From Daejeonella sp. (GTDB taxonomy: Bacteria; Bacteroidota; Bacteroidia; Sphingobacteriales; Sphingobacteriaceae): 64,000 nt of DNA. Of the stretch, positions 1 to 64,000 are shown in pieces (positions within the stretch are counted from its first letter, which is position 1; each line of letters begins with the position of its first letter). Where the stretch lies: contig NZ_JAFEIG010000007.1 in the NCBI RefSeq assembly GCF_017495225.1, positions 62,001-126,000 on the forward strand. Reading direction: 5' to 3'. The position numbers were made by a program, and so were the translations under genes. The notes below the pieces were generated by a model that saw only the letters and a list, made by a program, of their open reading frames with translations, was not told the DNA's origin and did no database searches.

Positions 1-472
1 CAAATGCAGCAAAATAACCAATAAGTGGTGGAAAAGCCCCTGGAAAAGCTCCTATAAAAACAGCAATTGGAGATTTTCTCTTCATTGGTGTATACACGAA
101 AGCATACAAAAAGATAGAGAATACGGCCAATAAACTAGTTGGGAAGTTAAGTTTCACTAAAAGCATTGTACCAGCAATTCCCATAAATAAACTAAGAACT
201 AAAGCTTGTCCAGTAGTCATATTTCCAGAAGGAATAGGGCGATCCATCGTACGCTTCATTAATTTATCAAGATCCTTCTCAATAATTTCATTAAAACCAT
301 TAGCAGCACCTGTAACTAAAAAACCACCAATAGTAAGAATTAGCCAATTAAACCAGTTTATTTCCCCTTGAAATTTGCTCCCCATTAGAAAACAAATTGA
401 AGCAGAAAATACAACTGTTAGCGTTAGCCTTAATTTAATAAGCTTATTGAAATCGGATATGAATTTCCTCAC
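1..472 (-). CDS. ctaB: Protoheme IX farnesyltransferase, C-terminal end cut by window edge
   Basis: This UbiA-family membrane prenyltransferase adds a farnesyl group to heme b to make heme O, the precursor of heme A needed by the neighbouring aa3 oxidase. Reading leftward from a GTG at 472 gives a protein that begins MRKFISDFNKLIKLRLTLTV. It contains the family signature with the Asp-rich prenyl-diphosphate site (NGFNEIIEKDLDKLMKRTMD, then RPIPSG), followed by hydrophobic helices. The frame is open to base 1, so the C-terminal part lies outside the window. GTG is chosen because an in-frame TAA lies just upstream and no ATG precedes the conserved region. It is transcribed in the same direction as ctaCD, but a hairpin terminator and about 270 bp separate them, so it may have its own promoter. 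Confidence 0.9.
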   Translation of the reverse strand, partial: MRKFISDFNKLIKLRLTLTVVFSASICFLMGSKFQGEINWFNWLILTIGGFLVTGAANGFNEIIEKDLDKLMKRTMDRPIPSGNMTTGQALVLSLFMGIAGTMLLVKLNFPTSLLAVFSIFLYAFVYTPMKRKSPIAVFIGAFPGAFPPLIGYFAAF

Positions 473-694
473 TATGTTTTCTATTTCACAAATTTATACC
501 TGATTATAACATAATAATTATTGTTTTCAGGCGAGTTCAAAAGTACAAAGGAAATATCTTTAAATCAGTATCTCCAAGGATATATCATTTAAACCTTAAA
601 ATAAATGATATTCAATTTACATTCTTAAAATATGCAGAAGACAAACATTTGAGAATAATATTTGATATCGCAAAACAAAAGGCTATTAAATAAA

Positions 695-718
695 CAGGCA
701 GTACGTTAATACTGCCTG
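695..718 (-). terminator. Hairpin terminator after ctaD
   Basis: A 9-bp perfect stem, CAGGCAGTA / TACTGCCTG, with a 6-nt loop lies about 22 bp beyond the ctaD stop. On the minus strand it is followed by TTTATTTAATAG, a mediocre U-tract. It probably ends the long act-cta transcript before ctaB. Confidence 0.65.
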
Positions 719-740
719 CTCTTTATTATTAGTTTTTAAA

Positions 741-2648
741 TTAAACTTCCTCAGTAGCCTTAGGGGTCTTTGCATTTTGCTTTTCCCACTCTTCTTGAAT
801 GCGTTCAGCTTCAGGATTATCCTCAAAATCGTGAGGAAGATTGGAGCTCATTGTTTCAGAGAAAGGTGTTGTTTGAGGAATAAAGTCTGTATCATGACCA
901 GGCTTGCTATAATCATATGGCCAACGGTAAACGGAAGGAATTTCTCCAGGCCAGTTACCATGTAAATGCTCAACAGGAGTTGTCCATTCTAAAGTAGTTG
1001 ACTGCCAAGGATTTTGCTCAGCTTTCTTACCATAGAACATAGAATAGAAGAAGTTCCATAAGAAAGCTACTTGAGCTAAAGCTGAAATAATGGCTGCCCA
1101 AGTAATAAATACGTTAACAGTTAACCATTCTTGCATGAATGCAAATTCAGTGAAAGCGTAGTAACGACGAGGAACGCCATCAATACCCATAAAGTGCATT
1201 GGAAAGAATACTAAATATGCACAAATAAAAGTTACCCAAAAGTGTAAATAACCTAAACGAGCATCCATCATTCTACCGAACATTTTAGGATACCAGTGAT
1301 AAACACCACAAAGCATACCAAAAATAGCTGCAGAACCCATTACAAGGTGGAAGTGAGCAACAACAAAATAAGTATCGTGTAAGTTGATGTCTAATGCTGC
1401 ATTACCTAGGAAGATACCAGTTAAACCACCAGAGATAAAGAATGAAACTAAACCGATTGCAAAAAGCATTGCAGGAGTAAATCTTAAGTTACCTCTCCAG
1501 ATAGTAGCTAAATAATTGAAAGTTTTTACCGCAGATGGAACCGCAATGATCAATGTTGTAATCATAAAAACCCCACCTAGGAATGGATTCATTCCGGTAA
1601 CAAACATGTGGTGTCCCCATACAATAAATGAAAGAACTGTAATACCAATTAAAGAATAAACCATGGCATGATATCCAAAAATTGGCTTTCTTGAATTAGT
1701 AGCAATAACTTCAGAAGTGATACCTAAAGCAGGCATAATTACGATGTAAACTTCTGGGTGACCAAGGAACCAGAATAAGTGTTGCCACAATACAGGGCTA
1801 CCACCTTGATTTGGAAGCACTTGACCAGCAACTACGATATCAGAAAGATAGAAACTAGTCCCGAAACTACGATCAAAAATTAAGAGTACAACTGCCGAAA
1901 CTAGAACAGGGAATGATAATACACCAACAATTGCAGTTAAAAAGAATGCCCAAATTGTTAATGGCATTTTCCACATATCCATACCTTTAGTACGCATATT
2001 TAAAATAGTAGATATGTAATTCAATGCTCCAATTAATGAAGAAGCAACGAACGCAACCATACTAATTAACCACAAGGTCATACCTGTACCTGAACCACTA
2101 ATAGCTTTAGGCAAAGCGGATAATGGTGGATAAACTGTCCAACCAGAACTCGCTGGACCACTTTCAACGAAGAAAGATCCCATCATAACCACACAGGCTG
2201 TAAAAAACAACCAATATGATAACATATTTAAGAAGGGAGAAGCCATATCACGAGCTCCTAATTGCAATGGTATCAATAGATTACTAAATGTACCACTTAA
2301 TCCAGCGGTTAACACGAAAAATACCATCATTGTACCATGAATGGTAACAATAGCAAGGTAAAAATCAGGCTTTATTCGACCACCTTCAGCCCATTTCTCG
2401 CCAAGGAAAGTCTCCAATAATGGAAAACTCTTATCAGGCCAAGCTAATTGAAGTCTGAACAATATAGATAATAACATTGCAATGACAGCCATAACTACTC
2501 CAGTAATAAGGAATTGTTTAGCAATCATTTTATGATCTTGACTAAAGATATATTTCGTTAGAAATGTTTCTTTATGATGCCCATGATCGTGTCCGTGATT
2601 ATCATGTTGATGAAGAACAGCGGAATCGTGTGTTGCAGTGCTTGCCAT
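741..2648 (-). CDS. ctaD: Cytochrome c oxidase subunit I (aa3-type)
   Basis: Catalytic subunit of the proton-pumping heme-copper oxidase in the inner membrane; it reduces O2 to water. All key residues are visible: His104 (HGTMM) and His434 as low-spin heme ligands, His432 (HDTYFVVAHFH) for the high-spin heme, and His297 with Tyr301 (GHPEVY) plus His346-His347 (WGHH) for CuB and the His-Tyr crosslink. About 12 hydrophobic helices are seen. At 635 aa it is longer than a minimal subunit I because of a cytoplasmic C-terminal tail. The first 25 residues are unusually His-rich (HQHDNHGHDHGHHK), possibly a metal-binding tail. It lies 2 bp downstream of ctaC and is clearly co-transcribed. Confidence 0.97.
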   Translation of the reverse strand: MASTATHDSAVLHQHDNHGHDHGHHKETFLTKYIFSQDHKMIAKQFLITGVVMAVIAMLLSILFRLQLAWPDKSFPLLETFLGEKWAEGGRIKPDFYLAIVTIHGTMMVFFVLTAGLSGTFSNLLIPLQLGARDMASPFLNMLSYWLFFTACVVMMGSFFVESGPASSGWTVYPPLSALPKAISGSGTGMTLWLISMVAFVASSLIGALNYISTILNMRTKGMDMWKMPLTIWAFFLTAIVGVLSFPVLVSAVVLLIFDRSFGTSFYLSDIVVAGQVLPNQGGSPVLWQHLFWFLGHPEVYIVIMPALGITSEVIATNSRKPIFGYHAMVYSLIGITVLSFIVWGHHMFVTGMNPFLGGVFMITTLIIAVPSAVKTFNYLATIWRGNLRFTPAMLFAIGLVSFFISGGLTGIFLGNAALDINLHDTYFVVAHFHLVMGSAAIFGMLCGVYHWYPKMFGRMMDARLGYLHFWVTFICAYLVFFPMHFMGIDGVPRRYYAFTEFAFMQEWLTVNVFITWAAIISALAQVAFLWNFFYSMFYGKKAEQNPWQSTTLEWTTPVEHLHGNWPGEIPSVYRWPYDYSKPGHDTDFIPQTTPFSETMSSNLPHDFEDNPEAERIQEEWEKQNAKTPKATEEV

Positions 2649-2650
2649 AA

Positions 2651-3979
2651 TTAGTTTATAATAGTATTAGTATTTAAAGCAATTTTATTGTTTTCATCAG
2701 CTGATTTTTCGTTTACCAACTGAAGTTCTTTTTTAACGTCATCATTGTAATAAAGTGACTGTTTAGCAATCCAAGTAGCATATTCTGCCTCAGTAACAAC
2801 AGTAACTTTCGCTTGCATATTATAGTGACCAGCACCACAAATTTTAGCACAAAGAAGAACATAATCATACTTAGGATCATTCCTTTTCTCTCTCATTTCT
2901 GCAGTAGTCAAACGTGGAGTAAATTGGAAATAAGTCGGCATACCCGGAACAGCATTCATTTGAACTCGGAAATCAGGTAAGTAAAAGCTGTGTAGAACAT
3001 CTTTAGAACCTATTGTAAAACGAACAGGCTTTCCAACAGGAATCACAATCTCACTAGTAAGTTTATCATCCCAACTCTTTTGATCCTTAAAGTCGATACC
3101 TAAACCATTAGTAGGAGTAGTTAATTTATAGTTACGTCTACCAATTTCATTATCAGCACCAGCATATCTTAGTGACCATTTAAATTGTTCACCAACTACT
3201 TCAATATTAGTAGCCAACTTTTGATCTTCAGGAGAAACATTAGTAATTCCTCTCCAAGTAAAGAATCCTAATAAAACAAGCACAGTAAGAACAATTGCAG
3301 GTACTATAGTCCAGATTCTTTCAAGTGAGTTGTTATGTGGAAAGAAGTATGCCTTTCTATTTTCAGAACCTCTGTATTTAAATGAGAAACCGAATAGAGC
3401 AATATGCGTTAGAACCAAAACGATAGTTGTTAAAATCGTGGTGATTTTGAACATGAAGTCGATATCTAATCCATGTACCGACGCAGACTCATGAATACTC
3501 ATAGGACCTTGTACGGAATAAGACCAGTAAACACCATAGAGTCCTAAGATTAAGAATATCCCTAACAGAACACCATGAATTCTCTTGTTATCTATCTTAG
3601 ATTCATGCCCTTGCATTGCACGACTTATCTCATAAACTTTCAAGATTTTTCCAATGATTGCAACAAAAATGCACACAAGGAGAAACATAAGTAAATAGTA
3701 AGAGCCTGAACGATAAGCCTCTGAATAGTCCTTAGTTTCAACAAGTGGCTGCATATTTTTATAGCGTGCAACTGTATCTACCGCAGTACTAATTAATGGT
3801 AAAGATGAAGGCGACATTGTAGACACTGCAGATTTAGCTGCGGTATCAATGGCCGCTGTTGTTGAACTAACCGTAGAATCTTGCACCTGGGCAAACACAG
3901 AATTACCCATTACAGTAAAGATGCTTGCTATTAACAATGCAGCTACAGCTCTGATATTAAAAATTTCTCTTAACCTCAT
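2651..3979 (-). CDS. ctaC: Cytochrome c oxidase subunit II with CuA site
   Basis: Subunit II accepts electrons into the binuclear CuA centre and passes them to subunit I. The CuA motif is CAKICGAGHYNM: Cys377, Cys381, His385 and Met388, with the other His in DVLHSF upstream. The usual Glu between the two Cys is replaced by Lys, but that residue binds through its backbone carbonyl, so function is probably kept. After a signal peptide (about residues 1-30, ending VFAQ) there are four hydrophobic segments rather than the usual two; the first two (near 92-116 and 136-156) form an N-terminal extension. No CxxCH is present, so this is an aa3 and not a caa3 enzyme. It starts 39 bp after actF and ends 2 bp before ctaD. 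Confidence 0.96.
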   Translation of the reverse strand: MRLREIFNIRAVAALLIASIFTVMGNSVFAQVQDSTVSSTTAAIDTAAKSAVSTMSPSSLPLISTAVDTVARYKNMQPLVETKDYSEAYRSGSYYLLMFLLVCIFVAIIGKILKVYEISRAMQGHESKIDNKRIHGVLLGIFLILGLYGVYWSYSVQGPMSIHESASVHGLDIDFMFKITTILTTIVLVLTHIALFGFSFKYRGSENRKAYFFPHNNSLERIWTIVPAIVLTVLVLLGFFTWRGITNVSPEDQKLATNIEVVGEQFKWSLRYAGADNEIGRRNYKLTTPTNGLGIDFKDQKSWDDKLTSEIVIPVGKPVRFTIGSKDVLHSFYLPDFRVQMNAVPGMPTYFQFTPRLTTAEMREKRNDPKYDYVLLCAKICGAGHYNMQAKVTVVTEAEYATWIAKQSLYYNDDVKKELQLVNEKSADENNKIALNTNTIIN

Positions 3980-4018
3980 TTTATTCGTCGTATTTTCTTT
4001 TGCTATTAAGAATATTTA

Positions 4019-5239
4019 TTAAATCTGGTGATTAATACTTTCCTCTAAGAAAGGATGATTTTTTGCCACCAAAGATCTTTTGCTTATTTGGTTTAGAGTA
4101 AAGAATGAAAACAATCCTACAAAACCAATTGCAATACCAATTTCAATTATCCCAAACCCTCTATGTGATTCCACTGTTCCTGGCATAATCATCATATAAT
4201 AATCTAACCAGTGGCCAGCTAATAAAATGATACAAACGTACATCAGTCTATTCATCTGACGCTTAGAATCTCTAGCCATTAAAACCAATAATGGAGCAAG
4301 GAAATTAATTATAATATTTAACCAGAACCATGGAAGATATTCAGGCTCCCAACGCTTGTAAAAATAAACAGTTTCCTCTGGTATGTTTGCATAGTAAATT
4401 AACAAAAATTGAGAAAACCACACATAGGTCCAGAAAATAGAGAAAGCAAAAATAAATTTACCTAAATCATGTAAATGGTTCTCATTAACCCAAGTTAAAT
4501 AACCGGATTTCTTCATGAGGATAACAATTAATGTAATCACACATAAACCACTAACCCACATAGCAGCAAAGTTATACCAACCAAACATAGTTGAAAACCA
4601 ATGTGCCTCCAACGACATGATCGTATCAAAAGCCCAAAGTGGAGTAGTAAATCCGAAAATAATTAAGAAAATTGCTGACCATTTAAAGTTTTTATCATAA
4701 AATACCAGTCCTCCATCTGCCTCTTCACGTTCAGCGTATTTAGCAAAAAGCCAAGCAAAAAAGCTATAAGCCCCTAAAAACAGAACTAACCTTGTTAAAA
4801 AGAATGGTACGTTAAGGTAACCTGCTTTCCCAGCAATAAGCTTATCATAATTTGGACTATTAGGATCAGTTAATCCCTCACCATTCCAGTGATGATATAA
4901 ATTATGTGTTAAAAGACCTGAAGCTGAAACAATTATTAGAATAAGAGCTGCAATAGGCAAAACTCTAGACATAGCTTGAGGTATTCTGATCAAACCTGTA
5001 GCCCATCCTGCCTGTGCAACATATTGTAAGGCAATGAAAAATAGACCTGCTGCGCAAACACAAGTAAAATAATAAGCCATTAAAAGCAAGTTAGCGAAAG
5101 TACGCTCCTGCTGTCCTGTAACGAAACCAAAGGCAGTGGCAAGAATTCCAACCACTATTGCTATTAAGGTCCAGGTTTTTAATTTTCCGGAGAATGTAAA
5201 TTGTTCCGCGAAATTATGAGTATGATTATGATTTCCCAT
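4019..5239 (-). CDS. actF: Alternative Complex III subunit ActF
   Basis: Integral membrane subunit of ACIII, the quinol:cytochrome c oxidoreductase that replaces bc1 in many Bacteroidota. The 406-aa protein is almost entirely hydrophobic, with about ten predicted helices, and resembles a reduced NrfD-like/ActC fold. Phrases such as WAFDTIMSLEAHWFSTMFGW and WFSQFLLIYYANIPEETVYF are typical of the ActF quinone-binding subunit. The N-terminus is His-rich (MGNHNHTHNF). It follows actE by 17 bp and precedes ctaC by 39 bp. Assignment rests on sequence character and on its fixed position in the act cluster. Confidence 0.93.
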   Translation of the reverse strand: MGNHNHTHNFAEQFTFSGKLKTWTLIAIVVGILATAFGFVTGQQERTFANLLLMAYYFTCVCAAGLFFIALQYVAQAGWATGLIRIPQAMSRVLPIAALILIIVSASGLLTHNLYHHWNGEGLTDPNSPNYDKLIAGKAGYLNVPFFLTRLVLFLGAYSFFAWLFAKYAEREEADGGLVFYDKNFKWSAIFLIIFGFTTPLWAFDTIMSLEAHWFSTMFGWYNFAAMWVSGLCVITLIVILMKKSGYLTWVNENHLHDLGKFIFAFSIFWTYVWFSQFLLIYYANIPEETVYFYKRWEPEYLPWFWLNIIINFLAPLLVLMARDSKRQMNRLMYVCIILLAGHWLDYYMMIMPGTVESHRGFGIIEIGIAIGFVGLFSFFTLNQISKRSLVAKNHPFLEESINHQI

Positions 5240-5256
5240 CTGGTTTTAGCAATTGA

Positions 5257-5841
5257 CTATTGTAATTTTTGTAATTCATGAACGTACATAACAACTTTCC
5301 ACCTTTGCTCAGGGGTTAATTGCGATTTGTGTGAACCCATTAAGTTCACACCATGTGTAATTGTATGATAGATTTTACCATCTGTTAAATCTATCATGGC
5401 CCCTCCTCTAGAAGAATTTCCTGTCCCATATGAAGGTGGAGCAGGGAATTTACCTAATTTTACAATCGAGCCATCACCCTTACCTTCTAAACCATGGCAT
5501 TGAGAGCACATATTTAGGTAAAGAGTTTTACCTTCTTCCAATGTTGGAATAGTTACAGGTAAAGGATTGCTTAAAGACTTACCTGCAGACTCATAACCTT
5601 CAATAGTATTTGGATATACATCGTTTTTATCGAAGCCAACTGGCGTAGTACCAGCAGGAGGTGTTTGCGCGGTTTTTCCGTCTTTAAAATTCTTATTAGG
5701 CTGATCAGGATTGTAAGCAATCGGATCATACATATTACGTGCAAATTCTAGTCCTGTACTTCTATTATCCGAACAAGACGTCATAACTGAAGCAGCAGCT
5801 ACAGTTAAGAAAGCGGTACAAATTATTAGGAGCTTATTCAT
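5257..5841 (-). CDS. actE: Alternative Complex III monoheme cytochrome c lipoprotein ActE
   Basis: A periplasmic, lipid-anchored c-type cytochrome subunit of ACIII, 194 aa. It has a lipoprotein signal MNKLLIICTAFLTVAAAS followed by the lipobox VMTSC, one heme motif CSQCHG, and a distal Met in NLMGS that is a candidate axial ligand. I start it at 5841 rather than at the upstream in-frame ATGs (5850, 5883) because the signal peptide then begins with MNKLL and the overlap with actD is only 8 bp (5834-5841). That overlap suggests translational coupling. Confidence 0.93.
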   Translation of the reverse strand: MNKLLIICTAFLTVAAASVMTSCSDNRSTGLEFARNMYDPIAYNPDQPNKNFKDGKTAQTPPAGTTPVGFDKNDVYPNTIEGYESAGKSLSNPLPVTIPTLEEGKTLYLNMCSQCHGLEGKGDGSIVKLGKFPAPPSYGTGNSSRGGAMIDLTDGKIYHTITHGVNLMGSHKSQLTPEQRWKVVMYVHELQKLQ

Positions 5842-6370
5842 AACTAACATATTTCCTTTCGTTGTGCTTAACTTCAACAGCACCAGCTTCTTTTAAAATG
5901 TTATCAATTTTATCGTGTTCAGCATTGTCTTTTGCGTCAATTGCGATAACAAATCTATCGTTTGTAGCGCGTAGATCCATCACTCTTGGCGCACGACCCG
6001 GTGCTAAGTGATTAACAAAAAAATATGTCCCAACCATACCAAATGCAGAAAACAAGACTGTTAATTCAAACATAATTGGCACAAAATCTGGAAAAGCAAA
6101 ATTTGGCTTACCACCGATATTCATTGGCCAATCAATAACTAACATATAGGTAATCATGGTAATAGCAGTGATTGTTCCTGTTAAACCGAAACAAAAAGCT
6201 ACTTTACCCAAACGTGAACGTTTAATTCCAAGCTTGTCCTCAATACCGTGAATAGGCATAGGGGTATACACATCATAGATGCTTACCTTATTCTCCTGAA
6301 GCTTACCTATTCCATGCATCAGATCATCCGGATCTTCAAAATGACCTAAAATATATTTTATATTACTCAT
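5834..6370 (-). CDS. actD: Alternative Complex III subunit ActD
   Basis: A 178-aa membrane subunit of ACIII (DUF3341 type). It begins with a soluble domain that includes YDVYTPMPIHGIEDKLGIKR, a family-typical phrase, followed by two membrane helices (about residues 58-80 and 98-120) and a soluble C-terminal tail. The protein carries no cofactor motif and is thought to hold the membrane arm together. It overlaps actE by 8 bp at its 3' end and follows actC by 13 bp. Confidence 0.93.
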   Translation of the reverse strand: MSNIKYILGHFEDPDDLMHGIGKLQENKVSIYDVYTPMPIHGIEDKLGIKRSRLGKVAFCFGLTGTITAITMITYMLVIDWPMNIGGKPNFAFPDFVPIMFELTVLFSAFGMVGTYFFVNHLAPGRAPRVMDLRATNDRFVIAIDAKDNAEHDKIDNILKEAGAVEVKHNERKYVSYE

Positions 6371-6383
6371 CTGTATATTTTTC

Positions 6384-7850
6384 TTATTGACCTACTCTTG
6401 GTGAAACACTATCATATTTCTCAAGAGATTCAAGATAATAATCTGCTTGACCTTTATCTACTGCCTTATCTGCAATTAACTTTTGTTTAGCCTGATCACT
6501 TGAGCTCTTAAGCAAAAGCTTAACTTCAGCCATAGCAATGGCTGGTAAAAATCTCAAGAATAATAGGAACAAGGTAAAGAACAAACCAATTGAACCAATG
6601 AAAATACCCACGTCAACCCAACTTGGATAAAACATCACCCAGCTTGACGGAAGATAATCACGGTGTAATGAGGTTACGATAATTACAAATCGCTCGAACC
6701 ACATACCAATATTTACTACAATTGATAATAACCATGATAGAGCAATGCTAGTACGGATTTTTTTGAACCAGAAAAGTTGTGGTGAGATTACGTTACAAGT
6801 CATCATTATCCAGTATGCCCAAGCATAAGGACCACTAACTCTGTTCAAAAATGCATACTGCTCATACTCAACGCCTGAATACCAAGCAATAAATAACTCC
6901 GTTAAATATGCAACACCCACTATAGAACCAGTAAGAATAATAATCTTATTCATTGATTCAATATGGAACATGGTAATATAATTTTCAAAGTTCATTACCT
7001 TACGAGTAACCAACAACAAGGTTTGAACCATTGCAAATCCAGAGAAAATCGCTCCAGCAACAAAGTATGGAGGGAAAATCGTGGTATGCCATCCCGGAAT
7101 TACCGAAGTTGCAAAGTCCATGGATACAATAGTGTGTACCGAAAGTACCAATGGCGTAGAAACACCAGCAAGAATCAATGATACCAATTCAAAACGCTGC
7201 CATGTTTTAACAGAACCGTTCCATCCAAAAGAAAGGATAGAATAAACACGACGGCGAGTACCAATTGCACGGTCGCGAATGGTAGCGATATCAGGCAATA
7301 AACCTGTGTACCAGAAAACCAATGAAACTGAGAAGTAGGTAGAAATCGCAAATACGTCCCATACCAATGGTGAATTGAAGTTTACCCATAATGATCCATA
7401 CTGATTTGGTAATGGAAGTGCCCAGTGGAATAACCAAGGACGACCCATGTGGGAAATAATATAAGATGCAGCGCAAATAACCGCAAAAATGGTCATAGCC
7501 TCTGCAGATCTATTAATGGAATTTCGCCAGTTTTGACGGAAAAGGAGTAGTACAGCAGAAATAAGTGTACCGGCGTGACCAATACCTACCCACCATACGA
7601 AACCTGTAATATCCCAGGCCCATCCTACAGTTTTATTTAATCCCCATTCTCCAATACCAAACCAAAAGGTCCAGCTAACGGAAAATATCCAAAGGCCTGC
7701 GCCCATAGCGGATACGATAAAGCCGATCCACCAGGCTTTATTTGGTTTGTTTTCTACGGGAACCAAAATATCTTCGGTGACCTTGGAATAGGTTATATTT
7801 TCACCGGTTACTAAGGGTTCTCTAAGTATAGACTCGTGATGAGATGACAT
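6384..7850 (-). CDS. actC: Alternative Complex III membrane subunit ActC (NrfD/PsrC-like)
   Basis: A 488-aa polytopic protein of the NrfD/polysulfide-reductase family with about ten helices. It forms the quinol-binding membrane arm of ACIII next to the Fe-S subunit ActB. Visible family phrases include TGFVWWVGIGHAGTLISA and the region SVHTIVSMDFATSVIPGWH. It lies 21 bp after actB and 13 bp before actD, inside the act operon. Confidence 0.95.
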   Translation of the reverse strand: MSSHHESILREPLVTGENITYSKVTEDILVPVENKPNKAWWIGFIVSAMGAGLWIFSVSWTFWFGIGEWGLNKTVGWAWDITGFVWWVGIGHAGTLISAVLLLFRQNWRNSINRSAEAMTIFAVICAASYIISHMGRPWLFHWALPLPNQYGSLWVNFNSPLVWDVFAISTYFSVSLVFWYTGLLPDIATIRDRAIGTRRRVYSILSFGWNGSVKTWQRFELVSLILAGVSTPLVLSVHTIVSMDFATSVIPGWHTTIFPPYFVAGAIFSGFAMVQTLLLVTRKVMNFENYITMFHIESMNKIIILTGSIVGVAYLTELFIAWYSGVEYEQYAFLNRVSGPYAWAYWIMMTCNVISPQLFWFKKIRTSIALSWLLSIVVNIGMWFERFVIIVTSLHRDYLPSSWVMFYPSWVDVGIFIGSIGLFFTLFLLFLRFLPAIAMAEVKLLLKSSSDQAKQKLIADKAVDKGQADYYLESLEKYDSVSPRVGQ

Positions 7851-7871
7851 ATCTTTATTGAATTTCTTGTA

Positions 7872-10800
7872 TTAAACCTCTACAGTATTTCTAACTTTTG
7901 TTTGATAACCAACGCCTGGTTTTACGTTGATTTCTTCAAGTACATAAAACGTACGCTCGCTCTTTAATGCTTTTGATACTTCAGACTCAGGATCATTACC
8001 ATCACCGAAGATAATTGCATTGGTAGGACAAGTCTGCTGACAAGCAACTTTAATATCGCCATCCTTAAGCTTACGCTTTTCTAACTTCGCATCAAGCTTA
8101 CCTGCTTGAATTCTTTGAACACACATTGAACATTTTTCCATTACACCTCGTGAACGAGTAGTAACATCTGGGTTTAACACTAATTGTGTAAACTCATTGT
8201 TCATGTAATTATCAAAACGAGAATCATTCCAGTAGTTAAACCAGTTGAAACGACGTACTTTATATGGACAGTTGTTTGCACAGTAACGAGTACCGATACA
8301 ACGGTTATAAGCCATTTGATTTAAGCCCTCTGAAGAGTGTACTGTAGCCAAAACCGGACAAACAGTCTCGCAAGGAGCGTGATCACAATGCTGACACATC
8401 ATTGGCTGATGTATAACGCTTACATTGTCAAGATTATCAAGCTCACTAATTTCCTCTTCTTTGGTAAGCTTATTTCCACCATCATTAATTGCATAATAAC
8501 GGTCGATACGGATCCAGTGCATTTCACGACGACGGCGAACCTCATCACGTCCTACAACAGGAATATTGTTTTCAGCATTACAAGCTACCACACAAGCACC
8601 ACAACCGGTACATGCATTTAAGTCGATTGCCATCACCCAATTGTGTCCAGGTGTTTCAAATTCATTCCACAAGTCATATTTATTAACATGAGCGTGTCCT
8701 GTGCCTGAAGTTGGATCTTTTAAGAAGTTTTTCAAAGTTGTTTCACGAACAACATTTCTTCCTTCAATAGTATGGTGAGTTTGTGTTTGAGCAAGTTCAT
8801 AAGTCCCAGATGCCTTGCTAATACTAGCAGAAACTGCCGTTTGCAAAGTTGCATTCACTAAACTTAAGAATGGATAGGCATTTTTACCAATATCCGAACC
8901 AGCTTTTCCAGCCTTAGTTCTTCCGTAACCCAATGCTACTGAAACCGTTCCACTTGCCTGACCAGGCTGAAGTAATACCGGTAGAGTGATAGTATATTTA
9001 TCTGTTTTAATCTCAACAAGATCTAACTCAGCAATGCCCAATTTTTCAGCGAATTTCGGGTTAATTGCAGCATAGTTATCCCAAGTTACTTTTGAAACTG
9101 GATCAGGTAACTCTTGTAACCATGGGTTATTCGCAGATTTACCGTCGCCAATAGCAACATTTTGATAAATATGAAGTTCAATTGCCTTATCTCCACCCTT
9201 AGCAAGATTATTGCTATTTGCAAGAATGGTTTGAACAACTGAATTTAAATCACGAGAGAATGAATAAGCACCAGCTGTTCTAGCTGGAAAGCTAACAGAA
9301 CCTTTCTGTAATAATTCTTTCCAAGTAGTTCCTGATTGTGCAAGAACTGTTCTAGCCCAGTTATTTTGGATATACTGATAATAATCAGTTACTGCATTAT
9401 CAGACCAAATCAATAATCCTTGTTCTGCATTACGTGAATTATAAACAGGATTGATAGTTGGCTGAACAATAGTGTAATAACCTTCTACAGGATTTGAATC
9501 ACCCCAAGATTCTAAATAATGATGATTTGGAGCAATTACTTGACATAATGAAGCTGTTTCATCTTTACGATCAGCAAAAGAAACACGAAGCTTAACTTTG
9601 CTTAAAGCATCTGTAAATGCCTTAGAATCATTGAATTCATAAGCTGGATTGCTATTCAAGAAGAATACTGCATCCACCTCACCACGATTCATTTCATTTA
9701 CAAATTCTACAAACTCAGCATCATTACCAGCATATTGATATGAAGGATTATCTAAATCAATAGTATTACCATAATTACCTAATAAGGCATTAATAGCATT
9801 TACTAAAATTTGAATAGAAACATCATTTGATCCACTCAAAACTAATGAAGAACCTTTTGCAGCTGATAATTCTTTTGCAGCTAAAGCAATCGCCTTTTCA
9901 GCATTCGGATTATTTGCCAATGGTTTAGAACCACTAACAGAACCACCCAGAGCAGCATATAGATTAAGAAGAGCAATTCCTTCTTCTGATGGCTTCAATG
10001 GAAGACGAGCGTCAGCATTTGAACCTGTTAAGCTCAATCCAGTTTCGAACTGAATGTGACGAGACATCTTTTTACCTTCTAAAGAGGCATTATTTCTTTT
10101 GGAAACGTACTGGCGACTAAACTCCAATGGAGAAATCCAAGTACCTAAGAAATCAGCTCCGAAACTTACAATCAGGTTAGCCTTATCAAAACGATATCTT
10201 GGAAGTACAGCTTTACCAAAGCTGTTTTCATTAGCCTTAATAATACCAGTATAAGAAACTGCATCAACTTGAACATGCTTTGTATTTGGATACTGAGAAG
10301 CAAAATCAGCGATTACAGCTTTAGTTGATGGACTATTAACAGTAGAAGAAACAATACGAATCTTTTTACCTGCATTTTTAGCCTTTAATAATTCTGCTTT
10401 TACAAAACTGTCAACCTTAGTCCAATCAGCATCAACATCATTCAAAACTGGGCCTTTAAGTTTAGAAGCATCATAAAGATCTAAGACAGAAGCCTGACCT
10501 TTTGCATCTAAACTACCCTGACTAAGGATACAGTTAGGATTTCCTTCAATTTTAATCGGACGACCTTCACGTGTTTTCACAAGAACGCTATGTCCATTAA
10601 AAGTAGAAGAATAGTAATTCGGGATACCCGGTACAACCTCTTCAGGCTTCACCAAATAAGGGATCGATTTATTAACAGGAACTTTCTGACATGCTGCCAA
10701 TGTTACCGCTCCTAAACCAAATCCTAGGGCCTTTAAAAAATCGCGTCGTGGGGCTACGGTACTTAAACCTGCCTCATTCAGAACTTCTTCCATTGGAAGC

Positions 10801-10892
10801 GATTCAGCGAACTCGTTTTTGCTTTTTTCAACAAAATCCTTTGTATTATGTAGCTCTTCTAAACCTTTCCAGTATTTTTTATTGCTTTCCAT
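7872..10892 (-). CDS. actB: Alternative Complex III iron-sulfur subunit ActB
   Basis: A fusion of a molybdopterin-oxidoreductase-like domain (about residues 80-710) and a four-cluster ferredoxin domain (about 745-1000), 1006 aa. The N-terminus has a Tat-like signal with Arg49-Arg50 (PRRDFLKALGFGLGA) and a lipobox-like TLAAC with Cys68. The C-terminal cysteine motifs are CTGCGACVVAC, CQHCDHAPCETVC, CIGTRYCANNC and CSMC...CQQTC. From knowledge of the family, the Mo-like domain binds no molybdopterin and the electrons run through the clusters to the ActA/ActE hemes. It sits 46 bp downstream of actA. Confidence 0.96.
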   Translation of the reverse strand: MESNKKYWKGLEELHNTKDFVEKSKNEFAESLPMEEVLNEAGLSTVAPRRDFLKALGFGLGAVTLAACQKVPVNKSIPYLVKPEEVVPGIPNYYSSTFNGHSVLVKTREGRPIKIEGNPNCILSQGSLDAKGQASVLDLYDASKLKGPVLNDVDADWTKVDSFVKAELLKAKNAGKKIRIVSSTVNSPSTKAVIADFASQYPNTKHVQVDAVSYTGIIKANENSFGKAVLPRYRFDKANLIVSFGADFLGTWISPLEFSRQYVSKRNNASLEGKKMSRHIQFETGLSLTGSNADARLPLKPSEEGIALLNLYAALGGSVSGSKPLANNPNAEKAIALAAKELSAAKGSSLVLSGSNDVSIQILVNAINALLGNYGNTIDLDNPSYQYAGNDAEFVEFVNEMNRGEVDAVFFLNSNPAYEFNDSKAFTDALSKVKLRVSFADRKDETASLCQVIAPNHHYLESWGDSNPVEGYYTIVQPTINPVYNSRNAEQGLLIWSDNAVTDYYQYIQNNWARTVLAQSGTTWKELLQKGSVSFPARTAGAYSFSRDLNSVVQTILANSNNLAKGGDKAIELHIYQNVAIGDGKSANNPWLQELPDPVSKVTWDNYAAINPKFAEKLGIAELDLVEIKTDKYTITLPVLLQPGQASGTVSVALGYGRTKAGKAGSDIGKNAYPFLSLVNATLQTAVSASISKASGTYELAQTQTHHTIEGRNVVRETTLKNFLKDPTSGTGHAHVNKYDLWNEFETPGHNWVMAIDLNACTGCGACVVACNAENNIPVVGRDEVRRRREMHWIRIDRYYAINDGGNKLTKEEEISELDNLDNVSVIHQPMMCQHCDHAPCETVCPVLATVHSSEGLNQMAYNRCIGTRYCANNCPYKVRRFNWFNYWNDSRFDNYMNNEFTQLVLNPDVTTRSRGVMEKCSMCVQRIQAGKLDAKLEKRKLKDGDIKVACQQTCPTNAIIFGDGNDPESEVSKALKSERTFYVLEEINVKPGVGYQTKVRNTVEV

Positions 10893-10938
10893 TTAAGCTA
10901 TATAAAGTATACGTATGTTTTCTTAAAATTTATTATTC

Positions 10939-12210
10939 TTAGTAGTGACACTTGCTACATTCCAATCCACCTAAAACAGCAGCTGTAACTTTCTCGCCCT
11001 TCTTCAACTTATCGTGAGCTGCGATCAATTTATCGTAGTAAGGATTGTCCTTATGATTCACTTCTGTCTCTCTGTGGCAATTGATACACCATTTCATTGT
11101 TAAAGGAGCATATTGATAAACCTCCTCCATCGTTTGAATTGGTCCGTGACACTTCTGACATTCAATACCAGCTACAGAAACGTGCTGAGAGTGATTGAAA
11201 TAAGCCAAATCAGGCAAATTGTGTATTCTGATCCACTCTACAGGCTTAGTATTAGTCCCGTATTGCTTTGTATCTTCATTATAATCTAATGCCTGATAAA
11301 TCTTCATAATTTCAGGTGAAGTCTTACCATCATATTTTTCTGAAGCCGTAACATAATTATGGCAGTTCATACAAACATTTAAAGAAGGAATACTTGCATT
11401 TTTTGAAGAAAATGCACCTGAGTGACAATATTGACAGTCGATTTTATTAATTCCAGCGTGTAATTGGTGAGAAAATTTAATCGGTTGAACCGGTTGATAA
11501 CCAGTATGAACACCTGTCTCCCACATGCCTTTCCAACCAGCAGAGCCTAGGAATACAATACACACCAAAACAATAAATAGGATAAACTTCTTATTCTTAG
11601 TTAATTTTTTTAAGCCCGCAAGACGATCTTTCGCAACTGGCTCTTCTTCAACTTCGATACCTTTCTTCTGAAGCATAACACGCTCCAAAGTCTGGATAAC
11701 CTTGTTTAGTACTAAAACAACTAAAAATGCAATGATGATTACTGCAAGGAGTCCGAATAACATAAAATTACTCACACCCTCATCAGCTCCAGAACCTGAA
11801 CCTCCACCTTGAGCTGCATTTGGATCAGCTGCAGGCTTTGGATCTCCTACCTTCACATAAGCTACAATGTTCTTGATATCATCATCTGATAACTCAGGAA
11901 ATGCAGACATCATGGCCGGTGAATACTCAGAAGCTTTAACAGCCTGTGCATCACCTGAAGCAATAAATGCAGGAGCATTCTTGATCCATTTAATTAACCA
12001 GGCTTCATCATACTTCGTGTCTATGCCTTTTAAGGCCGGACCAACTACCGCTTTCTCAATCCCGTGACAAGCGGTACACTTTTGCTTAAAAATCGCTGCA
12101 CCAGCTGCCGCATCCTGTGCACTCGCCGAACTAACAGCTACCGAACTCAGGAAGGAAACCAAAATCAGTGATTTTGTAACACTTCTAAAAAACAATGAGA
12201 TGCTTCTCAT
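10939..12210 (-). CDS. actA: Alternative Complex III multiheme cytochrome ActA with extra monoheme domain
   Basis: The heme-rich periplasmic subunit and first gene of the operon. Six CxxCH motifs can be counted: CTACH at residues 45-49 in an N-terminal cytochrome-c-like domain, then CQYCH, CMNCH, CQKCH, CINCH and a final CSKCH two residues from the C-terminus. The five-heme part alone matches the classical ActA. The first domain, a Gly/Pro/Ala linker and a helix at about 145-170 precede the second membrane anchor (about 207-229) and the pentaheme part. The protein starts with a signal peptide ending in ASAQ. The extra domain may serve as a tethered electron carrier to the oxidase, which itself lacks a cytochrome c domain; this is inference. 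Confidence 0.93.
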   Translation of the reverse strand: MRSISLFFRSVTKSLILVSFLSSVAVSSASAQDAAAGAAIFKQKCTACHGIEKAVVGPALKGIDTKYDEAWLIKWIKNAPAFIASGDAQAVKASEYSPAMMSAFPELSDDDIKNIVAYVKVGDPKPAADPNAAQGGGSGSGADEGVSNFMLFGLLAVIIIAFLVVLVLNKVIQTLERVMLQKKGIEVEEEPVAKDRLAGLKKLTKNKKFILFIVLVCIVFLGSAGWKGMWETGVHTGYQPVQPIKFSHQLHAGINKIDCQYCHSGAFSSKNASIPSLNVCMNCHNYVTASEKYDGKTSPEIMKIYQALDYNEDTKQYGTNTKPVEWIRIHNLPDLAYFNHSQHVSVAGIECQKCHGPIQTMEEVYQYAPLTMKWCINCHRETEVNHKDNPYYDKLIAAHDKLKKGEKVTAAVLGGLECSKCHY

Positions 12211-12288
12211 ATTGCGTATTTAATGCTTAAAATTTGAAACGTATAATTAAAATATTGACGGTTTAACCCTATCAACATTTTCAGTTGA

Positions 12289-12296
12289 CAAAAGTA
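12289..12296 (-). promoter_or_regulatory. Predicted -7 box of the act-cta operon
   Basis: Minus-strand TACTTTTG matches the Bacteroidota -7 consensus TAnnTTTG exactly and lies about 80 nt before actA. No clear -33 TTTG is seen at the usual spacing. Confidence 0.4.
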
Positions 12297-12457
12297 TAGT
12301 TTATTCATTTAACGGTGACATTTAGCTGACTAATTTTATCAATTTATAATCATTCTAAATTATCGTGAAAAACTGGCCCTACTCTATCAATTAAGCCTTT
12401 TTAAAAAAATTAACAATTTTTCTTGTTCAAAGGCATTTGCAATTAATAATTGTAATA

Positions 12458-13438
12458 CTATTGCTTTAAAACCCAAGCAAATATCAATGGTGCCACAATT
12501 GTTGCATCCGATTCAACAATAAATTTAGGAGTATCAATATCTAATTTACCCCAAGTAATCTTCTCGTTTGGTACTGCACCCGAATAGGATCCGAAGGAAG
12601 TTGTTGAATCTGAAATCTGACAGAAATAACCCCAAAAAGGAATATTTTCCATTTCCATATCTTGATAAAGCATTGGAACCACACAAATTGGGAAATCGCC
12701 AGCAATACCACCACCAATTTGAAAAAATCCTACACCCTTACCACCAGAATTGGCAATATACCAGTCTGCTAGCCAGCCCATGTATTCAATTCCACTCTTC
12801 ATGGTTGATGCTTTTAACTCCTTTTTCATTACATAAGAAGCAAAAATATTCCCCATTGTCGAATCTTCCCAGCCTGGAACAACTATTGGCAAATTCTTTT
12901 CGGCAGCAGCCAACATCCATGAGTTCTTAGGGTCAATCTCATAATACTGCTCCAAAACACCACTATTTAGCATTTTATACATAAACTCATGTGGAAAATA
13001 ACGCTCACCAGCATCATCTGCATCCTTCCATAACTTATATATATGCTTCTGTAATCTTCTAAAAGCCTCCTCTTCGGGAATACAGGTATCAGTTACACGA
13101 TTATAATGGTTTTCTAGAAGATCCCACTCATCCTGAGGACTTAAATCACGATAATTAGGAACTCGTTTATAATGTGAATGAGCCACCAAATTCATGATGT
13201 CTTCTTCCAGATTTGCACCTGTACATGAGATAATCGATACTTTATCTTGGCGAATCATCTCGGCAAGTGAAATACCTAATTCGGCCGTACTCATGGCACC
13301 AGCCAAGGTTATCATCATTTTACCACCTTCATCCAAATAGCTCTCATAACCCTTTGCAGCGTCTACCAAAGCAGCAGAATTAAAATGCAGGTAGTTTTTT
13401 TCTATAAACTGGGATATTGGCCCTCTTTGTACACTCAT
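12458..13438 (-). CDS. Deoxyhypusine synthase-family protein
   Basis: A 326-aa NAD-dependent aminobutyl-transferase-fold protein of the deoxyhypusine synthase family. Seen in the sequence: ITLAGAMSTAELG near the N-terminus, SCTGANLEED, the glycine-rich IGGGIAGDFPICVVP, and the catalytic-lysine segment ITWGKLDID (Lys298), matching the WGK of eukaryotic enzymes. Bacteria lack eIF5A, so hypusine formation is unlikely; bacterial relatives have been linked to homospermidine or related polyamine synthesis. It is a single gene with its own predicted promoter, between the act operon and an outer-membrane protein. Full length, with no missing active-site segment that I can see. Confidence 0.88.
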   Translation of the reverse strand: MSVQRGPISQFIEKNYLHFNSAALVDAAKGYESYLDEGGKMMITLAGAMSTAELGISLAEMIRQDKVSIISCTGANLEEDIMNLVAHSHYKRVPNYRDLSPQDEWDLLENHYNRVTDTCIPEEEAFRRLQKHIYKLWKDADDAGERYFPHEFMYKMLNSGVLEQYYEIDPKNSWMLAAAEKNLPIVVPGWEDSTMGNIFASYVMKKELKASTMKSGIEYMGWLADWYIANSGGKGVGFFQIGGGIAGDFPICVVPMLYQDMEMENIPFWGYFCQISDSTTSFGSYSGAVPNEKITWGKLDIDTPKFIVESDATIVAPLIFAWVLKQ

Positions 13439-13455
13439 AATATCTTATTTGATCG

Positions 13456-13463
13456 CAAAAATA
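13456..13463 (-). promoter_or_regulatory. Predicted -7 box of the deoxyhypusine synthase-like gene
   Basis: Minus-strand TATTTTTG fits TAnnTTTG and lies 17 nt before the start codon. No convincing -33 element was found. Confidence 0.4.
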
Positions 13464-13655
13464 AATAAATCTAGCAGATGCACGAATGTTTTATCGGATG
13501 TAATGAATTTAGATAAAACAATATTAAAAATAGAAAATTATTTAATTCAAACTATAAAAATGTTATAAATGGTAAATAATTGATGCATGCTTCCGCCGAT
13601 CTTAAGACTGATCTTTAGCACAGTCTATCGAAAAAAGAATATCTTAGCAGTCAAT

Positions 13656-14801
13656 ATGACTAGATATTTACTCAAATCGATCTCAATTTTTATCTTAATC
13701 ATCTCAATAAGCAACAATGGCTTTTGTCAGATGAAGTTGATTAAAAAATTCTTATCAAACGATACTGATACAAGTCGTAAAAGTAGTTTTCTACCCCTGC
13801 CTGTGCTGACTTACGCGCAAGAAACCGGTGCTGAGATTGGTGCATTAAGTCTATACTCCTTTTATACAGATCCTAAAGATAGCCTTAACCGTACCTCGCA
13901 AATTACTGGTGCGGCAACCTTCACGACTAAAAAACAGACGAATTTTCAGCTTAAAGCTGATATTTGGTCGCCAAAAAATAAATTCCATTATACAGGAGAA
14001 ATACGATTTAAAAATTTCCCATTTAACTTTTATGGAATTGGTAATAATACCTTAGCATCTAATGAAAACCCGCTAAACCAAAAATTGTTTAAATTAATTG
14101 GAGGCATTGAAAAGCAATTTGGTGAATCCCGCTACAGCGGATTTAACATAGCTTTTGAAAATTATGCATTCAAAGATAAAAACATTGGCGGTATCCTAAG
14201 TAGCGATCCCAATATTTTTGATAAAGACGGCGGTAAATTGCTTTTTTTAGGATTTACGCAGATTTATGATAGTAGAAACTCCAATACTTATACTACCAAG
14301 GGAACCTTTGTAAGAGCAAATTATTCGTATGCACCCAATATTTTTGGCGGCGACAATTTTGTAGGTAGTCTTTTTAAAATAGATTTCCGAAATTTTCAAT
14401 CCCTCAGTAAAAAAACAAGCCTTGGATTAAACGCACATTTCCAATCATTAAACGGCGAAAACAGTCCCTTTTATTTATTACCTCAATTAGGTAACGATGA
14501 AATGATGCGTGCCTATTATACTGGCCGTTATCGAGATGAAAACTTAATGGCTCTACAATCTGAAATCCGTTATCGAATAAATCCACGCTTCGGAATAGTT
14601 GGCTTTGCAGGTACAGGTAATGTTTTTAAAAGACGGGAATTTAGTCTCAAGGACTTTAAACCTAACCTAGGCGGCGGATTTCGATACTTTTTCGATATTG
14701 AAAAGGGTTTAAGCATCCGAATGGATTATGGAATTGGCGAGAAAAACCCGGGCGAAAATAGACAAAGTGGATTTTATTTAAGTCTAGGAGAGGCTTTTTA
14801 A
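13656..14801 (+). CDS. Omp85/BamA-like outer-membrane beta-barrel protein without POTRA domains
   Basis: A 381-aa exported protein with a signal peptide (MTRYLLKSISIFILIISISN, then NGFCQ) followed directly by alternating amphipathic strands. The C-terminal part has the surface-antigen D15 look: a glycine-rich GGGFRYFFD strand, a following strand SIRMDYGIG, and a terminal aromatic Phe in SLGEAF. No room is left for POTRA repeats, so it is a short barrel-only member, possibly a small porin or translocator. I moved the start to the ATG at 13656 because the upstream in-frame extension (from 13587) is charged and would bury the signal peptide. Function unknown. Confidence 0.75.
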   Translation: MTRYLLKSISIFILIISISNNGFCQMKLIKKFLSNDTDTSRKSSFLPLPVLTYAQETGAEIGALSLYSFYTDPKDSLNRTSQITGAATFTTKKQTNFQLKADIWSPKNKFHYTGEIRFKNFPFNFYGIGNNTLASNENPLNQKLFKLIGGIEKQFGESRYSGFNIAFENYAFKDKNIGGILSSDPNIFDKDGGKLLFLGFTQIYDSRNSNTYTTKGTFVRANYSYAPNIFGGDNFVGSLFKIDFRNFQSLSKKTSLGLNAHFQSLNGENSPFYLLPQLGNDEMMRAYYTGRYRDENLMALQSEIRYRINPRFGIVGFAGTGNVFKRREFSLKDFKPNLGGGFRYFFDIEKGLSIRMDYGIGEKNPGENRQSGFYLSLGEAF

Positions 14802-14882
14802 TAATTCACTACATTTAGTCTCTTAAAGTTTTCTCAAAAAATTAGTCATTAAATCATTATTTATATATTTAAATAAAAAATC

Positions 14883-16157
14883 ATGAAGAAGTTTGTTTTA
14901 TTTCTCTTTCTGTTAGGCTCAGCAGTCTTTCAAAGCTCTGCACAAACAATTACTGATAATGGTGCCGAAGCAGCGGGCTTTTCAGGCGAGCGCTTAAAAC
15001 GCATGGACATTGCCATGAATGATTGGGTCGAAAAGGGCTACATGAATGGCGGTGCAGCTTTAATTATTCGAGATGGTAAAATTGCTTATCACAAAGCAAT
15101 CGGCTATAATGATTTAGATACAAAAGAACCCTTACAAAAGGATGGAATATTTAGAATCGCATCTCAAACCAAAGCAATTACCAGCGTAGCAATCATGATA
15201 CTTTTTGATGAAGGTAAATTATTATTAACAGATCCCGTTTCTCAATATATTCCATCATTCAAAAAACAAAGTGTTTTAGTTAAATTCAATCCGGCGGATA
15301 CAAGTTATACCACAGTTCCAGCTAGCAGAGAGGTAACCATAAAAGATTTATTAACGCATACATCCGGATTGGGATATGCCCAAATTGGATCAAAGGAAGC
15401 AAATGCCATTTACGCAAAACATGATATCACAGCGGGTTTAGGGGTAAGAAATAAAACGCTCCTAGAGGCCATGTCAAAATTGGGTGAATTACCTTTAATG
15501 CATCAACCGGGAGAAAAATTTACCTACGGACTAAACAATGATGTTTTAGGATGTGTGGTTGAAATAATTTCAGGAATGAGTTTAGATGAGTTTTTCAAAA
15601 CTAGAATTTTTGAACCTCTGGGAATGAAAGATACCTATTTTAATATCCCAGCTTCCAAAGCAAAGAGATTGGTTAACCTGTACACTGAAAAATCTCCTGG
15701 TGTATTGGTGAAAGCCGATGCAGGCATGTTAAACAGCGCTGCGGCATCAAATTATCCATTGGTACCACATACTTATTATTCGGGTGGCGCGGGACTAAGC
15801 TCTACTTTATACGACTATGGTATATTTTTACAGATGCTACTAAACAATGGGGAATACAATGGCAAGCGCATTTTAGGTAAAAATACCGTAAGAATGATGA
15901 TTACAAACCAAATTGAAGATGTTAATTATGCTAATAGCAATAAATTCGGATTAGGATTTCAATTGGTTACCGAAAAATCAAGCGGACAAACTCCAGCTCA
16001 AGTTGGTACATTTAACTGGGGTGGGGCATTTGCTACCTCCTATTGGGTTGATCCAAAGGAAAAGATTGTGATGCTTTTTTACCGCCAGTTACAAGCACGA
16101 TCTAGAAATGATGTAGTAGAAAAATTTAGAGCTTTAACCTATCAGGCAATCAATTAA
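14883..16157 (+). CDS. Secreted serine hydrolase, beta-lactamase class C / esterase fold
   Basis: A 424-aa protein with a signal peptide (MKKFVLFLFLLGSAVFQSSAQ). The SxxK nucleophile motif is SQTK in FRIASQTKAITS. A second motif, YGLNNDVLG, takes the YxN-like position, and a C-terminal FNWGGAF takes the KTG/HxG position. This set fits penicillin-binding-protein-like esterases or D-aminopeptidases better than true AmpC. It lies 6 bp upstream of a D-aminoacylase-like gene, which supports a shared job in periplasmic D-amino-acid or peptidoglycan-fragment breakdown (inference). Confidence 0.85.
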   Translation: MKKFVLFLFLLGSAVFQSSAQTITDNGAEAAGFSGERLKRMDIAMNDWVEKGYMNGGAALIIRDGKIAYHKAIGYNDLDTKEPLQKDGIFRIASQTKAITSVAIMILFDEGKLLLTDPVSQYIPSFKKQSVLVKFNPADTSYTTVPASREVTIKDLLTHTSGLGYAQIGSKEANAIYAKHDITAGLGVRNKTLLEAMSKLGELPLMHQPGEKFTYGLNNDVLGCVVEIISGMSLDEFFKTRIFEPLGMKDTYFNIPASKAKRLVNLYTEKSPGVLVKADAGMLNSAAASNYPLVPHTYYSGGAGLSSTLYDYGIFLQMLLNNGEYNGKRILGKNTVRMMITNQIEDVNYANSNKFGLGFQLVTEKSSGQTPAQVGTFNWGGAFATSYWVDPKEKIVMLFYRQLQARSRNDVVEKFRALTYQAIN

Positions 16158-16163
16158 AATAAA

Positions 16164-17753
16164 ATGAAGAAGTCAATTTTATCAGCAGCAGTTTTAATAT
16201 TAAGTAGCCATTTTCTTTATGGCCAAATTAATGCCGACCTATTAATCCGCAATGGGAAAATTATCGATGGAACAGGGAATTCCTGGTACCATGGTGATGT
16301 GGCAATAAAGGATGGTAAAATTATTAAAATGGGATATATTGCTGATATTCAAGCTACTAAAACCATCGACGCAAAAGGCTTAATTGTAGCTCCCGGCTTT
16401 ATTGATGTTCACGGACATATTGAAGGTGGTATAATTAACACTCCTACCGCCAACAACTACATTTTTGATGGAGTTACAACCGTAATCACAGGTAATTGTG
16501 GTGGTTCGGCAGATAATATTTCTACATTTTTCCAAGAAATAAATAAAACAAAGCCTTCGATTAACGTAGCAACCCTTTTTGGACATAATACCGTTCGCTC
16601 ACAAGTGATGAAACGTGATAATAGAACTCCTACGGCAGCCGAACAAAAACAAATGGAAAACCTAGTTGAACAGGCCATGAAGCAAGGGGCTGTGGGTTTA
16701 TCTACGGGACTCATTTATATCCCTGGAACATTCGCCAAAACAGAAGAAGTAAGCGCATTAGCAAGGTCTGCAGCCAAATACAAGGGGGTTTATGCTTCAC
16801 ATATTCGTAATGAAGAAAACGGTGCCGTAGATGCGGTAAATGAAGCTATTAACATAGGAAAAGAGGCTAATATTCCCGTGCAGATTTCCCATTTTAAAAT
16901 TGGAGGTAAAACAAATTGGGGTAAATCGGATATCACGCTTGGATTAGTAAAACAAGCTCGTGAAGAAGGTTGGGATGTAACTATCGATCAATATCCATAC
17001 ACAGCAAGTAGCACCAATTTAGGTATTCGCCTTCCAGATTGGGCATTTGCAGGTGGTAACGACTCCTTAAAAATCAGATTAAATAATCCAACAATTAGGG
17101 CTCAAATAAAAAAGGAAATGCTAGCGCAATTGGCGAGCTATAAATTCCCAAATTATAGCTATGCCGTGGTTGCCAACTATCCATCAGATACCACTTTGAA
17201 TGGGAAAAACATCTCCGAAATCAATAAATTAATGGGTCGTAAGGCTAAAGCTAAATTTGAAGCTGAAACCATTATGGATATGGTTGAGAAAGGTGGAGCC
17301 CAAATGGTTTATAATAGCATGAATGAGGTGGATGTTATAAATATCATGAAGTATCCATTCAGCATGTTTGGTGCTGATGCTGGTGTACCTGTCCCGGGCC
17401 GCGGAATGCCTCACCCACGTGGTTACGGTACCAATGCCAGAGTTTTGGGCAAGTATGTGCGTGATGAAAAAGTAATCACCATGGAGGATGCAATTCGTAG
17501 AATGAGTTCATTAGCAGCACAAAAATTCGGACTTAGCGACCGAGGTTTATTATTGCCAAATTATGCAGCTGATATCGTAATTTTTAGCGAAGCAGAAGTA
17601 AATGATAAGGCAACTTTCCAAAAACCACATGCTTATTCCACCGGATTTAAATATGTTCTTGTTAATGGAGAACTTGTTGTTGAAAATGAAAAACATTTAG
17701 GTACTAGAAGTGGAAAAGCCCTTTATGGACAAGGATATACTGAATCAAAATAA
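16164..17753 (+). CDS. N-acyl-D-amino-acid deacylase family amidohydrolase, exported
   Basis: A 529-aa amidohydrolase-superfamily enzyme. After a signal peptide (MKKSILSAAVLILSSHFLYG) comes the N-terminal composite-domain strand LLIRNGKIIDGTGN. The metal-site motif is GFIDVHGHIEGG; a Cys metal ligand sits in ITGNCGGS, as in D-aminoacylases. Further motifs are SHIRNEENG, ISHFKIGGK, DQYPYTAS and FGADAG. These predict hydrolysis of N-acyl-D-amino acids or D-aminoacyl peptides. It is co-transcribed with the beta-lactamase-fold gene 6 bp upstream. Confidence 0.88.
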   Translation: MKKSILSAAVLILSSHFLYGQINADLLIRNGKIIDGTGNSWYHGDVAIKDGKIIKMGYIADIQATKTIDAKGLIVAPGFIDVHGHIEGGIINTPTANNYIFDGVTTVITGNCGGSADNISTFFQEINKTKPSINVATLFGHNTVRSQVMKRDNRTPTAAEQKQMENLVEQAMKQGAVGLSTGLIYIPGTFAKTEEVSALARSAAKYKGVYASHIRNEENGAVDAVNEAINIGKEANIPVQISHFKIGGKTNWGKSDITLGLVKQAREEGWDVTIDQYPYTASSTNLGIRLPDWAFAGGNDSLKIRLNNPTIRAQIKKEMLAQLASYKFPNYSYAVVANYPSDTTLNGKNISEINKLMGRKAKAKFEAETIMDMVEKGGAQMVYNSMNEVDVINIMKYPFSMFGADAGVPVPGRGMPHPRGYGTNARVLGKYVRDEKVITMEDAIRRMSSLAAQKFGLSDRGLLLPNYAADIVIFSEAEVNDKATFQKPHAYSTGFKYVLVNGELVVENEKHLGTRSGKALYGQGYTESK

Positions 17754-17803
17754 ATTATATATTTCGTTTTAGTTTTTTAATTAAAGCGAAATATTTTTTC
17801 TTT

Positions 17804-18589
17804 TTAATACTTAATTATAAAATCCTCTTTAGCTTGGCCTTTACGGACATAGATAAGTCCGATCCAAAATAAATCAATACTTACACTAACATCTGGATGA
17901 GCTTTTATTTGCGCCCAAGCTTCTTTCATGCCTTCACTCCAATAAATATCATCAAAAATCATAATTGAATTCTGACTTAGTTTTGGCAGGCACCATTCAA
18001 AATAGTTGAGGGTAGCATCTTTGCGATGATTCCCGTCCACATACACAAAATCGAGTTCTTCGCTGTTTTTTAGGAGATCAGGAAGGATATTATCAAAATT
18101 ACCGGTCAATAACTCAGTATTTTGAATCTGGAGCTTATCTAAATTTTCGCGTGCGATGGCAGCAGTGGCAGGGCATCCTTCAATTGTAATTACTTTAGCA
18201 TTGGGAGCAGCCTTTGCCAAATAAGATGTAGTAATTCCTAAACAAGTACCCAGCTCAACAGCGGTACGAGGCTTGATATCTGCTGCTAAACGATAGATTA
18301 ATTGTGCTAAAGAGGGAGATTTTAAGGCGTTTTTTGCCAAAACGCGGATTTGCTTTTTAGTATTTTTATTGAGCATTGATCCGGCGCCAAGGTCGGTAAT
18401 TTGTATCCAACGATCATCTTTTAGCAGGTCTGAACGCATTTTTTCGATCTCCGCATAATCATCTTTGGCATGAAAATCGTAGATCACTTCATCTATAAGT
18501 CGGTACACAAAAGGAGAATGAACACCATGTCGAGTTTTGCCTTTAATACGGTGTTTTAAAAAATCTAGAACGGTCTGCAGGTTTATCAT
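17804..18589 (-). CDS. Class I SAM-dependent methyltransferase
   Basis: A 261-aa protein with the Rossmann-type SAM site VELGTCLGITTSYLA (motif I), an acidic end to the next strand (VITIEGCP), and DFVYVDGNHRKDATL with the catalytic/post-I Asp region typical of O-methyltransferase-like families. The N-terminal 80 residues (ending near the SAM domain) are helical and contain VHSPFVYRL. Substrate unknown. It is transcribed towards the D-aminoacylase gene, from which 50 bp separate it. Confidence 0.82.
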   Translation of the reverse strand: MINLQTVLDFLKHRIKGKTRHGVHSPFVYRLIDEVIYDFHAKDDYAEIEKMRSDLLKDDRWIQITDLGAGSMLNKNTKKQIRVLAKNALKSPSLAQLIYRLAADIKPRTAVELGTCLGITTSYLAKAAPNAKVITIEGCPATAAIARENLDKLQIQNTELLTGNFDNILPDLLKNSEELDFVYVDGNHRKDATLNYFEWCLPKLSQNSIMIFDDIYWSEGMKEAWAQIKAHPDVSVSIDLFWIGLIYVRKGQAKEDFIIKY

Positions 18590-18718
18590 CGAAACAAATA
18601 TAAGTGTCTCTTGTATATTAAAAAGGAGAAATGTAGGAAATAGAAAATGAAAAACAATACGCTTAGTGAATAAGAGCCTTGATTGAAGCTAATAAATTTT
18701 CCTAAATTTACATGGATT

Positions 18719-19606
18719 ATGATGAATGAGAAGGAAGTAGAATCTTTAATAAAACTGCTAGATGATCCGGATACCGAAATTTCCAATCATGTAGAAGATA
18801 AGCTTTTATCTTACGGAAATGAAGTAATTAACTATTTAGAGAGCGCATGGTCTCAATCTTTGGATGTCAGTCTACAAGAAAGAATAGAAAATCTAGTCCA
18901 TAAAATTCAATTTAGCAATGTTAAACGTGATTTAGAGCTCTGGTATATTTCTGGCGCTTTCGACCTTTTACAAGGGATGTTGATTATCAATAAATATCAA
19001 TATCCAGAATTGGATGAACAGAAAATCATCAATCAGCTAGAAGATATTAAAAGAGATATCTGGATGCAGCTTCTATATGAGATGAGTGCGGTTGAAAAAG
19101 TTAAAATCATCAATCATGTATTGTACACCAATTATGGCTTTCGAGGCAATACAAGCAACCACTTAGATCCTCAAAACTCTTATTTAAGTCAGGTACTTGA
19201 AAGCAAGAAAGGCAATCAAATCCTTTTAGCAGTAATTTATTCTATCATCGCTCAGAAGTTAGACATCCCGATTTATGGAGTTAACCTTCCGCAACACTTC
19301 ATACTTGCCTATGTTGATGAATCCTCAGAAAATCACATTAACAATACGGGTAACGACTTTGAAAACCGCATCCTGTTTTATATCAATGCCTTTAACAAAG
19401 GTTTTATATTCGGCAGAAAAGATGTGGATGCATTCTTGAAGCAATTAAATCTGAAGCCAGTAAATCACTTCTACGAACCCTGTAGCCATGTTGAGATTAT
19501 ACAGCGTGTACTTAGAAACCTGATAAGCGCATACGAAAAAATTTCAGAGCTTGAAAAAGTTGAGGAGCTGCGAGAGTTACTTGGGATATTTCCGGAACCG
19601 AGATGA
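18719..19606 (+). CDS. SirB1-like transglutaminase-fold protein
   Basis: A 295-aa protein of the SirB1 / transglutaminase-like_2 family. It contains YGFRGNTSNHLDPQNSYLSQ followed by GNQILLAVIYSIIAQKLDIP and PQHFILAY, the usual family order. The catalytic Cys expected before the ILLAVIY helix is replaced (KKGNQI), so it is probably a non-enzymatic member. The N-terminal third is helical. I choose the ATG at 18719 over 18683 because the intervening bases look like promoter (TTG at 18683, TAAATTTA at 18703-18710), which would make the transcript nearly leaderless. Confidence 0.75.
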   Translation: MMNEKEVESLIKLLDDPDTEISNHVEDKLLSYGNEVINYLESAWSQSLDVSLQERIENLVHKIQFSNVKRDLELWYISGAFDLLQGMLIINKYQYPELDEQKIINQLEDIKRDIWMQLLYEMSAVEKVKIINHVLYTNYGFRGNTSNHLDPQNSYLSQVLESKKGNQILLAVIYSIIAQKLDIPIYGVNLPQHFILAYVDESSENHINNTGNDFENRILFYINAFNKGFIFGRKDVDAFLKQLNLKPVNHFYEPCSHVEIIQRVLRNLISAYEKISELEKVEELRELLGIFPEPR

Positions 19607-19740
19607 GATGAGATTAGATGTGAGATATGAGATGTGAGATATGAGATGTGAGACGTGAGATCAGTTGTCTCATATCTCATATCTAGTGTCTCATATCTAG
19701 TGTCTCAAATCTAGTGCCTCAAATCTATTGTCTCACATCT
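19601..19740. repeat. GAGATATGAGATGT-type satellite arranged as an inverted repeat
   Basis: About 140 bp lies between the ends of two convergent genes. The left half is repeats around GTGAGATATGAGAT. The right half is repeats of the opposite strand, CTCATATCTAGTGT. The halves are complementary in many registers, so they can fold into a long imperfect hairpin that could terminate both genes. Confidence 0.85.
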
Positions 19741-19746
19741 GCCCCA

Positions 19747-20824
19747 CTAAAACTCCATCAAATAAGCTTTCAAAAAATCATCCAAATCACCATCTAGCAC
19801 AGCTTGTGCATTAGATGTTTCATGATTGGTACGAAGATCTTTCACCAATTTATAAGGGTGAAGAACATAATTGCGTATTTGTGAACCCCATTCTATCTTT
19901 TTCTTATTGCCTTCAATAGTTGCACTTGCTTCTTGCCTCTTGCGCATTTCAATCTCATAAAGTTGAGATTTCAATAAACGGATAGCATTCTCCTTATTTT
20001 GCAGCTGAGAGCGTGATTCCTGATTTTTTATAATAATGCCAGATGGTTTATGATGTAAACGCACTGCAGTCTCTACTTTATTAACATTCTGACCGCCGGC
20101 ACCACCTGATCTAAAAGTCTCGAATTCGATATCCGCGGGATTGACATAAATTTCAATGGTTTCATCTACCAAAGGGTACACATAAACTGAAGCGAATGAG
20201 GTATGACGTTTTGCATTAGAATCGAAAGGAGAAATTCGAACCAAGCGGTGAACCCCATTTTCTCCTTTTAAATATCCATAAGCAAAATTGCCTTCAAGTT
20301 GAATGGTAACAGTCTTAATACCAGCTACATCACCTCCCTGATAATCTTGCTCTGTAACTTTAAAGCCATGCTTTTCACCCCACATCACATACATCCTCAA
20401 CAGCATAGAAGCCCAATCGCAACTTTCTGTCCCGCCCGCACCAGCAGTAATTTGCATAACCGCATTCAATTGATCCTCTTCCGAGCTGAGCATATTTTTA
20501 AACTCAAGCTCCTCCACTTTTTTAATGGTGACTTCGTATTGCTCCTTTAGTTCGGCTTCGCTGGCATCCCCGGAGTGGAAAAAATCGAGCATAACGCTAA
20601 CATCCTCCACAGAAGATTCTGCAAGCTGAAACTCATCAGTCCATTTTTTCTTGTTATTTATCGAATGTAATGCTTTTTCGGCCTCTTTAGGGTCATCCCA
20701 GAAATCGGGCCTCAGGGCAATATCCTGTTCATTTTTGAGATCATCTAACTTCTTGTCGATGTCAAAGATGCCTCCTCAGAGACGTTATTCTGTCTCTTAA
20801 ATCCTGAATATTTTCTTTGGTCAT
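19747..20824 (-). CDS. prfB: Peptide chain release factor 2, programmed +1 frameshift
   Basis: RF2 ends translation at UGA and UAA. The gene is in two frames: 20 codons from ATG 20824 ([20 protein letters not shown]) end at an in-frame TGA (20764-20762), and reading continues in the +1 frame as [14 protein letters not shown]. Counting the skipped base, the product is 358 aa, the normal RF2 length. The stop-recognition motif SPF is at about 198-200 and GGQ at about 243-245, so it is RF2 and not RF1. The shift lets RF2 levels control their own synthesis. The -7-like box TAATTTTG lies only a few bases before the ATG. Confidence 0.96.
20761..20776 (-). promoter_or_regulatory. prfB +1 programmed frameshift signal
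   Basis: Minus-strand AGGAGGCATCTTTGAC: a Shine-Dalgarno-like AGGAGG three bases before the slippery CTT, the TGA stop and a C that weakens termination. This is the classical RF2 arrangement. Confidence 0.95.
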
Positions 20825-20828
20825 AATG

Positions 20829-20836
20829 CAAAATTA
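20829..20836 (-). promoter_or_regulatory. Predicted -7 box of prfB
   Basis: Minus-strand TAATTTTG fits TAnnTTTG exactly. Only 4 bases separate it from the ATG, so transcription would start at or next to the start codon. Confidence 0.4.
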
Positions 20837-20929
20837 CGAAATTCTAATGATAATCACACGTAGGGATAGGTCGAGACCTGACAGCTCTTAAAAGAACCTG
20901 AATAATTTTGCGGCTCTGCGCTTTGCGAG

Positions 20930-21330
20930 ATCATCTCTGCGAAATTCTCCTTAAATCCGCGGGGCATATTTGCTGGTACGGTGACAACACCGACCAGAGG
21001 ACCAATACAAACAAAAAAAATGCTCCCGCAGATTAACGCGGATCAGCGCAGAAAAAATCTGCGGAATTCTGCGACATCTGCGGGAGATTTATCTGGTACG
21101 GTGACAACACCGACCAGAGGACCAACACGAACAAAAAAAATGCTCCCGCAGATTAACGCGGATCAACCCAGAAACAATCTACGGAATTCTGCGACATCTG
21201 AGGGAGATTTATCTGGTACGGTGACAACACCGACCAGAGGACCAACTCGAACAAAAAAATGCTCCCGCAGATTAACGCGGATCAGCGCAGAAAAAATCTG
21301 CGGAATTTTGCGACATCTGCGGGAAACTAT
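20930..21330. repeat. Three tandem copies of a 120-bp palindromic repeat
   Basis: Copies begin at 20973, 21093 and 21213 with a degenerate fragment before them. Each holds two hairpins: CTGGTACGGTG-acaa-CACCGACCAG, and a larger one enclosed by CTCCCGCAGA ... TCTGCGGGAG (in copy 1 at 21023-21032 and 21077-21086). Spacing is exactly 120 bp between copies 1, 2 and 3; copy 3 is one A shorter. A reading frame running through it is an artefact of the repeat. The whole 613-bp gap between prfB and pgi holds nothing else apart from promoter sequence. Confidence 0.9.
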
Positions 21331-21395
21331 GACTCAAGGTTTTTTTACACATTACACAATTAAAGAATTTAATTCAAATTAAGATTTATAAAGTC

Positions 21396-21403
21396 TAATT
21401 TTG
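21396..21403 (+). promoter_or_regulatory. Predicted -7 box of pgi
   Basis: TAATTTTG fits TAnnTTTG and lies 34 nt before the pgi ATG. Confidence 0.4.
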
Positions 21404-21437
21404 CAAACATTAATTTGATTATAAATTTCATTTAAAT

Positions 21438-23081
21438 ATGCTCCCACGCAAAGATTTTACCTCAACAGATTCATTCAAAGCCCTTTCAGAACATTTTAAG
21501 CTTATTAAAAAAGAAAGCATTAAAAATCTTTTTGAAGATAAGGAAAGGTTTGATAAGTTCTCAATTACCATGGGAGATATTTTGTTGGATTATTCTAAAA
21601 ACCAAATTAACTCGACTACGCACGAACTTTTAGTGAAATTAGCTGAGGAATGTGAGTTGAAAGAAGCTATTTCATCCATGTTTGGCGGTGAAAAAATCAA
21701 TGAAACTGAAAATAGAGCGGTTTTACATACTGCCTTGCGCAATCCGCAAAATCAGGGTTTTATCCATGAAGGGAAGGATATTTTAGTCGATATTCATCGT
21801 GTTTTAAACAAGATGGAAGCTTTTTCGGAACGCGTAATTAATGGGCAATGGAAAGGTTATACCGGAAAAGCAATCACTGATATCGTAAACATTGGAATTG
21901 GTGGATCAGATTTAGGCCCCGTAATGGTTACCGAAGCCCTTAAATCTTATAGCAATCATCTAAAACTGCATTTTGTGTCTAATGTTGACGGTTCTCATAT
22001 CGCGGAAACGCTTAAAAATCTTGATCCCGAGACTTGCCTATTCATGATTGCCTCCAAAACGTTCACTACCCAAGAAACTATGGCAAATGCCTTCTCGGCA
22101 CGCGATTGGTTCTTGAAAAGTGGAGCATCAGATCAAGATGTAGCGAAGCATTTCGTAGCCATTTCAACCAATGAAAAAGGTGTAGCACAATTTGGTATCG
22201 ATACCGAAAATATGTTTGAATTCTGGGATTGGGTTGGTGGCCGCTATTCGTTGTGGAGTGCCATCGGACTAAGTATTTGCTGCGGAGTAGGTTTTAAGAA
22301 TTTTAAAGATTTATTAGCTGGTGCGCATGACGCAGATGAGCATTTTAGAACGGCAGATTTTAAACAAAATATTCCTGTAATACTCGCCCTTTTGGGGATT
22401 TGGTACACAAATTTTTTCGGCGCTGAGAGTCAGGCAATTTTACCATACGACCAATACATGCATCGTTTTGCGGCTTATTTCCAGCAAGGTGATATGGAAA
22501 GTAATGGTAAATCAATTGATCGTAATGGCAAAGCTGTGGATTACCAAACTGGTCCCGTAATTTGGGGCGAACCAGGCACCAATGGCCAACATGCTTTTTA
22601 TCAATTAATCCACCAAGGCACCAAATTAATTCCTTGCGATTTTATTGCTCCTGCGCAAAGCCATAATCCCATAGCCAATCATCATCAATTATTGCTATCA
22701 AACTTCTTTGCTCAAACTGAGGCATTGATGAATGGCAAAAGCCGTGAAGAGGTAGAATCAGAATTAAAAGCTGCTGGCAAAAGTGCTGAAGAGATTGAAA
22801 AACTAGCTCCTTTTAAGGTTTTTGAAGGCAATAGACCAACAAATTCGATTCTCGTGAAGAAGATTAATCCGCATACTTTAGGGGCATTAATAGCCTTTTA
22901 CGAACATAAAATATTTGTTCAAGGCATCATCTGGAATATTTTTAGCTTCGATCAGTGGGGTGTTGAGCTGGGTAAACAACTCGCAGGACGCATTTTACCG
23001 GAGCTAGAAGACGATAAAGCTGTTATTGGGCATGATGCCTCAACCAATGGATTAATCAATCAGTACAAGGCATGGAGATAA
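21438..23081 (+). CDS. pgi: Glucose-6-phosphate isomerase
   Basis: A 547-aa glycolytic enzyme interconverting glucose-6-P and fructose-6-P in the cytoplasm. Family motifs are visible in order: [43 protein letters not shown], the signature [14 protein letters not shown], the catalytic-Glu segment [19 protein letters not shown], and the C-terminal Lys/Glu region [13 protein letters not shown]. It is full length and stands alone. Confidence 0.97.
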
Positions 23082-23123
23082 GATTTTAAGAATAGGATTG
23101 TTGGAATTAGTTTTTCAGCAATC

Positions 23124-24188
23124 CTACTCTTTGCTCAATTTTATCTGGAATAATTTATCCCACTTCTTACCAGTCACAAATAGGCGTTTGCCTTTGCTAT
23201 CCCATGCAATTCCATTGAGTACGAAACCATCAAAATCTTTCATTTTGCGAACTGAATCGGGATATAGATTAGTTAAATCTACCTCTGCCTGCACTTGTCC
23301 CGTACTCGGATCAATAATTACAATTCGATTAGAGGCATAAATATTGGCATAAATCATTCCGTCAATAAACTCAAGCTCATTCAGCTCATTTACAGGTCCA
23401 TTATGATCATAAACCTCAATAGCACGCTCCTGCAAATAGCTATCCTTGTTCAAAACATAGATTGAATTGGTCCCATCAGTGCTGTAAATCACTTTACCAT
23501 CGTTACACAAGCCCCAACCCTCTCTTTGATATTGCACTGGGAATTGGCGAATTAACTTAAGCGAATTGAGCTCAAACTCCAAATTAAGGGCATTTCGATA
23601 GGTTAGCATGAATATTTTATCACCTACAATGGTTATTCCCTCCGCAAAAATCTCATCACTGATTTTGGTAAGCTGCAAGACTTTTCCAGAAGTAATTTCA
23701 GTCTTTCTGATGCTCGATTCACCAGTTAATCCATCACTTTCATATAAAAACCCCTTGTGAAATTCTAATCCCTGCGTATAAGAACTCGTATCATGATTGA
23801 AAGTAGCTTGCACACTATATTTTAATTTTTGGGGCACTAAAGTCGATTTTACAATAATATTGGTACTTATTTCTTCCGGATTTTCATTCCCACGGTAAAT
23901 TTTTGCATCAATCGTTTTTATACCCAACGAAAGTTTGCTCGTTGAAATTTGCAAAGGCGACTCACTATTAGAATTTCCTAGTTTGATTCCATCGGCAAAA
24001 AACACCACAGAATCTGCCTTTTCGTTTAAATTAAGCTGTAAATTGAGGTTTTCTCCTAGGTTTATGGAGGTGCCGGCAATCGGACTAAGCCAAGCGGAGC
24101 CGCCATTATTTTGATCCTTTTCCCCATTGGAACAATTGGTTAAGAGAAATAAGGCACAAAAGGAAAGGTAAATTAAATTATTTCGCAT
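23124..24188 (-). CDS. Glutaminyl-peptide cyclotransferase lipoprotein (papaya type)
   Basis: This family converts N-terminal Gln of peptides to pyroglutamate. The 354-aa product has a lipoprotein signal (MRNNLIYLSFCALFLLTNC), an N-terminal Ig-like stretch (about 30-125), and a five-bladed-propeller domain with SYTQGLEF, YESDGLTGESSI, GWGLCNDGK, STDGTN, LNELEFIDG and the C-terminal NGIAWDSKGKRLFVTGKKW, the plant/bacterial QC signature. I start it at ATG 24188, not at 24242, because this places the signal peptide at the N-terminus and avoids overlap with yraN. Confidence 0.87.
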   Translation of the reverse strand: MRNNLIYLSFCALFLLTNCSNGEKDQNNGGSAWLSPIAGTSINLGENLNLQLNLNEKADSVVFFADGIKLGNSNSESPLQISTSKLSLGIKTIDAKIYRGNENPEEISTNIIVKSTLVPQKLKYSVQATFNHDTSSYTQGLEFHKGFLYESDGLTGESSIRKTEITSGKVLQLTKISDEIFAEGITIVGDKIFMLTYRNALNLEFELNSLKLIRQFPVQYQREGWGLCNDGKVIYSTDGTNSIYVLNKDSYLQERAIEVYDHNGPVNELNELEFIDGMIYANIYASNRIVIIDPSTGQVQAEVDLTNLYPDSVRKMKDFDGFVLNGIAWDSKGKRLFVTGKKWDKLFQIKLSKE

Positions 24189-24219
24189 AATTGCATTTTT
24201 TAAAAATATTAACCCAATT

Positions 24220-24579
24220 TCAGGGCCAAAAAGCATCTTCAATATGTTTTATAATTGGTTTTCCAAATTTATCAAACAAAATTGAAATGATATCAAATCT
24301 TATTTGATGTTGATGATTCATCAAATAAATATACTCATCAGCAGCTAAAGCCATTTGCTTCTGCTTATTCTGACTCACAAAATCTTCAGGCTCAGCAAAA
24401 GTATTATTCTTACGTGTTTTTACCTCAACAAAAATAATTTTCGAGTCTTTGTAGGCAATTAGGTCAATTTCAGATTTTTTAAAAACCCAGTTTTCATCAA
24501 GAATTTCATAACCAGAATTTTCAAGAAACTGCTTGGCTAATTGCTCCCCATCTGAGCCTAAATCATTATGTGAGGCCAT
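24220..24579 (-). CDS. YraN family (UPF0102) nuclease-like protein
   Basis: A 119-aa protein with the PD-(D/E)xK-like core: GEQLAKQFLENSGYEILDEN, then EIDLIAYKDSKIIFVEVKTR, and QNKQKQMALAADEYI. Size and order match UPF0102. Its cellular role is not established. The ATG overlaps the dnaG stop by one base (TAATG), so the two are translationally coupled. Confidence 0.9.
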   Translation of the reverse strand: MASHNDLGSDGEQLAKQFLENSGYEILDENWVFKKSEIDLIAYKDSKIIFVEVKTRKNNTFAEPEDFVSQNKQKQMALAADEYIYLMNHQHQIRFDIISILFDKFGKPIIKHIEDAFWP

Positions 24580-26501
24580 TATTTGATGATTACAGAGCCC
24601 AGAAACATGGAAATTCCCTTTTCCACTTCCTTAACTTGCAGATAATGGCGCATCAAGATAGCCTGGTTATCGGCATCTGTCTCTAATTGGATATCGTCAC
24701 GTATTTTTTTAAGAATGAGATCAACTTTACGCTTCTTTAAGTGAAATATTCCTCCCAAAATGGTGGCTCTTAAATTTTCGCTTTCATTGCGAACGTAAAT
24801 TTTTCTCTTTGCATACCAGTTTTCACTCAAAATATAGGGTGATGAAACCATCGCAATGGCCAAATCGGCAATTTCATGATCTGCATGCTTAATAAAATCT
24901 TGTTCTGATGGTAAGGAACCGTTTTCCAAAGCCTTCTTATATTCATCAAGAATACGATTACAAAGTGGATTGTCAAAACTTACATCGGCGAGATTTGCTA
25001 TGATGTAGGGTGCGATATAAGTATCGGTAATATCATCCCACTGGACTAATTCATGTCCATAATTCAAGAGAAGGCGAATAATTTCCTTTTCCTGCTTATC
25101 ATCACCATCTGAAATGCCTCCTAAACTAGGCGCCAAGGCCTCAATTGGAGCTTCCATTGGTTGTGGCGCCGAATAGTTAGAATTGTCCTTTTTGGCTTTG
25201 CTAAGATGCATTTTATTGAGCTCCGAAATCAAAACTCGCTCCTCAATTTGGAGTAAAGAGCTACACTCGCGAACGAAAACAGAGGCTTTAATGCCATCCG
25301 GAATCTTGGCAATACTTTCTACTACCTCGCGAATAATTCCCGCTCTTTTTATGGGATCATTTCCCGCATCTTTAAGTAAGATACCAGTTTTATATAAGAT
25401 AAAATCTTTTTTATTCTGCTCAATATGAGTTTTAAAGGCCGAGCTGCCAAACTTTTGAACGAAGGAATCAGGATCATGCCCATCCGGGAAAAGTACAACC
25501 TTCACATTGAGCCCTTCTTCCAAAATCATGTCGAGACCTCTCAAGGAAGCCTTTATTCCTGCCTCATCTCCATCATATAAAATGGTAATATTCTTCGTAA
25601 AACGACCAATAAGACGTATTTGTTCGATTGTAAGTGAGGTTCCAGATGAAGCAACCACATTTTCTACCCCCGCTTGATGTACCGAAAGCACATCGGCATA
25701 GCCCTCCACCAAATAACAATTATCTTCATCGCGAATAGCTTTTTTGGCGAAAAATAAGCCATATAAAACATTCGACTTATGATAAATATCACTTTCGGGA
25801 GAGTTTACATATTTAGGAACGGCTTTGTCTGTTTTTAAAGTTCTACCTCCAAAACCAATTATACGGCCGGTAAAACTATGAATCGGGAACATAACTCTCC
25901 CACGGAAACGATCATAAAGCTTCTCATTATCCTTGCGAATTGTTAGGCCTGTTTCCTCCAGAAATTGAAGGCTATAACCTTCTTTTACAGCTTGTTGTGT
26001 AAGTGCATCCCAAACATCTGGTGAATAACCCAGCTCGAATTTCTTAATAATATCATCCCGAAAACCACGCTCCTTGAAATAGGATAGTCCGATAGTTTTA
26101 CCCTCCTCCGTCTCCATCATTTGCTCATGGAAATACTTGGCAGCAAATCCAGAAACAATGTATAAGCTTTCACGACGATCATTAACGGCCTTCTCTTCCG
26201 GTGAGTTCTCAACCTCCGCTACTTCAATGCTATATTTATTTGCTAAATAGCGTAAAGCTTCAGGGTAAGTAGCCTTCTCATGCTCCATGATGAAACGAAC
26301 TGAATCGCCACCCTGACCGCATCCAAAGCATTTATAAATGCCCTTTGCCACCGAAACGTGGAAAGAGGGAGTCCGCTCATTATGAAAAGGACAAAGACCG
26401 ATCATGCTTGTACCACGTCTTTTCAAAGACACAAAATCGCCTACAACCTCCTCAATACGAGAAGTTTCAATGATCTTGTCTACGGTCTCTTTTGGAATCA
26501 A
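24579..26501 (-). CDS. dnaG: DNA primase
   Basis: Makes the RNA primers for replication. The 640-aa protein starts with a CHC2 zinc domain (Cys37, His40, Cys58, Cys61 in LCPFHNERTPSF ... KCFGCGQGGD). The catalytic core includes a TOPRIM fold: YLVEGYADVLSVHQAGVENVVA and ITILYDGDEAGIKA. A C-terminal helicase-interaction region follows. Nothing is missing. Confidence 0.97.
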   Translation of the reverse strand: MIPKETVDKIIETSRIEEVVGDFVSLKRRGTSMIGLCPFHNERTPSFHVSVAKGIYKCFGCGQGGDSVRFIMEHEKATYPEALRYLANKYSIEVAEVENSPEEKAVNDRRESLYIVSGFAAKYFHEQMMETEEGKTIGLSYFKERGFRDDIIKKFELGYSPDVWDALTQQAVKEGYSLQFLEETGLTIRKDNEKLYDRFRGRVMFPIHSFTGRIIGFGGRTLKTDKAVPKYVNSPESDIYHKSNVLYGLFFAKKAIRDEDNCYLVEGYADVLSVHQAGVENVVASSGTSLTIEQIRLIGRFTKNITILYDGDEAGIKASLRGLDMILEEGLNVKVVLFPDGHDPDSFVQKFGSSAFKTHIEQNKKDFILYKTGILLKDAGNDPIKRAGIIREVVESIAKIPDGIKASVFVRECSSLLQIEERVLISELNKMHLSKAKKDNSNYSAPQPMEAPIEALAPSLGGISDGDDKQEKEIIRLLLNYGHELVQWDDITDTYIAPYIIANLADVSFDNPLCNRILDEYKKALENGSLPSEQDFIKHADHEIADLAIAMVSSPYILSENWYAKRKIYVRNESENLRATILGGIFHLKKRKVDLILKKIRDDIQLETDADNQAILMRHYLQVKEVEKGISMFLGSVIIK

Positions 26502-26610
26502 AGCTTTATTTTGGAATTTAAAATTAGTGAATTTTTTTATTGAAAATGGAACAGCTAAAAATTCCTATGAATTTTCTCCCAAAAACAAAAAGCAAAGATT
26601 ATAAAATTAA

Positions 26611-27549
26611 TTATTTATAACCCTTGTGTAGAATTAAGAAACTTGCTCTCTCCTCCCTTTTAAATGGGATGTCCCAATTTCCTTGATAGCTAATTTTTGT
26701 AGGAAGAAGTGTCTGATTATCATCAAAATAACCTAATTCAATATTCATCTGCACATCAAAATCGAAAGCTAAATTATCGTATTTCATATCTACATACCGA
26801 CCTAAAATCTGGAAATTACGCATATCAAAAATGGTAGTAAGCTCCTTAATCATCAGTCCGTCTTTTGTCCAGTTCGATAATTCTGGCTTCATAGAAACCT
26901 TAAATCGATAAACTGGAATAGAATCTAAATAAGTCCCACGATAAAACGAATAATTATAATACTGCCTCATATTCGGAGTAAAAATCTGAGTTTTACTACC
27001 GATAAATGGAACGCCTTTGATTGGTCGGCCGGGACTAAAAATCAATGTTTTGAGTTTATCTTTATACGATTCATTGCTTTCGCCCTTTGCTCCAGTGATA
27101 GGTGCAGAAGGCACAAAATCAGAATTATAGGCATTCATAAAAATGTAGTCAAACATCTCTACGGTGTAAAGTGAGAATTTCCCGTTTTTCTTATAAACCT
27201 TGCCTTCATCTTTTTTATCAAGGAACTGCATTTTATATGGTCCTTCATTATTATGATAGATTTTTCGGTAGATTTTCCCTTCTACTGCATTTTCCTTATT
27301 GTAGGTAAAAACTCTGTTTTCGGCGGTAAAAGAGTATCTTTTCATGTTGCGGAAGGCCTCATAAAAACTCGTATCATTAATAATTTCATTGATGAAACTC
27401 TCAATTGTTAAACGTGTTGAGCTTACCGTTATTGCCGAATCAATGTTTACTGTTAGGACAGTATCTGGATTAAAGCGAGGTATTTGTTGAGCGAAACCCA
27501 TCCCACAAATACTCATCAGGCTCAGCAAAAAATATAGTTTCTTCATCAT
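26611..27549 (-). CDS. Conserved exported protein of unknown function
   Basis: A 312-aa protein with a clear signal peptide (MMKKLYFLLSLMSICGMGFA). The rest is soluble and rich in Tyr, Phe and Asp, with phrases such as NMKRYSFTAENRVFTYN and YRGTYLDSIPVYRFKVSM. The texture, an alternation of short beta-strand segments with lipid-facing aromatics, suggests a periplasmic or outer-membrane-associated beta protein. No catalytic motif is evident. It is followed 30 bp later, on the same strand, by the M20 peptidase gene's end and is probably not in a functional pair with it. Confidence 0.6.
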   Translation of the reverse strand: MMKKLYFLLSLMSICGMGFAQQIPRFNPDTVLTVNIDSAITVSSTRLTIESFINEIINDTSFYEAFRNMKRYSFTAENRVFTYNKENAVEGKIYRKIYHNNEGPYKMQFLDKKDEGKVYKKNGKFSLYTVEMFDYIFMNAYNSDFVPSAPITGAKGESNESYKDKLKTLIFSPGRPIKGVPFIGSKTQIFTPNMRQYYNYSFYRGTYLDSIPVYRFKVSMKPELSNWTKDGLMIKELTTIFDMRNFQILGRYVDMKYDNLAFDFDVQMNIELGYFDDNQTLLPTKISYQGNWDIPFKREERASFLILHKGYK

Positions 27550-27579
27550 AATTTAAAAGATTGGCAGAATGTTCTGCAA

Positions 27580-28767
27580 TTAATTTCCCAGCTGCTTTAG
27601 GGCGATGTAGGTCATTAAACCTGTGCTTAAGCGTAGTGAATCTTCATCCACATCAAAGGTTGGCGTATGTACAGATGAAGTTATCCCACGAGAAATATTT
27701 CCTGTCCCAAGTCTATAAAAACAAGCATCTGAAGCCTGCGAAAAATAGGCGAAATCTTCAGCAGCCATCCATAAGTCGAGGTCGAGTACATTCTCCTTAC
27801 CCAAATATTCTTCTGCAGAGGCCCTAGCATTTGCGGTAAGCAGCTCCTCATTAACCAAAAAGGGATAGCCATTCACAATTTTAAAATCACATGAACCTCC
27901 CATAGCCTCGGCGATGCCTTCTGCCATTTTTTTCATTTTTTCATGTGCTTTAGCTCTCCACTCCTCATCCATGGTGCGGAAAGTGCCTTCCAAATACACT
28001 TCATTAGGGATAACATTGGTAGCCCCATTGGCAATAACCTTACCGAATGAAAGCACGGAAGGGGTTTTTGGATCAGCTACGCGACTTATAATCTGTTGTA
28101 AGGCAATGATAATATGAGATGTGATGACAACTGGATCAATATTTTGTTGAGGTTGAGCACCATGCCCCCCCTTCCCATGAACAGTTACATAAATTTCATC
28201 TGTTGACGCCATGTATTTCCCTGCACGAAAGCCGACCTTACCTGTCTCAATTAATGGCATCACATGCTGCCCGAGTACCGCATCAGGTTTAGGATTTTCT
28301 AATACCCCCTCCTGAATCATCAAATTTGCTCCGCCAGGTAATTTCTCTTCGGCAGGCTGAAATATTAATTTAACTGTCCCGCCAAACTCTTCTTTCAATT
28401 CCGAAAGAATTTTTGCTGTTCCAAGTAATGAAGAGGTATGAACATCATGTCCACAAGCATGCATTACACCTGGATTCTGAGATTTATATTCCACATCATT
28501 AGCCTCTAGAATCGGCAATGCATCCATATCGGCTCTAAGAGCCACCACGGCATTTGATGGCTTGGAGCCCTTAATTAGAGCCACCAGACCAGTGTTCGCC
28601 ATTTTTTTATACTCAATTCCGAGTTCATCTAACTTTTTTGCCACAAAGGCAGAAGTTTCATACTCGTGGAAAGAAAGTTCAGGATGAGCATGTAAATGCC
28701 TACGATTTGCCACCGTATCAGCATGAATTTGATTGGCAAGAAGGGTAACTTTATCTTTTAGCATCAT
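27580..28767 (-). CDS. M20-family amidohydrolase (IAA-amino-acid hydrolase / peptidase type)
   Basis: A 395-aa zinc-dependent hydrolase. Motifs: LRADMDALPI, MHACGHDVHTSSLLG with the bridging His/Asp pair, and QPAEEKLPGGA with the catalytic Glu pair. This is the M20D subgroup, which removes acyl or aminoacyl groups from amino acids; the substrate cannot be read from sequence. The start overlaps the end of the SPOR gene by four bases (ATGA), showing translational coupling. Confidence 0.88.
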   Translation of the reverse strand: MMLKDKVTLLANQIHADTVANRRHLHAHPELSFHEYETSAFVAKKLDELGIEYKKMANTGLVALIKGSKPSNAVVALRADMDALPILEANDVEYKSQNPGVMHACGHDVHTSSLLGTAKILSELKEEFGGTVKLIFQPAEEKLPGGANLMIQEGVLENPKPDAVLGQHVMPLIETGKVGFRAGKYMASTDEIYVTVHGKGGHGAQPQQNIDPVVITSHIIIALQQIISRVADPKTPSVLSFGKVIANGATNVIPNEVYLEGTFRTMDEEWRAKAHEKMKKMAEGIAEAMGGSCDFKIVNGYPFLVNEELLTANARASAEEYLGKENVLDLDLWMAAEDFAYFSQASDACFYRLGTGNISRGITSSVHTPTFDVDEDSLRLSTGLMTYIALKQLGN

Positions 28768-29171
28768 CGAAGAATTATCATTTCAGAGAAAATAAACATG
28801 GACGAATAAAACTTTTTAAGCTCATTCATGAATTTTTCGGCTTCAAGTTTGGTGCGAAAATCGCCCACTCTAAGCCTATAATTTGGCTGAACATAACTGA
28901 TATAAGTTGAATATGCCGGATAACGTACCTTGAATTTTGCTTGCTCATTATAAGCATCCTGACGTTGAAGTCCGGAAAACACTTGAACTCGAAAACCTGA
29001 AACCGAAATATTGGATCCCGATTTCACATTTTTACTCAAAGCTAAGCGCTTAGCAATTAAACTATCAATCTGAGGATCCTTCGTAACAGTCAACTGGCCT
29101 CTCTCCTGCGCCGAAGCAACTTGGATACCTATCGCAAAAAAAATAAAGCAGACGAGATCCTTCCATTTCAT
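28764..29171 (-). CDS. Exported SPOR-domain protein
   Basis: A 135-aa protein with a signal peptide (MKWKDLVCFIFFAIGIQVAS). The C-terminal half is a SPOR domain: FRVQVFSGLQRQDA near its start and the typical RLRVGDFRTKLEAEKFMNEL near its end. SPOR domains bind denuded glycan strands at the division site. It lies 3 bp downstream of secA and 4 bp overlapping the M20 gene. Confidence 0.8.
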   Translation of the reverse strand: MKWKDLVCFIFFAIGIQVASAQERGQLTVTKDPQIDSLIAKRLALSKNVKSGSNISVSGFRVQVFSGLQRQDAYNEQAKFKVRYPAYSTYISYVQPNYRLRVGDFRTKLEAEKFMNELKKFYSSMFIFSEMIILR

Positions 29172-29174
29172 GAT

Positions 29175-32100
29175 TTACTCCGCTCCTATACCATGACAGT
29201 TTTTATATTTCTTACCACTTCCACATGGGCAAGGGTCATTTCTTCCAATTTTGTTCTCTACACGAATAGGCTGTGTTTTTTGCAATTCACGCGTATCATC
29301 AACTGGCACCCCATTTGCAGATTGAGCAAGCTCCGGCTTTGAAACCTTCAATTTACTCAAATCTTGACGCTGCTGAGGGCGTGCCTCACGGACTTGTGCA
29401 GGGTCTTGCGAAGGAATATTACCCTTAAACAAGAAACTTACAATATCCTTATTTACAGTTGCCAACATTTGCTTAAACATATTGAAGGCTTCCATTTTAT
29501 AGACAATCAATGGGTCTTTTTGCTCGTAAACCGCATTTTGTACCGACTGCTTTAAATCGTCCATTTCGCGTAAATGCTCCTTCCAAGCATCATCAATTAG
29601 CGCCAGAACAACCGTTTTCTCGAAGGCCTTAAATACCTCATAGCCATTGCTATCCACGGCTTTTTTAAGATTTGCAGCCACCTGAACCGAGCGAATGCCA
29701 TCTGTAAATGGAACTACGATATTTTCAATTTGATCGCCACGCTCCTTCAAAACATCCCTTAAAACTGGGAAAGTTTGATGCGCAATAGCCTCTAATTTAC
29801 GGTTATAATATGCCTCAATTTTAGCAAACATCTTATCCGTAAGATTGTTAATATTAGTCTCCGCAAATTGCTTTTCCGTCATTTCTGGATCTACCGAGAA
29901 AATACGAATAATCTCCATTTCGAAGCCTTCATAATTCCCCTGATCTTTGTATTCAGAAACAATATCCTCAACCACATCAAAAATGGTATTATTCAAATCT
30001 ACATCCAAGCGCTCTCCAAAAAGGGCATTTTTACGCTTCGCATAAATTACTGAACGCTGCGAGTTCATCACATCATCATACTCCAATAAACGCTTACGAA
30101 CACCAAAATTGTTTTCCTCAACCTTACGTTGAGCACGCTCAATAGATTTGGTAATCATGGAATGTTGAATCACTTCACCTTCCTCAATTCCCATACGTAG
30201 CATGATGTTTGAAATACGCTCAGAACCAAATAAACGCATTAAATTGTCTTCCAAAGAGACAAAAAACTGACTTGATCCTGGATCACCTTGACGACCTGCA
30301 CGACCACGCAACTGTCTATCAACACGACGTGATTCATGACGCTCGGTACCTACAATTGCCAAACCACCAGCCTCTTTCACACCTGGGCCAAGCTTAATAT
30401 CCGTACCACGACCCGCCATGTTGGTAGCAATGGTAACCGTACTCGCCTGACCAGCCTCCGCAACGATATCAGCCTCTTTCTGGTGTAATTTCGCGTTTAA
30501 GACATTGTGTTTAATGCCTCTTAATTTAAGCATGCGACTTAAAAGTTCGGAAATCTCAACCGAAGTGGTACCCACCAAGACTGGTCTGCCCGCTTGTGTA
30601 AGACGTGTGATTTCATCCGCTACCGCATTATATTTTTCACGGACGGTGCGATACACCATGTCCTCTTCATCTTTACGCTTAGCAATAACGTGGGTAGGAA
30701 TTTCAACAACATCCAATTTATAGATTTGCCAAAGCTCGCCCGCCTCGGTAACCGCCGTTCCAGTCATACCACAAAGCTTATGGTACATTCTGAAGAAATT
30801 CTGGAGCGTGATGGTTGCATAGGTTTGAGTTGCATCCTCAACCTTCACATTTTCTTTAGCCTCAATTGCTTGGTGTAGGCCATCCGAGTAACGGCGACCA
30901 TCCATGATACGGCCTGTTTGCTCATCAACCAACTTAATTTTACCCTCATCAACGATATATTCAACGTCGATTTCAAATAAAGTATAAGCTTTTAAAAGCT
31001 GATTTACAGAGTGGATACGTTCAGATTTGATAGAGAAATCGCGCATTAAAGCATCTTTTTTCTCTAGCTTTTCCTCCATAGAGAGCCCCGACTTTTCCAA
31101 TTCGGCAATTTCGGTCCCCACATCAGGCATCACAAAGAAATTATGATCCTCGCCTGAGCTAGTAATCAGCTCAATACCTTTTTCTGTTAGTTCAACCTGA
31201 TTATTTTTTTCATCAATCACAAAGAAAAGCTCGGAATCAACCTTAGGCATTTCCTTGTTTTGGTTTTCCATGTAATAATGCTCCGATTTGGTCAACACTT
31301 GACGCATGCCAGGCTCACTCAAAAATTTGATAAGCGCTTTACTTTTAGGTAAACCACGGTAAGCTCTTAAAAGGGCTAAACCACCATCTTGCGGACCCGC
31401 TTGGCCTTCATTAATTGATTTTTTAGCTTCGTTTAAAACATTATTGATGAAATTCTTTTGAGCAGTAACCAAGCGTTCGATACGTGGTTTTAACTCATAA
31501 AATTCGTGTTCATCACCACGTGGGATAGGTCCCGAAATGATTAAAGGCGTTCTAGCATCATCAATTAATACTGAATCCACCTCATCAACCATGGCAAAAT
31601 GTAATTTACGTTGAACCAGACTTTCAGGATTCGATGTCATATTGTCACGCAAATAATCGAAGCCAAATTCATTGTTCGTCCCGAAGGTAATGTCGGCAAG
31701 GTAAGCCTTACGTCTATCTTCCGAATTTGGCTGATGCTTATCGATACAATCCACTGTCAAACCGTGGAACTCAAATAAAGGACCATTCCACTCCGAGTCA
31801 CGACGAGCCAAATAATCGTTCACCGTAACGATATGTACTCCTTGTCCCGATAACGCATTTAAGTATGCTGGCAAAGTACCAACAAGCGTTTTACCCTCAC
31901 CCGTAGCCATTTCAGAGATTTTACCTTGGTGCAAAACAATACCACCAATTAACTGAACATCATAATGAATCATGTTCCAGGTTACTTCTGTCCCGGCTGC
32001 TAACCAAGTATTATGGTGGATAGCCTTATCACCATTGATGATTACATTCTTTTTGCGAGCCGCTAATTCACGGTCGGCTTGCGTTGCAGTAACCTCAATC

Positions 32101-32477
32101 GTTTTATTTTCGGTGAAACGACGAGCAGTATCTTTCATCACTGCAAAAGCTTCAGGCAAGATTTCCATTAAAACCTTTTCAAGCTCTGCATCGCGATCTT
32201 TTTGAAGTTTATCCAACTGATCATAAAGGGCAGTCTTCTCATTCATTGGTAAATCTGCAGACTCAGCTTTGGCTTTCACTGCGGCAATTTCAATATCAAT
32301 TTCTGTGAGATATTCTTTAATTCGGGACTTAAAATCAAGGGTTTTTTGCCTCAATTCATCATTAGTCAGTGTAGATAATTTGCTATATTCTTCTTTAGTT
32401 TTTTCAACTAAGGGCTGTATTAACTTAATATCACGGTTTGATTTACTACCGAAAAGCTTACTAATAAGTGCTAACAT
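29175..32477 (-). CDS. secA: Preprotein translocase ATPase SecA
   Basis: The motor of the Sec export channel, 1100 aa, longer than the E. coli protein because of insertions typical of Bacteroidota (for example around residues 335-440). Motifs: Walker A in [48 protein letters not shown] and [14 protein letters not shown]. The extreme C-terminus keeps the SecB-binding zinc motif [14 protein letters not shown] start at ATG 32477 ([16 protein letters not shown]), the usual SecA N-terminus, not at 32513. Confidence 0.97.
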
Positions 32478-32525
32478 GTGTATTTGAAAATAATTAAAAT
32501 CAATTGCATACAAGAACTAAGCCAT

Positions 32526-32541
32526 TGGCTAAAATTAGCCA
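32526..32541. promoter_or_regulatory. Inverted repeat in the secA leader
   Basis: TGGCTAAAATTAGCCA: a 7-bp stem with a 2-nt centre, between the predicted secA promoter and start codon. It could be a leader hairpin or an operator. Confidence 0.3.
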
Positions 32542-32558
32542 GAATGACATAATTGATT

Positions 32559-32566
32559 CAAAATTA
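32559..32566 (-). promoter_or_regulatory. Predicted -7 box of secA
   Basis: Minus-strand TAATTTTG fits TAnnTTTG exactly, about 81 nt before the secA start. Confidence 0.4.
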
Positions 32567-32662
32567 CGATTATTAATTAGGATTGAGAAGAAATTAGGAT
32601 GGGGGATGGGGAGGAATTAAGCAAGATTTGGAATTTTGGGAATTTTTTATTATATTAAATAG

Positions 32663-32750
32663 CAATTAACGTGATATCCACCGTCATTTCGGACAGCCAT
32701 TATTATCGCTCTGTTACCAATTAACGTGAAAATCACCGCCATTTCGAACA
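32663..32750. repeat. Two imperfect direct repeats with 55-bp period
   Basis: CAATTAACGTGATATCCACC at 32663 and CAATTAACGTGAAAATCACC at 32718, each continuing into an ATTTCGRACA segment. A third, partial AACGTGATGTCACC follows at 32761. The 479-bp gap between secA and the RAYT gene holds these repeats and the hairpin pair, and no gene. Confidence 0.75.
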
Positions 32751-32800
32751 TGCTACTCCAAACGTGATGTCACCAGTATACGTGTGGCATGGAGAAATCC

Positions 32801-32863
32801 ACTGTCCGTAGAGTTAAGCGCAGCGTCTCTACGGATTAGCAAATGATAAGAGTCTTCAGACTC
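32801..32863. repeat. Left hairpin pair flanking the RAYT gene
   Basis: Hairpin A: TCCGTAGAG ... CTCTACGGA (9-bp stem, 32805-32835). Hairpin B: GAGTCT-TC-AGACTC (32850-32863). The 35-bp block 32801-32835 is the inverted copy of 33655-33689 with one mismatch. Confidence 0.9.
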
Positions 32864-32992
32864 GTCTCAAATAAACTATTACCGTTTATCAGCCATTAAA
32901 CACCGTTCAATAACTATTCTACCAATAATTGACATCCCCATGTATCTTTAAATTATTGTTTTTATTTCCAATTGCTTATTATTTTTTACTAA

Positions 32993-33547
32993 ATGTCGGA
33001 TAGAGGTTTCCAAATTAAAGATCAATACGCAGTACATTTTCTCACCTTCACTGTAGTTGAATGGGTGGATGTTTTTACTAGAAAGATCTACTCAGATATT
33101 TTAATAGATAGTCTAAAGTTTTGTCAAGAAAAAAAGGGACTAAAAATACATGCATGGTGCATCATGAGCAATCACGTTCATCTAATCTTATCTACAGACG
33201 GCGTCAAAAAACTTTCTGATGTAATTAGAGATTTTAAAAAATTTAGTTCTTTTGCCATTATAAATGCCATTCAGAATAATCCTAAAGAAAGTAGAAAAAA
33301 ATGGATGTTATGGATTTTTGGGAAAGCAGGTAAATTTAATAGTCGAAATGAAAATTATCAATTTTGGCAGCAGACTAATCATCCAATAGAATGTTCTTCG
33401 GAAGAAATATTGATGTCAAGAATGAAATATTTACATGAAAACCCAATTAGGGCAGGAATTGTAAATTTTGAACAAGATTATTTGTATTCATCGGGTATTG
33501 ATTATTATGGAAATGGCCGAGGCTTGATTAAAATTGATTTTGTGTGA
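32993..33547 (+). CDS. REP-associated tyrosine transposase (RAYT, IS200-like Y1/HUH)
   Basis: A 184-aa single-strand DNA nuclease/transposase. The HUH motif is His61-Val-His63 in WCIMSNHVHLIL; the candidate catalytic tyrosine is Tyr146 in KYLHENPIRAGIV, a phrase characteristic of the TnpA_REP branch. The frame is intact, so the protein may be active. It is flanked by matching hairpins on both sides. Relatives usually exist as one or a few copies and are considered domesticated or self-limited. Confidence 0.9.
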   Translation: MSDRGFQIKDQYAVHFLTFTVVEWVDVFTRKIYSDILIDSLKFCQEKKGLKIHAWCIMSNHVHLILSTDGVKKLSDVIRDFKKFSSFAIINAIQNNPKESRKKWMLWIFGKAGKFNSRNENYQFWQQTNHPIECSSEEILMSRMKYLHENPIRAGIVNFEQDYLYSSGIDYYGNGRGLIKIDFV

Positions 33548-33624
33548 TGGGTTTTGATTTTTTTTTATTTTACAATAAATATTGTTGAATTAGAGAAGAG
33601 TTTGAAAGACTTGTTATTTAATAG

Positions 33625-33689
33625 AGGAGTCTGAAGACTCCTTACATTGATGAATCCGTAGAGACGCTACGCTTAACTCTACGGACAGT
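33625..33689. repeat. Right hairpin pair flanking the RAYT gene
   Basis: Hairpin B' AGGAGTCT-GA-AGACTCCT (33625-33642) and hairpin A' TCCGTAGAG ... CTCTACGGA (33655-33685, block to 33689). These are inverted copies of the left pair. Confidence 0.9.
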
Positions 33690-33841
33690 CTGAGCTCATC
33701 CGCGAAAATCTGCGGGGGATTTTTGTTATATCGAATTGAAAATTATTATAATGTAAATTAAAAAAATTAATTAAATTTACCTTAAGATGAGCCCATTTAA
33801 TTAACATTTAAAAAAGAATTTTAAGCTATTTAATTACTAAA

Positions 33842-33931
33842 ATGAATAAAATTGAACTAAAGACATTTTTTAAATATGGCTTTATCGTAGGGATAGCCAT
33901 AGGTGCGATTGTATTAAAACATATTTTATAA
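33842..33931 (+). CDS. Very small predicted membrane protein (29 aa)
   Basis: ATG to TAA encodes MNKIELKTFFKYGFIVGIAI continuing GAIVLKHIL: a short charged N-terminus and one hydrophobic helix with glycines spaced as in GxxxGxxxG helix-packing motifs. It is first of four consecutive tiny genes on the same strand. No known family recognised. Coding status is inferred from the repeated pattern of four such frames in a row. Confidence 0.45.
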   Translation: MNKIELKTFFKYGFIVGIAIGAIVLKHIL

Positions 33932-33947
33932 ATCTTAAATTAAAAAA

Positions 33948-34070
33948 ATGAATTCCCAAAATGACGATTTAGAGCGTAAATACAATCGCCTTAAACGGAG
34001 TAATCAATATCTTTTTGCACTTGTAGTGATGACATTGATTATTCAGGTTTATAATTTGATTTTTAAATAA
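33948..34070 (+). CDS. Very small predicted membrane protein (40 aa)
   Basis: Begins MNSQNDDLERKYNRLKRSNQ and ends with one hydrophobic helix (YLFALVVMTLIIQVYNLIFK). The N-terminal half is charged and could be a short amphipathic helix or coiled coil. The start lies 16 bp after the previous tiny gene. No family recognised. Confidence 0.5.
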   Translation: MNSQNDDLERKYNRLKRSNQYLFALVVMTLIIQVYNLIFK

Positions 34071-34104
34071 ATTTCAATGGGCATCTTTTAAATAATAAAG
34101 AATT

Positions 34105-34281
34105 ATGGATAGAGAAGAAAATCATAAATACATTGAAAATCTGAAGCAATTGTTTAATGAACTTATGGCTAATAAATTGACTAAAACTTTATTTACGGCC
34201 TTGCTCATCGCCACATTATTTAATCAATCTTTTAAAGCAGGTACTTCGATTGGCCAATTTATTTATTATGTCACCCATTGA
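34105..34281 (+). CDS. Very small predicted membrane protein (58 aa)
   Basis: Begins MDREENHKYIENLKQLFNEL, followed by a hydrophobic segment TLFTALLIATLF and a second weakly hydrophobic tail (GQFIYYV). It follows the previous tiny gene by 34 bp. Same architecture as its neighbours: charged N-terminus, C-terminal membrane helix. No family recognised. Confidence 0.5.
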   Translation: MDREENHKYIENLKQLFNELMANKLTKTLFTALLIATLFNQSFKAGTSIGQFIYYVTH

Positions 34282-34315
34282 ATTTAATAATCAATAATTA
34301 AACCCAAATAGAATT

Positions 34316-34438
34316 ATGTTACATTTAATCAAATTAGAGGTTCTTATCTTTCTAGAAAAACACTGGGTACAATTGTTTACTATTGGTCTGCTAATTGGTG
34401 CCTTTATAGCATCTTCTGAGCACATTCAAACAAAATAA
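34316..34438 (+). CDS. Very small predicted membrane protein (40 aa)
   Basis: Begins MLHLIKLEVLIFLEKHWVQL and contains the helix LFTIGLLIGAFIASSE, whose FxxGxxIGA pattern resembles FIVGIAIGA in the 29-residue neighbour. It follows by 34 bp and is preceded by the same GAATTATG context as the 58-aa gene (AGAATTATG). No family recognised. The 155 bp from here to the next gene hold only its promoter. Confidence 0.5.
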   Translation: MLHLIKLEVLIFLEKHWVQLFTIGLLIGAFIASSEHIQTK

Positions 34439-34561
34439 GGCTTAGAATTATCAAAATGACATTAAATGGCTTAAGTACCGCTGTAAAATAAAGGACAGCC
34501 TCTCCACGAACAGTCCGGCTTTAAACCTAAGCTCATAATGACCAAGACTCCTGAAAAATTA

Positions 34562-34569
34562 TAGTTTTG
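34562..34569 (+). promoter_or_regulatory. Predicted -7 box of the GH18 gene
   Basis: TAGTTTTG fits TAnnTTTG and lies 24 nt before the ATG at 34594. Confidence 0.4.
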
Positions 34570-34593
34570 TAATCAAACAGACAAAATTTTAAA

Positions 34594-35631
34594 ATGAAAA
34601 AAATATTTTGCTTCTCGTCGATTTTAATAATGAGTTTTAGTGCATGTAAAAAAAATAAAGACACGCAGCCATCAACCGTTACGCCAGTTAACCCACCAAC
34701 ACCTATCAACTATGTGGCCGACAAAAGTTTTAAAATAGTAGCTTATATGCCTAGCTACAAAGACCCCGCATTGGTTGATGTGAGCAAATACAAAATGATT
34801 ACCCACTTGTTTTATGCATTTTTAGAAATTAATGCTTCAGGAGACGGATCCTTAAATCCACTTCCACAACCATCAAGATTTGAAGTCGTTAAACAAAGAG
34901 CAAAGGCAAATGGCCTCAAATTTGGAATTTCTATTGCAGGTTTGAGTGATTATTTTGTAAAAATGGCGAGTTCTGCTACTTCAAGAACAAAATTTGTAAC
35001 TCAAGTTGTATCATTTGCAAAATCAAATGATTTAGATGGTGTAGATTTAGATTGGGAGTACCCAAATGCCACCCTTGGATCTGCCGATAATTTCACCTTA
35101 TTAGTACAAGAATTAGCTTTAGAACTTCACAAAGCGAATAAATTTTTAAGCGCAGCCGTAACCCCTGCTGTTTATGCTGGCGGTGTTAGAGATGGGGTAA
35201 AAGCCGGAGCTATTGCCGCAGTTGATTTTTTTAATATTATGCAGTATGATGGCACTAACTACGATACTTCAGAACCTTTAAACCACGCTTCTTATAAAAT
35301 GTCGGTAGCCAGTTTAGATATATGGCTAGGATCTAAAGGACTACCAAAAGAAAAAGCAGTAGTTGGAATGCCCCTTTATGGAAAGGATGCCACAGGCAAA
35401 ATATCTATCGCGTATAGAGATATAGAAACTTCGGGCGCTAATGTAAACTTAAATGCAGCTACAGTAAATGGTGTTGCTTATGGTTTTAATGGCATTACAT
35501 TGATAAAACAAAAGACTCAATTAGCCAAAGAAAGAGCAAATGGCATTATGTTTTGGGAGTTTGCACACGATAGCAATACAAGCAATTCATTGGTAAAAGC
35601 AGCAAACGATCAGTTGGGACGATCCTACTAA
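34594..35631 (+). CDS. GH18 family lipoprotein (chitinase-like)
   Basis: A 345-aa glycoside hydrolase with a lipoprotein signal (MKKIFCFSSILIMSFSAC, Cys18) and a Thr/Pro-rich spacer (25-40). The GH18 catalytic signature is complete: DGVDLDWEYP with Asp148, Asp151, Asp153 and the acid Glu155. Other barrel strands: KIVAYMPSY, ITHLFYAFL, FGISIAGL, FFNIMQYDG and GIMFWEFAHD. It probably cuts chitin-like or peptidoglycan-type GlcNAc polymers at the cell surface. No carbohydrate-binding module is present. Confidence 0.9.
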   Translation: MKKIFCFSSILIMSFSACKKNKDTQPSTVTPVNPPTPINYVADKSFKIVAYMPSYKDPALVDVSKYKMITHLFYAFLEINASGDGSLNPLPQPSRFEVVKQRAKANGLKFGISIAGLSDYFVKMASSATSRTKFVTQVVSFAKSNDLDGVDLDWEYPNATLGSADNFTLLVQELALELHKANKFLSAAVTPAVYAGGVRDGVKAGAIAAVDFFNIMQYDGTNYDTSEPLNHASYKMSVASLDIWLGSKGLPKEKAVVGMPLYGKDATGKISIAYRDIETSGANVNLNAATVNGVAYGFNGITLIKQKTQLAKERANGIMFWEFAHDSNTSNSLVKAANDQLGRSY

Positions 35632-35654
35632 TTCTTTTACCGCGTTTAAATTTT

Positions 35655-35762
35655 TGCGCCTTCGCGAGATTTAATCTGCGCTGATCTGCGAAAATCTACG
35701 GGAGTTTATCTTTTGCAAGTCGCAGATGTCGTTTTCTTGGCTTCAAGAACCTCAGCCACCGC
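35655..35762. repeat. Dispersed GC-rich repeat fragment
   Basis: Contains ATCTGCGCTGATCTGCGAAA, CGCAGATGTCG and TTCAAGAACCTCAGCCACCG, the same pieces seen in the composite elements near 41.5 and 48.5 kb. It lies between the converging ends of the GH18 and XRE genes. Confidence 0.8.
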
Positions 35763-35780
35763 ATAACTTCCAACTCCAGA

Positions 35781-36146
35781 CTAAAACTTACCTTTCTCTA
35801 GCAGCATCTCTTTTAGAAAAGCAATTTGCTCGTCTTTTGCCTGTATTAGTTTTTCGTAAACTGCTTTATTGTCTTGGTAAAGATTCTCCACCTGCTGATG
35901 CCCAACTGCATTATCCTTTAAATCTTGATTATAAATAATCTGATTTTTAAGATCTAAAATTTCAGATACTTCTGTTTCTAAAAGTTTACCAATTGAAAAA
36001 AGGCGATCTATTGTAATTTTAGTCACACCGCTCTCTAATTTTGCGTAAGATGCTTGGTTAACATCTAAATGATGCGCCATATATTCCTGACTAAAACCTC
36101 TTAACTCACGGTACTTTCTTATATTTTTTGCAATCGTATCATTCAT
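35781..36146 (-). CDS. XRE-family helix-turn-helix regulator
   Basis: A 121-aa DNA-binding protein. The N-terminal HTH (about residues 8-60) has RKYRELRGFSQEYMAHHLDV and NQASYAKLESGVTKI, typical of the Cro/CI (HTH_3) fold. The C-terminal 35 residues are Lys/Glu/Gln-rich and probably form a dimerising coiled coil. I start at ATG 36146; the frame upstream to 36194 contains the promoter. It is divergent from the peptide-export operon, so it is a candidate regulator of it. Confidence 0.85.
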   Translation of the reverse strand: MNDTIAKNIRKYRELRGFSQEYMAHHLDVNQASYAKLESGVTKITIDRLFSIGKLLETEVSEILDLKNQIIYNQDLKDNAVGHQQVENLYQDNKAVYEKLIQAKDEQIAFLKEMLLEKGKF

Positions 36147-36166
36147 AAAAAGAATAATTATATTCT

Positions 36167-36195
36167 CAAATATAATAAAATATTCATAAAACAAA
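36167..36195 (-). promoter_or_regulatory. Predicted promoter of the XRE gene
   Basis: Minus strand: TTTG (36195-36192), a 17-nt spacer, then TATATTTG (36174-36167), which fits TAnnTTTG; 20 nt before the ATG. Confidence 0.5.
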
Positions 36196-36273
36196 TAGTA
36201 TGTGAAAATTTTTATCTCCTAATTTGATGTACATCATTGCCTATGTTAATTAAAATAACCTAAAATTAAACAT

Positions 36274-36396
36274 ATGCAGAAAAACAACATTAAGTTAATT
36301 CCTACTTTTTCTATACATCTCTTATTATTAGTCCTTTTCAATTTTAAAATTGAAGAAAGGGTTAATCAGAACATTGAATTTAGCCCTTTAGTTTAA
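36274..36396 (+). CDS. Small hydrophobic peptide upstream of the export operon (40 aa)
   Basis: ATG to TAA encodes MQKNNIKLIPTFSIHLLLLV, then a polar tail ending IEFSPLV. It has one hydrophobic stretch and no double-glycine motif. It ends 7 bp before the HlyD-family gene, consistent with co-transcription. It could be a leader peptide, an accessory membrane peptide or an unprocessed effector. No family recognised. Confidence 0.4.
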   Translation: MQKNNIKLIPTFSIHLLLLVLFNFKIEERVNQNIEFSPLV

Positions 36397-36403
36397 GTTA
36401 GAT

Positions 36404-37564
36404 ATGAAACAAGTATTTGACGACAACATACAAGACACAAGCGTTTTGTATATGCATGAAACCCGAGTGCGAAGCCAAATTATTTACAGTATTACTCTTT
36501 TAGCAATAATATTAGCTGTATTGGCATTGCCATTTATACATACTACAATTAGTGTCAAAGGACTTGGTTTGGTGCAGAGCAACATAGAAAAGACTGAGAT
36601 TTTAGCTCCAGTAAGTGGTAAAATCGTTGCAATTAATTTAAAAGACAATCAAAAAGTACATAAAGGTGATCTTTTAATTCGAATAGATGCAGCAATACCA
36701 AAACAGCAAAGTGATATTTTAAGCAACAAAAATAATCAATTACAAAATTTACTAAACGATGCCGAAATGCTTATTAAGGCACTTGATTTTGCGAAGGAGA
36801 CAGTCTCATTGCAAACTGGCTTATACAATTCAAGTTGGCAACAATATTTAGAGCAACAGCAAAATGCACTTAACGCTAAAGAACAAAGCTTTAAAATTTA
36901 TAAACGTTATGAAACGCTTCATACAAAAAGGGTGGTAACTCAAGCGGAATATGAACAATATAAATACAATTACGAGCAAGCCTTATCAGACTTAAAAATG
37001 GTTGCTAAGAGGTACCGAACGCAATGGCAAACAGAGGCTAACCAATACCGCAACGAACTTAAAGAAATTCAAAATCAAAAAATACAACTCAATGAGCAAG
37101 AAAAATTGTATACCGTGAATTCGCAACTTTCTGGCTCAGTACAAAATTTAACTGGTTTACAAATTGGTGCCTATGTTTATGCTAACCAAAAAATTGCAGA
37201 TATAAGTCCCGATACTGCACTATTAGCTTTCTGTTTCATCAAACCTTCTGATATAGGTCTAATTAAAAAGGGACAACATGTTCGTTTTCAAATAGATGCA
37301 TTTAATTATAATCAATGGGGTATGCTTACTGGCAAAGTGGTAGATATAAGTGATGACATTTTTGTGCAAGACAAAACGACCTATTTTAAGGTAAAATGCA
37401 AGTTTGATAAAAACTATCTACAGCTAAAAAATGGTTATAAAGGTCATATCAAAAAAGGAATGAGCTTTAACGCCAATTTCACGGTTACCAAACGCAGCTT
37501 ATTTCAATTGCTTTATGATAAAGTTGATGATTGGATTAATCCAGAAACCGCAAGAAAAAGCTAA
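36404..37564 (+). CDS. HlyD-family membrane-fusion protein of a peptide exporter
   Basis: A 386-aa periplasmic adaptor. After a cytoplasmic N-terminus there is one membrane helix (about residues 27-48), a lipoyl-like half-motif (EKTEILAPVSGKIVAINLKD), a long alpha-helical hairpin (about 100-230), and a second beta-barrel half (SGSVQNLTGLQIGAYV onward). It links inner-membrane ABC exporters to the outer membrane. The C39 transporter starts 27 bp later, so the two work together. Confidence 0.9.
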   Translation: MKQVFDDNIQDTSVLYMHETRVRSQIIYSITLLAIILAVLALPFIHTTISVKGLGLVQSNIEKTEILAPVSGKIVAINLKDNQKVHKGDLLIRIDAAIPKQQSDILSNKNNQLQNLLNDAEMLIKALDFAKETVSLQTGLYNSSWQQYLEQQQNALNAKEQSFKIYKRYETLHTKRVVTQAEYEQYKYNYEQALSDLKMVAKRYRTQWQTEANQYRNELKEIQNQKIQLNEQEKLYTVNSQLSGSVQNLTGLQIGAYVYANQKIADISPDTALLAFCFIKPSDIGLIKKGQHVRFQIDAFNYNQWGMLTGKVVDISDDIFVQDKTTYFKVKCKFDKNYLQLKNGYKGHIKKGMSFNANFTVTKRSLFQLLYDKVDDWINPETARKS

Positions 37565-37591
37565 AATTAAAAATCATCTCAAAAATCATTA

Positions 37592-39739
37592 ATGGCTATA
37601 CCTCTTATTAAACAACGTGATATTACTGATTGTGGAGCAGCTTGTTTGGCTTCAATAGCAAGCTTTTATGGCTTAAAATTACCAATTGCTCGTATCCGCC
37701 AAATGGCTAGTACAGATACGAAAGGAACAAATGTATTAGGCCTAATTGAAGCTGCGAATAAATTAGGGTTCGAAGCTAAAGGCGTGCGTGGAGCCCCTGA
37801 AAGTCTGAGTAAAATACCCTTACCCGCCATTGCACATATTGTGGTTAAAAAACAGCTCCATCATTATGTAGTTATTTACAAGGTTTCTGATACACATATT
37901 CAGTTCATGGATCCTGGAGATGGCAAGCTGCACAAAAAAACTATCCCCGAGTTTTTGGAAGAGTGGACAGGCGTACTGGTATTACTCCTACCAAATGAAA
38001 GTTTTACAAAAGGTGATAAAAAAGTAAATGTAGGACAACGTTTTTGGCACTTAATTAAACCTCATAAAAGTATTGCTTTACAAGCCCTATTTGGCGCATT
38101 TGTTTATACCCTTTTAGGACTAAGCACCTCCATTTTTGTTCAAAAAATAACTGATTATGTGTTAGTAGATGGTAATCGTAACCTGCTCAACTTAATGAGC
38201 ATAATTATGATATTCATTTTACTGCTTCAACTATTTGTAGGTACTGCAAAAACTATATTTACCATGCGTACCGGGCAGCAAATAGATGCTCAGTTAATTT
38301 TGGGATATTATAAACACTTACTGAAGTTACCACAGCAATTTTTTGACACCATGCGTGTGGGGGAAATTATTTCGAGGATAAATGACGCTGTAAAAATTAG
38401 AGTCTTTATAAATGAAGTTGCTGTTGGACTTGCAGTAAACCTATTTATCATTGTATTTGCCTTTGCACTTATGTTTAGCTATTACTGGAAATTGGCACTC
38501 CTCATGCTGACAGTCATACCGCTATATTTGATAATTTATCTTATCACCAATAAGCTCAATAAAAAAATACAGCGAAAGCTGATGGAAAACAGCGCTGAAC
38601 TTGAATCTCAACTAGTAGAAAGCCTAAATGCCATGGGCACAATTAAGCGTTTTGGATTGGAATCGCATACCAATCATAAAACTGAAACTAGGTTTGTTCA
38701 ATTATTACGTACTGTATATAAATCAGGTTTAAACTCGGTTTTTTCAGGCACTTCTACAGAATTAATTGCGCAATTATTAACCATTGCCCTCTTGTGGATT
38801 GGTGCAGGTTTTGTGCTCGATAATGAAATTACTCCAGGCGAGTTATTTTCCTTCTATACCCTAATTGGCTACTTTACTGGTCCGGCAGCATCTTTAATAG
38901 GGGCCAATAAGGTCATACAAGATGCCGTAATTGCAGCAGACAGGCTATTTGAAATCATGGATCTAGAAATAGAAAATGATGCTCAAAACGTAGAGCTATC
39001 TAAAGCGAATTTAGGCGATATAAGATTTGAAAATGTTGCCTTTAGATATGGCACAAGAGTTAGCGTTTTTGAAGATCTAAATCTGCACATTGAAGAAGGT
39101 AAGTTTACTGCTATCGTTGGTGAAAGTGGCTCGGGTAAATCTACCCTCATGGCCTTACTTCAAAACATCTACCCCATTCAAAATGGGAATATATTTATAG
39201 GAAAATATGCCATTAAGTACCTCAATAATAATTCATTAAGAAATGTATTGAGTGTTGTACCCCAACAAATTGATTTATTTGCTGGAAATGTAATTGATAA
39301 TATTGCGGTTGGCGATTATGAACCTGATCTTCAAAAAGTAATTGACATTTGTAGCCAGTTAGGGATTTTAGAATTTATTGAGTCTTTGCCCGAAGGATTT
39401 CAAACCTATTTAGGTGAAAATGGGGCAACACTTTCTGGTGGACAAAAGCAAAGAATTGCCATAGCAAGGGCTTTATATCGAAATCCAGAGATTCTAATAT
39501 TAGATGAAGCCACATCATCGCTTGATTCTGCTTCTGAGCAGTATGTGCAGCGTACTATTAATTTATTGCTAGAACAACAGAAAACAATCATCATTATAGC
39601 GCATAGATTAAGTACTGTTAGTAAGGCCGATAAACTGATTGTATTAGATAAAGGTAAGGTGGTTGAAGAAGGCTCCCATGAAGAATTACTAGGCCAAAAT
39701 GGCTATTATAGTAATTTATGGAAACAACAATTTGCTTAA
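37592..39739 (+). CDS. Peptidase-domain ABC exporter (C39, double-glycine leader protease)
   Basis: A 715-aa bacteriocin-type exporter that cuts double-glycine leaders and exports the mature peptide. The N-terminal C39 peptidase has Gln8, catalytic Cys14 (DCGAACLASIASFYG), His91 (LHHYVVIY) and Asp107 (MDPGDG). Six membrane helices follow (about 165-445), then the ATPase: Walker A GESGSGKST, signature LSGGQKQRIAIARAL, Walker B ILILDEATSSLD and the H-loop IIAHRLSTV. All catalytic residues are intact. Two matching leader peptides are encoded just downstream. Confidence 0.95.
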   Translation: MAIPLIKQRDITDCGAACLASIASFYGLKLPIARIRQMASTDTKGTNVLGLIEAANKLGFEAKGVRGAPESLSKIPLPAIAHIVVKKQLHHYVVIYKVSDTHIQFMDPGDGKLHKKTIPEFLEEWTGVLVLLLPNESFTKGDKKVNVGQRFWHLIKPHKSIALQALFGAFVYTLLGLSTSIFVQKITDYVLVDGNRNLLNLMSIIMIFILLLQLFVGTAKTIFTMRTGQQIDAQLILGYYKHLLKLPQQFFDTMRVGEIISRINDAVKIRVFINEVAVGLAVNLFIIVFAFALMFSYYWKLALLMLTVIPLYLIIYLITNKLNKKIQRKLMENSAELESQLVESLNAMGTIKRFGLESHTNHKTETRFVQLLRTVYKSGLNSVFSGTSTELIAQLLTIALLWIGAGFVLDNEITPGELFSFYTLIGYFTGPAASLIGANKVIQDAVIAADRLFEIMDLEIENDAQNVELSKANLGDIRFENVAFRYGTRVSVFEDLNLHIEEGKFTAIVGESGSGKSTLMALLQNIYPIQNGNIFIGKYAIKYLNNNSLRNVLSVVPQQIDLFAGNVIDNIAVGDYEPDLQKVIDICSQLGILEFIESLPEGFQTYLGENGATLSGGQKQRIAIARALYRNPEILILDEATSSLDSASEQYVQRTINLLLEQQKTIIIIAHRLSTVSKADKLIVLDKGKVVEEGSHEELLGQNGYYSNLWKQQFA

Positions 39740-39780
39740 TAACAATAATTTATGCGATTTAAACTCCTCAAATTAAAATC

Positions 39781-40107
39781 ATGAAGTTAATAGAATATGT
39801 AGAACGCATTAATTTATTGCACAAACTAATTGACGAAAGAAGAACAGGTTGTCCAGAAAAATTGGCAAAACGTCTTAAAATCTCTAAGGGTAGACTTTAT
39901 CAATTTATTGAGGAACTACGCTTACTTGGTGTGCCCATTTGTTATTCTCGCAACCTAGAAACTTATTATTATGAAGTAGAATTTGAAATTGCAGCTAATC
40001 TTTCATTCAGGCCACTTAATACAGCAGAATCAAGAAAAATAAATGCAGGTTTTAGAATACATGAATTAAATATAAATTTTTTACCCACTCTAATTTTTGT
40101 AGAATGA
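39781..40107 (+). CDS. Winged-helix (HTH_11-like) protein with a leader-like C-terminus
   Basis: A 108-aa protein. Residues 6-60 resemble an HTH_11/DeoR-type winged helix: LLHKLIDERRTGCPEKLAKR, then LKISKGRLYQFIEELRLLGV. The C-terminal part contains LNTAESRKINAG (79-90) followed by FRIHELNINFLPTLIFVE. LNTAESRKINAG aligns with the leader cores of the two peptides downstream at -12 (Leu), -8 (Glu), -4 (Ile) and -1 (Gly), with Ala for Gly at -2. It could be a regulator whose tail is cut and exported. It starts 41 bp after the transporter. Confidence 0.75.
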   Translation: MKLIEYVERINLLHKLIDERRTGCPEKLAKRLKISKGRLYQFIEELRLLGVPICYSRNLETYYYEVEFEIAANLSFRPLNTAESRKINAGFRIHELNINFLPTLIFVE

Positions 40108-40166
40108 ACAACACTAAATTAGTATTAAGCAATTAGCACTGTTCCGGATAAAGTGATTCTTGCCAT

Positions 40167-40185
40167 ACAAACAAAGGCTGTTTGT
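40167..40185 (+). terminator. Hairpin between the winged-helix gene and the peptide genes
   Basis: ACAAACA-aaggc-TGTTTGT, a 7-bp stem with flanking pairs, followed by GTTTT. It could be a partial terminator or a processing site that sets different expression for the two peptide genes. Confidence 0.45.
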
Positions 40186-40211
40186 GTTTTAAAATTAAAA
40201 TTTTTAATATT

Positions 40212-40421
40212 ATGGAAAAATTAAAATTAGAAAACTTTGGTGTACGGGAAATGAATGCCAAGGAGATTATTTATATCGATGGAGGTAAGGGGCCTAAAGG
40301 TAAAATACCTTGGAAAAAACTTTGGGATTGGGCAGATAAAGGTTTAACAGCACTTGGTGTCTATGAGGCAATTGACGAATTTGCTGAAGGTTGGAATTCT
40401 GTAGAATGTAAAAAAAAATAA
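40212..40421 (+). CDS. Double-glycine leader peptide 1 (putative bacteriocin or signal peptide precursor)
   Basis: A 69-aa precursor. The leader of 25 residues ends in MNAKEIIYIDGG, with Met -12, Glu -8, Ile -4 and Gly-Gly at -2/-1, as required by C39 proteases. The predicted mature peptide is 44 residues, begins KGPKGKIPWKKLWDWADKG, is basic and Trp-rich, and contains one Cys. I start at ATG 40212, since the extra residues from 40182 precede the conserved MEKLKLENFGV leader start. It is followed 4 bp later by peptide 2, an arrangement like two-peptide (class IIb) bacteriocins. Confidence 0.82.
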   Translation: MEKLKLENFGVREMNAKEIIYIDGGKGPKGKIPWKKLWDWADKGLTALGVYEAIDEFAEGWNSVECKKK

Positions 40422-40425
40422 TGTC

Positions 40426-40614
40426 ATGAAAGAAATTTTAAAAAATAACGGAATCTCAGAATTAAAAGTAAATGAACTTTCTTTTATTTACGGTGGTGGA
40501 TTACGTGAACTTGGAGCTTGGATGAAAGAAGTATTTTGTGCTTGCACAGAAAGACGCAAAAACAGCAAACCATTTACACCCAACTATGACCTCCTTAGAG
40601 GGCCAAAAATATAA
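40426..40614 (+). CDS. Double-glycine leader peptide 2 (putative bacteriocin or signal peptide precursor)
   Basis: A 62-aa precursor. The leader of 24 residues ends in LKVNELSFIYGG, with Leu -12, Glu -8, Ile -4 and Gly-Gly. The predicted mature peptide is 38 residues, begins GLRELGAWMKEVFCACTERR and ends LLRGPKI; two Cys in CAC. The leader differs in sequence from that of peptide 1 but keeps the same spacing. A strong terminator lies 19 bp after the stop. Confidence 0.8.
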   Translation: MKEILKNNGISELKVNELSFIYGGGLRELGAWMKEVFCACTERRKNSKPFTPNYDLLRGPKI

Positions 40615-40633
40615 TTAGAAATAGAATAATTTC

Positions 40634-40666
40634 GAGTCTGTTATTTCCATCAATAACAGACTCTTT
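40634..40666 (+). terminator. Rho-independent terminator after the peptide genes
   Basis: A perfect 12-bp stem GAGTCTGTTATT / AATAACAGACTC with a 6-nt loop and TTTAT tail. It ends the export-peptide transcript. Confidence 0.85.
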
Positions 40667-40682
40667 ATCATCTAAAAAATCT

Positions 40683-41423
40683 TTGAATTTGATTTTTCTA
40701 AATCACCTTAACGAATTTATTCTTTTTTTAAAGACGCCTAAAAGTAATGTTAGGAAGAGTAATGAATCACAATTTGGCATATTCAGTTTCATTCTTTTGC
40801 TTAACTCAATCGTGTTTTTTTGTGTATTAGCCATTCACTATTTATTTCTATACATCGAAAAAACTTTTAATTTTAGAGAGGGAGTTTTGATTTTAGAAAC
40901 TAAAAGTGAATATGATAAAGAGTACACCTTTGGTGTTGTAATAATAGCATGCGTTCTAATGCCATTGATTGAAGAAATAGTTTGTAGGCTTCCCTTACTA
41001 AAAAAATATGCAATCTTACTCTTTATTTGTTTGGTAAATCTTTACTTTTTATACAGAATAAAGATAATTCCTAGCACAATACTCATCATTCTTACTATCT
41101 TTTTAATTGCATATTTTCTTGACATCTATTTTAAGTGGAAAAAAAAGTATAAGCAAAGATTTTTAACTTTTTTCCTGAATACCTTGTACAGAAAAAATTA
41201 TAAATATCTTTTCTATAGTCTTATTTTAATGTTTTCTATGATGCATTTTGATAATTATATCTGGACAAGCCAAAACTTAGCTTATGGCATTAGTATTTTA
41301 GGTTTGACATTTATAACCGACTTAAGTTTTGGATACTTAATGGTACGGTGTGGCTTCATATATTCTTTATCTCTCCATATTTTATGGAATACTTTTACAG
41401 TTTTAACAGAACTATATCTCTAA
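40683..41423 (+). CDS. CPBP-family intramembrane metalloprotease (CAAX/Abi type)
   Basis: A 246-aa membrane protein with about seven helices. The CPBP motifs are Glu97-Glu98 with Arg102 (IEEIVCR), Phe184/His188 (FSMMHF) and His232/Asn236 (LHILWN), so the active site appears complete. Members often sit beside bacteriocin genes as immunity or processing proteins. The start is a TTG at 40683 directly after the terminator; no in-frame ATG exists near the N-terminus. This may keep expression low. Its role with the peptides is inference. Confidence 0.8.
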   Translation: MNLIFLNHLNEFILFLKTPKSNVRKSNESQFGIFSFILLLNSIVFFCVLAIHYLFLYIEKTFNFREGVLILETKSEYDKEYTFGVVIIACVLMPLIEEIVCRLPLLKKYAILLFICLVNLYFLYRIKIIPSTILIILTIFLIAYFLDIYFKWKKKYKQRFLTFFLNTLYRKNYKYLFYSLILMFSMMHFDNYIWTSQNLAYGISILGLTFITDLSFGYLMVRCGFIYSLSLHILWNTFTVLTELYL

Positions 41424-41476
41424 TCACGAGATACTCTTTTTCATGTCCCTTATATCAACAGCCTGCCTTCAATCTC

Positions 41477-41622
41477 CTAGCTTCGAGAACCTCAGCCACC
41501 GTATAAATTATTCTTCCCGCAGATCACGCAGAATTCCGCAGATTTCCTCTGCGCTGATCCGCGATTATCTGCGGGAGCCCCTTTTTAATCGTCTTCAAGA
41601 TGTCGCCAGCCTGATAACTGCC
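41477..41622. repeat. Composite dispersed repeat, copy 1
   Basis: Three parts in order: CTTCGAGAACCTCAGCCACC, a 60-bp palindrome CCCGCAGAT ... ATCTGCGGG (41516-41575), and GTCTTCAAGATGTCGCCAGC. The whole is an inverted near-copy of 48455-48600. A reading frame that runs through it (41443-41817) is an artefact. Confidence 0.88.
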
Positions 41623-41648
41623 AACTGCCAACTCATAACTCATAACAA

Positions 41649-41679
41649 TTTGCTCCTTAACTATTTCAACTTATCTTTA
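41649..41679 (+). promoter_or_regulatory. Predicted promoter of purD
   Basis: TTTG (41649-41652), a 19-nt spacer, and TATCTTTA (41672-41679), one mismatch from TAnnTTTG. The ATG is 5 nt further on, so the transcript would be nearly leaderless. Confidence 0.4.
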
Positions 41680-41683
41680 CACC

Positions 41684-42979
41684 ATGAATATCCTAATACT
41701 TGGTTCGGGTGGTCGCGAGAGCGCATTCGCCTCAAAAATCGCGGAAAGCAGCCTTTTAAGTCAAATTTATATTGCTCCTGGAAATGCTGGGACTTCAGCC
41801 TACGGGAAAAATATTAACCTAAATCCGACAGATTTTGAAGGAATCGCTGACTTTGTCCTCAAAAATCAAGTAAAAATGGTCATCGTTGGTCCCGAAGAAC
41901 CACTAGTAAAAGGAATTCACGACTTTTTCCTCAATCGCCCCGATTTAATGCATATCCCTGTTATCGGACCGCAAATGCATGGCGCCCAACTCGAAGGAAG
42001 CAAGGATTTTTCCAAGCAGTTCATGATTAAACACGGAATCCCAACAGCGGCATTCAAATCTTTTAATAAATCTACTCTGGAAGAAGGTTTGGCTTATTTG
42101 GAGACTCAGAAGCTACCCATTGTTTTAAAAGCCGATGGACTAGCAGCTGGAAAAGGGGTTTTGATTTGTGAGACTTTGCAGGATGCCCAAACAGAGCTTA
42201 AAGCCATGCTTGGCGATGCCAAATTTGGAGAAGCAAGTAGCACCGTAGTAATCGAAGAGTTCTTAACTGGAATTGAACTTTCTGTTTTCGTCTTAACAGA
42301 TGGAAAAAGCTATAAAATACTGCCCGAAGCCAAAGATTATAAACGTATTGGCGAAGGAGATACGGGACTAAATACCGGTGGTATGGGTTCTATTTCGCCT
42401 GTTTCTTTTGCAGATGCCGAATTCATGAAGAAAGTGGAAGATCGCATTATTATGCCAACTATTGAGGGATTGAAAAAAGATGGTATCCCATACAAAGGCT
42501 TCATTTTCATCGGATTAATGGCTAGCAATAATCCTCAAGGAAGAGAACCTTATGTGATTGAATATAATGTGCGCATGGGTGATCCCGAGACAGAAAGCGT
42601 GCTCCCTCGTATCGAAAGCGACCTCCTAGATTTATTTCTTGGTGTAGCCCATGAGAATTTAGCCGAAAAAGAATTAAAAATATCTTCTAAAACCGCTGCC
42701 ACCGTCATGATTGTTGCAGGTGGTTATCCCGGCGATTATGCCAAAGGAAAGGAAATCTCTGGAATTGAAAATTTAAGACATTCCACTGCTTTTCATGCTG
42801 GGACTATCTTAGATAACGGATTAGTAAAATCGAATGGAGGGCGCGTAATTGCCGTAACTTCCTTGCAAGATAATCTCTTCGATGCCGTACAATGCGCTAC
42901 TGCAGATGCAGGCAGAATTTACTTCGATGGCAGATATTTCCGCCCCGATATCGGTGTAGATCTTATGGAATTAAAATAA
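41684..42979 (+). CDS. purD: Phosphoribosylamine-glycine ligase
   Basis: Second step of purine synthesis: joins phosphoribosylamine and glycine using ATP. The 431-aa ATP-grasp enzyme has ILGSGGRESAFASK at the N-terminus (Ser where many homologues have His), VGPEEPLVKGI, VLKADGLAAGKGV, the ATP-grasp loop NTGGMGSISP and the metal-site segment VIEYNVRMGDPE. Full length and single-gene; no other pur genes nearby. Confidence 0.96.
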   Translation: MNILILGSGGRESAFASKIAESSLLSQIYIAPGNAGTSAYGKNINLNPTDFEGIADFVLKNQVKMVIVGPEEPLVKGIHDFFLNRPDLMHIPVIGPQMHGAQLEGSKDFSKQFMIKHGIPTAAFKSFNKSTLEEGLAYLETQKLPIVLKADGLAAGKGVLICETLQDAQTELKAMLGDAKFGEASSTVVIEEFLTGIELSVFVLTDGKSYKILPEAKDYKRIGEGDTGLNTGGMGSISPVSFADAEFMKKVEDRIIMPTIEGLKKDGIPYKGFIFIGLMASNNPQGREPYVIEYNVRMGDPETESVLPRIESDLLDLFLGVAHENLAEKELKISSKTAATVMIVAGGYPGDYAKGKEISGIENLRHSTAFHAGTILDNGLVKSNGGRVIAVTSLQDNLFDAVQCATADAGRIYFDGRYFRPDIGVDLMELK

Positions 42980-42987
42980 AAGATAAT

Positions 42988-44124
42988 TTATTTCTTTAAA
43001 AGAAATATCTCTTCTAGTTTATCATGTAAGTCTTTCCCACGTAAATCACGTGCAATGATTTTCCCATCTGGGCCTAATAAAAAATTACGTGGGATACTTG
43101 TGATTCCATACATCGTTGCAGCCGCATTAGACCAATATTTAAGGTCTGATACATGTTGCCAAGTCAATTGATCATCTTTTATGGCCTTTAACCAGCTGTT
43201 TTTATCTCTGTCGAGCGATACTCCAAATACAGTAAAGCCATTTTTCTCATAAGTCTTAAATGCTCTTACCACATTCGGATTTTCTTGTCGGCAAGGCCCA
43301 CACCAAGCTGCCCAAAAATCCAATAACACATATTTACCTCTTAAAGAAGATAAGGCAATTGGGTTTCCATTAACATCAGCCATCGAGAAATCAGGCGCAA
43401 TAGAACCTATTGATGTTTTCGTTTGTCCGCTAAGGTATTCTCTAATTCCAGCAGCTGTTGATGTACTTTCCACATCATCATTTAATGAATTTAAGAGCTC
43501 CTCTGCTTCCTTGAAATTACTTGTTGTATTAACTATATTGGGAATAATTAACAGCGAAATATAGGCGCTAGGGTTATTTTTAACGAAATTCTTTTGAAAT
43601 TCAGTAAGGGCGTTTGTAGCATCACGAAATGGAATTCGGAACATAGAACGTACAGAATCAGCTGGTATGCCCGAGCTCGAAATTCGCTGAGCCTCCTGAT
43701 TTACAGCATTTATCTTATTTGAATAGGGTGTTTGCTCAGAATTATATCGAATAAGATCATCATGAGCCTTAGACCCTATAACAGATGCATCAGTAAGGTT
43801 CCCTTTAATATCAATAGTAATTACTCCTTGGTCTAAAATAAATTGCTTGGACTGTGGACCATCCTTTTGATAATCTTCACTGATAGAAAGAAAAGCTGGA
43901 ATAGGTTCAGCAATAGTGCCTTTGATAGTGAATTTGCCATTTAATACCGCAATTTTTTCTGCCTTCGACTTAGAATTAGCATTAAAAAAATTACTTTTTG
44001 TTAAATATAAAGTGCTTATTCCTGGTTTAGTTACAGTCCCATTAATTGTATAGGATTTCTGACCGAAGCCTAAAATTGGGCTACTAATTAGTAAAGCTAT
44101 TATAGCGAAGAAAGAAAGTCTCAT
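42988..44124 (-). CDS. TlpA-like thiol-disulfide oxidoreductase with DUF4369-type N-terminus
   Basis: A 378-aa exported protein. A signal peptide (MRLSFFAIIALLISSPILGF) precedes an N-terminal beta domain (about 25-125, DUF4369-like: YTINGTVTKPGISTLYL), a helical spacer and a C-terminal thioredoxin fold with the redox motif AAWCGPCRQENP and cis-Pro in GITSIPRNFLL. Proteins of this type abound in Bacteroidota and reduce periplasmic disulfides. I use ATG 44124 because it begins the signal peptide. Confidence 0.88.
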   Translation of the reverse strand: MRLSFFAIIALLISSPILGFGQKSYTINGTVTKPGISTLYLTKSNFFNANSKSKAEKIAVLNGKFTIKGTIAEPIPAFLSISEDYQKDGPQSKQFILDQGVITIDIKGNLTDASVIGSKAHDDLIRYNSEQTPYSNKINAVNQEAQRISSSGIPADSVRSMFRIPFRDATNALTEFQKNFVKNNPSAYISLLIIPNIVNTTSNFKEAEELLNSLNDDVESTSTAAGIREYLSGQTKTSIGSIAPDFSMADVNGNPIALSSLRGKYVLLDFWAAWCGPCRQENPNVVRAFKTYEKNGFTVFGVSLDRDKNSWLKAIKDDQLTWQHVSDLKYWSNAAATMYGITSIPRNFLLGPDGKIIARDLRGKDLHDKLEEIFLLKK

Positions 44125-44142
44125 GCAAATGATTTTAAATCT

Positions 44143-44150
44143 CAAATTTA
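44143..44150 (-). promoter_or_regulatory. Predicted -7 box of the TlpA-like gene
   Basis: Minus-strand TAAATTTG fits TAnnTTTG, 18 nt before the chosen start. It lies over the alternative start at 44145, which argues for the shorter protein. Confidence 0.4.
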
Positions 44151-44261
44151 AGAATTATAATGAAATTTAAGGGTGAGGCATATTTTTTAATCCATTGGAA
44201 AGGCGCAAATGTTTTGATTTAGGGAATAAAAGCAGATATTTATAAACAGAATACGCATAAG

Positions 44262-45428
44262 ATGAGTCCCATTTTCAATTATCCAAACAAAGTAAAAGAT
44301 AAATTTTTAGAACTTTTCAATCAGGAACCTCTATTTGTCCGCTCACCAGGGCGTATCAACCTTATTGGTGAGCATACCGATTATAATTTAGGATTTGTGC
44401 TCCCTGCGGCAATAAATAAGGCAATTTATTTAGGCATTCAAAAGCGTAAGGATCAGCTCATTAAAATACATTCATTGGATTTTAATAATGATTTTCAGGG
44501 GGATATCAATGAGCTAAAATCATCTGATAAATTATGGCCAGATTACCTTTTAGGAGTTGTGCAGCAGATTCAAAAAAAGCATCAGATTCAACAGGGTTTT
44601 AATATTGTGTTTGGTGGGGATATTCCTCCGGGCGCGGGACTCTCATCATCTGCTGCGCTTGAATGTGCCATGGCCTTCGGATTGAACCATATTTTCAATC
44701 TTTCTTATGAAAAAATGGATTTGGTTAAATTGGCTCAAGCTGCTGAAAATGAATTTGTTGGAGTGAAATGTGGCATCATGGACCAGTTTGCAAGCATGTT
44801 CGGTAAGAATAATCAATTAATGCGCCTCGATTGCCGAAGCCTAGATTTTGCTTACGTTCCCTTCCAAGCTGATGATATTCAAATCGTATTATTTGATACT
44901 CGCGTAAAACATTCACTGGCTTCTTCGGCTTATAATGAGCGAAGAGAAGAATGCGAACAAGGAGTAAAATGGATTCAAGAAATACATCCCGAGGTGAAAA
45001 GCTTGAGAGATGCCAGCGAGAAGATGTTATTAAAATATGTCAAGCCTAAAAATCAGAAAATTTACGAGCGATGCAATTTCATCGTTTCCGAAATCCAAAG
45101 ACTCCAAGAAGCTTGTAATGATCTCGAAAACAATGATTTACAAAGCTTCGGGAAACGTATGTTTGAAACTCATGCTGGTTTAAAAGATTTATATAAAGTA
45201 AGCTGCGATGAGCTCGATTTGCTTGTCGATTTAGTTAAAGATAATCCCAATGTTTTGGGTGCTAGAATGATGGGTGGTGGTTTTGGTGGCTGCACCATCA
45301 ATTTAGTAAAAAAGGAAGCTGTTGAAGATTTGATTGCTCAAGTAAGTGCATCCTATCATGCTAAAACTGGCTCCGAGATGCTGATTTACCTAGTAAAAAT
45401 TGAGGATGGAACATCCATAATTAATTGA
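44262..45428 (+). CDS. galK: Galactokinase
   Basis: A 388-aa GHMP kinase that phosphorylates galactose at C1 (Leloir pathway). Motifs: the galactokinase signature GRINLIGEHTDYNLGFVLP, the GHMP ATP-binding loop PPGAGLSSSAALE, catalytic Asp in VKCGIMDQFASMFG, and the C-terminal GARMMGGGFGGCTI. No galT or mutarotase lies beside it here. It converges on xylA, with a strong shared terminator between. Confidence 0.96.
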   Translation: MSPIFNYPNKVKDKFLELFNQEPLFVRSPGRINLIGEHTDYNLGFVLPAAINKAIYLGIQKRKDQLIKIHSLDFNNDFQGDINELKSSDKLWPDYLLGVVQQIQKKHQIQQGFNIVFGGDIPPGAGLSSSAALECAMAFGLNHIFNLSYEKMDLVKLAQAAENEFVGVKCGIMDQFASMFGKNNQLMRLDCRSLDFAYVPFQADDIQIVLFDTRVKHSLASSAYNERREECEQGVKWIQEIHPEVKSLRDASEKMLLKYVKPKNQKIYERCNFIVSEIQRLQEACNDLENNDLQSFGKRMFETHAGLKDLYKVSCDELDLLVDLVKDNPNVLGARMMGGGFGGCTINLVKKEAVEDLIAQVSASYHAKTGSEMLIYLVKIEDGTSIIN

Positions 45429-45430
45429 AG

Positions 45431-45465
45431 ATCAATCTTTTAATAGCGCTTATTAAAAGATTGAT
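45431..45465. terminator. Bidirectional terminator between galK and xylA
   Basis: A perfect 15-bp stem ATCAATCTTTTAATA / TATTAAAAGATTGAT with a 5-nt loop. T-rich on both strands, so it can stop transcripts from both sides. Confidence 0.88.
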
Positions 45466-45493
45466 TTCATTCAAAAAATTTATATCAAAAAGA

Positions 45494-46825
45494 TTAAATA
45501 AAACGATTAACCAAATTTTCTAAATATTCCTGCTTGCCACTTCTCACCTCTGGCTCTCCCTTTTCAATGGCATAATTGCGAAGGTCTTCCAAAGTCAATT
45601 TGCCATTTTCAAAATCTTTGCCTTTTCCGCTATCAAATGAGGCATATCGATCGGCACGAATCTTTTTATAATCAGATTTATTGAGAATATTATCGGCTGC
45701 AATCAAAGCACGAGCAAAATTGTCCATTCCGCCTATATGCGCATAAAATAAATCAGCTGGATCAGTCGAATTTCTACGGATTTTAGCATCAAAATTTATT
45801 CCCCCACCCTGAAAACCACCTGCTTCAAGTATCACAAGCATGGCCTCAGTCAGTTCATTGATATTATTTGGAAACTGATCGGTATCCCAACCATTTTGAT
45901 AATCTCCGCGATTAGCATCCATTGATCCTAAAAGGCCAGCATCGGCACTCACTTGCAATTCATGCTGGAAAGTATGTCCCGCAAGGGTAGCATGGTTAAC
46001 TTCAATATTTAATTTAAAATCATCCATTAGGTTAAACTGACGTAAAAATGCAATAACCGTCGCCGCATCATAATCATACTGATGCTTGCTCGGCTCACAA
46101 GGCTTCGGCTCAATAAAGAAAGTCCCCTTAAAACCTTGCTTACGCGCATAATCCTTCGCCATATGTAAAAACTGAGCCAAATGCTCCTGCTCGCGTTTCA
46201 TATCGGTATTGAGCAAAGACATATAGCCTTCTCTACCACCCCAAAACACGTAATTTTCACCTCCAAGACTGATGGTAGCATCCAAAGCGGCTTTTACTTG
46301 GGCACCTGCGTGACTTAATACATGAAAATCAGGGTTTGTTGATGCGCCATTCATATACCTACGATGTGAAAATAAATTGGCGGTCCCCCATAATAATTTC
46401 ACACCACTCGCCGACTGCTTTTGCTTCGCGTATTCAGTTATTGCCTGCAAACGGCGTTCATTTTCATGGATATCATTTCCATAATCTACAATATCCACAT
46501 CGTGGAAGCAGTAAAAAGGCAGGTTCATTTTGGTAATGAACTCAAATGCCGCATCCATTTTATCTTTAGCGCGCTCAATGGCATCACTTTTTTTATCCCA
46601 AGGAAAAAGGTGTGTAGGCTCACCAAATGGATCAGCCCCATTCCCGACAAAAGAATGCCAATAAGCACAAGCAAAACGAAGGGTTTCCTTCATTGTTTTT
46701 CCGCCAATAACACGATTCTCATCGTAATAACGAAAAGCTAATGGATTATCAGATTCTAGACCCTCATACTTAATTTGGCCAATTCCTTTGAAAAATTCTT
46801 GATCTCCTGTGATGATACTTGACAT
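45494..46825 (-). CDS. xylA: Xylose isomerase
   Basis: Converts D-xylose to D-xylulose; 443 aa, class II length. Motifs: [13 protein letters not shown] with the catalytic His, VFWGGREGY, the metal/substrate loop [17 protein letters not shown], and [15 protein letters not shown] 46825 ([20 protein letters not shown]) is the usual family N-terminus; 46852 adds an unlikely extension. It is downstream of xylB by 139 bp on the same strand. Confidence 0.96.
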
Positions 46826-46964
46826 ATTTTCCTGTTTGATTTTATTCCTCAATTTCGCTTTGCGCGATGCTAAATATTAAAAGAAATTGTAATTTATATA
46901 TTTTATGTGAGATGAAAAAGATTGCGATTGTGATATTCAGGATTAAAGGAAAAATCCATTGATT

Positions 46965-48440
46965 TTATTTCAAATGCTGTTTCAAAAGTGCTTTCCATTC
47001 TTGATAAACTGTGTCGTATTCATTCACTTGCGTGGGCTCGACTAATTTTAATGCTTTCACGCGACTAAATGCATTATCAGTGGTGAAGACCTTAATTCCA
47101 ATTCCTGCTCCAATTGCTGCCCCCATGCTTCCTTCATTGCTGTGAAGTTCTAAGGGAACGCCACACGAATTGACAAAGGCCTGCTGAAAAAGCTCGCTAG
47201 AGAACATATTAGCATATCCTGCACGTATCATACTGATATTTATGCCATTATCTCGCATAATATCGAGTCCGTATCTAAATGCAAAAGCGATACCTTCTTG
47301 TACCGCTCTAAAAATATGCGCCTGACCATGGATATTGAGGTCGATTTGATGAAAATGAGCACCAATAGTCTGATTACTCAACATTCGCTCAGCACCATTT
47401 CCAAAAGGAAGAATTTTTAATCCGCTGCTCCCCAAAGGAATTTTAGCAGCTTCTACATTCATTTGCTCATAACTTAATCCAGCTGCCACTACATCTTTCA
47501 CCCAACGATTCAGAATACCTGTCCCGTTTATGCAGAGCAAAACCCCTAATCTTTTAATTTGAGAGCTATAATTTACATGAGCAAAGGTATTTACCCTGGA
47601 TTGCGAATCATAAGAAAGTTGATTAGAAACACCATAAATTACGCCAGATGTGCCTCCATTAGCCGCAACTTCTCCAGGATTAAGAACATTCAAAGACAGC
47701 GCATTATTTGGCTGATCGCCTGCCTTATAACTCACTATGGTTGAAGGATTTAACGATAGTTTTGCTGCTACAGATTTATCTAAAGAACCATGATCAGCAA
47801 AAACAGGTAATATTTCAGGAATTAACGAGGTATCAAATCCGTAGTAATTAAAAACATCTTTAGAAAGCTCATTATTCTTAAAATCCCAAAATATTCCTTC
47901 AGAAAGTGCTGAAATACTGGTACTTATCTTCCCCGTCATCTTCATTGCTATGAAATCACCCGGAAGCATTATTTTATCAACTTTTTCAAAAATATGTGGC
48001 TCATTTTGCTTTACCCAAGCCAATTTTGAGGCGGTAAAATTTCCGGGCGAGTTAAGCAGATGTGAAAGGCATTTTTCCTCACCAATAGCCGAAAACGCAG
48101 CATTTCCTAAATCAACCGCCCTGCTATCACACCAAATAATCGAATTTCTTAAAACTTGTTGATTCTTATCTACCAGCACTAATCCGTGCATTTGATAAGC
48201 AATACCAATTGCCTGAATATCAGCTGGATTATAAAGATTTAAAGCATGAGCTTTTAAAATTGCCTCTTGCACATGCTCCCACCAAAGTTCAGGAGATTGC
48301 TCCGCCCAACCCGCTTGCTCCGCAATAATTTCGGTCTCCTTTTCGGGATATTGAACGGTACAAATACAGGTCTGAGTATCAGAATCAATAACTGAAACTT
48401 TAATGGATGAAGTGCCGAGGTCAATTCCGAGTAATAGCAT
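46965..48440 (-). CDS. xylB: Xylulokinase
   Basis: Phosphorylates D-xylulose, the product of xylA, to feed the pentose-phosphate pathway. The 491-aa FGGY kinase starts LLLGIDLGTSSIKVSVID (phosphate-1 motif), followed by GWAEQSPELWWE, YQMHGLVLVD, the FGGY signatures around MLPGDFIAMKMTG and the C-terminal IRAGYANMFSSELFQQ. It is first in a xylBA operon. The 395 bp upstream consist of dispersed repeats; no regulator lies adjacent. Confidence 0.95.
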   Translation of the reverse strand: MLLLGIDLGTSSIKVSVIDSDTQTCICTVQYPEKETEIIAEQAGWAEQSPELWWEHVQEAILKAHALNLYNPADIQAIGIAYQMHGLVLVDKNQQVLRNSIIWCDSRAVDLGNAAFSAIGEEKCLSHLLNSPGNFTASKLAWVKQNEPHIFEKVDKIMLPGDFIAMKMTGKISTSISALSEGIFWDFKNNELSKDVFNYYGFDTSLIPEILPVFADHGSLDKSVAAKLSLNPSTIVSYKAGDQPNNALSLNVLNPGEVAANGGTSGVIYGVSNQLSYDSQSRVNTFAHVNYSSQIKRLGVLLCINGTGILNRWVKDVVAAGLSYEQMNVEAAKIPLGSSGLKILPFGNGAERMLSNQTIGAHFHQIDLNIHGQAHIFRAVQEGIAFAFRYGLDIMRDNGINISMIRAGYANMFSSELFQQAFVNSCGVPLELHSNEGSMGAAIGAGIGIKVFTTDNAFSRVKALKLVEPTQVNEYDTVYQEWKALLKQHLK

Positions 48441-48835
48441 AATCAGTTAACGGTTGTCAGTTGTCAGGCTAGCGACATCTGGAAGACGGTTAAAATTGAC
48501 TCCCGCAGATTTTCGCGGATTAGCGCAGAGGTAATCTGCGAAATTCTGCGTGATCTGCGGGGAAAAATATTTATATGGTGGCTGAGATTCTCGAAGCCAA
48601 GTTCAATCATCTTTTAAAATCTAATTTAAAATATTTAAAATTAAGATGATTTAAAAATTAATTTTTAAAAATCAATCTAATCAAAAAAATCATAGTTCAG
48701 ACAATTAATAGTTAGTTGTGAGATACTTACTCTCATCCTTAATCTTTGATCCTTTATCTAAAAATGTCGCTTGTCTGACAACTGATAACTGACAACTGTT
48801 AACTACCAACTGATAACTGATAACCGCCAACTGAT
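48441..48835. repeat. Dispersed-repeat patch including composite element copy 2
   Basis: 48455-48600 is the inverted near-copy of 41477-41622: TTGTCAGGCTAGCGACATCT, the palindrome CCCGCAGAT ... ATCTGCGGGG (48501-48562), and GGTGGCTGAGATTCTCGAAG. After it come an ATCTAATCAAAAAAATCATA-type repeat and a run of TAACTGATAACTGACAACTG units (48778-48833). No gene is seen. Confidence 0.88.
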
Positions 48836-50017
48836 TCATATTAGCTTCTGATACGTCCTCAACCACAAATCAGGCATTTCACCTGAATTAGCTAATTGAT
48901 AATCTTCATATCTACAAGGCACCAAATGATGTCTTTCGTTTTTTGAGCCTCCTGTAGGATATGGGACCTGCATCCACCAGCGATCAGTCTTTTTACTCTT
49001 CACAAATACCAGTTCATGTGTACCATCCTTTAAACTGGTACGGTAGGTAATGTACTGTGATTTTGGGAGCATTGGTAATTCCTTTTTACGGTTATAAAAA
49101 CCATCGATAAAGTACCATACCATTTGGGAAAGAAGCATTGCTGTTTGTCCCCTAGGATCATACTCCGGATTATATTCATAAAAGCCAATGGAGGATAATT
49201 TATCGTTCATCCCTGCGTAACGTGCTATCTGACAGGCATCTTCGCCATAAAAACCATTGGGACTAGCATTTGCGTTTCCTTCTGCATCCGCCGAACGGAT
49301 AGCCGAAATATCAAAGCTAAGCATATTGGCATTCCGGATAATTGGCTCGGCAATACTTATATTATTTCTGAAGTCGCCAAGTCGGTGAACATCAAAATAT
49401 AGCTTATCCATCAACTTTAAACTTTCTTGATTCACAAAAAAGGTTTGATAACCGATATTGCTGAAATTAAACAAGTAGTTGGGCTGATGTAAAAATATTT
49501 TATTGAGATAAGATTTAGAGCTGGTTTCGATTGTATCATCCTGATTTTCATCTAGATCAAAGTGCGAATCGACTACTAAAAGGTCAACCTTTTGCTCCAA
49601 TTCTTCATAAGCCATAAACTGCGCGTAGCTTAAGTCCTGACCACCACCAATAATTATAGGAAGAATATCAAGTTTAATAAGTTCGGCGACTACTAATTTG
49701 AGGGCTACATAAGTATCCGAAACAGTATGACCTGCTTTAATATTTCCAAGATCTACAATTCGGCTTGTATAATTGCCTTCATTGAGTTCATAGAATTTCT
49801 TTCTGAAAAAATCTGGCGCTTTGGCGGTCCCTTTATTATTTCCAGCATTTCTTCCATCAAGCACTCCAATTAAAGCGACATCAAATTGATGATCCTCTAA
49901 ATCTGGGAATTGTTGATGGTAAACCTCTATTTTCGAACCTAAATGGCTGCTATAGAAACCATCGGCAGGAATTAAACTATTGAAATCAACAGGACTAAGA
50001 AAATCAGATAATGACAT
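48836..50017 (-). CDS. Ureohydrolase-family protein (arginase / formimidoylglutamase-like)
   Basis: A 393-aa protein of the arginase fold. Family motifs are present but altered: GGGQD (Gln127 where the first Mn-binding His normally sits), DSHFDLDEN (Asp150, His152, Asp154 kept) and SFDISAIRS (Asp236 kept, Ser238 for the second Asp). The C-terminal 60 residues (RWWMQVPYPTGGSKNERHHL) form an extension not found in arginase. It may use a different metal set, or may be a degraded enzyme. Often annotated as formimidoylglutamase. It is divergent from the reductase/epimerase gene. Confidence 0.8.
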   Translation of the reverse strand: MSLSDFLSPVDFNSLIPADGFYSSHLGSKIEVYHQQFPDLEDHQFDVALIGVLDGRNAGNNKGTAKAPDFFRKKFYELNEGNYTSRIVDLGNIKAGHTVSDTYVALKLVVAELIKLDILPIIIGGGQDLSYAQFMAYEELEQKVDLLVVDSHFDLDENQDDTIETSSKSYLNKIFLHQPNYLFNFSNIGYQTFFVNQESLKLMDKLYFDVHRLGDFRNNISIAEPIIRNANMLSFDISAIRSADAEGNANASPNGFYGEDACQIARYAGMNDKLSSIGFYEYNPEYDPRGQTAMLLSQMVWYFIDGFYNRKKELPMLPKSQYITYRTSLKDGTHELVFVKSKKTDRWWMQVPYPTGGSKNERHHLVPCRYEDYQLANSGEMPDLWLRTYQKLI

Positions 50018-50136
50018 AAAATATTTTGTACCTGTGAATGGATTAATTAAAGATCTTCAAATTGGTAAATTTTTGCTGAAATGAAGAATAATTTTTTTTT
50101 GAGCATACACTCAAAGCAAATATCAGTTTATTCAGT

Positions 50137-50144
50137 TACTTTTG
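50137..50144 (+). promoter_or_regulatory. Predicted -7 box of the epimerase/reductase gene
   Basis: TACTTTTG fits TAnnTTTG and lies 25 nt before the ATG at 50170. Confidence 0.4.
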
Positions 50145-50169
50145 AAAGCATTAATAAAAATTCATCAGG

Positions 50170-51141
50170 ATGATTTTAGTCACCGGCGCCACCGGTTTTT
50201 TAGGTTCAGAATTAATCAGACAATTAATCTTAAAGGGCGAAAAAGTCAGAGCAATCAAACGCGAGTCCTCTATTTTGCCTGCCCTCCTTAAAAATGAGAC
50301 AGAAATTGAGTGGTTTACTGCCGACATCCTCGATTATTTTGCCCTAAAAGATGCTATGGAGGGCATTAGCAAGGTATATCATTGTGCCGCCTTTATTTCT
50401 TTCGACCCTGCAGATAAAAAATTATTGAGAAAAGTAAATGTGGAAGGCACCATCAATTTACTCAATGTAAGTATGGAGATGAATGTTTCTCGTTTCTTGC
50501 ATGTAAGTTCGGTAGCCGCTCTTGGTGAAAGTAAAAAAGAGGAGCTGATTACGGAAAATGAGCATTGGGAACATGGTCCGAACGCTAGCAATTATTCCAT
50601 CTCCAAATATGAAAGTGAGATGGAGGTTTTTAGGGCTAATGCCGAGGGCTTAAATACTATTATCGTTAATCCATCGATTATTATAGGGAAAAATGCGGGC
50701 AATCAAGGTAGCGGACAGCTCTTTGAAACCATACAAAAAGGACTAAATTATTATCCTGGAGGCTCTTTTGGCTATGTTGACGTGGAAGATGTAGCCAAAT
50801 CCATGATTTTATTAATGGACTCCGATATTTCGGATGAACGATTTATAATCAATGCCGAAAATTGGAGCTACCGCGATTTTTTTACGGAAATTGCCGATAA
50901 TTTCGGTAAAAAACCACCACAAATTGCCTTGATGCCATGGATGATGAATCTTGCCTATTTAGGAACTCGATTCTTATCATTTTTTACAGGCAAAAAGCAT
51001 GGACTTACAAGTGAAACCGCATCAAGTGCATTCAAAAAAAGTAATTTTTCTAATGAAAAAGTCAAAAAGACCTTAAATTTAGAGTTTAAACCTATAAAAC
51101 AATCAATAAGCGAAATTTGCCATAATTTTCAAACCCATTAA
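50170..51141 (+). CDS. NAD(P)-dependent extended SDR (epimerase/dihydroflavonol-reductase-like)
   Basis: A 323-aa Rossmann enzyme. The cofactor motif is VTGATGFLGSELIRQL; the catalytic YxxxK is YSISKYESE, preceded by HVSSVAALG with the Ser. It resembles dihydroflavonol-4-reductase-like and NAD-dependent epimerase families. Substrate unknown. The serB-like gene starts 16 bp downstream, so they are probably co-transcribed. Confidence 0.85.
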   Translation: MILVTGATGFLGSELIRQLILKGEKVRAIKRESSILPALLKNETEIEWFTADILDYFALKDAMEGISKVYHCAAFISFDPADKKLLRKVNVEGTINLLNVSMEMNVSRFLHVSSVAALGESKKEELITENEHWEHGPNASNYSISKYESEMEVFRANAEGLNTIIVNPSIIIGKNAGNQGSGQLFETIQKGLNYYPGGSFGYVDVEDVAKSMILLMDSDISDERFIINAENWSYRDFFTEIADNFGKKPPQIALMPWMMNLAYLGTRFLSFFTGKKHGLTSETASSAFKKSNFSNEKVKKTLNLEFKPIKQSISEICHNFQTH

Positions 51142-51157
51142 TAGAAATAACAGTCCC

Positions 51158-52450
51158 TTGAAGCAGTTTTACATCATAGATTTCGATAGTACCTTCACTC
51201 AGGTGGAGGCATTAGATGAATTAGCCCGAATTTCTCTAAAAAATCACCCAGATAAGGAAAAAATCTATAAAAAGATTGAAGACTTAACCAATTTAGCGAT
51301 GGAAGGCAAAATGTCGTTTAGGGAGAGTTTGAGTGGTCGCGTGCGACTTTTAGAAGCGAATCGCAGTCATTTAAAAGAGCTAATTAGTGTTTTAAAAAAG
51401 AAAGTTTCTTCCTCATTCTCAAGAAATAAAACATTCTTTAAAAAGCATTCTGATTCAGTACTTATAGTTTCTGGGGGATTTAAAGAATTTATCATTCCCG
51501 TGGTGCTCCCCTATCATATTGCCAAAGAAAATATTTATGCCAATACCTTTATTTTTGATGACAATGACCAAATTATTGGCTATGATGAACAAAACCCACT
51601 TTCCAATGAAGGTGGTAAAGTTACTTTACTAAAGGAGCTCGACCTTAAAGGAGATATTTATGGAATTGGGGATGGGCACTCCGATTTTCAGCTAAAAGAA
51701 TTTGGCATGATCAAGAAATTTTATGCCTTTACCGAAAATATTGAGCGTAAAACTGTAGCCGAAAAAGCCGATCATGTTACTCCCAGCTTTGATGAGTTTT
51801 TATACGTAAATAATCTACCTCGAGCAATTTCATATCCCAAAAACAGAATTTTATGTCTTGTAATTGGAGAAGTGCCAGTTGAAGCTATTCAAACACTAAA
51901 AAAAGACGGATTTTCAATTCGACATAAGAAAAGTTTTGAAGAAAAATATGTAGCCGATGTGGGGATGATGCTACTTGCTAATGGCGAAATTTTAGAACGT
52001 GAAAAATTAGAACGTGCAGTAAAATTGAAAACTATTGGCTATTTGGGAAATAGTGAGCCTAAATTATCGCATGGACTCTGCACTGATATGGGAATTGTAA
52101 TTTTTGACGATCCTAAGAAAAATCCTAAAAACCCACAGCTTATTGCCAAAAGAATGATCAATTTCATTAATCATGGGCATACTTATGTGAGTGCAAACTT
52201 CCCGAATTTACAATTACCACGTATTGTGGGTGCCCACCGACTCATTCATATTCACAAAAATATGCCGGGCATCATGGCTCAAATAAATAGCGTATTTGCT
52301 AAGCATCACATCAATATTGTAGGTCAATACCTCATGACAAACCCAAGCATTGGGTATGTAATTACTGATGTAAGCGAGGAGTATGATAAAAATGTTTTAA
52401 AAGCACTGAAGCAGATTGATCATACGATAAAGTTTAGGATACTTTATTAG
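51158..52450 (+). CDS. Phosphoserine phosphatase fused to remnant SerA (ACT domain)
   Basis: A 430-aa protein with three parts. Residues 1-220 are a HAD phosphatase: Asp8/Asp10 in DFDSTFTQVEALD, VSGGF, and GDGHSD, all as in SerB. Residues about 225-350 resemble the first part of phosphoglycerate dehydrogenase in Bacteroidota SerB-SerA fusions (SYPKNRILCLVIGE). Residues 354-430 (RLIHIHKNMPGIMAQINSVF) are the SerA ACT domain. The Rossmann NAD-binding domain between them is absent, and the join is in frame. The start is TTG 51158, since no ATG lies before DFDST. Likely a phosphatase with an allosteric serine-binding domain. Confidence 0.82.
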   Translation: MKQFYIIDFDSTFTQVEALDELARISLKNHPDKEKIYKKIEDLTNLAMEGKMSFRESLSGRVRLLEANRSHLKELISVLKKKVSSSFSRNKTFFKKHSDSVLIVSGGFKEFIIPVVLPYHIAKENIYANTFIFDDNDQIIGYDEQNPLSNEGGKVTLLKELDLKGDIYGIGDGHSDFQLKEFGMIKKFYAFTENIERKTVAEKADHVTPSFDEFLYVNNLPRAISYPKNRILCLVIGEVPVEAIQTLKKDGFSIRHKKSFEEKYVADVGMMLLANGEILEREKLERAVKLKTIGYLGNSEPKLSHGLCTDMGIVIFDDPKKNPKNPQLIAKRMINFINHGHTYVSANFPNLQLPRIVGAHRLIHIHKNMPGIMAQINSVFAKHHINIVGQYLMTNPSIGYVITDVSEEYDKNVLKALKQIDHTIKFRILY

Positions 52451-53160
52451 AAGGAAAAGTTTGTCGGTTGTCAGTTGTCAGACTGGCGACATTTGCTACC
52501 CGGTGGCTGAGGTTCTCGAAGCCAAAAAAGAGTTATCAGTTGTCTGTTATCAGTCATCAGGCAAACGACATTTAGTGAACTGGTTTGTCCTTTCTCTTTG
52601 CTACTTGATCATTGCTCTAATCTCCGTAATCACCCTAATCAAATAAATCATCGTTCAGACATGTTAGTTGGTTAGCTGGTTCGTAGTTAGATGGTTAGAA
52701 ATTAGTTTCAAACAGACTTCAATTCTAAATTAATCACAAAGCCTGTCTATAATCCTTATTCTTTTATCCTTGCTCTAATCTCCGTAATCAAACTAATCAA
52801 ATAAATCATCGTTCAGACAATTTATTTCCTAGTCACCGGTAGCTGAGGTACTCAAAGCCAAAAAAGAGTTGTCAGTTGTCTGTTATCTTTATCAGGCTAA
52901 AAACATATGGAGAACTGGTATTTTGTCCTTTCTCTCTGCTCCTTAATCCTTGCTCTAATCTCCGTAATCACCCTAATCAAATAAATCATTGTTCAGACAA
53001 TTTATTTCTTAGCCACCAACGGCTGAGGTTCTCGAAGCCAGACAAAGGTTATCAGTTATCAGTTGTCAGTTATCAGGCTGGACGGATCTTATCAGTTACC
53101 CGCTGGCTGAGGCTCTCGAAGCACGTTAAAGGTTACCTTTTATCCTTCTTATTTCCGCTT
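52451..53160. repeat. Repeat-dense intergenic region upstream of ilvE
   Basis: Three copies of a block around TTGCTCTAATCTCCGTAATC begin at 52612, 52770 and 52950, each followed by ATAAATCATCGTTCAGACA. Four copies of a GGCTGAGGTTCTCGAAGCC element and several GTTATCAGTTGTCAGTTATC runs are mixed in. Reading frames in it (52461-52646, 52876-53172) are not credible genes. The ilvE promoter lies at its right end. Confidence 0.88.
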
Positions 53161-53169
53161 AAAATTCAT

Positions 53170-53177
53170 TAATTTTG
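53170..53177 (+). promoter_or_regulatory. Predicted -7 box of ilvE
   Basis: TAATTTTG fits TAnnTTTG, 25 nt before the GTG start. Confidence 0.45.
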
Positions 53178-53202
53178 CGCAAACATTTTAATCCATAACA
53201 AG

Positions 53203-54273
53203 GTGTCGCAAAAAATAAATATATCCATCACAAAAACTTCTAAATCACGCTTAGCGGATACAGATTTTGATAATTTACCTTTCGGAAAGACTTTTTCTGA
53301 TCATATGTTCATGGCTGATTATAGCGATGGCGAATGGAAAAACTTCCAGATTCTTCCTTATGGGGAAATTGGTATTCTACCCGCGATTTCTGCCCTCCAC
53401 TACGGACAAGCATTTTTTGAAGGGATAAAAGCCTACAAGCATGTTGATGGAAAAGTTTCAATCTTCCGTCCCGATAAAAATGGAGAACGTTTTAACCGTT
53501 CTGCAGAACGTTTATGCATGCCTGAGCTTCCATTAGAAATATTTTTGGAAAGCCTCTCCACCTTGGTAAACCTAGATAGAGATTGGGTTCCTGCAAAGGA
53601 AAATCATTCTTTATACATTAGACCCTTCATGTTTGCTACCGACCCATTTTTAGGGGTTACACCATCAGCAAGCTATAAATACATGGTAATTACTGGTCCG
53701 GTGGGACCCTATTTCTCAAAGAACCTAAAGGTAAAAATTGAGACTAATTATTCAAGAGCCTGCGACGGTGGTTTTGGTTTTGCAAAGGCTGCCGGCAATT
53801 ATGGAGGTTCTATGTTGCCTAATTTAAAGGCTAGTCAGGAAGGTTTTGATCAACTCATCTGGACAGATTCACGTGAGCATGCATATATTGAAGAATTAGG
53901 TGCTGCCAATGTCATGTTCTTAATGGATGGTACATTAATCACTCCATCTACAAGAGATACTATTTTGAAGGGCGTTACCCGCGATACGGTATTAACACTT
54001 GCTAAAAAATGGAATGTTCCAGTAGAAGAACGTAGAATTTCTGTAGAGGAGGTTCTTAAAGGAATAAAAGAAGGCCGTATTAGTGATGCATTTGGTGTAG
54101 GTACTGCTGCAACCATTGCACATATTGCCGAAATTGGCCACAATGGCGAGCTTTATACACTTCCAGATCCTGCAAAAAGAGAATTTTCGAATAAACTCTT
54201 GAATACGCTAAATGATCTACGCTATGGAAGATCTAGCGACGGGTTTGGATGGAATTATTTGGTAAATCGCTAA
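53203..54273 (+). CDS. ilvE: Branched-chain amino acid aminotransferase
   Basis: A PLP-dependent fold-type IV transaminase, 356 aa, that makes Leu, Ile and Val from their keto acids. Motifs: ALHYGQAFFEGIKAY, RPFMFATDPFLG, the PLP-lysine segment GFAKAAGNYGGS, and the class IV signature EELGAANVMFLMDGTLITP. It starts with GTG and no in-frame ATG lies nearby. Stands alone, followed by a strong terminator. Confidence 0.95.
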   Translation: MSQKINISITKTSKSRLADTDFDNLPFGKTFSDHMFMADYSDGEWKNFQILPYGEIGILPAISALHYGQAFFEGIKAYKHVDGKVSIFRPDKNGERFNRSAERLCMPELPLEIFLESLSTLVNLDRDWVPAKENHSLYIRPFMFATDPFLGVTPSASYKYMVITGPVGPYFSKNLKVKIETNYSRACDGGFGFAKAAGNYGGSMLPNLKASQEGFDQLIWTDSREHAYIEELGAANVMFLMDGTLITPSTRDTILKGVTRDTVLTLAKKWNVPVEERRISVEEVLKGIKEGRISDAFGVGTAATIAHIAEIGHNGELYTLPDPAKREFSNKLLNTLNDLRYGRSSDGFGWNYLVNR

Positions 54274-54292
54274 AAAATTCGTATATTATGAT

Positions 54293-54323
54293 AAGGCTGC
54301 TTAGAAATAAGCGGCCTTTTTTT
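54293..54323 (+). terminator. Terminator after ilvE
   Basis: An 11-bp stem with one G-U pair (AAGGCTGCTTA / TAAGCGGCCTT), a GAAA tetraloop and seven T. Confidence 0.92.
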
Positions 54324-54352
54324 GTTTAATAAATTCGGAATGTCACTATCAA

Positions 54353-56164
54353 TCAAGGAACATCAGTCCGGTTATTACGCCGAATAAGCCTTTTCTTTAA
54401 TCGATCATCTCTACGCTCATCACGTTGAATACGCTCTAGTTCGAGCTTTCTTAAACGTGCTTTGATTTCTTTTTGCGTCGGACCATCAAAACCGATAGTT
54501 TCTAATAATGCCATGGCAAAACCTTTCCAAATCATATTAAAGAAGGACGAATGTTGAGGCCTATTAAATGAAAAATTAGCATTCCTTACAGGAGCACCGG
54601 GTAATGGATTATGATTTTTAATAATGAGAATATTAGCAAAAATAGAGGCTAGCCCTTTTCTTTTCAATCGGGATGATTGATCACTCATCTCCAATAGTTT
54701 TATTTTCAAATCTTTATAATAACAAGTAATTTGTCCACTAACACCTCCTAAATTACCAGTCCCAGAAAAAATCATCTTCTCAATAAATCCGGAATTGATT
54801 TCGATGAGAGAAAGAGGCCTGATAGCGGAATTGAGCATATCAGCATCCATATTTCCTAAAGCTCCATAATAGTTAAATGAAGCATTGGGGTCAGTTAAAT
54901 TGAGCTTCATCGCCACATTTAATCGCCCACGATCCATAAGCAAAGATGTTAACTTAAGCTCGCTAAATTTATTTTTCGTAAGACTTAAAGAATCATTGGT
55001 AATATTTAAAATTTGGCCGTTTATCTGACTAAAAGTAAGCGTTCCTTTGCGCTTAGATGCAGGATTATATTCCGAATAATCAACTCGTGCATCATTTAAT
55101 ATAATTGAGTCGATTTGGGTATTAAGCTTAAATCGCTGCAAAGCCAATTGTGGGAAGTTAAGTCCCTTATTACGTATTGAATCAGGTAATTCTCGATTTA
55201 AAAAGATTGAGAAATTTGCCTTTTTCAAAACCAAGGAGGATGCTGAGAGTCGCCTTTCTTTGTTCAATAAATCGAAGTCGAGATTATTCAGCTGCACATC
55301 TTCTAAATTCATGGATAGGCGATCTTTCTGAAATTTAAACCTTCTAGAAAACTCCATTTCTTTAAATCGAGGGATGATACTTAATCCACTAATACGAGCA
55401 TATCCGCCAGCGGTAGAAGCACGAAATTCTTTAATTTGAACAGCATAATTTTTATCTATAGTCATGGTATGATGACCAAAGAGTTCAGCATAAATATCCT
55501 TGGTATAATATAAACGGGACTTATCATATTGCGCTGCGGAATCGATTAAAAGGTCAGAGATTTTTATGTAGAGGCCCTTTAAAGCAACAGATTTATTTGC
55601 ACTAGTACTCCTATCAATATATTTTAAATCGGCATCTTTAAGAATAATATTAGAGATCTTAACAGAATTAAGGTAGGGCGCTAAACGCTGATAGGCAGTT
55701 CGAGGGTCATCCAAATCAGTTTTAGTATTTTTTAAATCTGTATAATTTAACTCAAGCTGAGGATGTTCAATTTCAAGAGCATTCATTTCTAAATTTCTAT
55801 CCAAATAAATTTTCCAAGGCTGAATTCTTTTAAGGATAAGCTCTGCAATTTCAAGTTTATATACATGCTTAGGTGCAGTACCCAGCAATTTCATTTTATT
55901 ATAAACATGTGTATCAGGAGCAAAACGTATATTCTTTATTGTCATTCTTCCACTAATGAAATTTACGCGAACATTCTCAAAATCAACGCGATATAAACCA
56001 TCTGTAGAAGCATGAATAGTTTCTTTAATGCGCTCAGTAACGATAGGCCCCCAATAATTATTGAGGTAAACAGCTAGTCCCGCAAGCAGCGCAAGCAAGC
56101 TAATGAATCCGATTAGAATCCACTTCTTGATAAAGCTATAACTGTTCTTTTGGGTCATCATCAT
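54353..56164 (-). CDS. AsmA/YhdP-like membrane-anchored protein of unknown function
   Basis: A 603-aa protein. One N-terminal membrane helix (about 14-36) anchors a long periplasmic part rich in beta-strands with repeated patterns such as VDFENVRVNFISGRMTIKNI and SGLSIIPRFK, as in AsmA/DUF748 proteins that line a hydrophobic groove for lipid transport between membranes. The last 40 residues are Arg/Lys-rich. It faces miaB and is single-gene. Function not assigned. Confidence 0.7.
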   Translation of the reverse strand: MMMTQKNSYSFIKKWILIGFISLLALLAGLAVYLNNYWGPIVTERIKETIHASTDGLYRVDFENVRVNFISGRMTIKNIRFAPDTHVYNKMKLLGTAPKHVYKLEIAELILKRIQPWKIYLDRNLEMNALEIEHPQLELNYTDLKNTKTDLDDPRTAYQRLAPYLNSVKISNIILKDADLKYIDRSTSANKSVALKGLYIKISDLLIDSAAQYDKSRLYYTKDIYAELFGHHTMTIDKNYAVQIKEFRASTAGGYARISGLSIIPRFKEMEFSRRFKFQKDRLSMNLEDVQLNNLDFDLLNKERRLSASSLVLKKANFSIFLNRELPDSIRNKGLNFPQLALQRFKLNTQIDSIILNDARVDYSEYNPASKRKGTLTFSQINGQILNITNDSLSLTKNKFSELKLTSLLMDRGRLNVAMKLNLTDPNASFNYYGALGNMDADMLNSAIRPLSLIEINSGFIEKMIFSGTGNLGGVSGQITCYYKDLKIKLLEMSDQSSRLKRKGLASIFANILIIKNHNPLPGAPVRNANFSFNRPQHSSFFNMIWKGFAMALLETIGFDGPTQKEIKARLRKLELERIQRDERRDDRLKKRLIRRNNRTDVP

Positions 56165-56266
56165 TATTTAGCTCAAAATAGACATTTAAAAGCAATTATT
56201 TAGGGGCTAGGATATGTCAGCCTAAAATAAAAATAAAAAATATACGAGAAAATTCGGTCTGCCAAA

Positions 56267-56297
56267 TTGTCATTGTGCGGAAAATTTCGTACTTTTG
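56267..56297 (+). promoter_or_regulatory. Predicted promoter of the miaB operon
   Basis: TTG (56267-56269), a 20-nt spacer and TACTTTTG (56290-56297) fit the Bacteroidota consensus; the ATG follows after 13 nt. Confidence 0.55.
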
Positions 56298-56310
56298 TAA
56301 GCTAAATTAA

Positions 56311-57738
56311 ATGCCCATGTTTGACCGCCCACACAACTTAAAAGAATCATCAGATACTCAAATGCATGATGAATCGCGTCAGGGTGAAGCCTTAATGATT
56401 GAAAGGCCTAAGCAGTATAGCGGACGAAAACTATACATTGAAAGTTATGGTTGTGCAATGAACTTCGCAGACAGTGAAATTGTTGCATCACTGATGCTGG
56501 ATATGGGTTTTGAAACAACTCCACAATACAAAGAAGCAGACGTTATATTTATTAATACTTGTTCGATACGCGATAATGCTGAGCAGCGTGTAAGAAATAG
56601 GTTGCGTGAATTTAGTGCTGCAAAAAAGAAAAAGCCAGGCATGACCATTGGCGTTTTAGGATGTATGGCCGAGCGCTTGAAGTCTAAATTTTTGGAGGAA
56701 GAGAAGCTGGTTGACATCGTTATCGGACCTGATTCATACCGCGATTTACCTAATTTATTATCGCAGGCAGATGAAGGAATGCGCGCAGTTAACGTATTGC
56801 TATCACGTGAAGAAACCTATGCAGATATTAATCCTGTAAGATTGAATAGCAATGGTATTTCTGCCTTTGTTTCAATCATGCGTGGCTGTGATAATATGTG
56901 TTCTTTTTGTGTAGTACCTTTTACAAGAGGTAGAGAGCGAAGTAGAGATCCGGAATCTATTGTGAAAGAGGCTAGTGAATTATTTGAGCAAGGCTATCGC
57001 GAAGTAACCTTATTGGGACAGAATGTTGATTCATACAAATGGGCTGAGGGAGCTGTAAATTTTGCAAATCTTTTAGAGCTTGTAGCACAAATAAATCCAC
57101 TTTTACGTGTTCGTTTTTCAACCTCCCATCCAAAAGATATCACCGATGAGGTATTACATACCATGAAAAAGTATGAAAATATCTGTAATCATATCCATTT
57201 GCCTGTCCAATCGGGTAATTCAAGAGTGCTTGAATTGATGAACCGGACATATACTCGCGAATGGTACATTGAGCGTATCGATACAATTAAGCGATTAATT
57301 CCAGATTGTTCTATTTCAACAGATATTATCATAGGCTTTTGCACTGAAACGGAGGAAGAACACCAAGATACATTGAGCTTAATGGAATATGCCCAATTTG
57401 ATTTTGCTTATATGTACACCTATTCAGAGCGCCCTGGGACTTTAGCAGCTAAACGTTTTGAGGATGATATTCCTGAGGAGGTAAAAACCCGTCGTTTTAA
57501 CGAAGTCCTAAAAATGCAACAAAGCTGTTCATTGAAGAGGCTGGAGCAGCATATTGGTAAAACACATCAAGTTCTAATTGATGGATATTCGAAAAAATCG
57601 GATAAGGATTTTTCGGGAAAAAGTGAGCATAACATTACGGTAGTTTTTCCTGCCAATGAAAACAACAAACCTGGAGATTATGTTAATGTGGAAATTGTGC
57701 GTTGCACACCGGCCACATTGATAGGTCAAATAATTTAA
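56311..57738 (+). CDS. miaB: tRNA-2-methylthio-N6-dimethylallyladenosine synthase
   Basis: A radical-SAM methylthiotransferase, 475 aa, acting on A37 of tRNAs reading UNN codons. Domains: UPF0004 ([34 protein letters not shown] supply three cluster cysteines), radical SAM ([20 protein letters not shown]) and a C-terminal TRAM domain ([12 protein letters not shown] onward). All six cysteines are in place. First gene of the run miaB - sigma54 activator - lptE - hypothetical - secG. Confidence 0.95.
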
Positions 57739-57794
57739 AATTTAAACAAAAATGCAGATGGTTTTCAATCAGATGCATGTTGATGCTTTATAAT

Positions 57795-59030
57795 ATGGAT
57801 GTTCAGGATATAAAAAATCGTTTCGGAATAATTGGAAATTCACCCCTACTTAATCGTGCCATTGATATAGCACGCCAAGTTGCTCCTACCGATATTTCTG
57901 TATTAATTACTGGAGAAAGTGGTAGTGGTAAAGAAGTATTTTCCCATATTATTCATTCATTAAGTGCCCGTAAGCATGGGCCATTTATTGCGGTAAACTG
58001 TGGAGCAATACCTGAAGGAACCATCGATTCGGAGCTATTTGGTCACGAAAAAGGTTCATTTACAGGTGCTCATGATGCACGAAAAGGGTATTTTGAGGTT
58101 GTAGATGGTGGGACTATCTTTCTAGATGAGGTGGCAGAGCTTCCAATTGGTACACAGGCGCGTTTATTGCGCGTTTTAGAGACGGGAGAGTATATTCGTG
58201 TGGGATCATCAAAAGTACAAAAAACGAATGTAAGAGTAATTGCTGCAACTAATAAAGATGTATTTGATGCGGTAAGTGCCGGAAAATTCAGAGAAGATTT
58301 ATACTATCGTTTGAATACTGTCCCATTAAAAATACCTGCTTTAAGAGAGCGTAAAGAAGATATAAACTTATTATTTAGAAAATTCATCGCCGATTTTACG
58401 GATAAATATAGGAGTCCATCGGTTCAACTCGACCAGAGTGCACAGCAGCTTTTAATGAATTATAGCTGGCCCGGAAATGTGCGTCAACTAAAAAATATTG
58501 CAGAGCAGATTGCTGTCCTTGAGAAGGATAGAAATTTGACTGCAGAGCATTTACAGACCTACATTCCTACAGAAGCTGGAAGTACTTTGCCTATGCGAAT
58601 TCCGAACCAGAACAAGGATGATTTTTCGGAGCGCGACATTTTATATAAGGTACTTTTCGATATGAAGAAAGATATGATGGACCTGAAAAAACTGGTTGCA
58701 GAAATCATTCAAAATGGAGGCAATACCTCTACCATTCAGTCGAACCAAAACATCATCAATCAGCTATATCGCGATATTGAAATTCCAGAAAGCAAGGCTA
58801 TACCACAAGACCCGCATCAATTGGTAATCCATCAGCCGAGCAATGATAAATCATTTGATTTGATGGATGACGCTGAGGAGGTTGAAGAATCCTTATCTTT
58901 ATTGGATAAAGAATCTGACTTGATTAAGAAGGCATTAAAAAAGCACAAAGGAAAAAGGAAGATGGCGGCAAATGAGCTAGGAATTTCTGAGCGAACGCTT
59001 TACCGTAAAATTAAAGAATTAGAATTATAG
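57795..59030 (+). CDS. Sigma-54-dependent transcriptional activator without sensory domain
   Basis: A 411-aa AAA+ activator. Walker A is GESGSGKE; the sigma54-contact loop reads GSFTGA (Ser for Ala); Walker B is GGTIFLDEVAELP; the R-finger region contains YYRLNTVPLKIPALRERKED; a Fis-type HTH ends the protein (KRKMAANELGISERTLYRKI). About 115 residues of acidic/polar linker separate AAA+ and HTH. There is no receiver, GAF or PAS domain: the AAA+ domain begins at residue 15. I start at ATG 57795 (MDVQDIKNRFGIIGNSPLLN) because upstream codons overlap miaB. Likely constitutive, set by expression or an unknown partner. Confidence 0.9.
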   Translation: MDVQDIKNRFGIIGNSPLLNRAIDIARQVAPTDISVLITGESGSGKEVFSHIIHSLSARKHGPFIAVNCGAIPEGTIDSELFGHEKGSFTGAHDARKGYFEVVDGGTIFLDEVAELPIGTQARLLRVLETGEYIRVGSSKVQKTNVRVIAATNKDVFDAVSAGKFREDLYYRLNTVPLKIPALRERKEDINLLFRKFIADFTDKYRSPSVQLDQSAQQLLMNYSWPGNVRQLKNIAEQIAVLEKDRNLTAEHLQTYIPTEAGSTLPMRIPNQNKDDFSERDILYKVLFDMKKDMMDLKKLVAEIIQNGGNTSTIQSNQNIINQLYRDIEIPESKAIPQDPHQLVIHQPSNDKSFDLMDDAEEVEESLSLLDKESDLIKKALKKHKGKRKMAANELGISERTLYRKIKELEL

Positions 59031-59042
59031 ATAAAATTGAAA

Positions 59043-59561
59043 ATGCGTAGGTATTTATTACATATTAAATTTTTGCTTCTCCTTTCGGGAATTTTTATCA
59101 TACCATCTTGTGGAACCTATTCATTTTCAGGAGCTTCAATTCCTGCAGAAATGAAAACAACTTCTGTTCAGTTCTTTGAAAATAACTCAGCTTTAGTAGT
59201 TCCATATTTAAGTCAGCAGTTTACTGAAGCCTTGAAAGATCGTATTCGTAATCAATCGCGATTAAGCATTGTACGAACAGAAGCAGATGCAAATTTTGAA
59301 GGTAGAATTACAGATTATACCATTAGGCCTGTGGCTATTCAGGGGAATGATCGTGCGGGACTAAACAGACTAACTGTAACGGTAAGTGTAAAATATACCA
59401 ATAATTTGAATCCGGAATTGAATTTTGAACAGAGTTTTCAAGCTTTTCAAGAATTTAGTTTAAATCAGGGACCAATTCAAACACAGGAGCAAAAATTATT
59501 AGCATTGATAAATAGACAGCTAACAGAAGATATTTTTAACAAGGCTTTTGCCAATTGGTAA
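59043..59561 (+). CDS. lptE: LptE-family LPS-assembly lipoprotein
   Basis: A 172-aa outer-membrane lipoprotein that would partner LptD in LPS insertion. Signal with lipobox: MRRYLLHIKFLLLLSGIFII then PSCGTYSFSGASIP, a known LptE opening, followed by the QFFENNS and LTVTVSVKY strands. ATG 59043 is preferred over a TTG two codons upstream. It starts 12 bp after the activator's stop. Confidence 0.85.
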   Translation: MRRYLLHIKFLLLLSGIFIIPSCGTYSFSGASIPAEMKTTSVQFFENNSALVVPYLSQQFTEALKDRIRNQSRLSIVRTEADANFEGRITDYTIRPVAIQGNDRAGLNRLTVTVSVKYTNNLNPELNFEQSFQAFQEFSLNQGPIQTQEQKLLALINRQLTEDIFNKAFANW

Positions 59562-59594
59562 AAAATCTTTAGCTTTCAAAAAAAAGAGCATATA

Positions 59595-60623
59595 GTGGAA
59601 GAGGTACAAGGTCAAAATATTGATATTAAATTGTTTGCAGATTATGTAGCAGACCCATCGGCATCTAGCTTTGCCGAAGCTGCTGCAATAAGTGCAACAA
59701 TTGATATATACCCTTATTGCCAGTTATTATATCTGTTTAATTCTCGTGCAAGTACAGGAAAAGAGATCGATAGTAAAAACAATTATTTAGCAAAAGCATC
59801 ATTAATTATTCCTGATAGAAGTGTTTTATTCACTGTTCTTAATCATCCTGAAAAATTAATTGCCGAAAGTCCAAAGGTTTTACCTGTTATAGAAAATTCT
59901 GAAGAGCTTAATAAAATAAGCATAGAATTAGAGGAAAGTACATTTACTGAAATCAACTTCTATGAAGTGGAAGAGCTTATTATTCCTGAAGATAAGCAAA
60001 GCGATAATGAGGTGGTTTTAGAGCCTATTGAAGGGCAAAGTTCGGCTACAAACACTGAAGTTGAAACTTCAATTTCCAATCCCTCAATAGAAAGCCAAGA
60101 AACAGAGCAAAAAGTTTCAAAATACGATGATGATAAGATGCCATTTTCTTTTTTATGGTGGTTAAATAAAACAAGAAAAGAGCATTCTGATACGTATCAG
60201 CCCTATGTTGATTTTAAACTAGATACATCACAAAGTATCAAAAGATCATCGGTTGATCAGCTAAGTAGTCAGATTATTGAAAATATATTTCATCTACAAT
60301 CTCCACTAGAAGAGCTTGAAAATACACCTAAAACGGTCCCATTTCAAGTACGTAGAAAGGAAGACTCCATTTTAGAGAAGTTTATTAAAGAAGAACCTCA
60401 AATTAAGGCTCCAAACTCTCAAAAGCTAGATACAGAGAATAAAGCACGTAAAAGTTCTGAAGATCCGAACGATTTAGTTTCAGAGACATTGGCTCAGATT
60501 TACATCGATCAGATGTTATTTCAAAAAGCAATTGACACTTACAAAAAATTAAGTTTGAAATATCCGGAAAAAAGAACGTACTTTGCCGACCAAATTATTG
60601 AATTAGAAAAGAAAGTAAATTAA
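59595..60623 (+). CDS. Conserved hypothetical protein with TPR-like C-terminus
   Basis: A 342-aa soluble protein, GTG start. The first 100 residues are helical, the middle (about 105-290) is acidic, Ser/Glu-rich and probably disordered, and the last 45 (SETLAQIYIDQMLFQKAIDT) look like a TPR pair. It lies between lptE (33 bp) and secG (5 bp), a spacing that suggests co-expression. No family assigned. Confidence 0.65.
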   Translation: MEEVQGQNIDIKLFADYVADPSASSFAEAAAISATIDIYPYCQLLYLFNSRASTGKEIDSKNNYLAKASLIIPDRSVLFTVLNHPEKLIAESPKVLPVIENSEELNKISIELEESTFTEINFYEVEELIIPEDKQSDNEVVLEPIEGQSSATNTEVETSISNPSIESQETEQKVSKYDDDKMPFSFLWWLNKTRKEHSDTYQPYVDFKLDTSQSIKRSSVDQLSSQIIENIFHLQSPLEELENTPKTVPFQVRRKEDSILEKFIKEEPQIKAPNSQKLDTENKARKSSEDPNDLVSETLAQIYIDQMLFQKAIDTYKKLSLKYPEKRTYFADQIIELEKKVN

Positions 60624-60628
60624 TACAT

Positions 60629-60964
60629 ATGTTATATACAATTATTATTCTAGCGATCATTGTTTGTTTTCTGCTAGTAGTTATCATTTTGATACAAAAC
60701 CCTAAGGGCGGTGGTCTTTCATCAGGGTTTGCCGGTTCTAACAATGTAATGGGTGTTCAAAGAACAGGCGATTTTCTTGAAAAAGGCACATGGGTTCTTG
60801 CTGTAACCTTAATGGTTTTAGCATTAATGGCCAATGTAGTTGTTCCTCGTGGAGGAGTTGTTAATCAAGAAAAGAATGAAATTCAAAAACAGATTAATCA
60901 ACCTGCAGTACCTGTTTCGGCACCATCAAACTTGCCAATTCCAACAGATACTACAAAGAAGTAA
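60629..60964 (+). CDS. secG: Preprotein translocase subunit SecG
   Basis: A 111-aa membrane protein that helps SecYE-SecA translocation. Two helices flank the typical cytoplasmic loop: LVVIILIQNPKGGGLSSGFA, then a second helix TWVLAVTLMVLALMANVVV. The C-terminal tail is Pro/Gln/Asn-rich. Followed by a strong terminator. Confidence 0.93.
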   Translation: MLYTIIILAIIVCFLLVVIILIQNPKGGGLSSGFAGSNNVMGVQRTGDFLEKGTWVLAVTLMVLALMANVVVPRGGVVNQEKNEIQKQINQPAVPVSAPSNLPIPTDTTKK

Positions 60965-60982
60965 TTTTTAAAATTATAGATT

Positions 60983-61011
60983 AAGCCACCTTTTAAGGTG
61001 GCTTTTTTTTT
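60983..61011 (+). terminator. Terminator after secG
   Basis: Stem AAGCCACC / GGTGGCTT with a 6-nt apical loop, then nine T. Confidence 0.92.
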
Positions 61012-61178
61012 GGGGAATTAGCTGACAATCAACTGACAGCTTGACACCGAAAAATGAAATTTAAACTAGTCTGAGTTCCAAAAAATGAAATTTTGACAAG
61101 AATTACAAGCTAAATCCTTTTGGCATAATTAGTGTCTCATGTAACACAGAAAAATTAATTAAATAAATACATAATACT

Positions 61179-61472
61179 ATGGCATTAAATATCAAACCTA
61201 GCGCAGACCGGGTAGTTATAGAAGCTGCTCCGGCTGAAGAAAAAACAGCCTCAGGACTATATATTCCTGATACTGCAAAAGAAAAACCTCAAAAAGGAAC
61301 TGTTGTAGCAGTTGGTCCGGGTAAATATGCAGAGCAAACCGGAAATTTAATTCCTATGGCATATAAAGTAGGAGATGTGGTATTATATGGCAAATATGCT
61401 GGTACAGAAATTTCACATGATGGTAAAGAATACTTAATCATGCGTGAATCTGATATTTTCGCAACATTATAG
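61179..61472 (+). CDS. groES: Co-chaperonin GroES
   Basis: A 97-aa lid of the GroEL folding chamber. Visible: [20 protein letters not shown], the mobile loop [24 protein letters not shown] and the end [13 protein letters not shown]. It lies 105 bp before groEL. The 167 bp upstream contain two AAAAATGAAATTT direct repeats and two TTGACA boxes that might belong to heat-shock control. Confidence 0.97.
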
Positions 61473-61577
61473 TTATTTTCTGTTCTCAGATTATAGAAAA
61501 ATCCAGAATTCAAATAAATTGAAACCATGGAGTTTAATGCAATCATTTAATTAACTCCTATATTAAAAAATTAAAAA

Positions 61578-63215
61578 ATGTCAAAACAAGTTAAATACAA
61601 CGTTGAAGCACGTGATGCTCTGAAAAGAGGCGTGGATATTCTTGCCAATGCGGTAAAAGTAACTCTTGGTCCTAAAGGACGTAACGTAATTATTGATAAG
61701 AAATTTGGTTCACCGGCAATTACTAAAGATGGTGTTACGGTAGCTAAAGAAATTGAATTAAAAGACGCTCTTGAAAACATGGGTGCACAAATGGTGAAAG
61801 AAGTTGCATCAAAAACTGCTGATCAAGCTGGTGATGGTACAACAACTGCAACTGTTTTAGCTCAAGCAATTGTTACTGCTGGTATTAAAAACGTTGCTGC
61901 TGGTGCAAATCCAATGGATTTAAAGCGTGGTATCGACAAAGCGGTTACTGCTGTTGTGGCTAACTTAAAGAAACAATCACAATCGGTTGGCGAAGACAAT
62001 AAAAAAATCAAGCAAGTTGCCTCTATTTCAGCAAATAATGATGAAGTAATTGGAACCTTGATCGCTGATGCAATGGCGAAAGTAGGAAAAGATGGTGTAA
62101 TTACTGTTGAAGAAGCAAAAGGTACTGAAACTGAAATGAAGACAGTTGAAGGTATGCAGTTTGACCGTGGTTATTTATCTCCATATTTTGTAACCAATGC
62201 AGATAAAATGGAAGTTGAGTTAGAGAACCCATACATCCTTATTTACGATAAGAAAATCTCTTCAATGAAAGAATTATTACCTGTACTTGAGAAACAAGTT
62301 CAAACAGGTAAGCCATTGCTTATCATTGCAGAAGATCTTGATGGTGAGGCTCTTGCAACATTAGTTGTAAATAAAATCCGTGGTTCACTGAAAGTAGCTG
62401 CAGTTAAAGCTCCAGGATTTGGTGATCGTCGTAAAGCAATGCTTGAAGATATCGCTATCCTTACTGGCGGAACAGTTATTTCAGAAGAAAGAGGTTATAA
62501 ATTAGAAAATGCTGATCTTACTTATTTAGGTCAGGCAGAGAAAGTAGTTGTTGATAAAGACAATACAATTGTAATCAACGGTGCTGGTAAGTCTGATGAT
62601 ATCAAAGCCCGTGTTAACCAAATTAAAGCTCAAATTGAAACTACTACATCAGATTATGATAAAGAGAAGTTACAAGAGCGTTTAGCTAAGCTTTCAGGTG
62701 GTGTTGCCGTACTTTATGTAGGTGCAGCTACTGAGGTTGAAATGAAAGAAAAGAAAGATCGTGTTGACGATGCATTACATGCTACTCGTGCAGCGGTTGA
62801 AGAAGGTATCGTTGCTGGTGGTGGTGTTGCTTTCATTCGTTCTATTGAGGCCTTAGCTGATCTTAAAGGAGAAAATGATGATGAAACTACTGGTATTGCA
62901 ATTATCAGACGTGCTATCGAAGAGCCATTACGTCAAATCTGCCAAAACGCAGGTATTGAAGGTTCAATCATCGTTCAAAAAGTGAAAGAAGGCAAAGCTG
63001 ATTTTGGTTACAATGCTCGTACTGATGTGTTTGAAAACATGATTGGTGCAGGTGTTATTGATCCAACTAAAGTAAGCCGTATCGCATTAGAAAATGCAGC
63101 TTCTATCGCAGCAATGTTATTAACTACTGAAGTAGTTTTAGCTGATGATCCAGAAGAAGATAAAGGTGCTGGTATGCCTCCAATGGGTGGCGGTGGCATG
63201 GGTGGAATGATGTAA
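61578..63215 (+). CDS. groEL: Chaperonin GroEL
   Basis: A 545-aa type I chaperonin that folds proteins in an ATP-driven cavity. Key segments: [16 protein letters not shown], the ATP-site [26 protein letters not shown]-like hinge ([14 protein letters not shown]), and the C-terminal GGM-rich tail ([12 protein letters not shown]). Intact and co-transcribed with groES. Confidence 0.98.
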
Positions 63216-63232
63216 TCATCACCCTATAAAAT

Positions 63233-63272
63233 AAAAAAAGCCTTTTCTGAGATTCAGAAAAGGCTTTTTTTT
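63233..63272. terminator. Bidirectional terminator between groEL and lipB
   Basis: A stem of about 18 bp, AAAGCCTTTTCTGA / TCAGAAAAGGCTTT with outer A/T pairs and a 3-nt loop, T-rich on both strands. Confidence 0.92.
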
Positions 63273-63354
63273 ATGATTAAAAATATAAATCTTAGATCTA
63301 AGATGGTGCTCAAAATCTTAAAGAGCCTATTAAATCATGATAAAATATGCTATT

Positions 63355-64000
63355 TTACCGAAGCTTCATTTCAAACAAACTAGCAATGTGCTGTCCTAAT
63401 TTAGATTTTACTTCTTCCATGTCAAGCTTAAACCCAAGTTCCCTTTCCATAGAAGTTACATCTTTATCGTCAATACCACATGGAATGATATTTTTAAAGT
63501 AATTGAGATCTGTATTCACGTTAAATGCAAAACCGTGCATGGTTACCCAGCGACTACAGCGAACGCCTAAAGCGCATATTTTCCGGGCTTTTTGATTATC
63601 AGCATCAAGCCAAACACCTGTAAATCCAGTATACCTCCCACTAGAAATTCCATAATCGGCAAGTGTGAGAATAATAGCTTCCTCAAGCGTGCGTAAATAT
63701 AAATGTATATCGGTAAAAAAATTATCAAGGTCGAGAATTGGGTATCCTACTAATTGACCGGGACCATGATAAGTGATATCACCTCCCCTATTAATTTTAT
63801 GATAAGTAGCATTCTTTTGCTTTAAGCCTAATTCATCAAGCAATAAATTTTCAGGCTTCCCGCTTTTTCCAAGTGTGTAAACATGAGGATGCTCCACAAA
63901 TATAAGATGATTTGGAACCGCTATTTCAGTCCCATTATTTCGGTTTTGAGTTTTCAAATCGACCGTTTCAGCAAAAATAGCCTCTTGCTTGTCCCATGCT
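63355..64000 (-). CDS. lipB: Octanoyl-[ACP]:protein N-octanoyltransferase, N-terminus cut by window edge
   Basis: LipB moves octanoyl groups from acyl carrier protein to lipoyl domains. Motifs: FVEHPHVYTLGKSG, the signature RGGDITYHGPGQLVGYPILD, the catalytic Lys region ARKICALGVRCSRWVTMHG and the catalytic Cys in NIIPCGI. The frame stays open to base 64000 (AWDKQEAIFAETVDLKTQNR), so the true start lies outside the window; the TTG at 63957 is internal. Confidence 0.94.
   Translation of the reverse strand, partial: AWDKQEAIFAETVDLKTQNRNNGTEIAVPNHLIFVEHPHVYTLGKSGKPENLLLDELGLKQKNATYHKINRGGDITYHGPGQLVGYPILDLDNFFTDIHLYLRTLEEAIILTLADYGISSGRYTGFTGVWLDADNQKARKICALGVRCSRWVTMHGFAFNVNTDLNYFKNIIPCGIDDKDVTSMERELGFKLDMEEVKSKLGQHIASLFEMKLR

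Follow-up and report, generated by a model that had tools for sequence, protein, structure and literature searches.

A small DNA-binding protein encoded beside a peptide exporter, with a C-terminus that resembles the leaders of exported peptides, raises the question of whether regulation and export are joined in one molecule. The protein (P0001; 108 aa, ATG start, positions 39781–40107) is encoded within the 64,000 nucleotides of Daejeonella sp. DNA analyzed here (the window), between an HlyD/C39-ABC pair (36404–39739) and two genes for precursors with double-glycine (GG) leaders. The features of this locus described below lie on the forward strand. The HlyD-family periplasmic adaptor (36404–37564) matches Pfam HlyD_3 (E = 1.3e-13) and, under that model's own cut-off, NCBIfam type_I_hlyD (E = 1.5e-40). 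The C39 peptidase-ABC exporter (PCAT; 37592–39739) exceeds the cut-off of TIGR01193 and matches Pfam Peptidase_C39 (6.3e-35), ABC_membrane (4.8e-51), and ABC_tran (4e-29), and the DCGAAC and HYVV motifs of its C39 domain are those expected of an active enzyme. The two leader cores quoted in the original prediction could be located directly in the sequence of the downstream precursors, MEKLKLENFGVREMNAKEIIYIDGG followed by KGPKGK (40212–40421) and MKEILKNNGISELKVNELSFIYGG followed by GLRELG (40426–40614). A CPBP/Rce1-like membrane protein (40683–41423; sub-threshold Pfam Rce1-like match, E = 0.01; NCBIfam CPBP_M949_0222, E = 9e-6) is possibly an immunity protein. Elsewhere in the window, an ORF at 32993–33547 looks by eye like a REP-associated (Y1) transposase, and the genome holds four C39-domain genes besides that of the window (C6:7045, C22:115567, C31:71399, and C18:71848). 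In relatives, comparable membrane-protein genes, some in tandem, occupy the position after the GG peptides.

Residues 1–77 of P0001 (39781–40011) form a predicted winged helix-turn-helix (HTH) domain. The AlphaFold model is confident (pLDDT ~96) for helices 2–18, 25–31, and 36–48 and for the wing strands 53–56 and 61–64, and its neighbors in the PDB by Foldseek include the winged HTHs NiaR, TM1602, and BirA, though with weak E values (0.03–0.1) and TM scores of up to 0.5. P0001 does not reach the gathering cut-off of Pfam HTH_11 (PF08279; 16.6 vs 25 bits), a model that 45 of 55 family members match weakly. Among relatives the domain is the most constrained part of the protein, with dN/dS of 0.025–0.06 in three close groups. 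Judged by sequence and predicted fold, P0001 is a member of an unnamed family of small winged-HTH proteins whose genes neighbor those of C39 peptide exporters in Bacteroidia and, as had been supposed when the locus was first read, no Pfam or NCBIfam model covers the fusion of an HTH to a leader.

The leader-like motif follows directly on this domain. The frame, coordinates, and residues given for it in the original prediction are all correct: LNTAESRKINAG occupies residues 79–90 (40015–40050), corresponding to leader positions -12 to -1, with L79 at -12, E83 at -8, I87 at -4, and A89-G90 at the end. Leaders recognized by C39 domains follow the consensus L(-12)xxxE(-8)L(-7)...G(-2)G(-1) (PMC6959990). 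In PCAT1 and LahT the bound leader is helical from -10 to -4 and occupies a C39-domain groove that it contacts through -12, -7, and -4, the double glycine being held in a narrow cleft (PMC6959990, PMC6363468). In PCAT1, ComA, and LahT, leaders that have lost the hydrophobic -7 residue are bound or cleaved less well (PMC6959990). The window copy has the hydrophobic -12, acidic -8, and hydrophobic -4 residues of a C39 leader, but Ser84 at -7 and AG where the known PCAT cleavage motifs are GG, GA, and GS, and the motif sits at residues 79–90 of 108 instead of in an N-terminal leader ahead of a cargo. The Ser at -7 and the Ala at -2 make it an unfavorable standard substrate, and its cleavage is doubtful. 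AlphaFold predicts a short helix at residues 81–87, both here and in a Pedobacter homologue, which coincides with leader positions -10 to -4.

The likeness to C39 leaders was measured with a 12-column profile derived from ~50 real GG-peptide leaders of these loci, omitting -2 and -1. Only ~1e-4 of all 12-mers in the long ORFs of the window score as high as LNTAESRKINAG, and the 186 with a terminal [GA]G all score lower. Relatives were collected by an alignment search over 400 genomes of the family and then by a class-wide search of the Bacteroidia, in addition to which a tighter-alignment scan of genome contigs gave 31 loci. The motif is found at the same aligned place in HTH homologues of Pedobacter, Sphingobacterium, Olivibacter, Chryseobacterium, and others, for example LDNEDAKEINGG, LKPQELMNINAG, IDAKELAEINAG, and LDEDKMYNISGG from the family search and, with a clear GG, IITSEMEEIFGG (L215), IETSEMNYVIGG, and LRQDEEKLINGG among remote members from the class-wide search. 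In 46 aligned members, Gly is invariant at -1 (46/46), -2 is Ala (25), Gly (20), or Val (1), -12 is Leu or Ile in 44, -8 is mostly Glu, Asp, or Gln (Glu or Asp in 29), -7 is Leu, Met, or Ile in 30, and -4 is Ile in 33. With the glycine columns omitted, the family mean profile score is +3.1 at the motif, compared with -8.6 at the next-best offset and -17.9 (SD 4.0) at the remaining offsets in the same proteins. The 12 remote members, drawn from further families within the Bacteroidia, have a mean score of -2.7, which none of 20,000 draws equaled; random 12-mers ending in [GA]G have a mean of -17.4. The motif is under protein-level selection in the relatives (dN/dS 0.006–0.16, with high dS, in three close groups). 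These scores, together with conservation among the exporter-linked relatives, bear out the proposal that residues 79–90 resemble a C39 leader, and the link between export and gene control raised in the original prediction is plausible.

The motif also tracks the exporter. In loci with wide flanks, and with an HTH taken as linked if its locus contains a C39 gene or if a GG peptide lies no more than 1 kb away, the motif occurs in 33 of 46 linked HTHs and 6 of 33 unlinked ones (Fisher p = 3e-6, a value that overstates independence since the members are related). Of the six unlinked carriers, three or more (L210, L219, and L220) do have pieces of an exporter, identified by tblastn, within the locus or at its border. 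The motif is thus not equally common in HTH proteins that lack a nearby exporter, an outcome that would have counted against the leader reading. The other possible objection, homologues that keep the HTH and lack the motif, do exist, but they look like derived truncations in one Daejeonella clade plus a few single losses. Ten of the 13 linked HTHs lacking the motif belong to this clade, whose ten genomes retain the operon order HlyD, C39 ABC, HTH, and GG peptides, and whose HTH ends at FRPLTEEE or similar, with counterparts of L79 and E83 present immediately before the stop. Mapping motif-bearing and truncated members onto the HTH tree requires three changes, and the sister of the truncated clade retains the motif, making loss the simpler reading. 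It follows from these ten genomes, and the few others that keep a motif-less HTH by the exporter, that the HTH can work without the motif.

The window gene itself groups with Pedobacter and Chryseobacterium and not with its own genus, with modest support, and the ABC protein of its operon (36404–40107) is 78–84% identical to those of Pedobacter and Chryseobacterium compared with 59–69% to those of other Daejeonella. The agreement of ABC identity and HTH tree suggests that the operon was likely acquired by horizontal transfer. Two other origins for the tail were considered and set aside. Chance read-through was suggested by the stops within the genus and by a G+C content of 24%, like that of intergenic DNA, but other genera carry the motif; a frameshift was rejected as the other frames are full of stops and hold nothing recognizable.

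Beyond the motif, residues 91–108 (40051–40104) read FRIHELNINFLPTLIFVE, as had been noted, and are predicted to be disordered from residue 96 (pLDDT <50 at 96–108). The dN/dS of this tail is 0.23–0.8 in the three close groups, and in most groups its synonymous divergence is unusually low, apparently because a DNA element straddles the stop codon. This element consists of an inverted repeat around a T-tract, CACTCTAATTTTTGTAGAATG (40086–40106; putative operator and -33 region), then ~15 nt, then a TAAWTTAG box, in the window TAAATTAG (40115–40122), whose spacing from the T-tract is constant across relatives. The box is close to the Bacteroidota -7 consensus TAnnTTTG (PMC9723704), and the element as a whole is the apparent promoter of the GG-peptide gene. 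It was detected in 28 of 55 family loci, compared with 0.2 (maximum 2) in shuffles, mostly 69–89 nt and up to 129 nt before the start codons of GG peptides; precursor 1 of the window begins 89 nt downstream of it. Allowing up to three mismatches, the window element (40086–40122) is a single copy in both window and whole genome, with no further operator copies. In related loci, the same element is also seen before GG-peptide genes away from the HTH (L151:11397, L158:12754, and L155:9520, the last on the reverse strand), which suggests a small regulon. Separately, 12 related loci (L142:8358, L143:8361, L146:8359, L148:8350, L150:8364, L140:3485, L025:6351, L026:4353, L028:6385, L029:5227, L031:5760, and L033:6789) carry the Rfam DUF805b RNA (RF02914) ahead of GG-peptide genes. 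It sits between the promoter-like element, if present, and the start codon, and has no match in the window.

The half-sites of the inverted repeat vary with the protein. Among loci in which the element was detected, those with Arg at HTH position 41 have TGC half-sites in 12 of 12 cases and those with other residues there in 0 of 20. This covariation amounts to about two independent switches on the HTH tree, too few for a formal proof of the binding site, and is thus suggestive. The element at L158:12754 is of the TGC type although the HTH nearby has Val at position 41. The centering of the inverted repeat near -33 would favor repression.

The reading favored here, with a probability of about 0.6, is that P0001 regulates the GG-peptide promoter locally and, by docking as a pseudo-substrate on the C39 domain, senses how occupied the exporter is. 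The most likely target of the HTH is the inverted repeat with which its own gene ends and which covers the -33 region of the GG-peptide promoter; from there the HTH would control the following peptide genes locally, probably as a repressor. The C-terminal helix would copy the leader of those same peptides and allow docking on the C39 domain of the protein's own exporter, where regulator and real precursors would compete. The regulator would be kept away from the DNA by an idle exporter, and crowding of the exporter with precursors would set it free to close the promoter. In the case of repression, this would amount to negative feedback that adjusts the synthesis of precursors to the capacity for export. 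We infer this docking, competition, DNA binding, and regulatory sign from features computed above, i.e., the motif with its conservation and exporter linkage, the predicted helix, and the position of the DNA element. PCAT1 holds two substrates at once, one of which stays cytosolic (PMC6959990), and docking without export is therefore physically possible. The real precursors of these loci end in GG in 72 of 92 profile matches, the rest being almost all off-register or non-coding, so that GG is essentially always present in true precursors compared with Ala at -2 in 25 of 46 regulators; such frequent Ala is as expected if the regulators bind without being processed. The window copy would be expected to dock with little or no cleavage. 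The wider proposal, that transcription factors across the class carry a mimic of the substrate tag and compete with peptides for C39, with occupancy setting expression, is held at roughly even odds.

An alternative, which is rather unlikely, would have the C39 domain cleave the regulator after (G/A)G, such that removal of the tail switches its activity or stability and the freed peptide has no role. The invariant -1 Gly and small -2 residue do mirror the narrow cleavage cleft, and many members combine a full GG with a hydrophobic -7, e.g., LDEIEIQNINGG in L141 and IITSEMEEIFGG in L215. Conversely, -2 is Ala, or once Val, in 26 of 46 members, a departure from the GG of true substrates and from the known PCAT cleavage motifs, and in PCAT1 cleavage is coupled to translocation (PMC6959990). 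The original prediction had instead raised a fused pheromone precursor, whose cleavage would liberate the last 18 residues, a hydrophobic peptide, for export as a signal. Tails in the Sphingobacteriaceae are indeed often hydrophobic and 12–20 residues long, and the 18-mer has the sequence given for it, but it is in part the translation of promoter-like DNA. Across the family the tail varies in sequence and in length (0 to ~40 residues), and that of L116–L119 is unrelated; the endings PLLFL, TTFFVE, and NAFFVH are translations of one kind of DNA element whose reading frame differs among species, indicating that the conserved look of the tail is largely promoter DNA and not peptide. The low dS is likewise a DNA-level constraint. 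A conserved hydrophobic pheromone was rejected on the basis of this DNA-level analysis, and a pheromone precursor in general finds no support and is highly improbable.

Two further possibilities concern the helix and the domain. The motif could be no more than a structural element, a C-terminal helix capped by glycine and packed against the winged HTH, whose resemblance to a leader is coincidental, in keeping with the prediction of helix 81–87 in the absence of any partner. This is improbable, as it would leave unexplained the exporter linkage, the absence of the motif in unlinked paralogues, and the match at -12, -8, -7, and -4 with the glycines excluded, and the truncated relatives retain a conserved HTH. 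Further, long folded leaders ahead of GG are known (PMC10885120, PMC6363468), and the HTH could be an unusually long leader domain in the manner of Nif11/nitrile-hydratase leaders, making P0001 an exported precursor and not a regulator. Very little probability is given to this, given that the HTH is the most constrained part of the protein and persists in tail-less relatives, that the inverted repeat adjoins the HTH gene, that the putative core is not conserved, and that neither P0001 nor its relatives match the Nif11 or NHLP leader families in Pfam or NCBIfam.

The docking regulator proposed here has partial counterparts in several known systems. Export-coupled regulators are familiar from type III systems and flagella (FlgM, ExsE, and LcrQ), in which the regulator is a client of the secretion machine and ties expression to export state; P0001 differs in its C39 ABC exporter, in being an unrelated protein with a DNA-binding domain of its own, and in that export is not evidenced. 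With C39/PCAT (AMS) substrates (ColV, ComC, LahA, and CtA), the family shares the -12, -8, -4, and -1 consensus, the -10 to -4 helix, and a gene position beside the C39 exporter, but its motif is C-terminal on a DNA-binding protein, often has Ala at -2, and is not followed by a conserved cargo. Nif11/nitrile-hydratase (NHLP) leaders similarly place a folded domain before a GG motif and occur with a C39 exporter, but have a different fold from the winged HTH, which persists tail-less and whose post-GG segment is not conserved. HTH_11 and the BirA/NiaR-type repressors share the winged-HTH fold, from which P0001 is set apart by its score below the Pfam cut-off, the lack of a ligand domain, and the unique C-terminal leader mimic. 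In Nostoc, the C39 exporter gene hetC similarly adjoins the regulator gene hetP and a substrate link is suspected (PMC10986499), though no leader mimic has been described on HetP and the proteins are unrelated. A description of the HTH-leader fusion was not found in the literature searched, subscription papers being mostly outside its reach.

To our knowledge, how Bacteroidota control their secreted GG peptides, whether bacteriocin-like or signaling, is largely unknown. These loci supply a concrete, predicted set of promoter, operator, and regulator that is open to testing in soil bacteria that are harmless, and uncharacterized peptide clusters can be sought by means of the HTH-tail signature. 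Export-coupled control is known for type III systems and would here be built on a new regulator family; for C39 exporters such a circuit was not found described. The leader mimic suggests a coupling of peptide production to export capacity and, should the regulator dock on the exporter of its own peptides, a single protein would form the circuit by which their synthesis is matched to the capacity for export.

Follow-up and report, generated by a model that had tools for sequence, protein, structure and literature searches.

The window analysed here is a stretch of 64,000 nucleotides from a Daejeonella genome. The gene under study lies on its forward strand and codes for a protein that joins a HAD phosphatase to the substrate-binding domain (SBD) and the ACT domain of SerA. 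Its features are as follows:

51158..52450, + strand: whole gene, HAD phosphatase followed by SerA SBD and SerA ACT domain (open reading frame, 430 aa)
51170..51802, + strand: HAD-IB phosphoserine phosphatase domain, aa 5-215 (TIGR01488; structural match to 6hyy; residue invariance)
51836..52117, + strand: first piece of the SerA SBD (SBD1), aa 227-320 (alignment, hhalign, structure)
52118..52135, + strand: deletion joint, aa 321-326, with about 195 residues missing compared with the fusions of about 630 aa (alignment, PDB sequence search)
52136..52228, + strand: second piece of the SerA SBD (SBD2), aa 327-357 (PDB sequence search, structure)
52229..52447, + strand: SerA-type ACT domain, aa 358-430 (PF22629, 51 bits; residue invariance)

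The frame begins with TTG and ends with TAG. ATG is absent from the 16 in-frame codons upstream of this TTG, and in a relative (locus L024) the frame opens just one codon ahead of the aligned start; therefore, the start of the window gene is fixed by comparison. Antisense to the gene there is no listed open reading frame of at least 80 aa, and stops are abundant in the one frame that was read. The upstream neighbour (50170-51141), which we take to be a NAD-dependent epimerase/reductase-like gene, ends 16 bases before the window gene. An epimerase-like gene of this kind is found in all 24 examined loci outside Chitinophaga/[Flexibacter] that encode the same short layout, and in 23 of them it is adjacent. 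Downstream follows ilvE, and the region between it and the window gene contains imperfect direct repeats (52461-53150; units of 86-128 nt, spacing 158-180) with TTATCAGTTGTCAG-like runs. A scan for promoters and terminators gave signals at or below chance, and the neighbourhood revealed no link between the window gene and serC-serA.

Domain layout and relation to SerA

The HAD-IB phosphatase model TIGR01488 covers residues 5-179 with 60 bits (cut-off 45) and is the sole NCBIfam model that the window protein matches above cut-off. At the other end residues 328-430 correspond to positions 308-410 of the NCBIfam SerA model NF008759, and in a PDB sequence search residues 329-430 match SerA chains with an E-value of 2e-23. 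The same search aligns residues 224-326 weakly with SerA 4-112. Since the SerA match continues from 4-112 directly to 308-410, the region of about 113-307, which is the NAD-binding domain, must be missing, and a Pfam search of the window protein with PF02826 gave no match. This means that the order proposed in the first-pass annotation, with a HAD phosphatase, a SerA substrate domain and an ACT domain but no NAD-binding region, is confirmed. A sequencing or assembly artefact is ruled out by the identical architecture in 191 of the 201 genomes sampled from the family Sphingobacteriaceae, whose members live in soil and water.

An AlphaFold2 model was obtained from an alignment of 61 sequences (mean pLDDT 92, pTM 0.85). 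Its residues 227-430 superpose on E. coli SerA 7-410 over 203 residues at 1.7-1.8 Å (Z 26, VIA-align). Compared with this type II enzyme (1psd) the SBD-ACT half shows 30% identity and has kept the serine-site residues, whereas the NAD-binding domain and the substrate arginine are lost and a HAD phosphatase stands in front. In the PDB alignment the window protein does not retain, as such, the Gly-Gly hinge of the E. coli enzyme. The Pfam model of the SBD (PF00389) fails to match the SBD of the window protein; an alignment restricted to short forms finds free SerA in hhalign with an E-value of 5e-6 over 99 columns (HAD control 0.35). In SerA the NAD-binding domain stands between the two SBD pieces, which in the window protein are placed next to each other. 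The earlier description of a “diverged half” of the SerA substrate domain was thus right about its SerA origin and wrong about the half, because both discontinuous pieces are present according to alignment, hhalign and structure. As a member of the SerA family the window protein possesses the SBD and ACT fold and lacks the NAD-binding domain together with the catalytic Arg, Glu and His. Because the SBD is interrupted by the inserted NAD-binding domain, removal of the latter would leave a complete fold, which may explain why the deletion was tolerable. An unrelated domain in the middle region is ruled out by the alignment with full fusions, by hhalign and by the structural superposition.

Short and full forms in Bacteroidota

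Relatives with the full dehydrogenase, which the first-pass annotation had mentioned for Bacteroidota, do exist. They comprise about 630 aa and were detected 25 times in a search of the phylum and at four loci (L068-L070 and L073). Full SerB-SerA fusions such as that of Pricia antarctica (L070) have the identical domain order of HAD, SBD and ACT and retain the NAD-binding domain that the short form is without. They share 41-46% identity with the short form over HAD and SBD1 and 46-61% over ACT. For 39 short and 19 full forms the identity between both groups is 53% in HAD, 28% in SBD1, 42% in SBD2 and 60% in ACT, and most of them carry “SYPKNRI” or “SYPKSRI” where the SBD begins and diverge beyond it. 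In all 39 short forms the equivalent of Arg60, the substrate arginine of the SBD, is replaced by A, G or D, and those of Arg240, Glu269 and His292 have gone with the NAD-binding domain. In contrast, all 19 full forms have kept these four residues as well as GxGxxG.

Phylogenetic reconstruction of the HAD part was based on 79 rows (51 short, 22 full and 6 unfused forms) with midpoint rooting, and a few rows have long branches. The short forms make up one group (support 98/97) that adjoins the full fusions L085 and L086 and is nested among the remaining full fusions. The C-terminal tree with its 104 columns also unites the short forms (support 99) and resolves poorly within the clade. The alignment with full-length fusions, suggested earlier as a way to place the deletion, yields a clear border, and the nested clade supports an origin by deletion. 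The simplest reading of these sequences is a single deletion in a full fusion. The longest branch in the HAD tree belongs to the HAD gene of genome G556, where this gene and a SerA gene (frames of 235 and 412 aa, respectively) are adjacent and unfused, an arrangement that resembles a pre-fusion stage. HAD-only genes of f24 genomes (L136 3460-4182 and L137 3523-4185, frames of 221-241 aa) fall inside the fusion clade and are perhaps the result of a second, separate loss of the entire SerA half.

Within Sphingobacteriaceae the short form was found in 22 of 25 genera, and among the matches listed all short forms reach residue 430 in one open frame. The ten family genomes without the gene have all kept SerA. 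In the small-genome genus g11 (G010, G033, G049, G060, G070 and G080) free SerA is kept and the phosphatase is absent; no TIGR00338 match at E 0.001 was obtained in these six genomes. Outside the family short forms occur in Chitinophaga and in one f2 genome (G462), and the HAD tree places them among Sphingobacteriaceae at two positions. The Chitinophaga loci L056-L058, L060-L062, L064 and L066 all fall within Sphingobacteriaceae in that tree. The Chitinophaga short forms are probably products of transfer between families, and the two separate placements, including that of G462, suggest the same process.

As synonymous sites are saturated, most dN/dS values are undefined, and pN/pS and ratios between parts were used in their place. 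In all short-form groups tested pN/pS is at most 0.2 for every part. The distance ratio of SBD1 to ACT amounts to 1.89 in short forms versus 0.93 in full forms and that of SBD1 to HAD to 2.58 versus 0.69. Given this fast divergence, part of the SBD in short forms may be under weak constraint, and its combination with low pN/pS would fit an arm that has no substrate to bind and must still fold. One could also regard the protein as a neutral remnant of an accidental deletion which selection has yet to remove, the fused dehydrogenase being redundant in the presence of free SerA. With a single ancient origin, retention in so many genera of the family and low pN/pS in all parts, this is hardly credible.

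The phosphatase half and the rest of the serine pathway

In the HAD half the nucleophile D8, D10, the substrate residues E17 and R61, S105, K154, D172 and D176 were assigned, and none of the catalytic or substrate residues checked varies among the 39 short and 19 full forms. The HAD motifs I-IV (DxDST, S, K, D...D) are likewise present in every short form. E17 and R61 correspond to the substrate-binding Glu and Arg of the phosphoserine phosphatase (PSP) from M. jannaschii (E20 and R56). Residues 1-226 of the model superpose on a structure of human PSP that contains serine and phosphate (6hyy) over 209 residues at 2.2 Å (Z 25.5). With the SerB model TIGR00338 the window protein scores 59-62 bits, below the cut-off of 144, which marks the enzyme as a diverged SerB; this cut-off describes one subfamily and is not reached in 7 of 14 control genomes either. 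No second full-length SerB domain was found in the window genome, its two other matches being partial and situated in frames of 858 and 868 aa, and therefore the window protein most likely performs the last step of serine synthesis. For a Pedobacter strain the part of the GapMind study that deals with it (PMC7311316) lists a gap for DapE only and none for SerB.

The low SerB score could also mean that the HAD half hydrolyses something else, histidinol phosphate for instance, and that a different phosphatase makes serine. Annotated phosphoserine phosphatases elsewhere have been proposed to be histidinol-phosphate phosphatases, as stated in a section of PMC5764234. Nevertheless, the equivalents of the serine-specific Glu and Arg are retained in 39 of 39 short forms, the HAD domain is fused to SerA in relatives and the genome is without another full SerB domain, which makes such a change of substrate quite improbable.

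It had been suggested to look for an intact SerA elsewhere in the genome, and one was located on another contig (L004), where serC, serA and a further gene stand in a row. SerC matches TIGR01364 above cut-off (474 bits). SerA comprises 316 aa without an ACT domain and stays below the cut-off of TIGR01327 (304 bits), because only the first 301 of 525 positions exist. Free SerA occurs in 195 of the 201 family genomes and, apparently without ACT, in 185 of the 191 that have the short form; the six exceptions are assemblies that are 60-92% complete. Such a free enzyme would thus make the fused dehydrogenase dispensable. Among 25 genomes with full fusions free SerA was present in nine (all f4) and not found in the other 16 at E 1e-40, a threshold that the fusion of G271 itself failed to reach. 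G462, which is outside the family, has no free SerA of the family type and instead a serC-serA pair with a SerA of 389 aa and a weak ACT. Type III SerA is described as free of serine feedback regulation in the pertinent part of a review (PMC6300728).

The SerA-derived half as a putative serine sensor

The ACT domain contains H366, N368 and N386 as putative serine-site residues. They are equivalent to His344, Asn346 and Asn364 of E. coli SerA and invariant in 39 of 39 short and 19 of 19 full forms. According to the sections of PMC6300728 on the E. coli enzyme these three residues bind serine, and serine between two ACT domains rotates the SBD-ACT unit relative to the NAD-binding domain. We consider the window protein to be probably a phosphoserine phosphatase under serine feedback control, whose sensor was inherited from a fused SerA that lost its NAD-binding domain. 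Starting from an ancestral SerB-SerA fusion, loss of this domain would have left a phosphatase half that dephosphorylates L-phosphoserine and an SBD-ACT half without dehydrogenase function that would dimerise via its ACT domains. L-Serine would bind at the ACT-ACT interface, and the SBD may act as a rigid arm through which the movement reaches the phosphatase and reduces its activity. Without the NAD-binding domain the SBD-ACT unit could shift only against the phosphatase. If the first-step SerA is a free-standing, ACT-less enzyme of type III, the SerA-derived serine sensor would then sit on the last step. The feedback proposed in the first-pass annotation is thus backed at the level of sequence and fold by the invariant serine-binding residues.

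Alternatively, the SBD-ACT half might merely join the subunits of a phosphoserine phosphatase, with neither effector binding nor regulation. The fast divergence of the SBD in short forms agrees with this, as does the remark in one part of the above review (PMC6300728) that extra domains of these dehydrogenases (PGDH) are not always functional. However, pure dimerisation would not need serine-contact residues that are invariant in every short form aligned, and we regard mere joining as rather unlikely. Two further options involve free SerA. The SBD-ACT half could be a pathway-wide sensor that slows the phosphatase attached to it and, through direct contact, also free SerA (perhaps SerC as well), so that first and last steps would answer to a single sensor; this is very unlikely. 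The co-occurrence of ACT-less free SerA with the short form would fit a detached regulatory subunit that acts on free SerA in trans. This is likewise very unlikely, since the dimer interface in the NAD-binding domain of SerA (PMC6300728, in part) is lost, free SerA offers no ACT as a partner, both genes are not neighbours in the window genome and free SerA is found in nine full-fusion genomes as well.

Returning to the feedback-controlled phosphatase, the earlier view that such a logic is not usual for SerB goes too far. L-Serine inhibits SerB2 of M. tuberculosis (PMC10564941, in the part concerned), the title of PDB entry 5jlp places serine at the ACT domain of M. avium SerB2 and two other Bacteroidota genomes encode ACT-bearing SerB. 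Mycobacterial SerB2 (5jlp, 3p96) likewise combines phosphoserine phosphatase and ACT. It has two N-terminal ACT domains, as a portion of PMC4270767 states, and no SBD, whereas in the window protein HAD starts at residue 5 and one single C-terminal ACT of the SerA type sits on the SBD arm. The ACT-ACT-SerB proteins of Bacteroidota (L144 of G482 and L145 of G461) are similar in serving the last step and bearing ACT; in contrast with the window protein, their ACT domains (ACT_6 and ACT_PSP_2) are N-terminal. Serine-regulated SerB in mycobacteria and ACT-bearing SerB in other Bacteroidota are already known. New are the SerA-derived sensor, its C-terminal position on the SBD arm and the excision behind both. 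An open-access literature search found no paper on the window protein or on a SerB-SerA fusion.

The short form is a conserved natural case in which a catalytic domain was removed from inside another domain and the allosteric half was kept on a different enzyme of the pathway. Relatives offer a series for comparison, from adjacent unfused genes (L135) via full fusions (L085) to the short form in the window. If an assay agrees, an entire bacterial family has shifted the feedback control of serine synthesis from the initial reaction to the final one. A function is also suggested for proteins that automatic annotation would probably call HAD-IB phosphatase only. Other fusions are of a different kind. 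Those described for oomycetes in parts of PMC2705460 and PMC5715807 join SerA and SerC, unlike SerB-SerA. The glycerol-3-phosphate dehydrogenase of Dunaliella (DsGPDH, 6iuy) includes a PSP-like HAD, which model residues 1-220 match with Z 20.3, and represents a fusion distinct from SerB-SerA.
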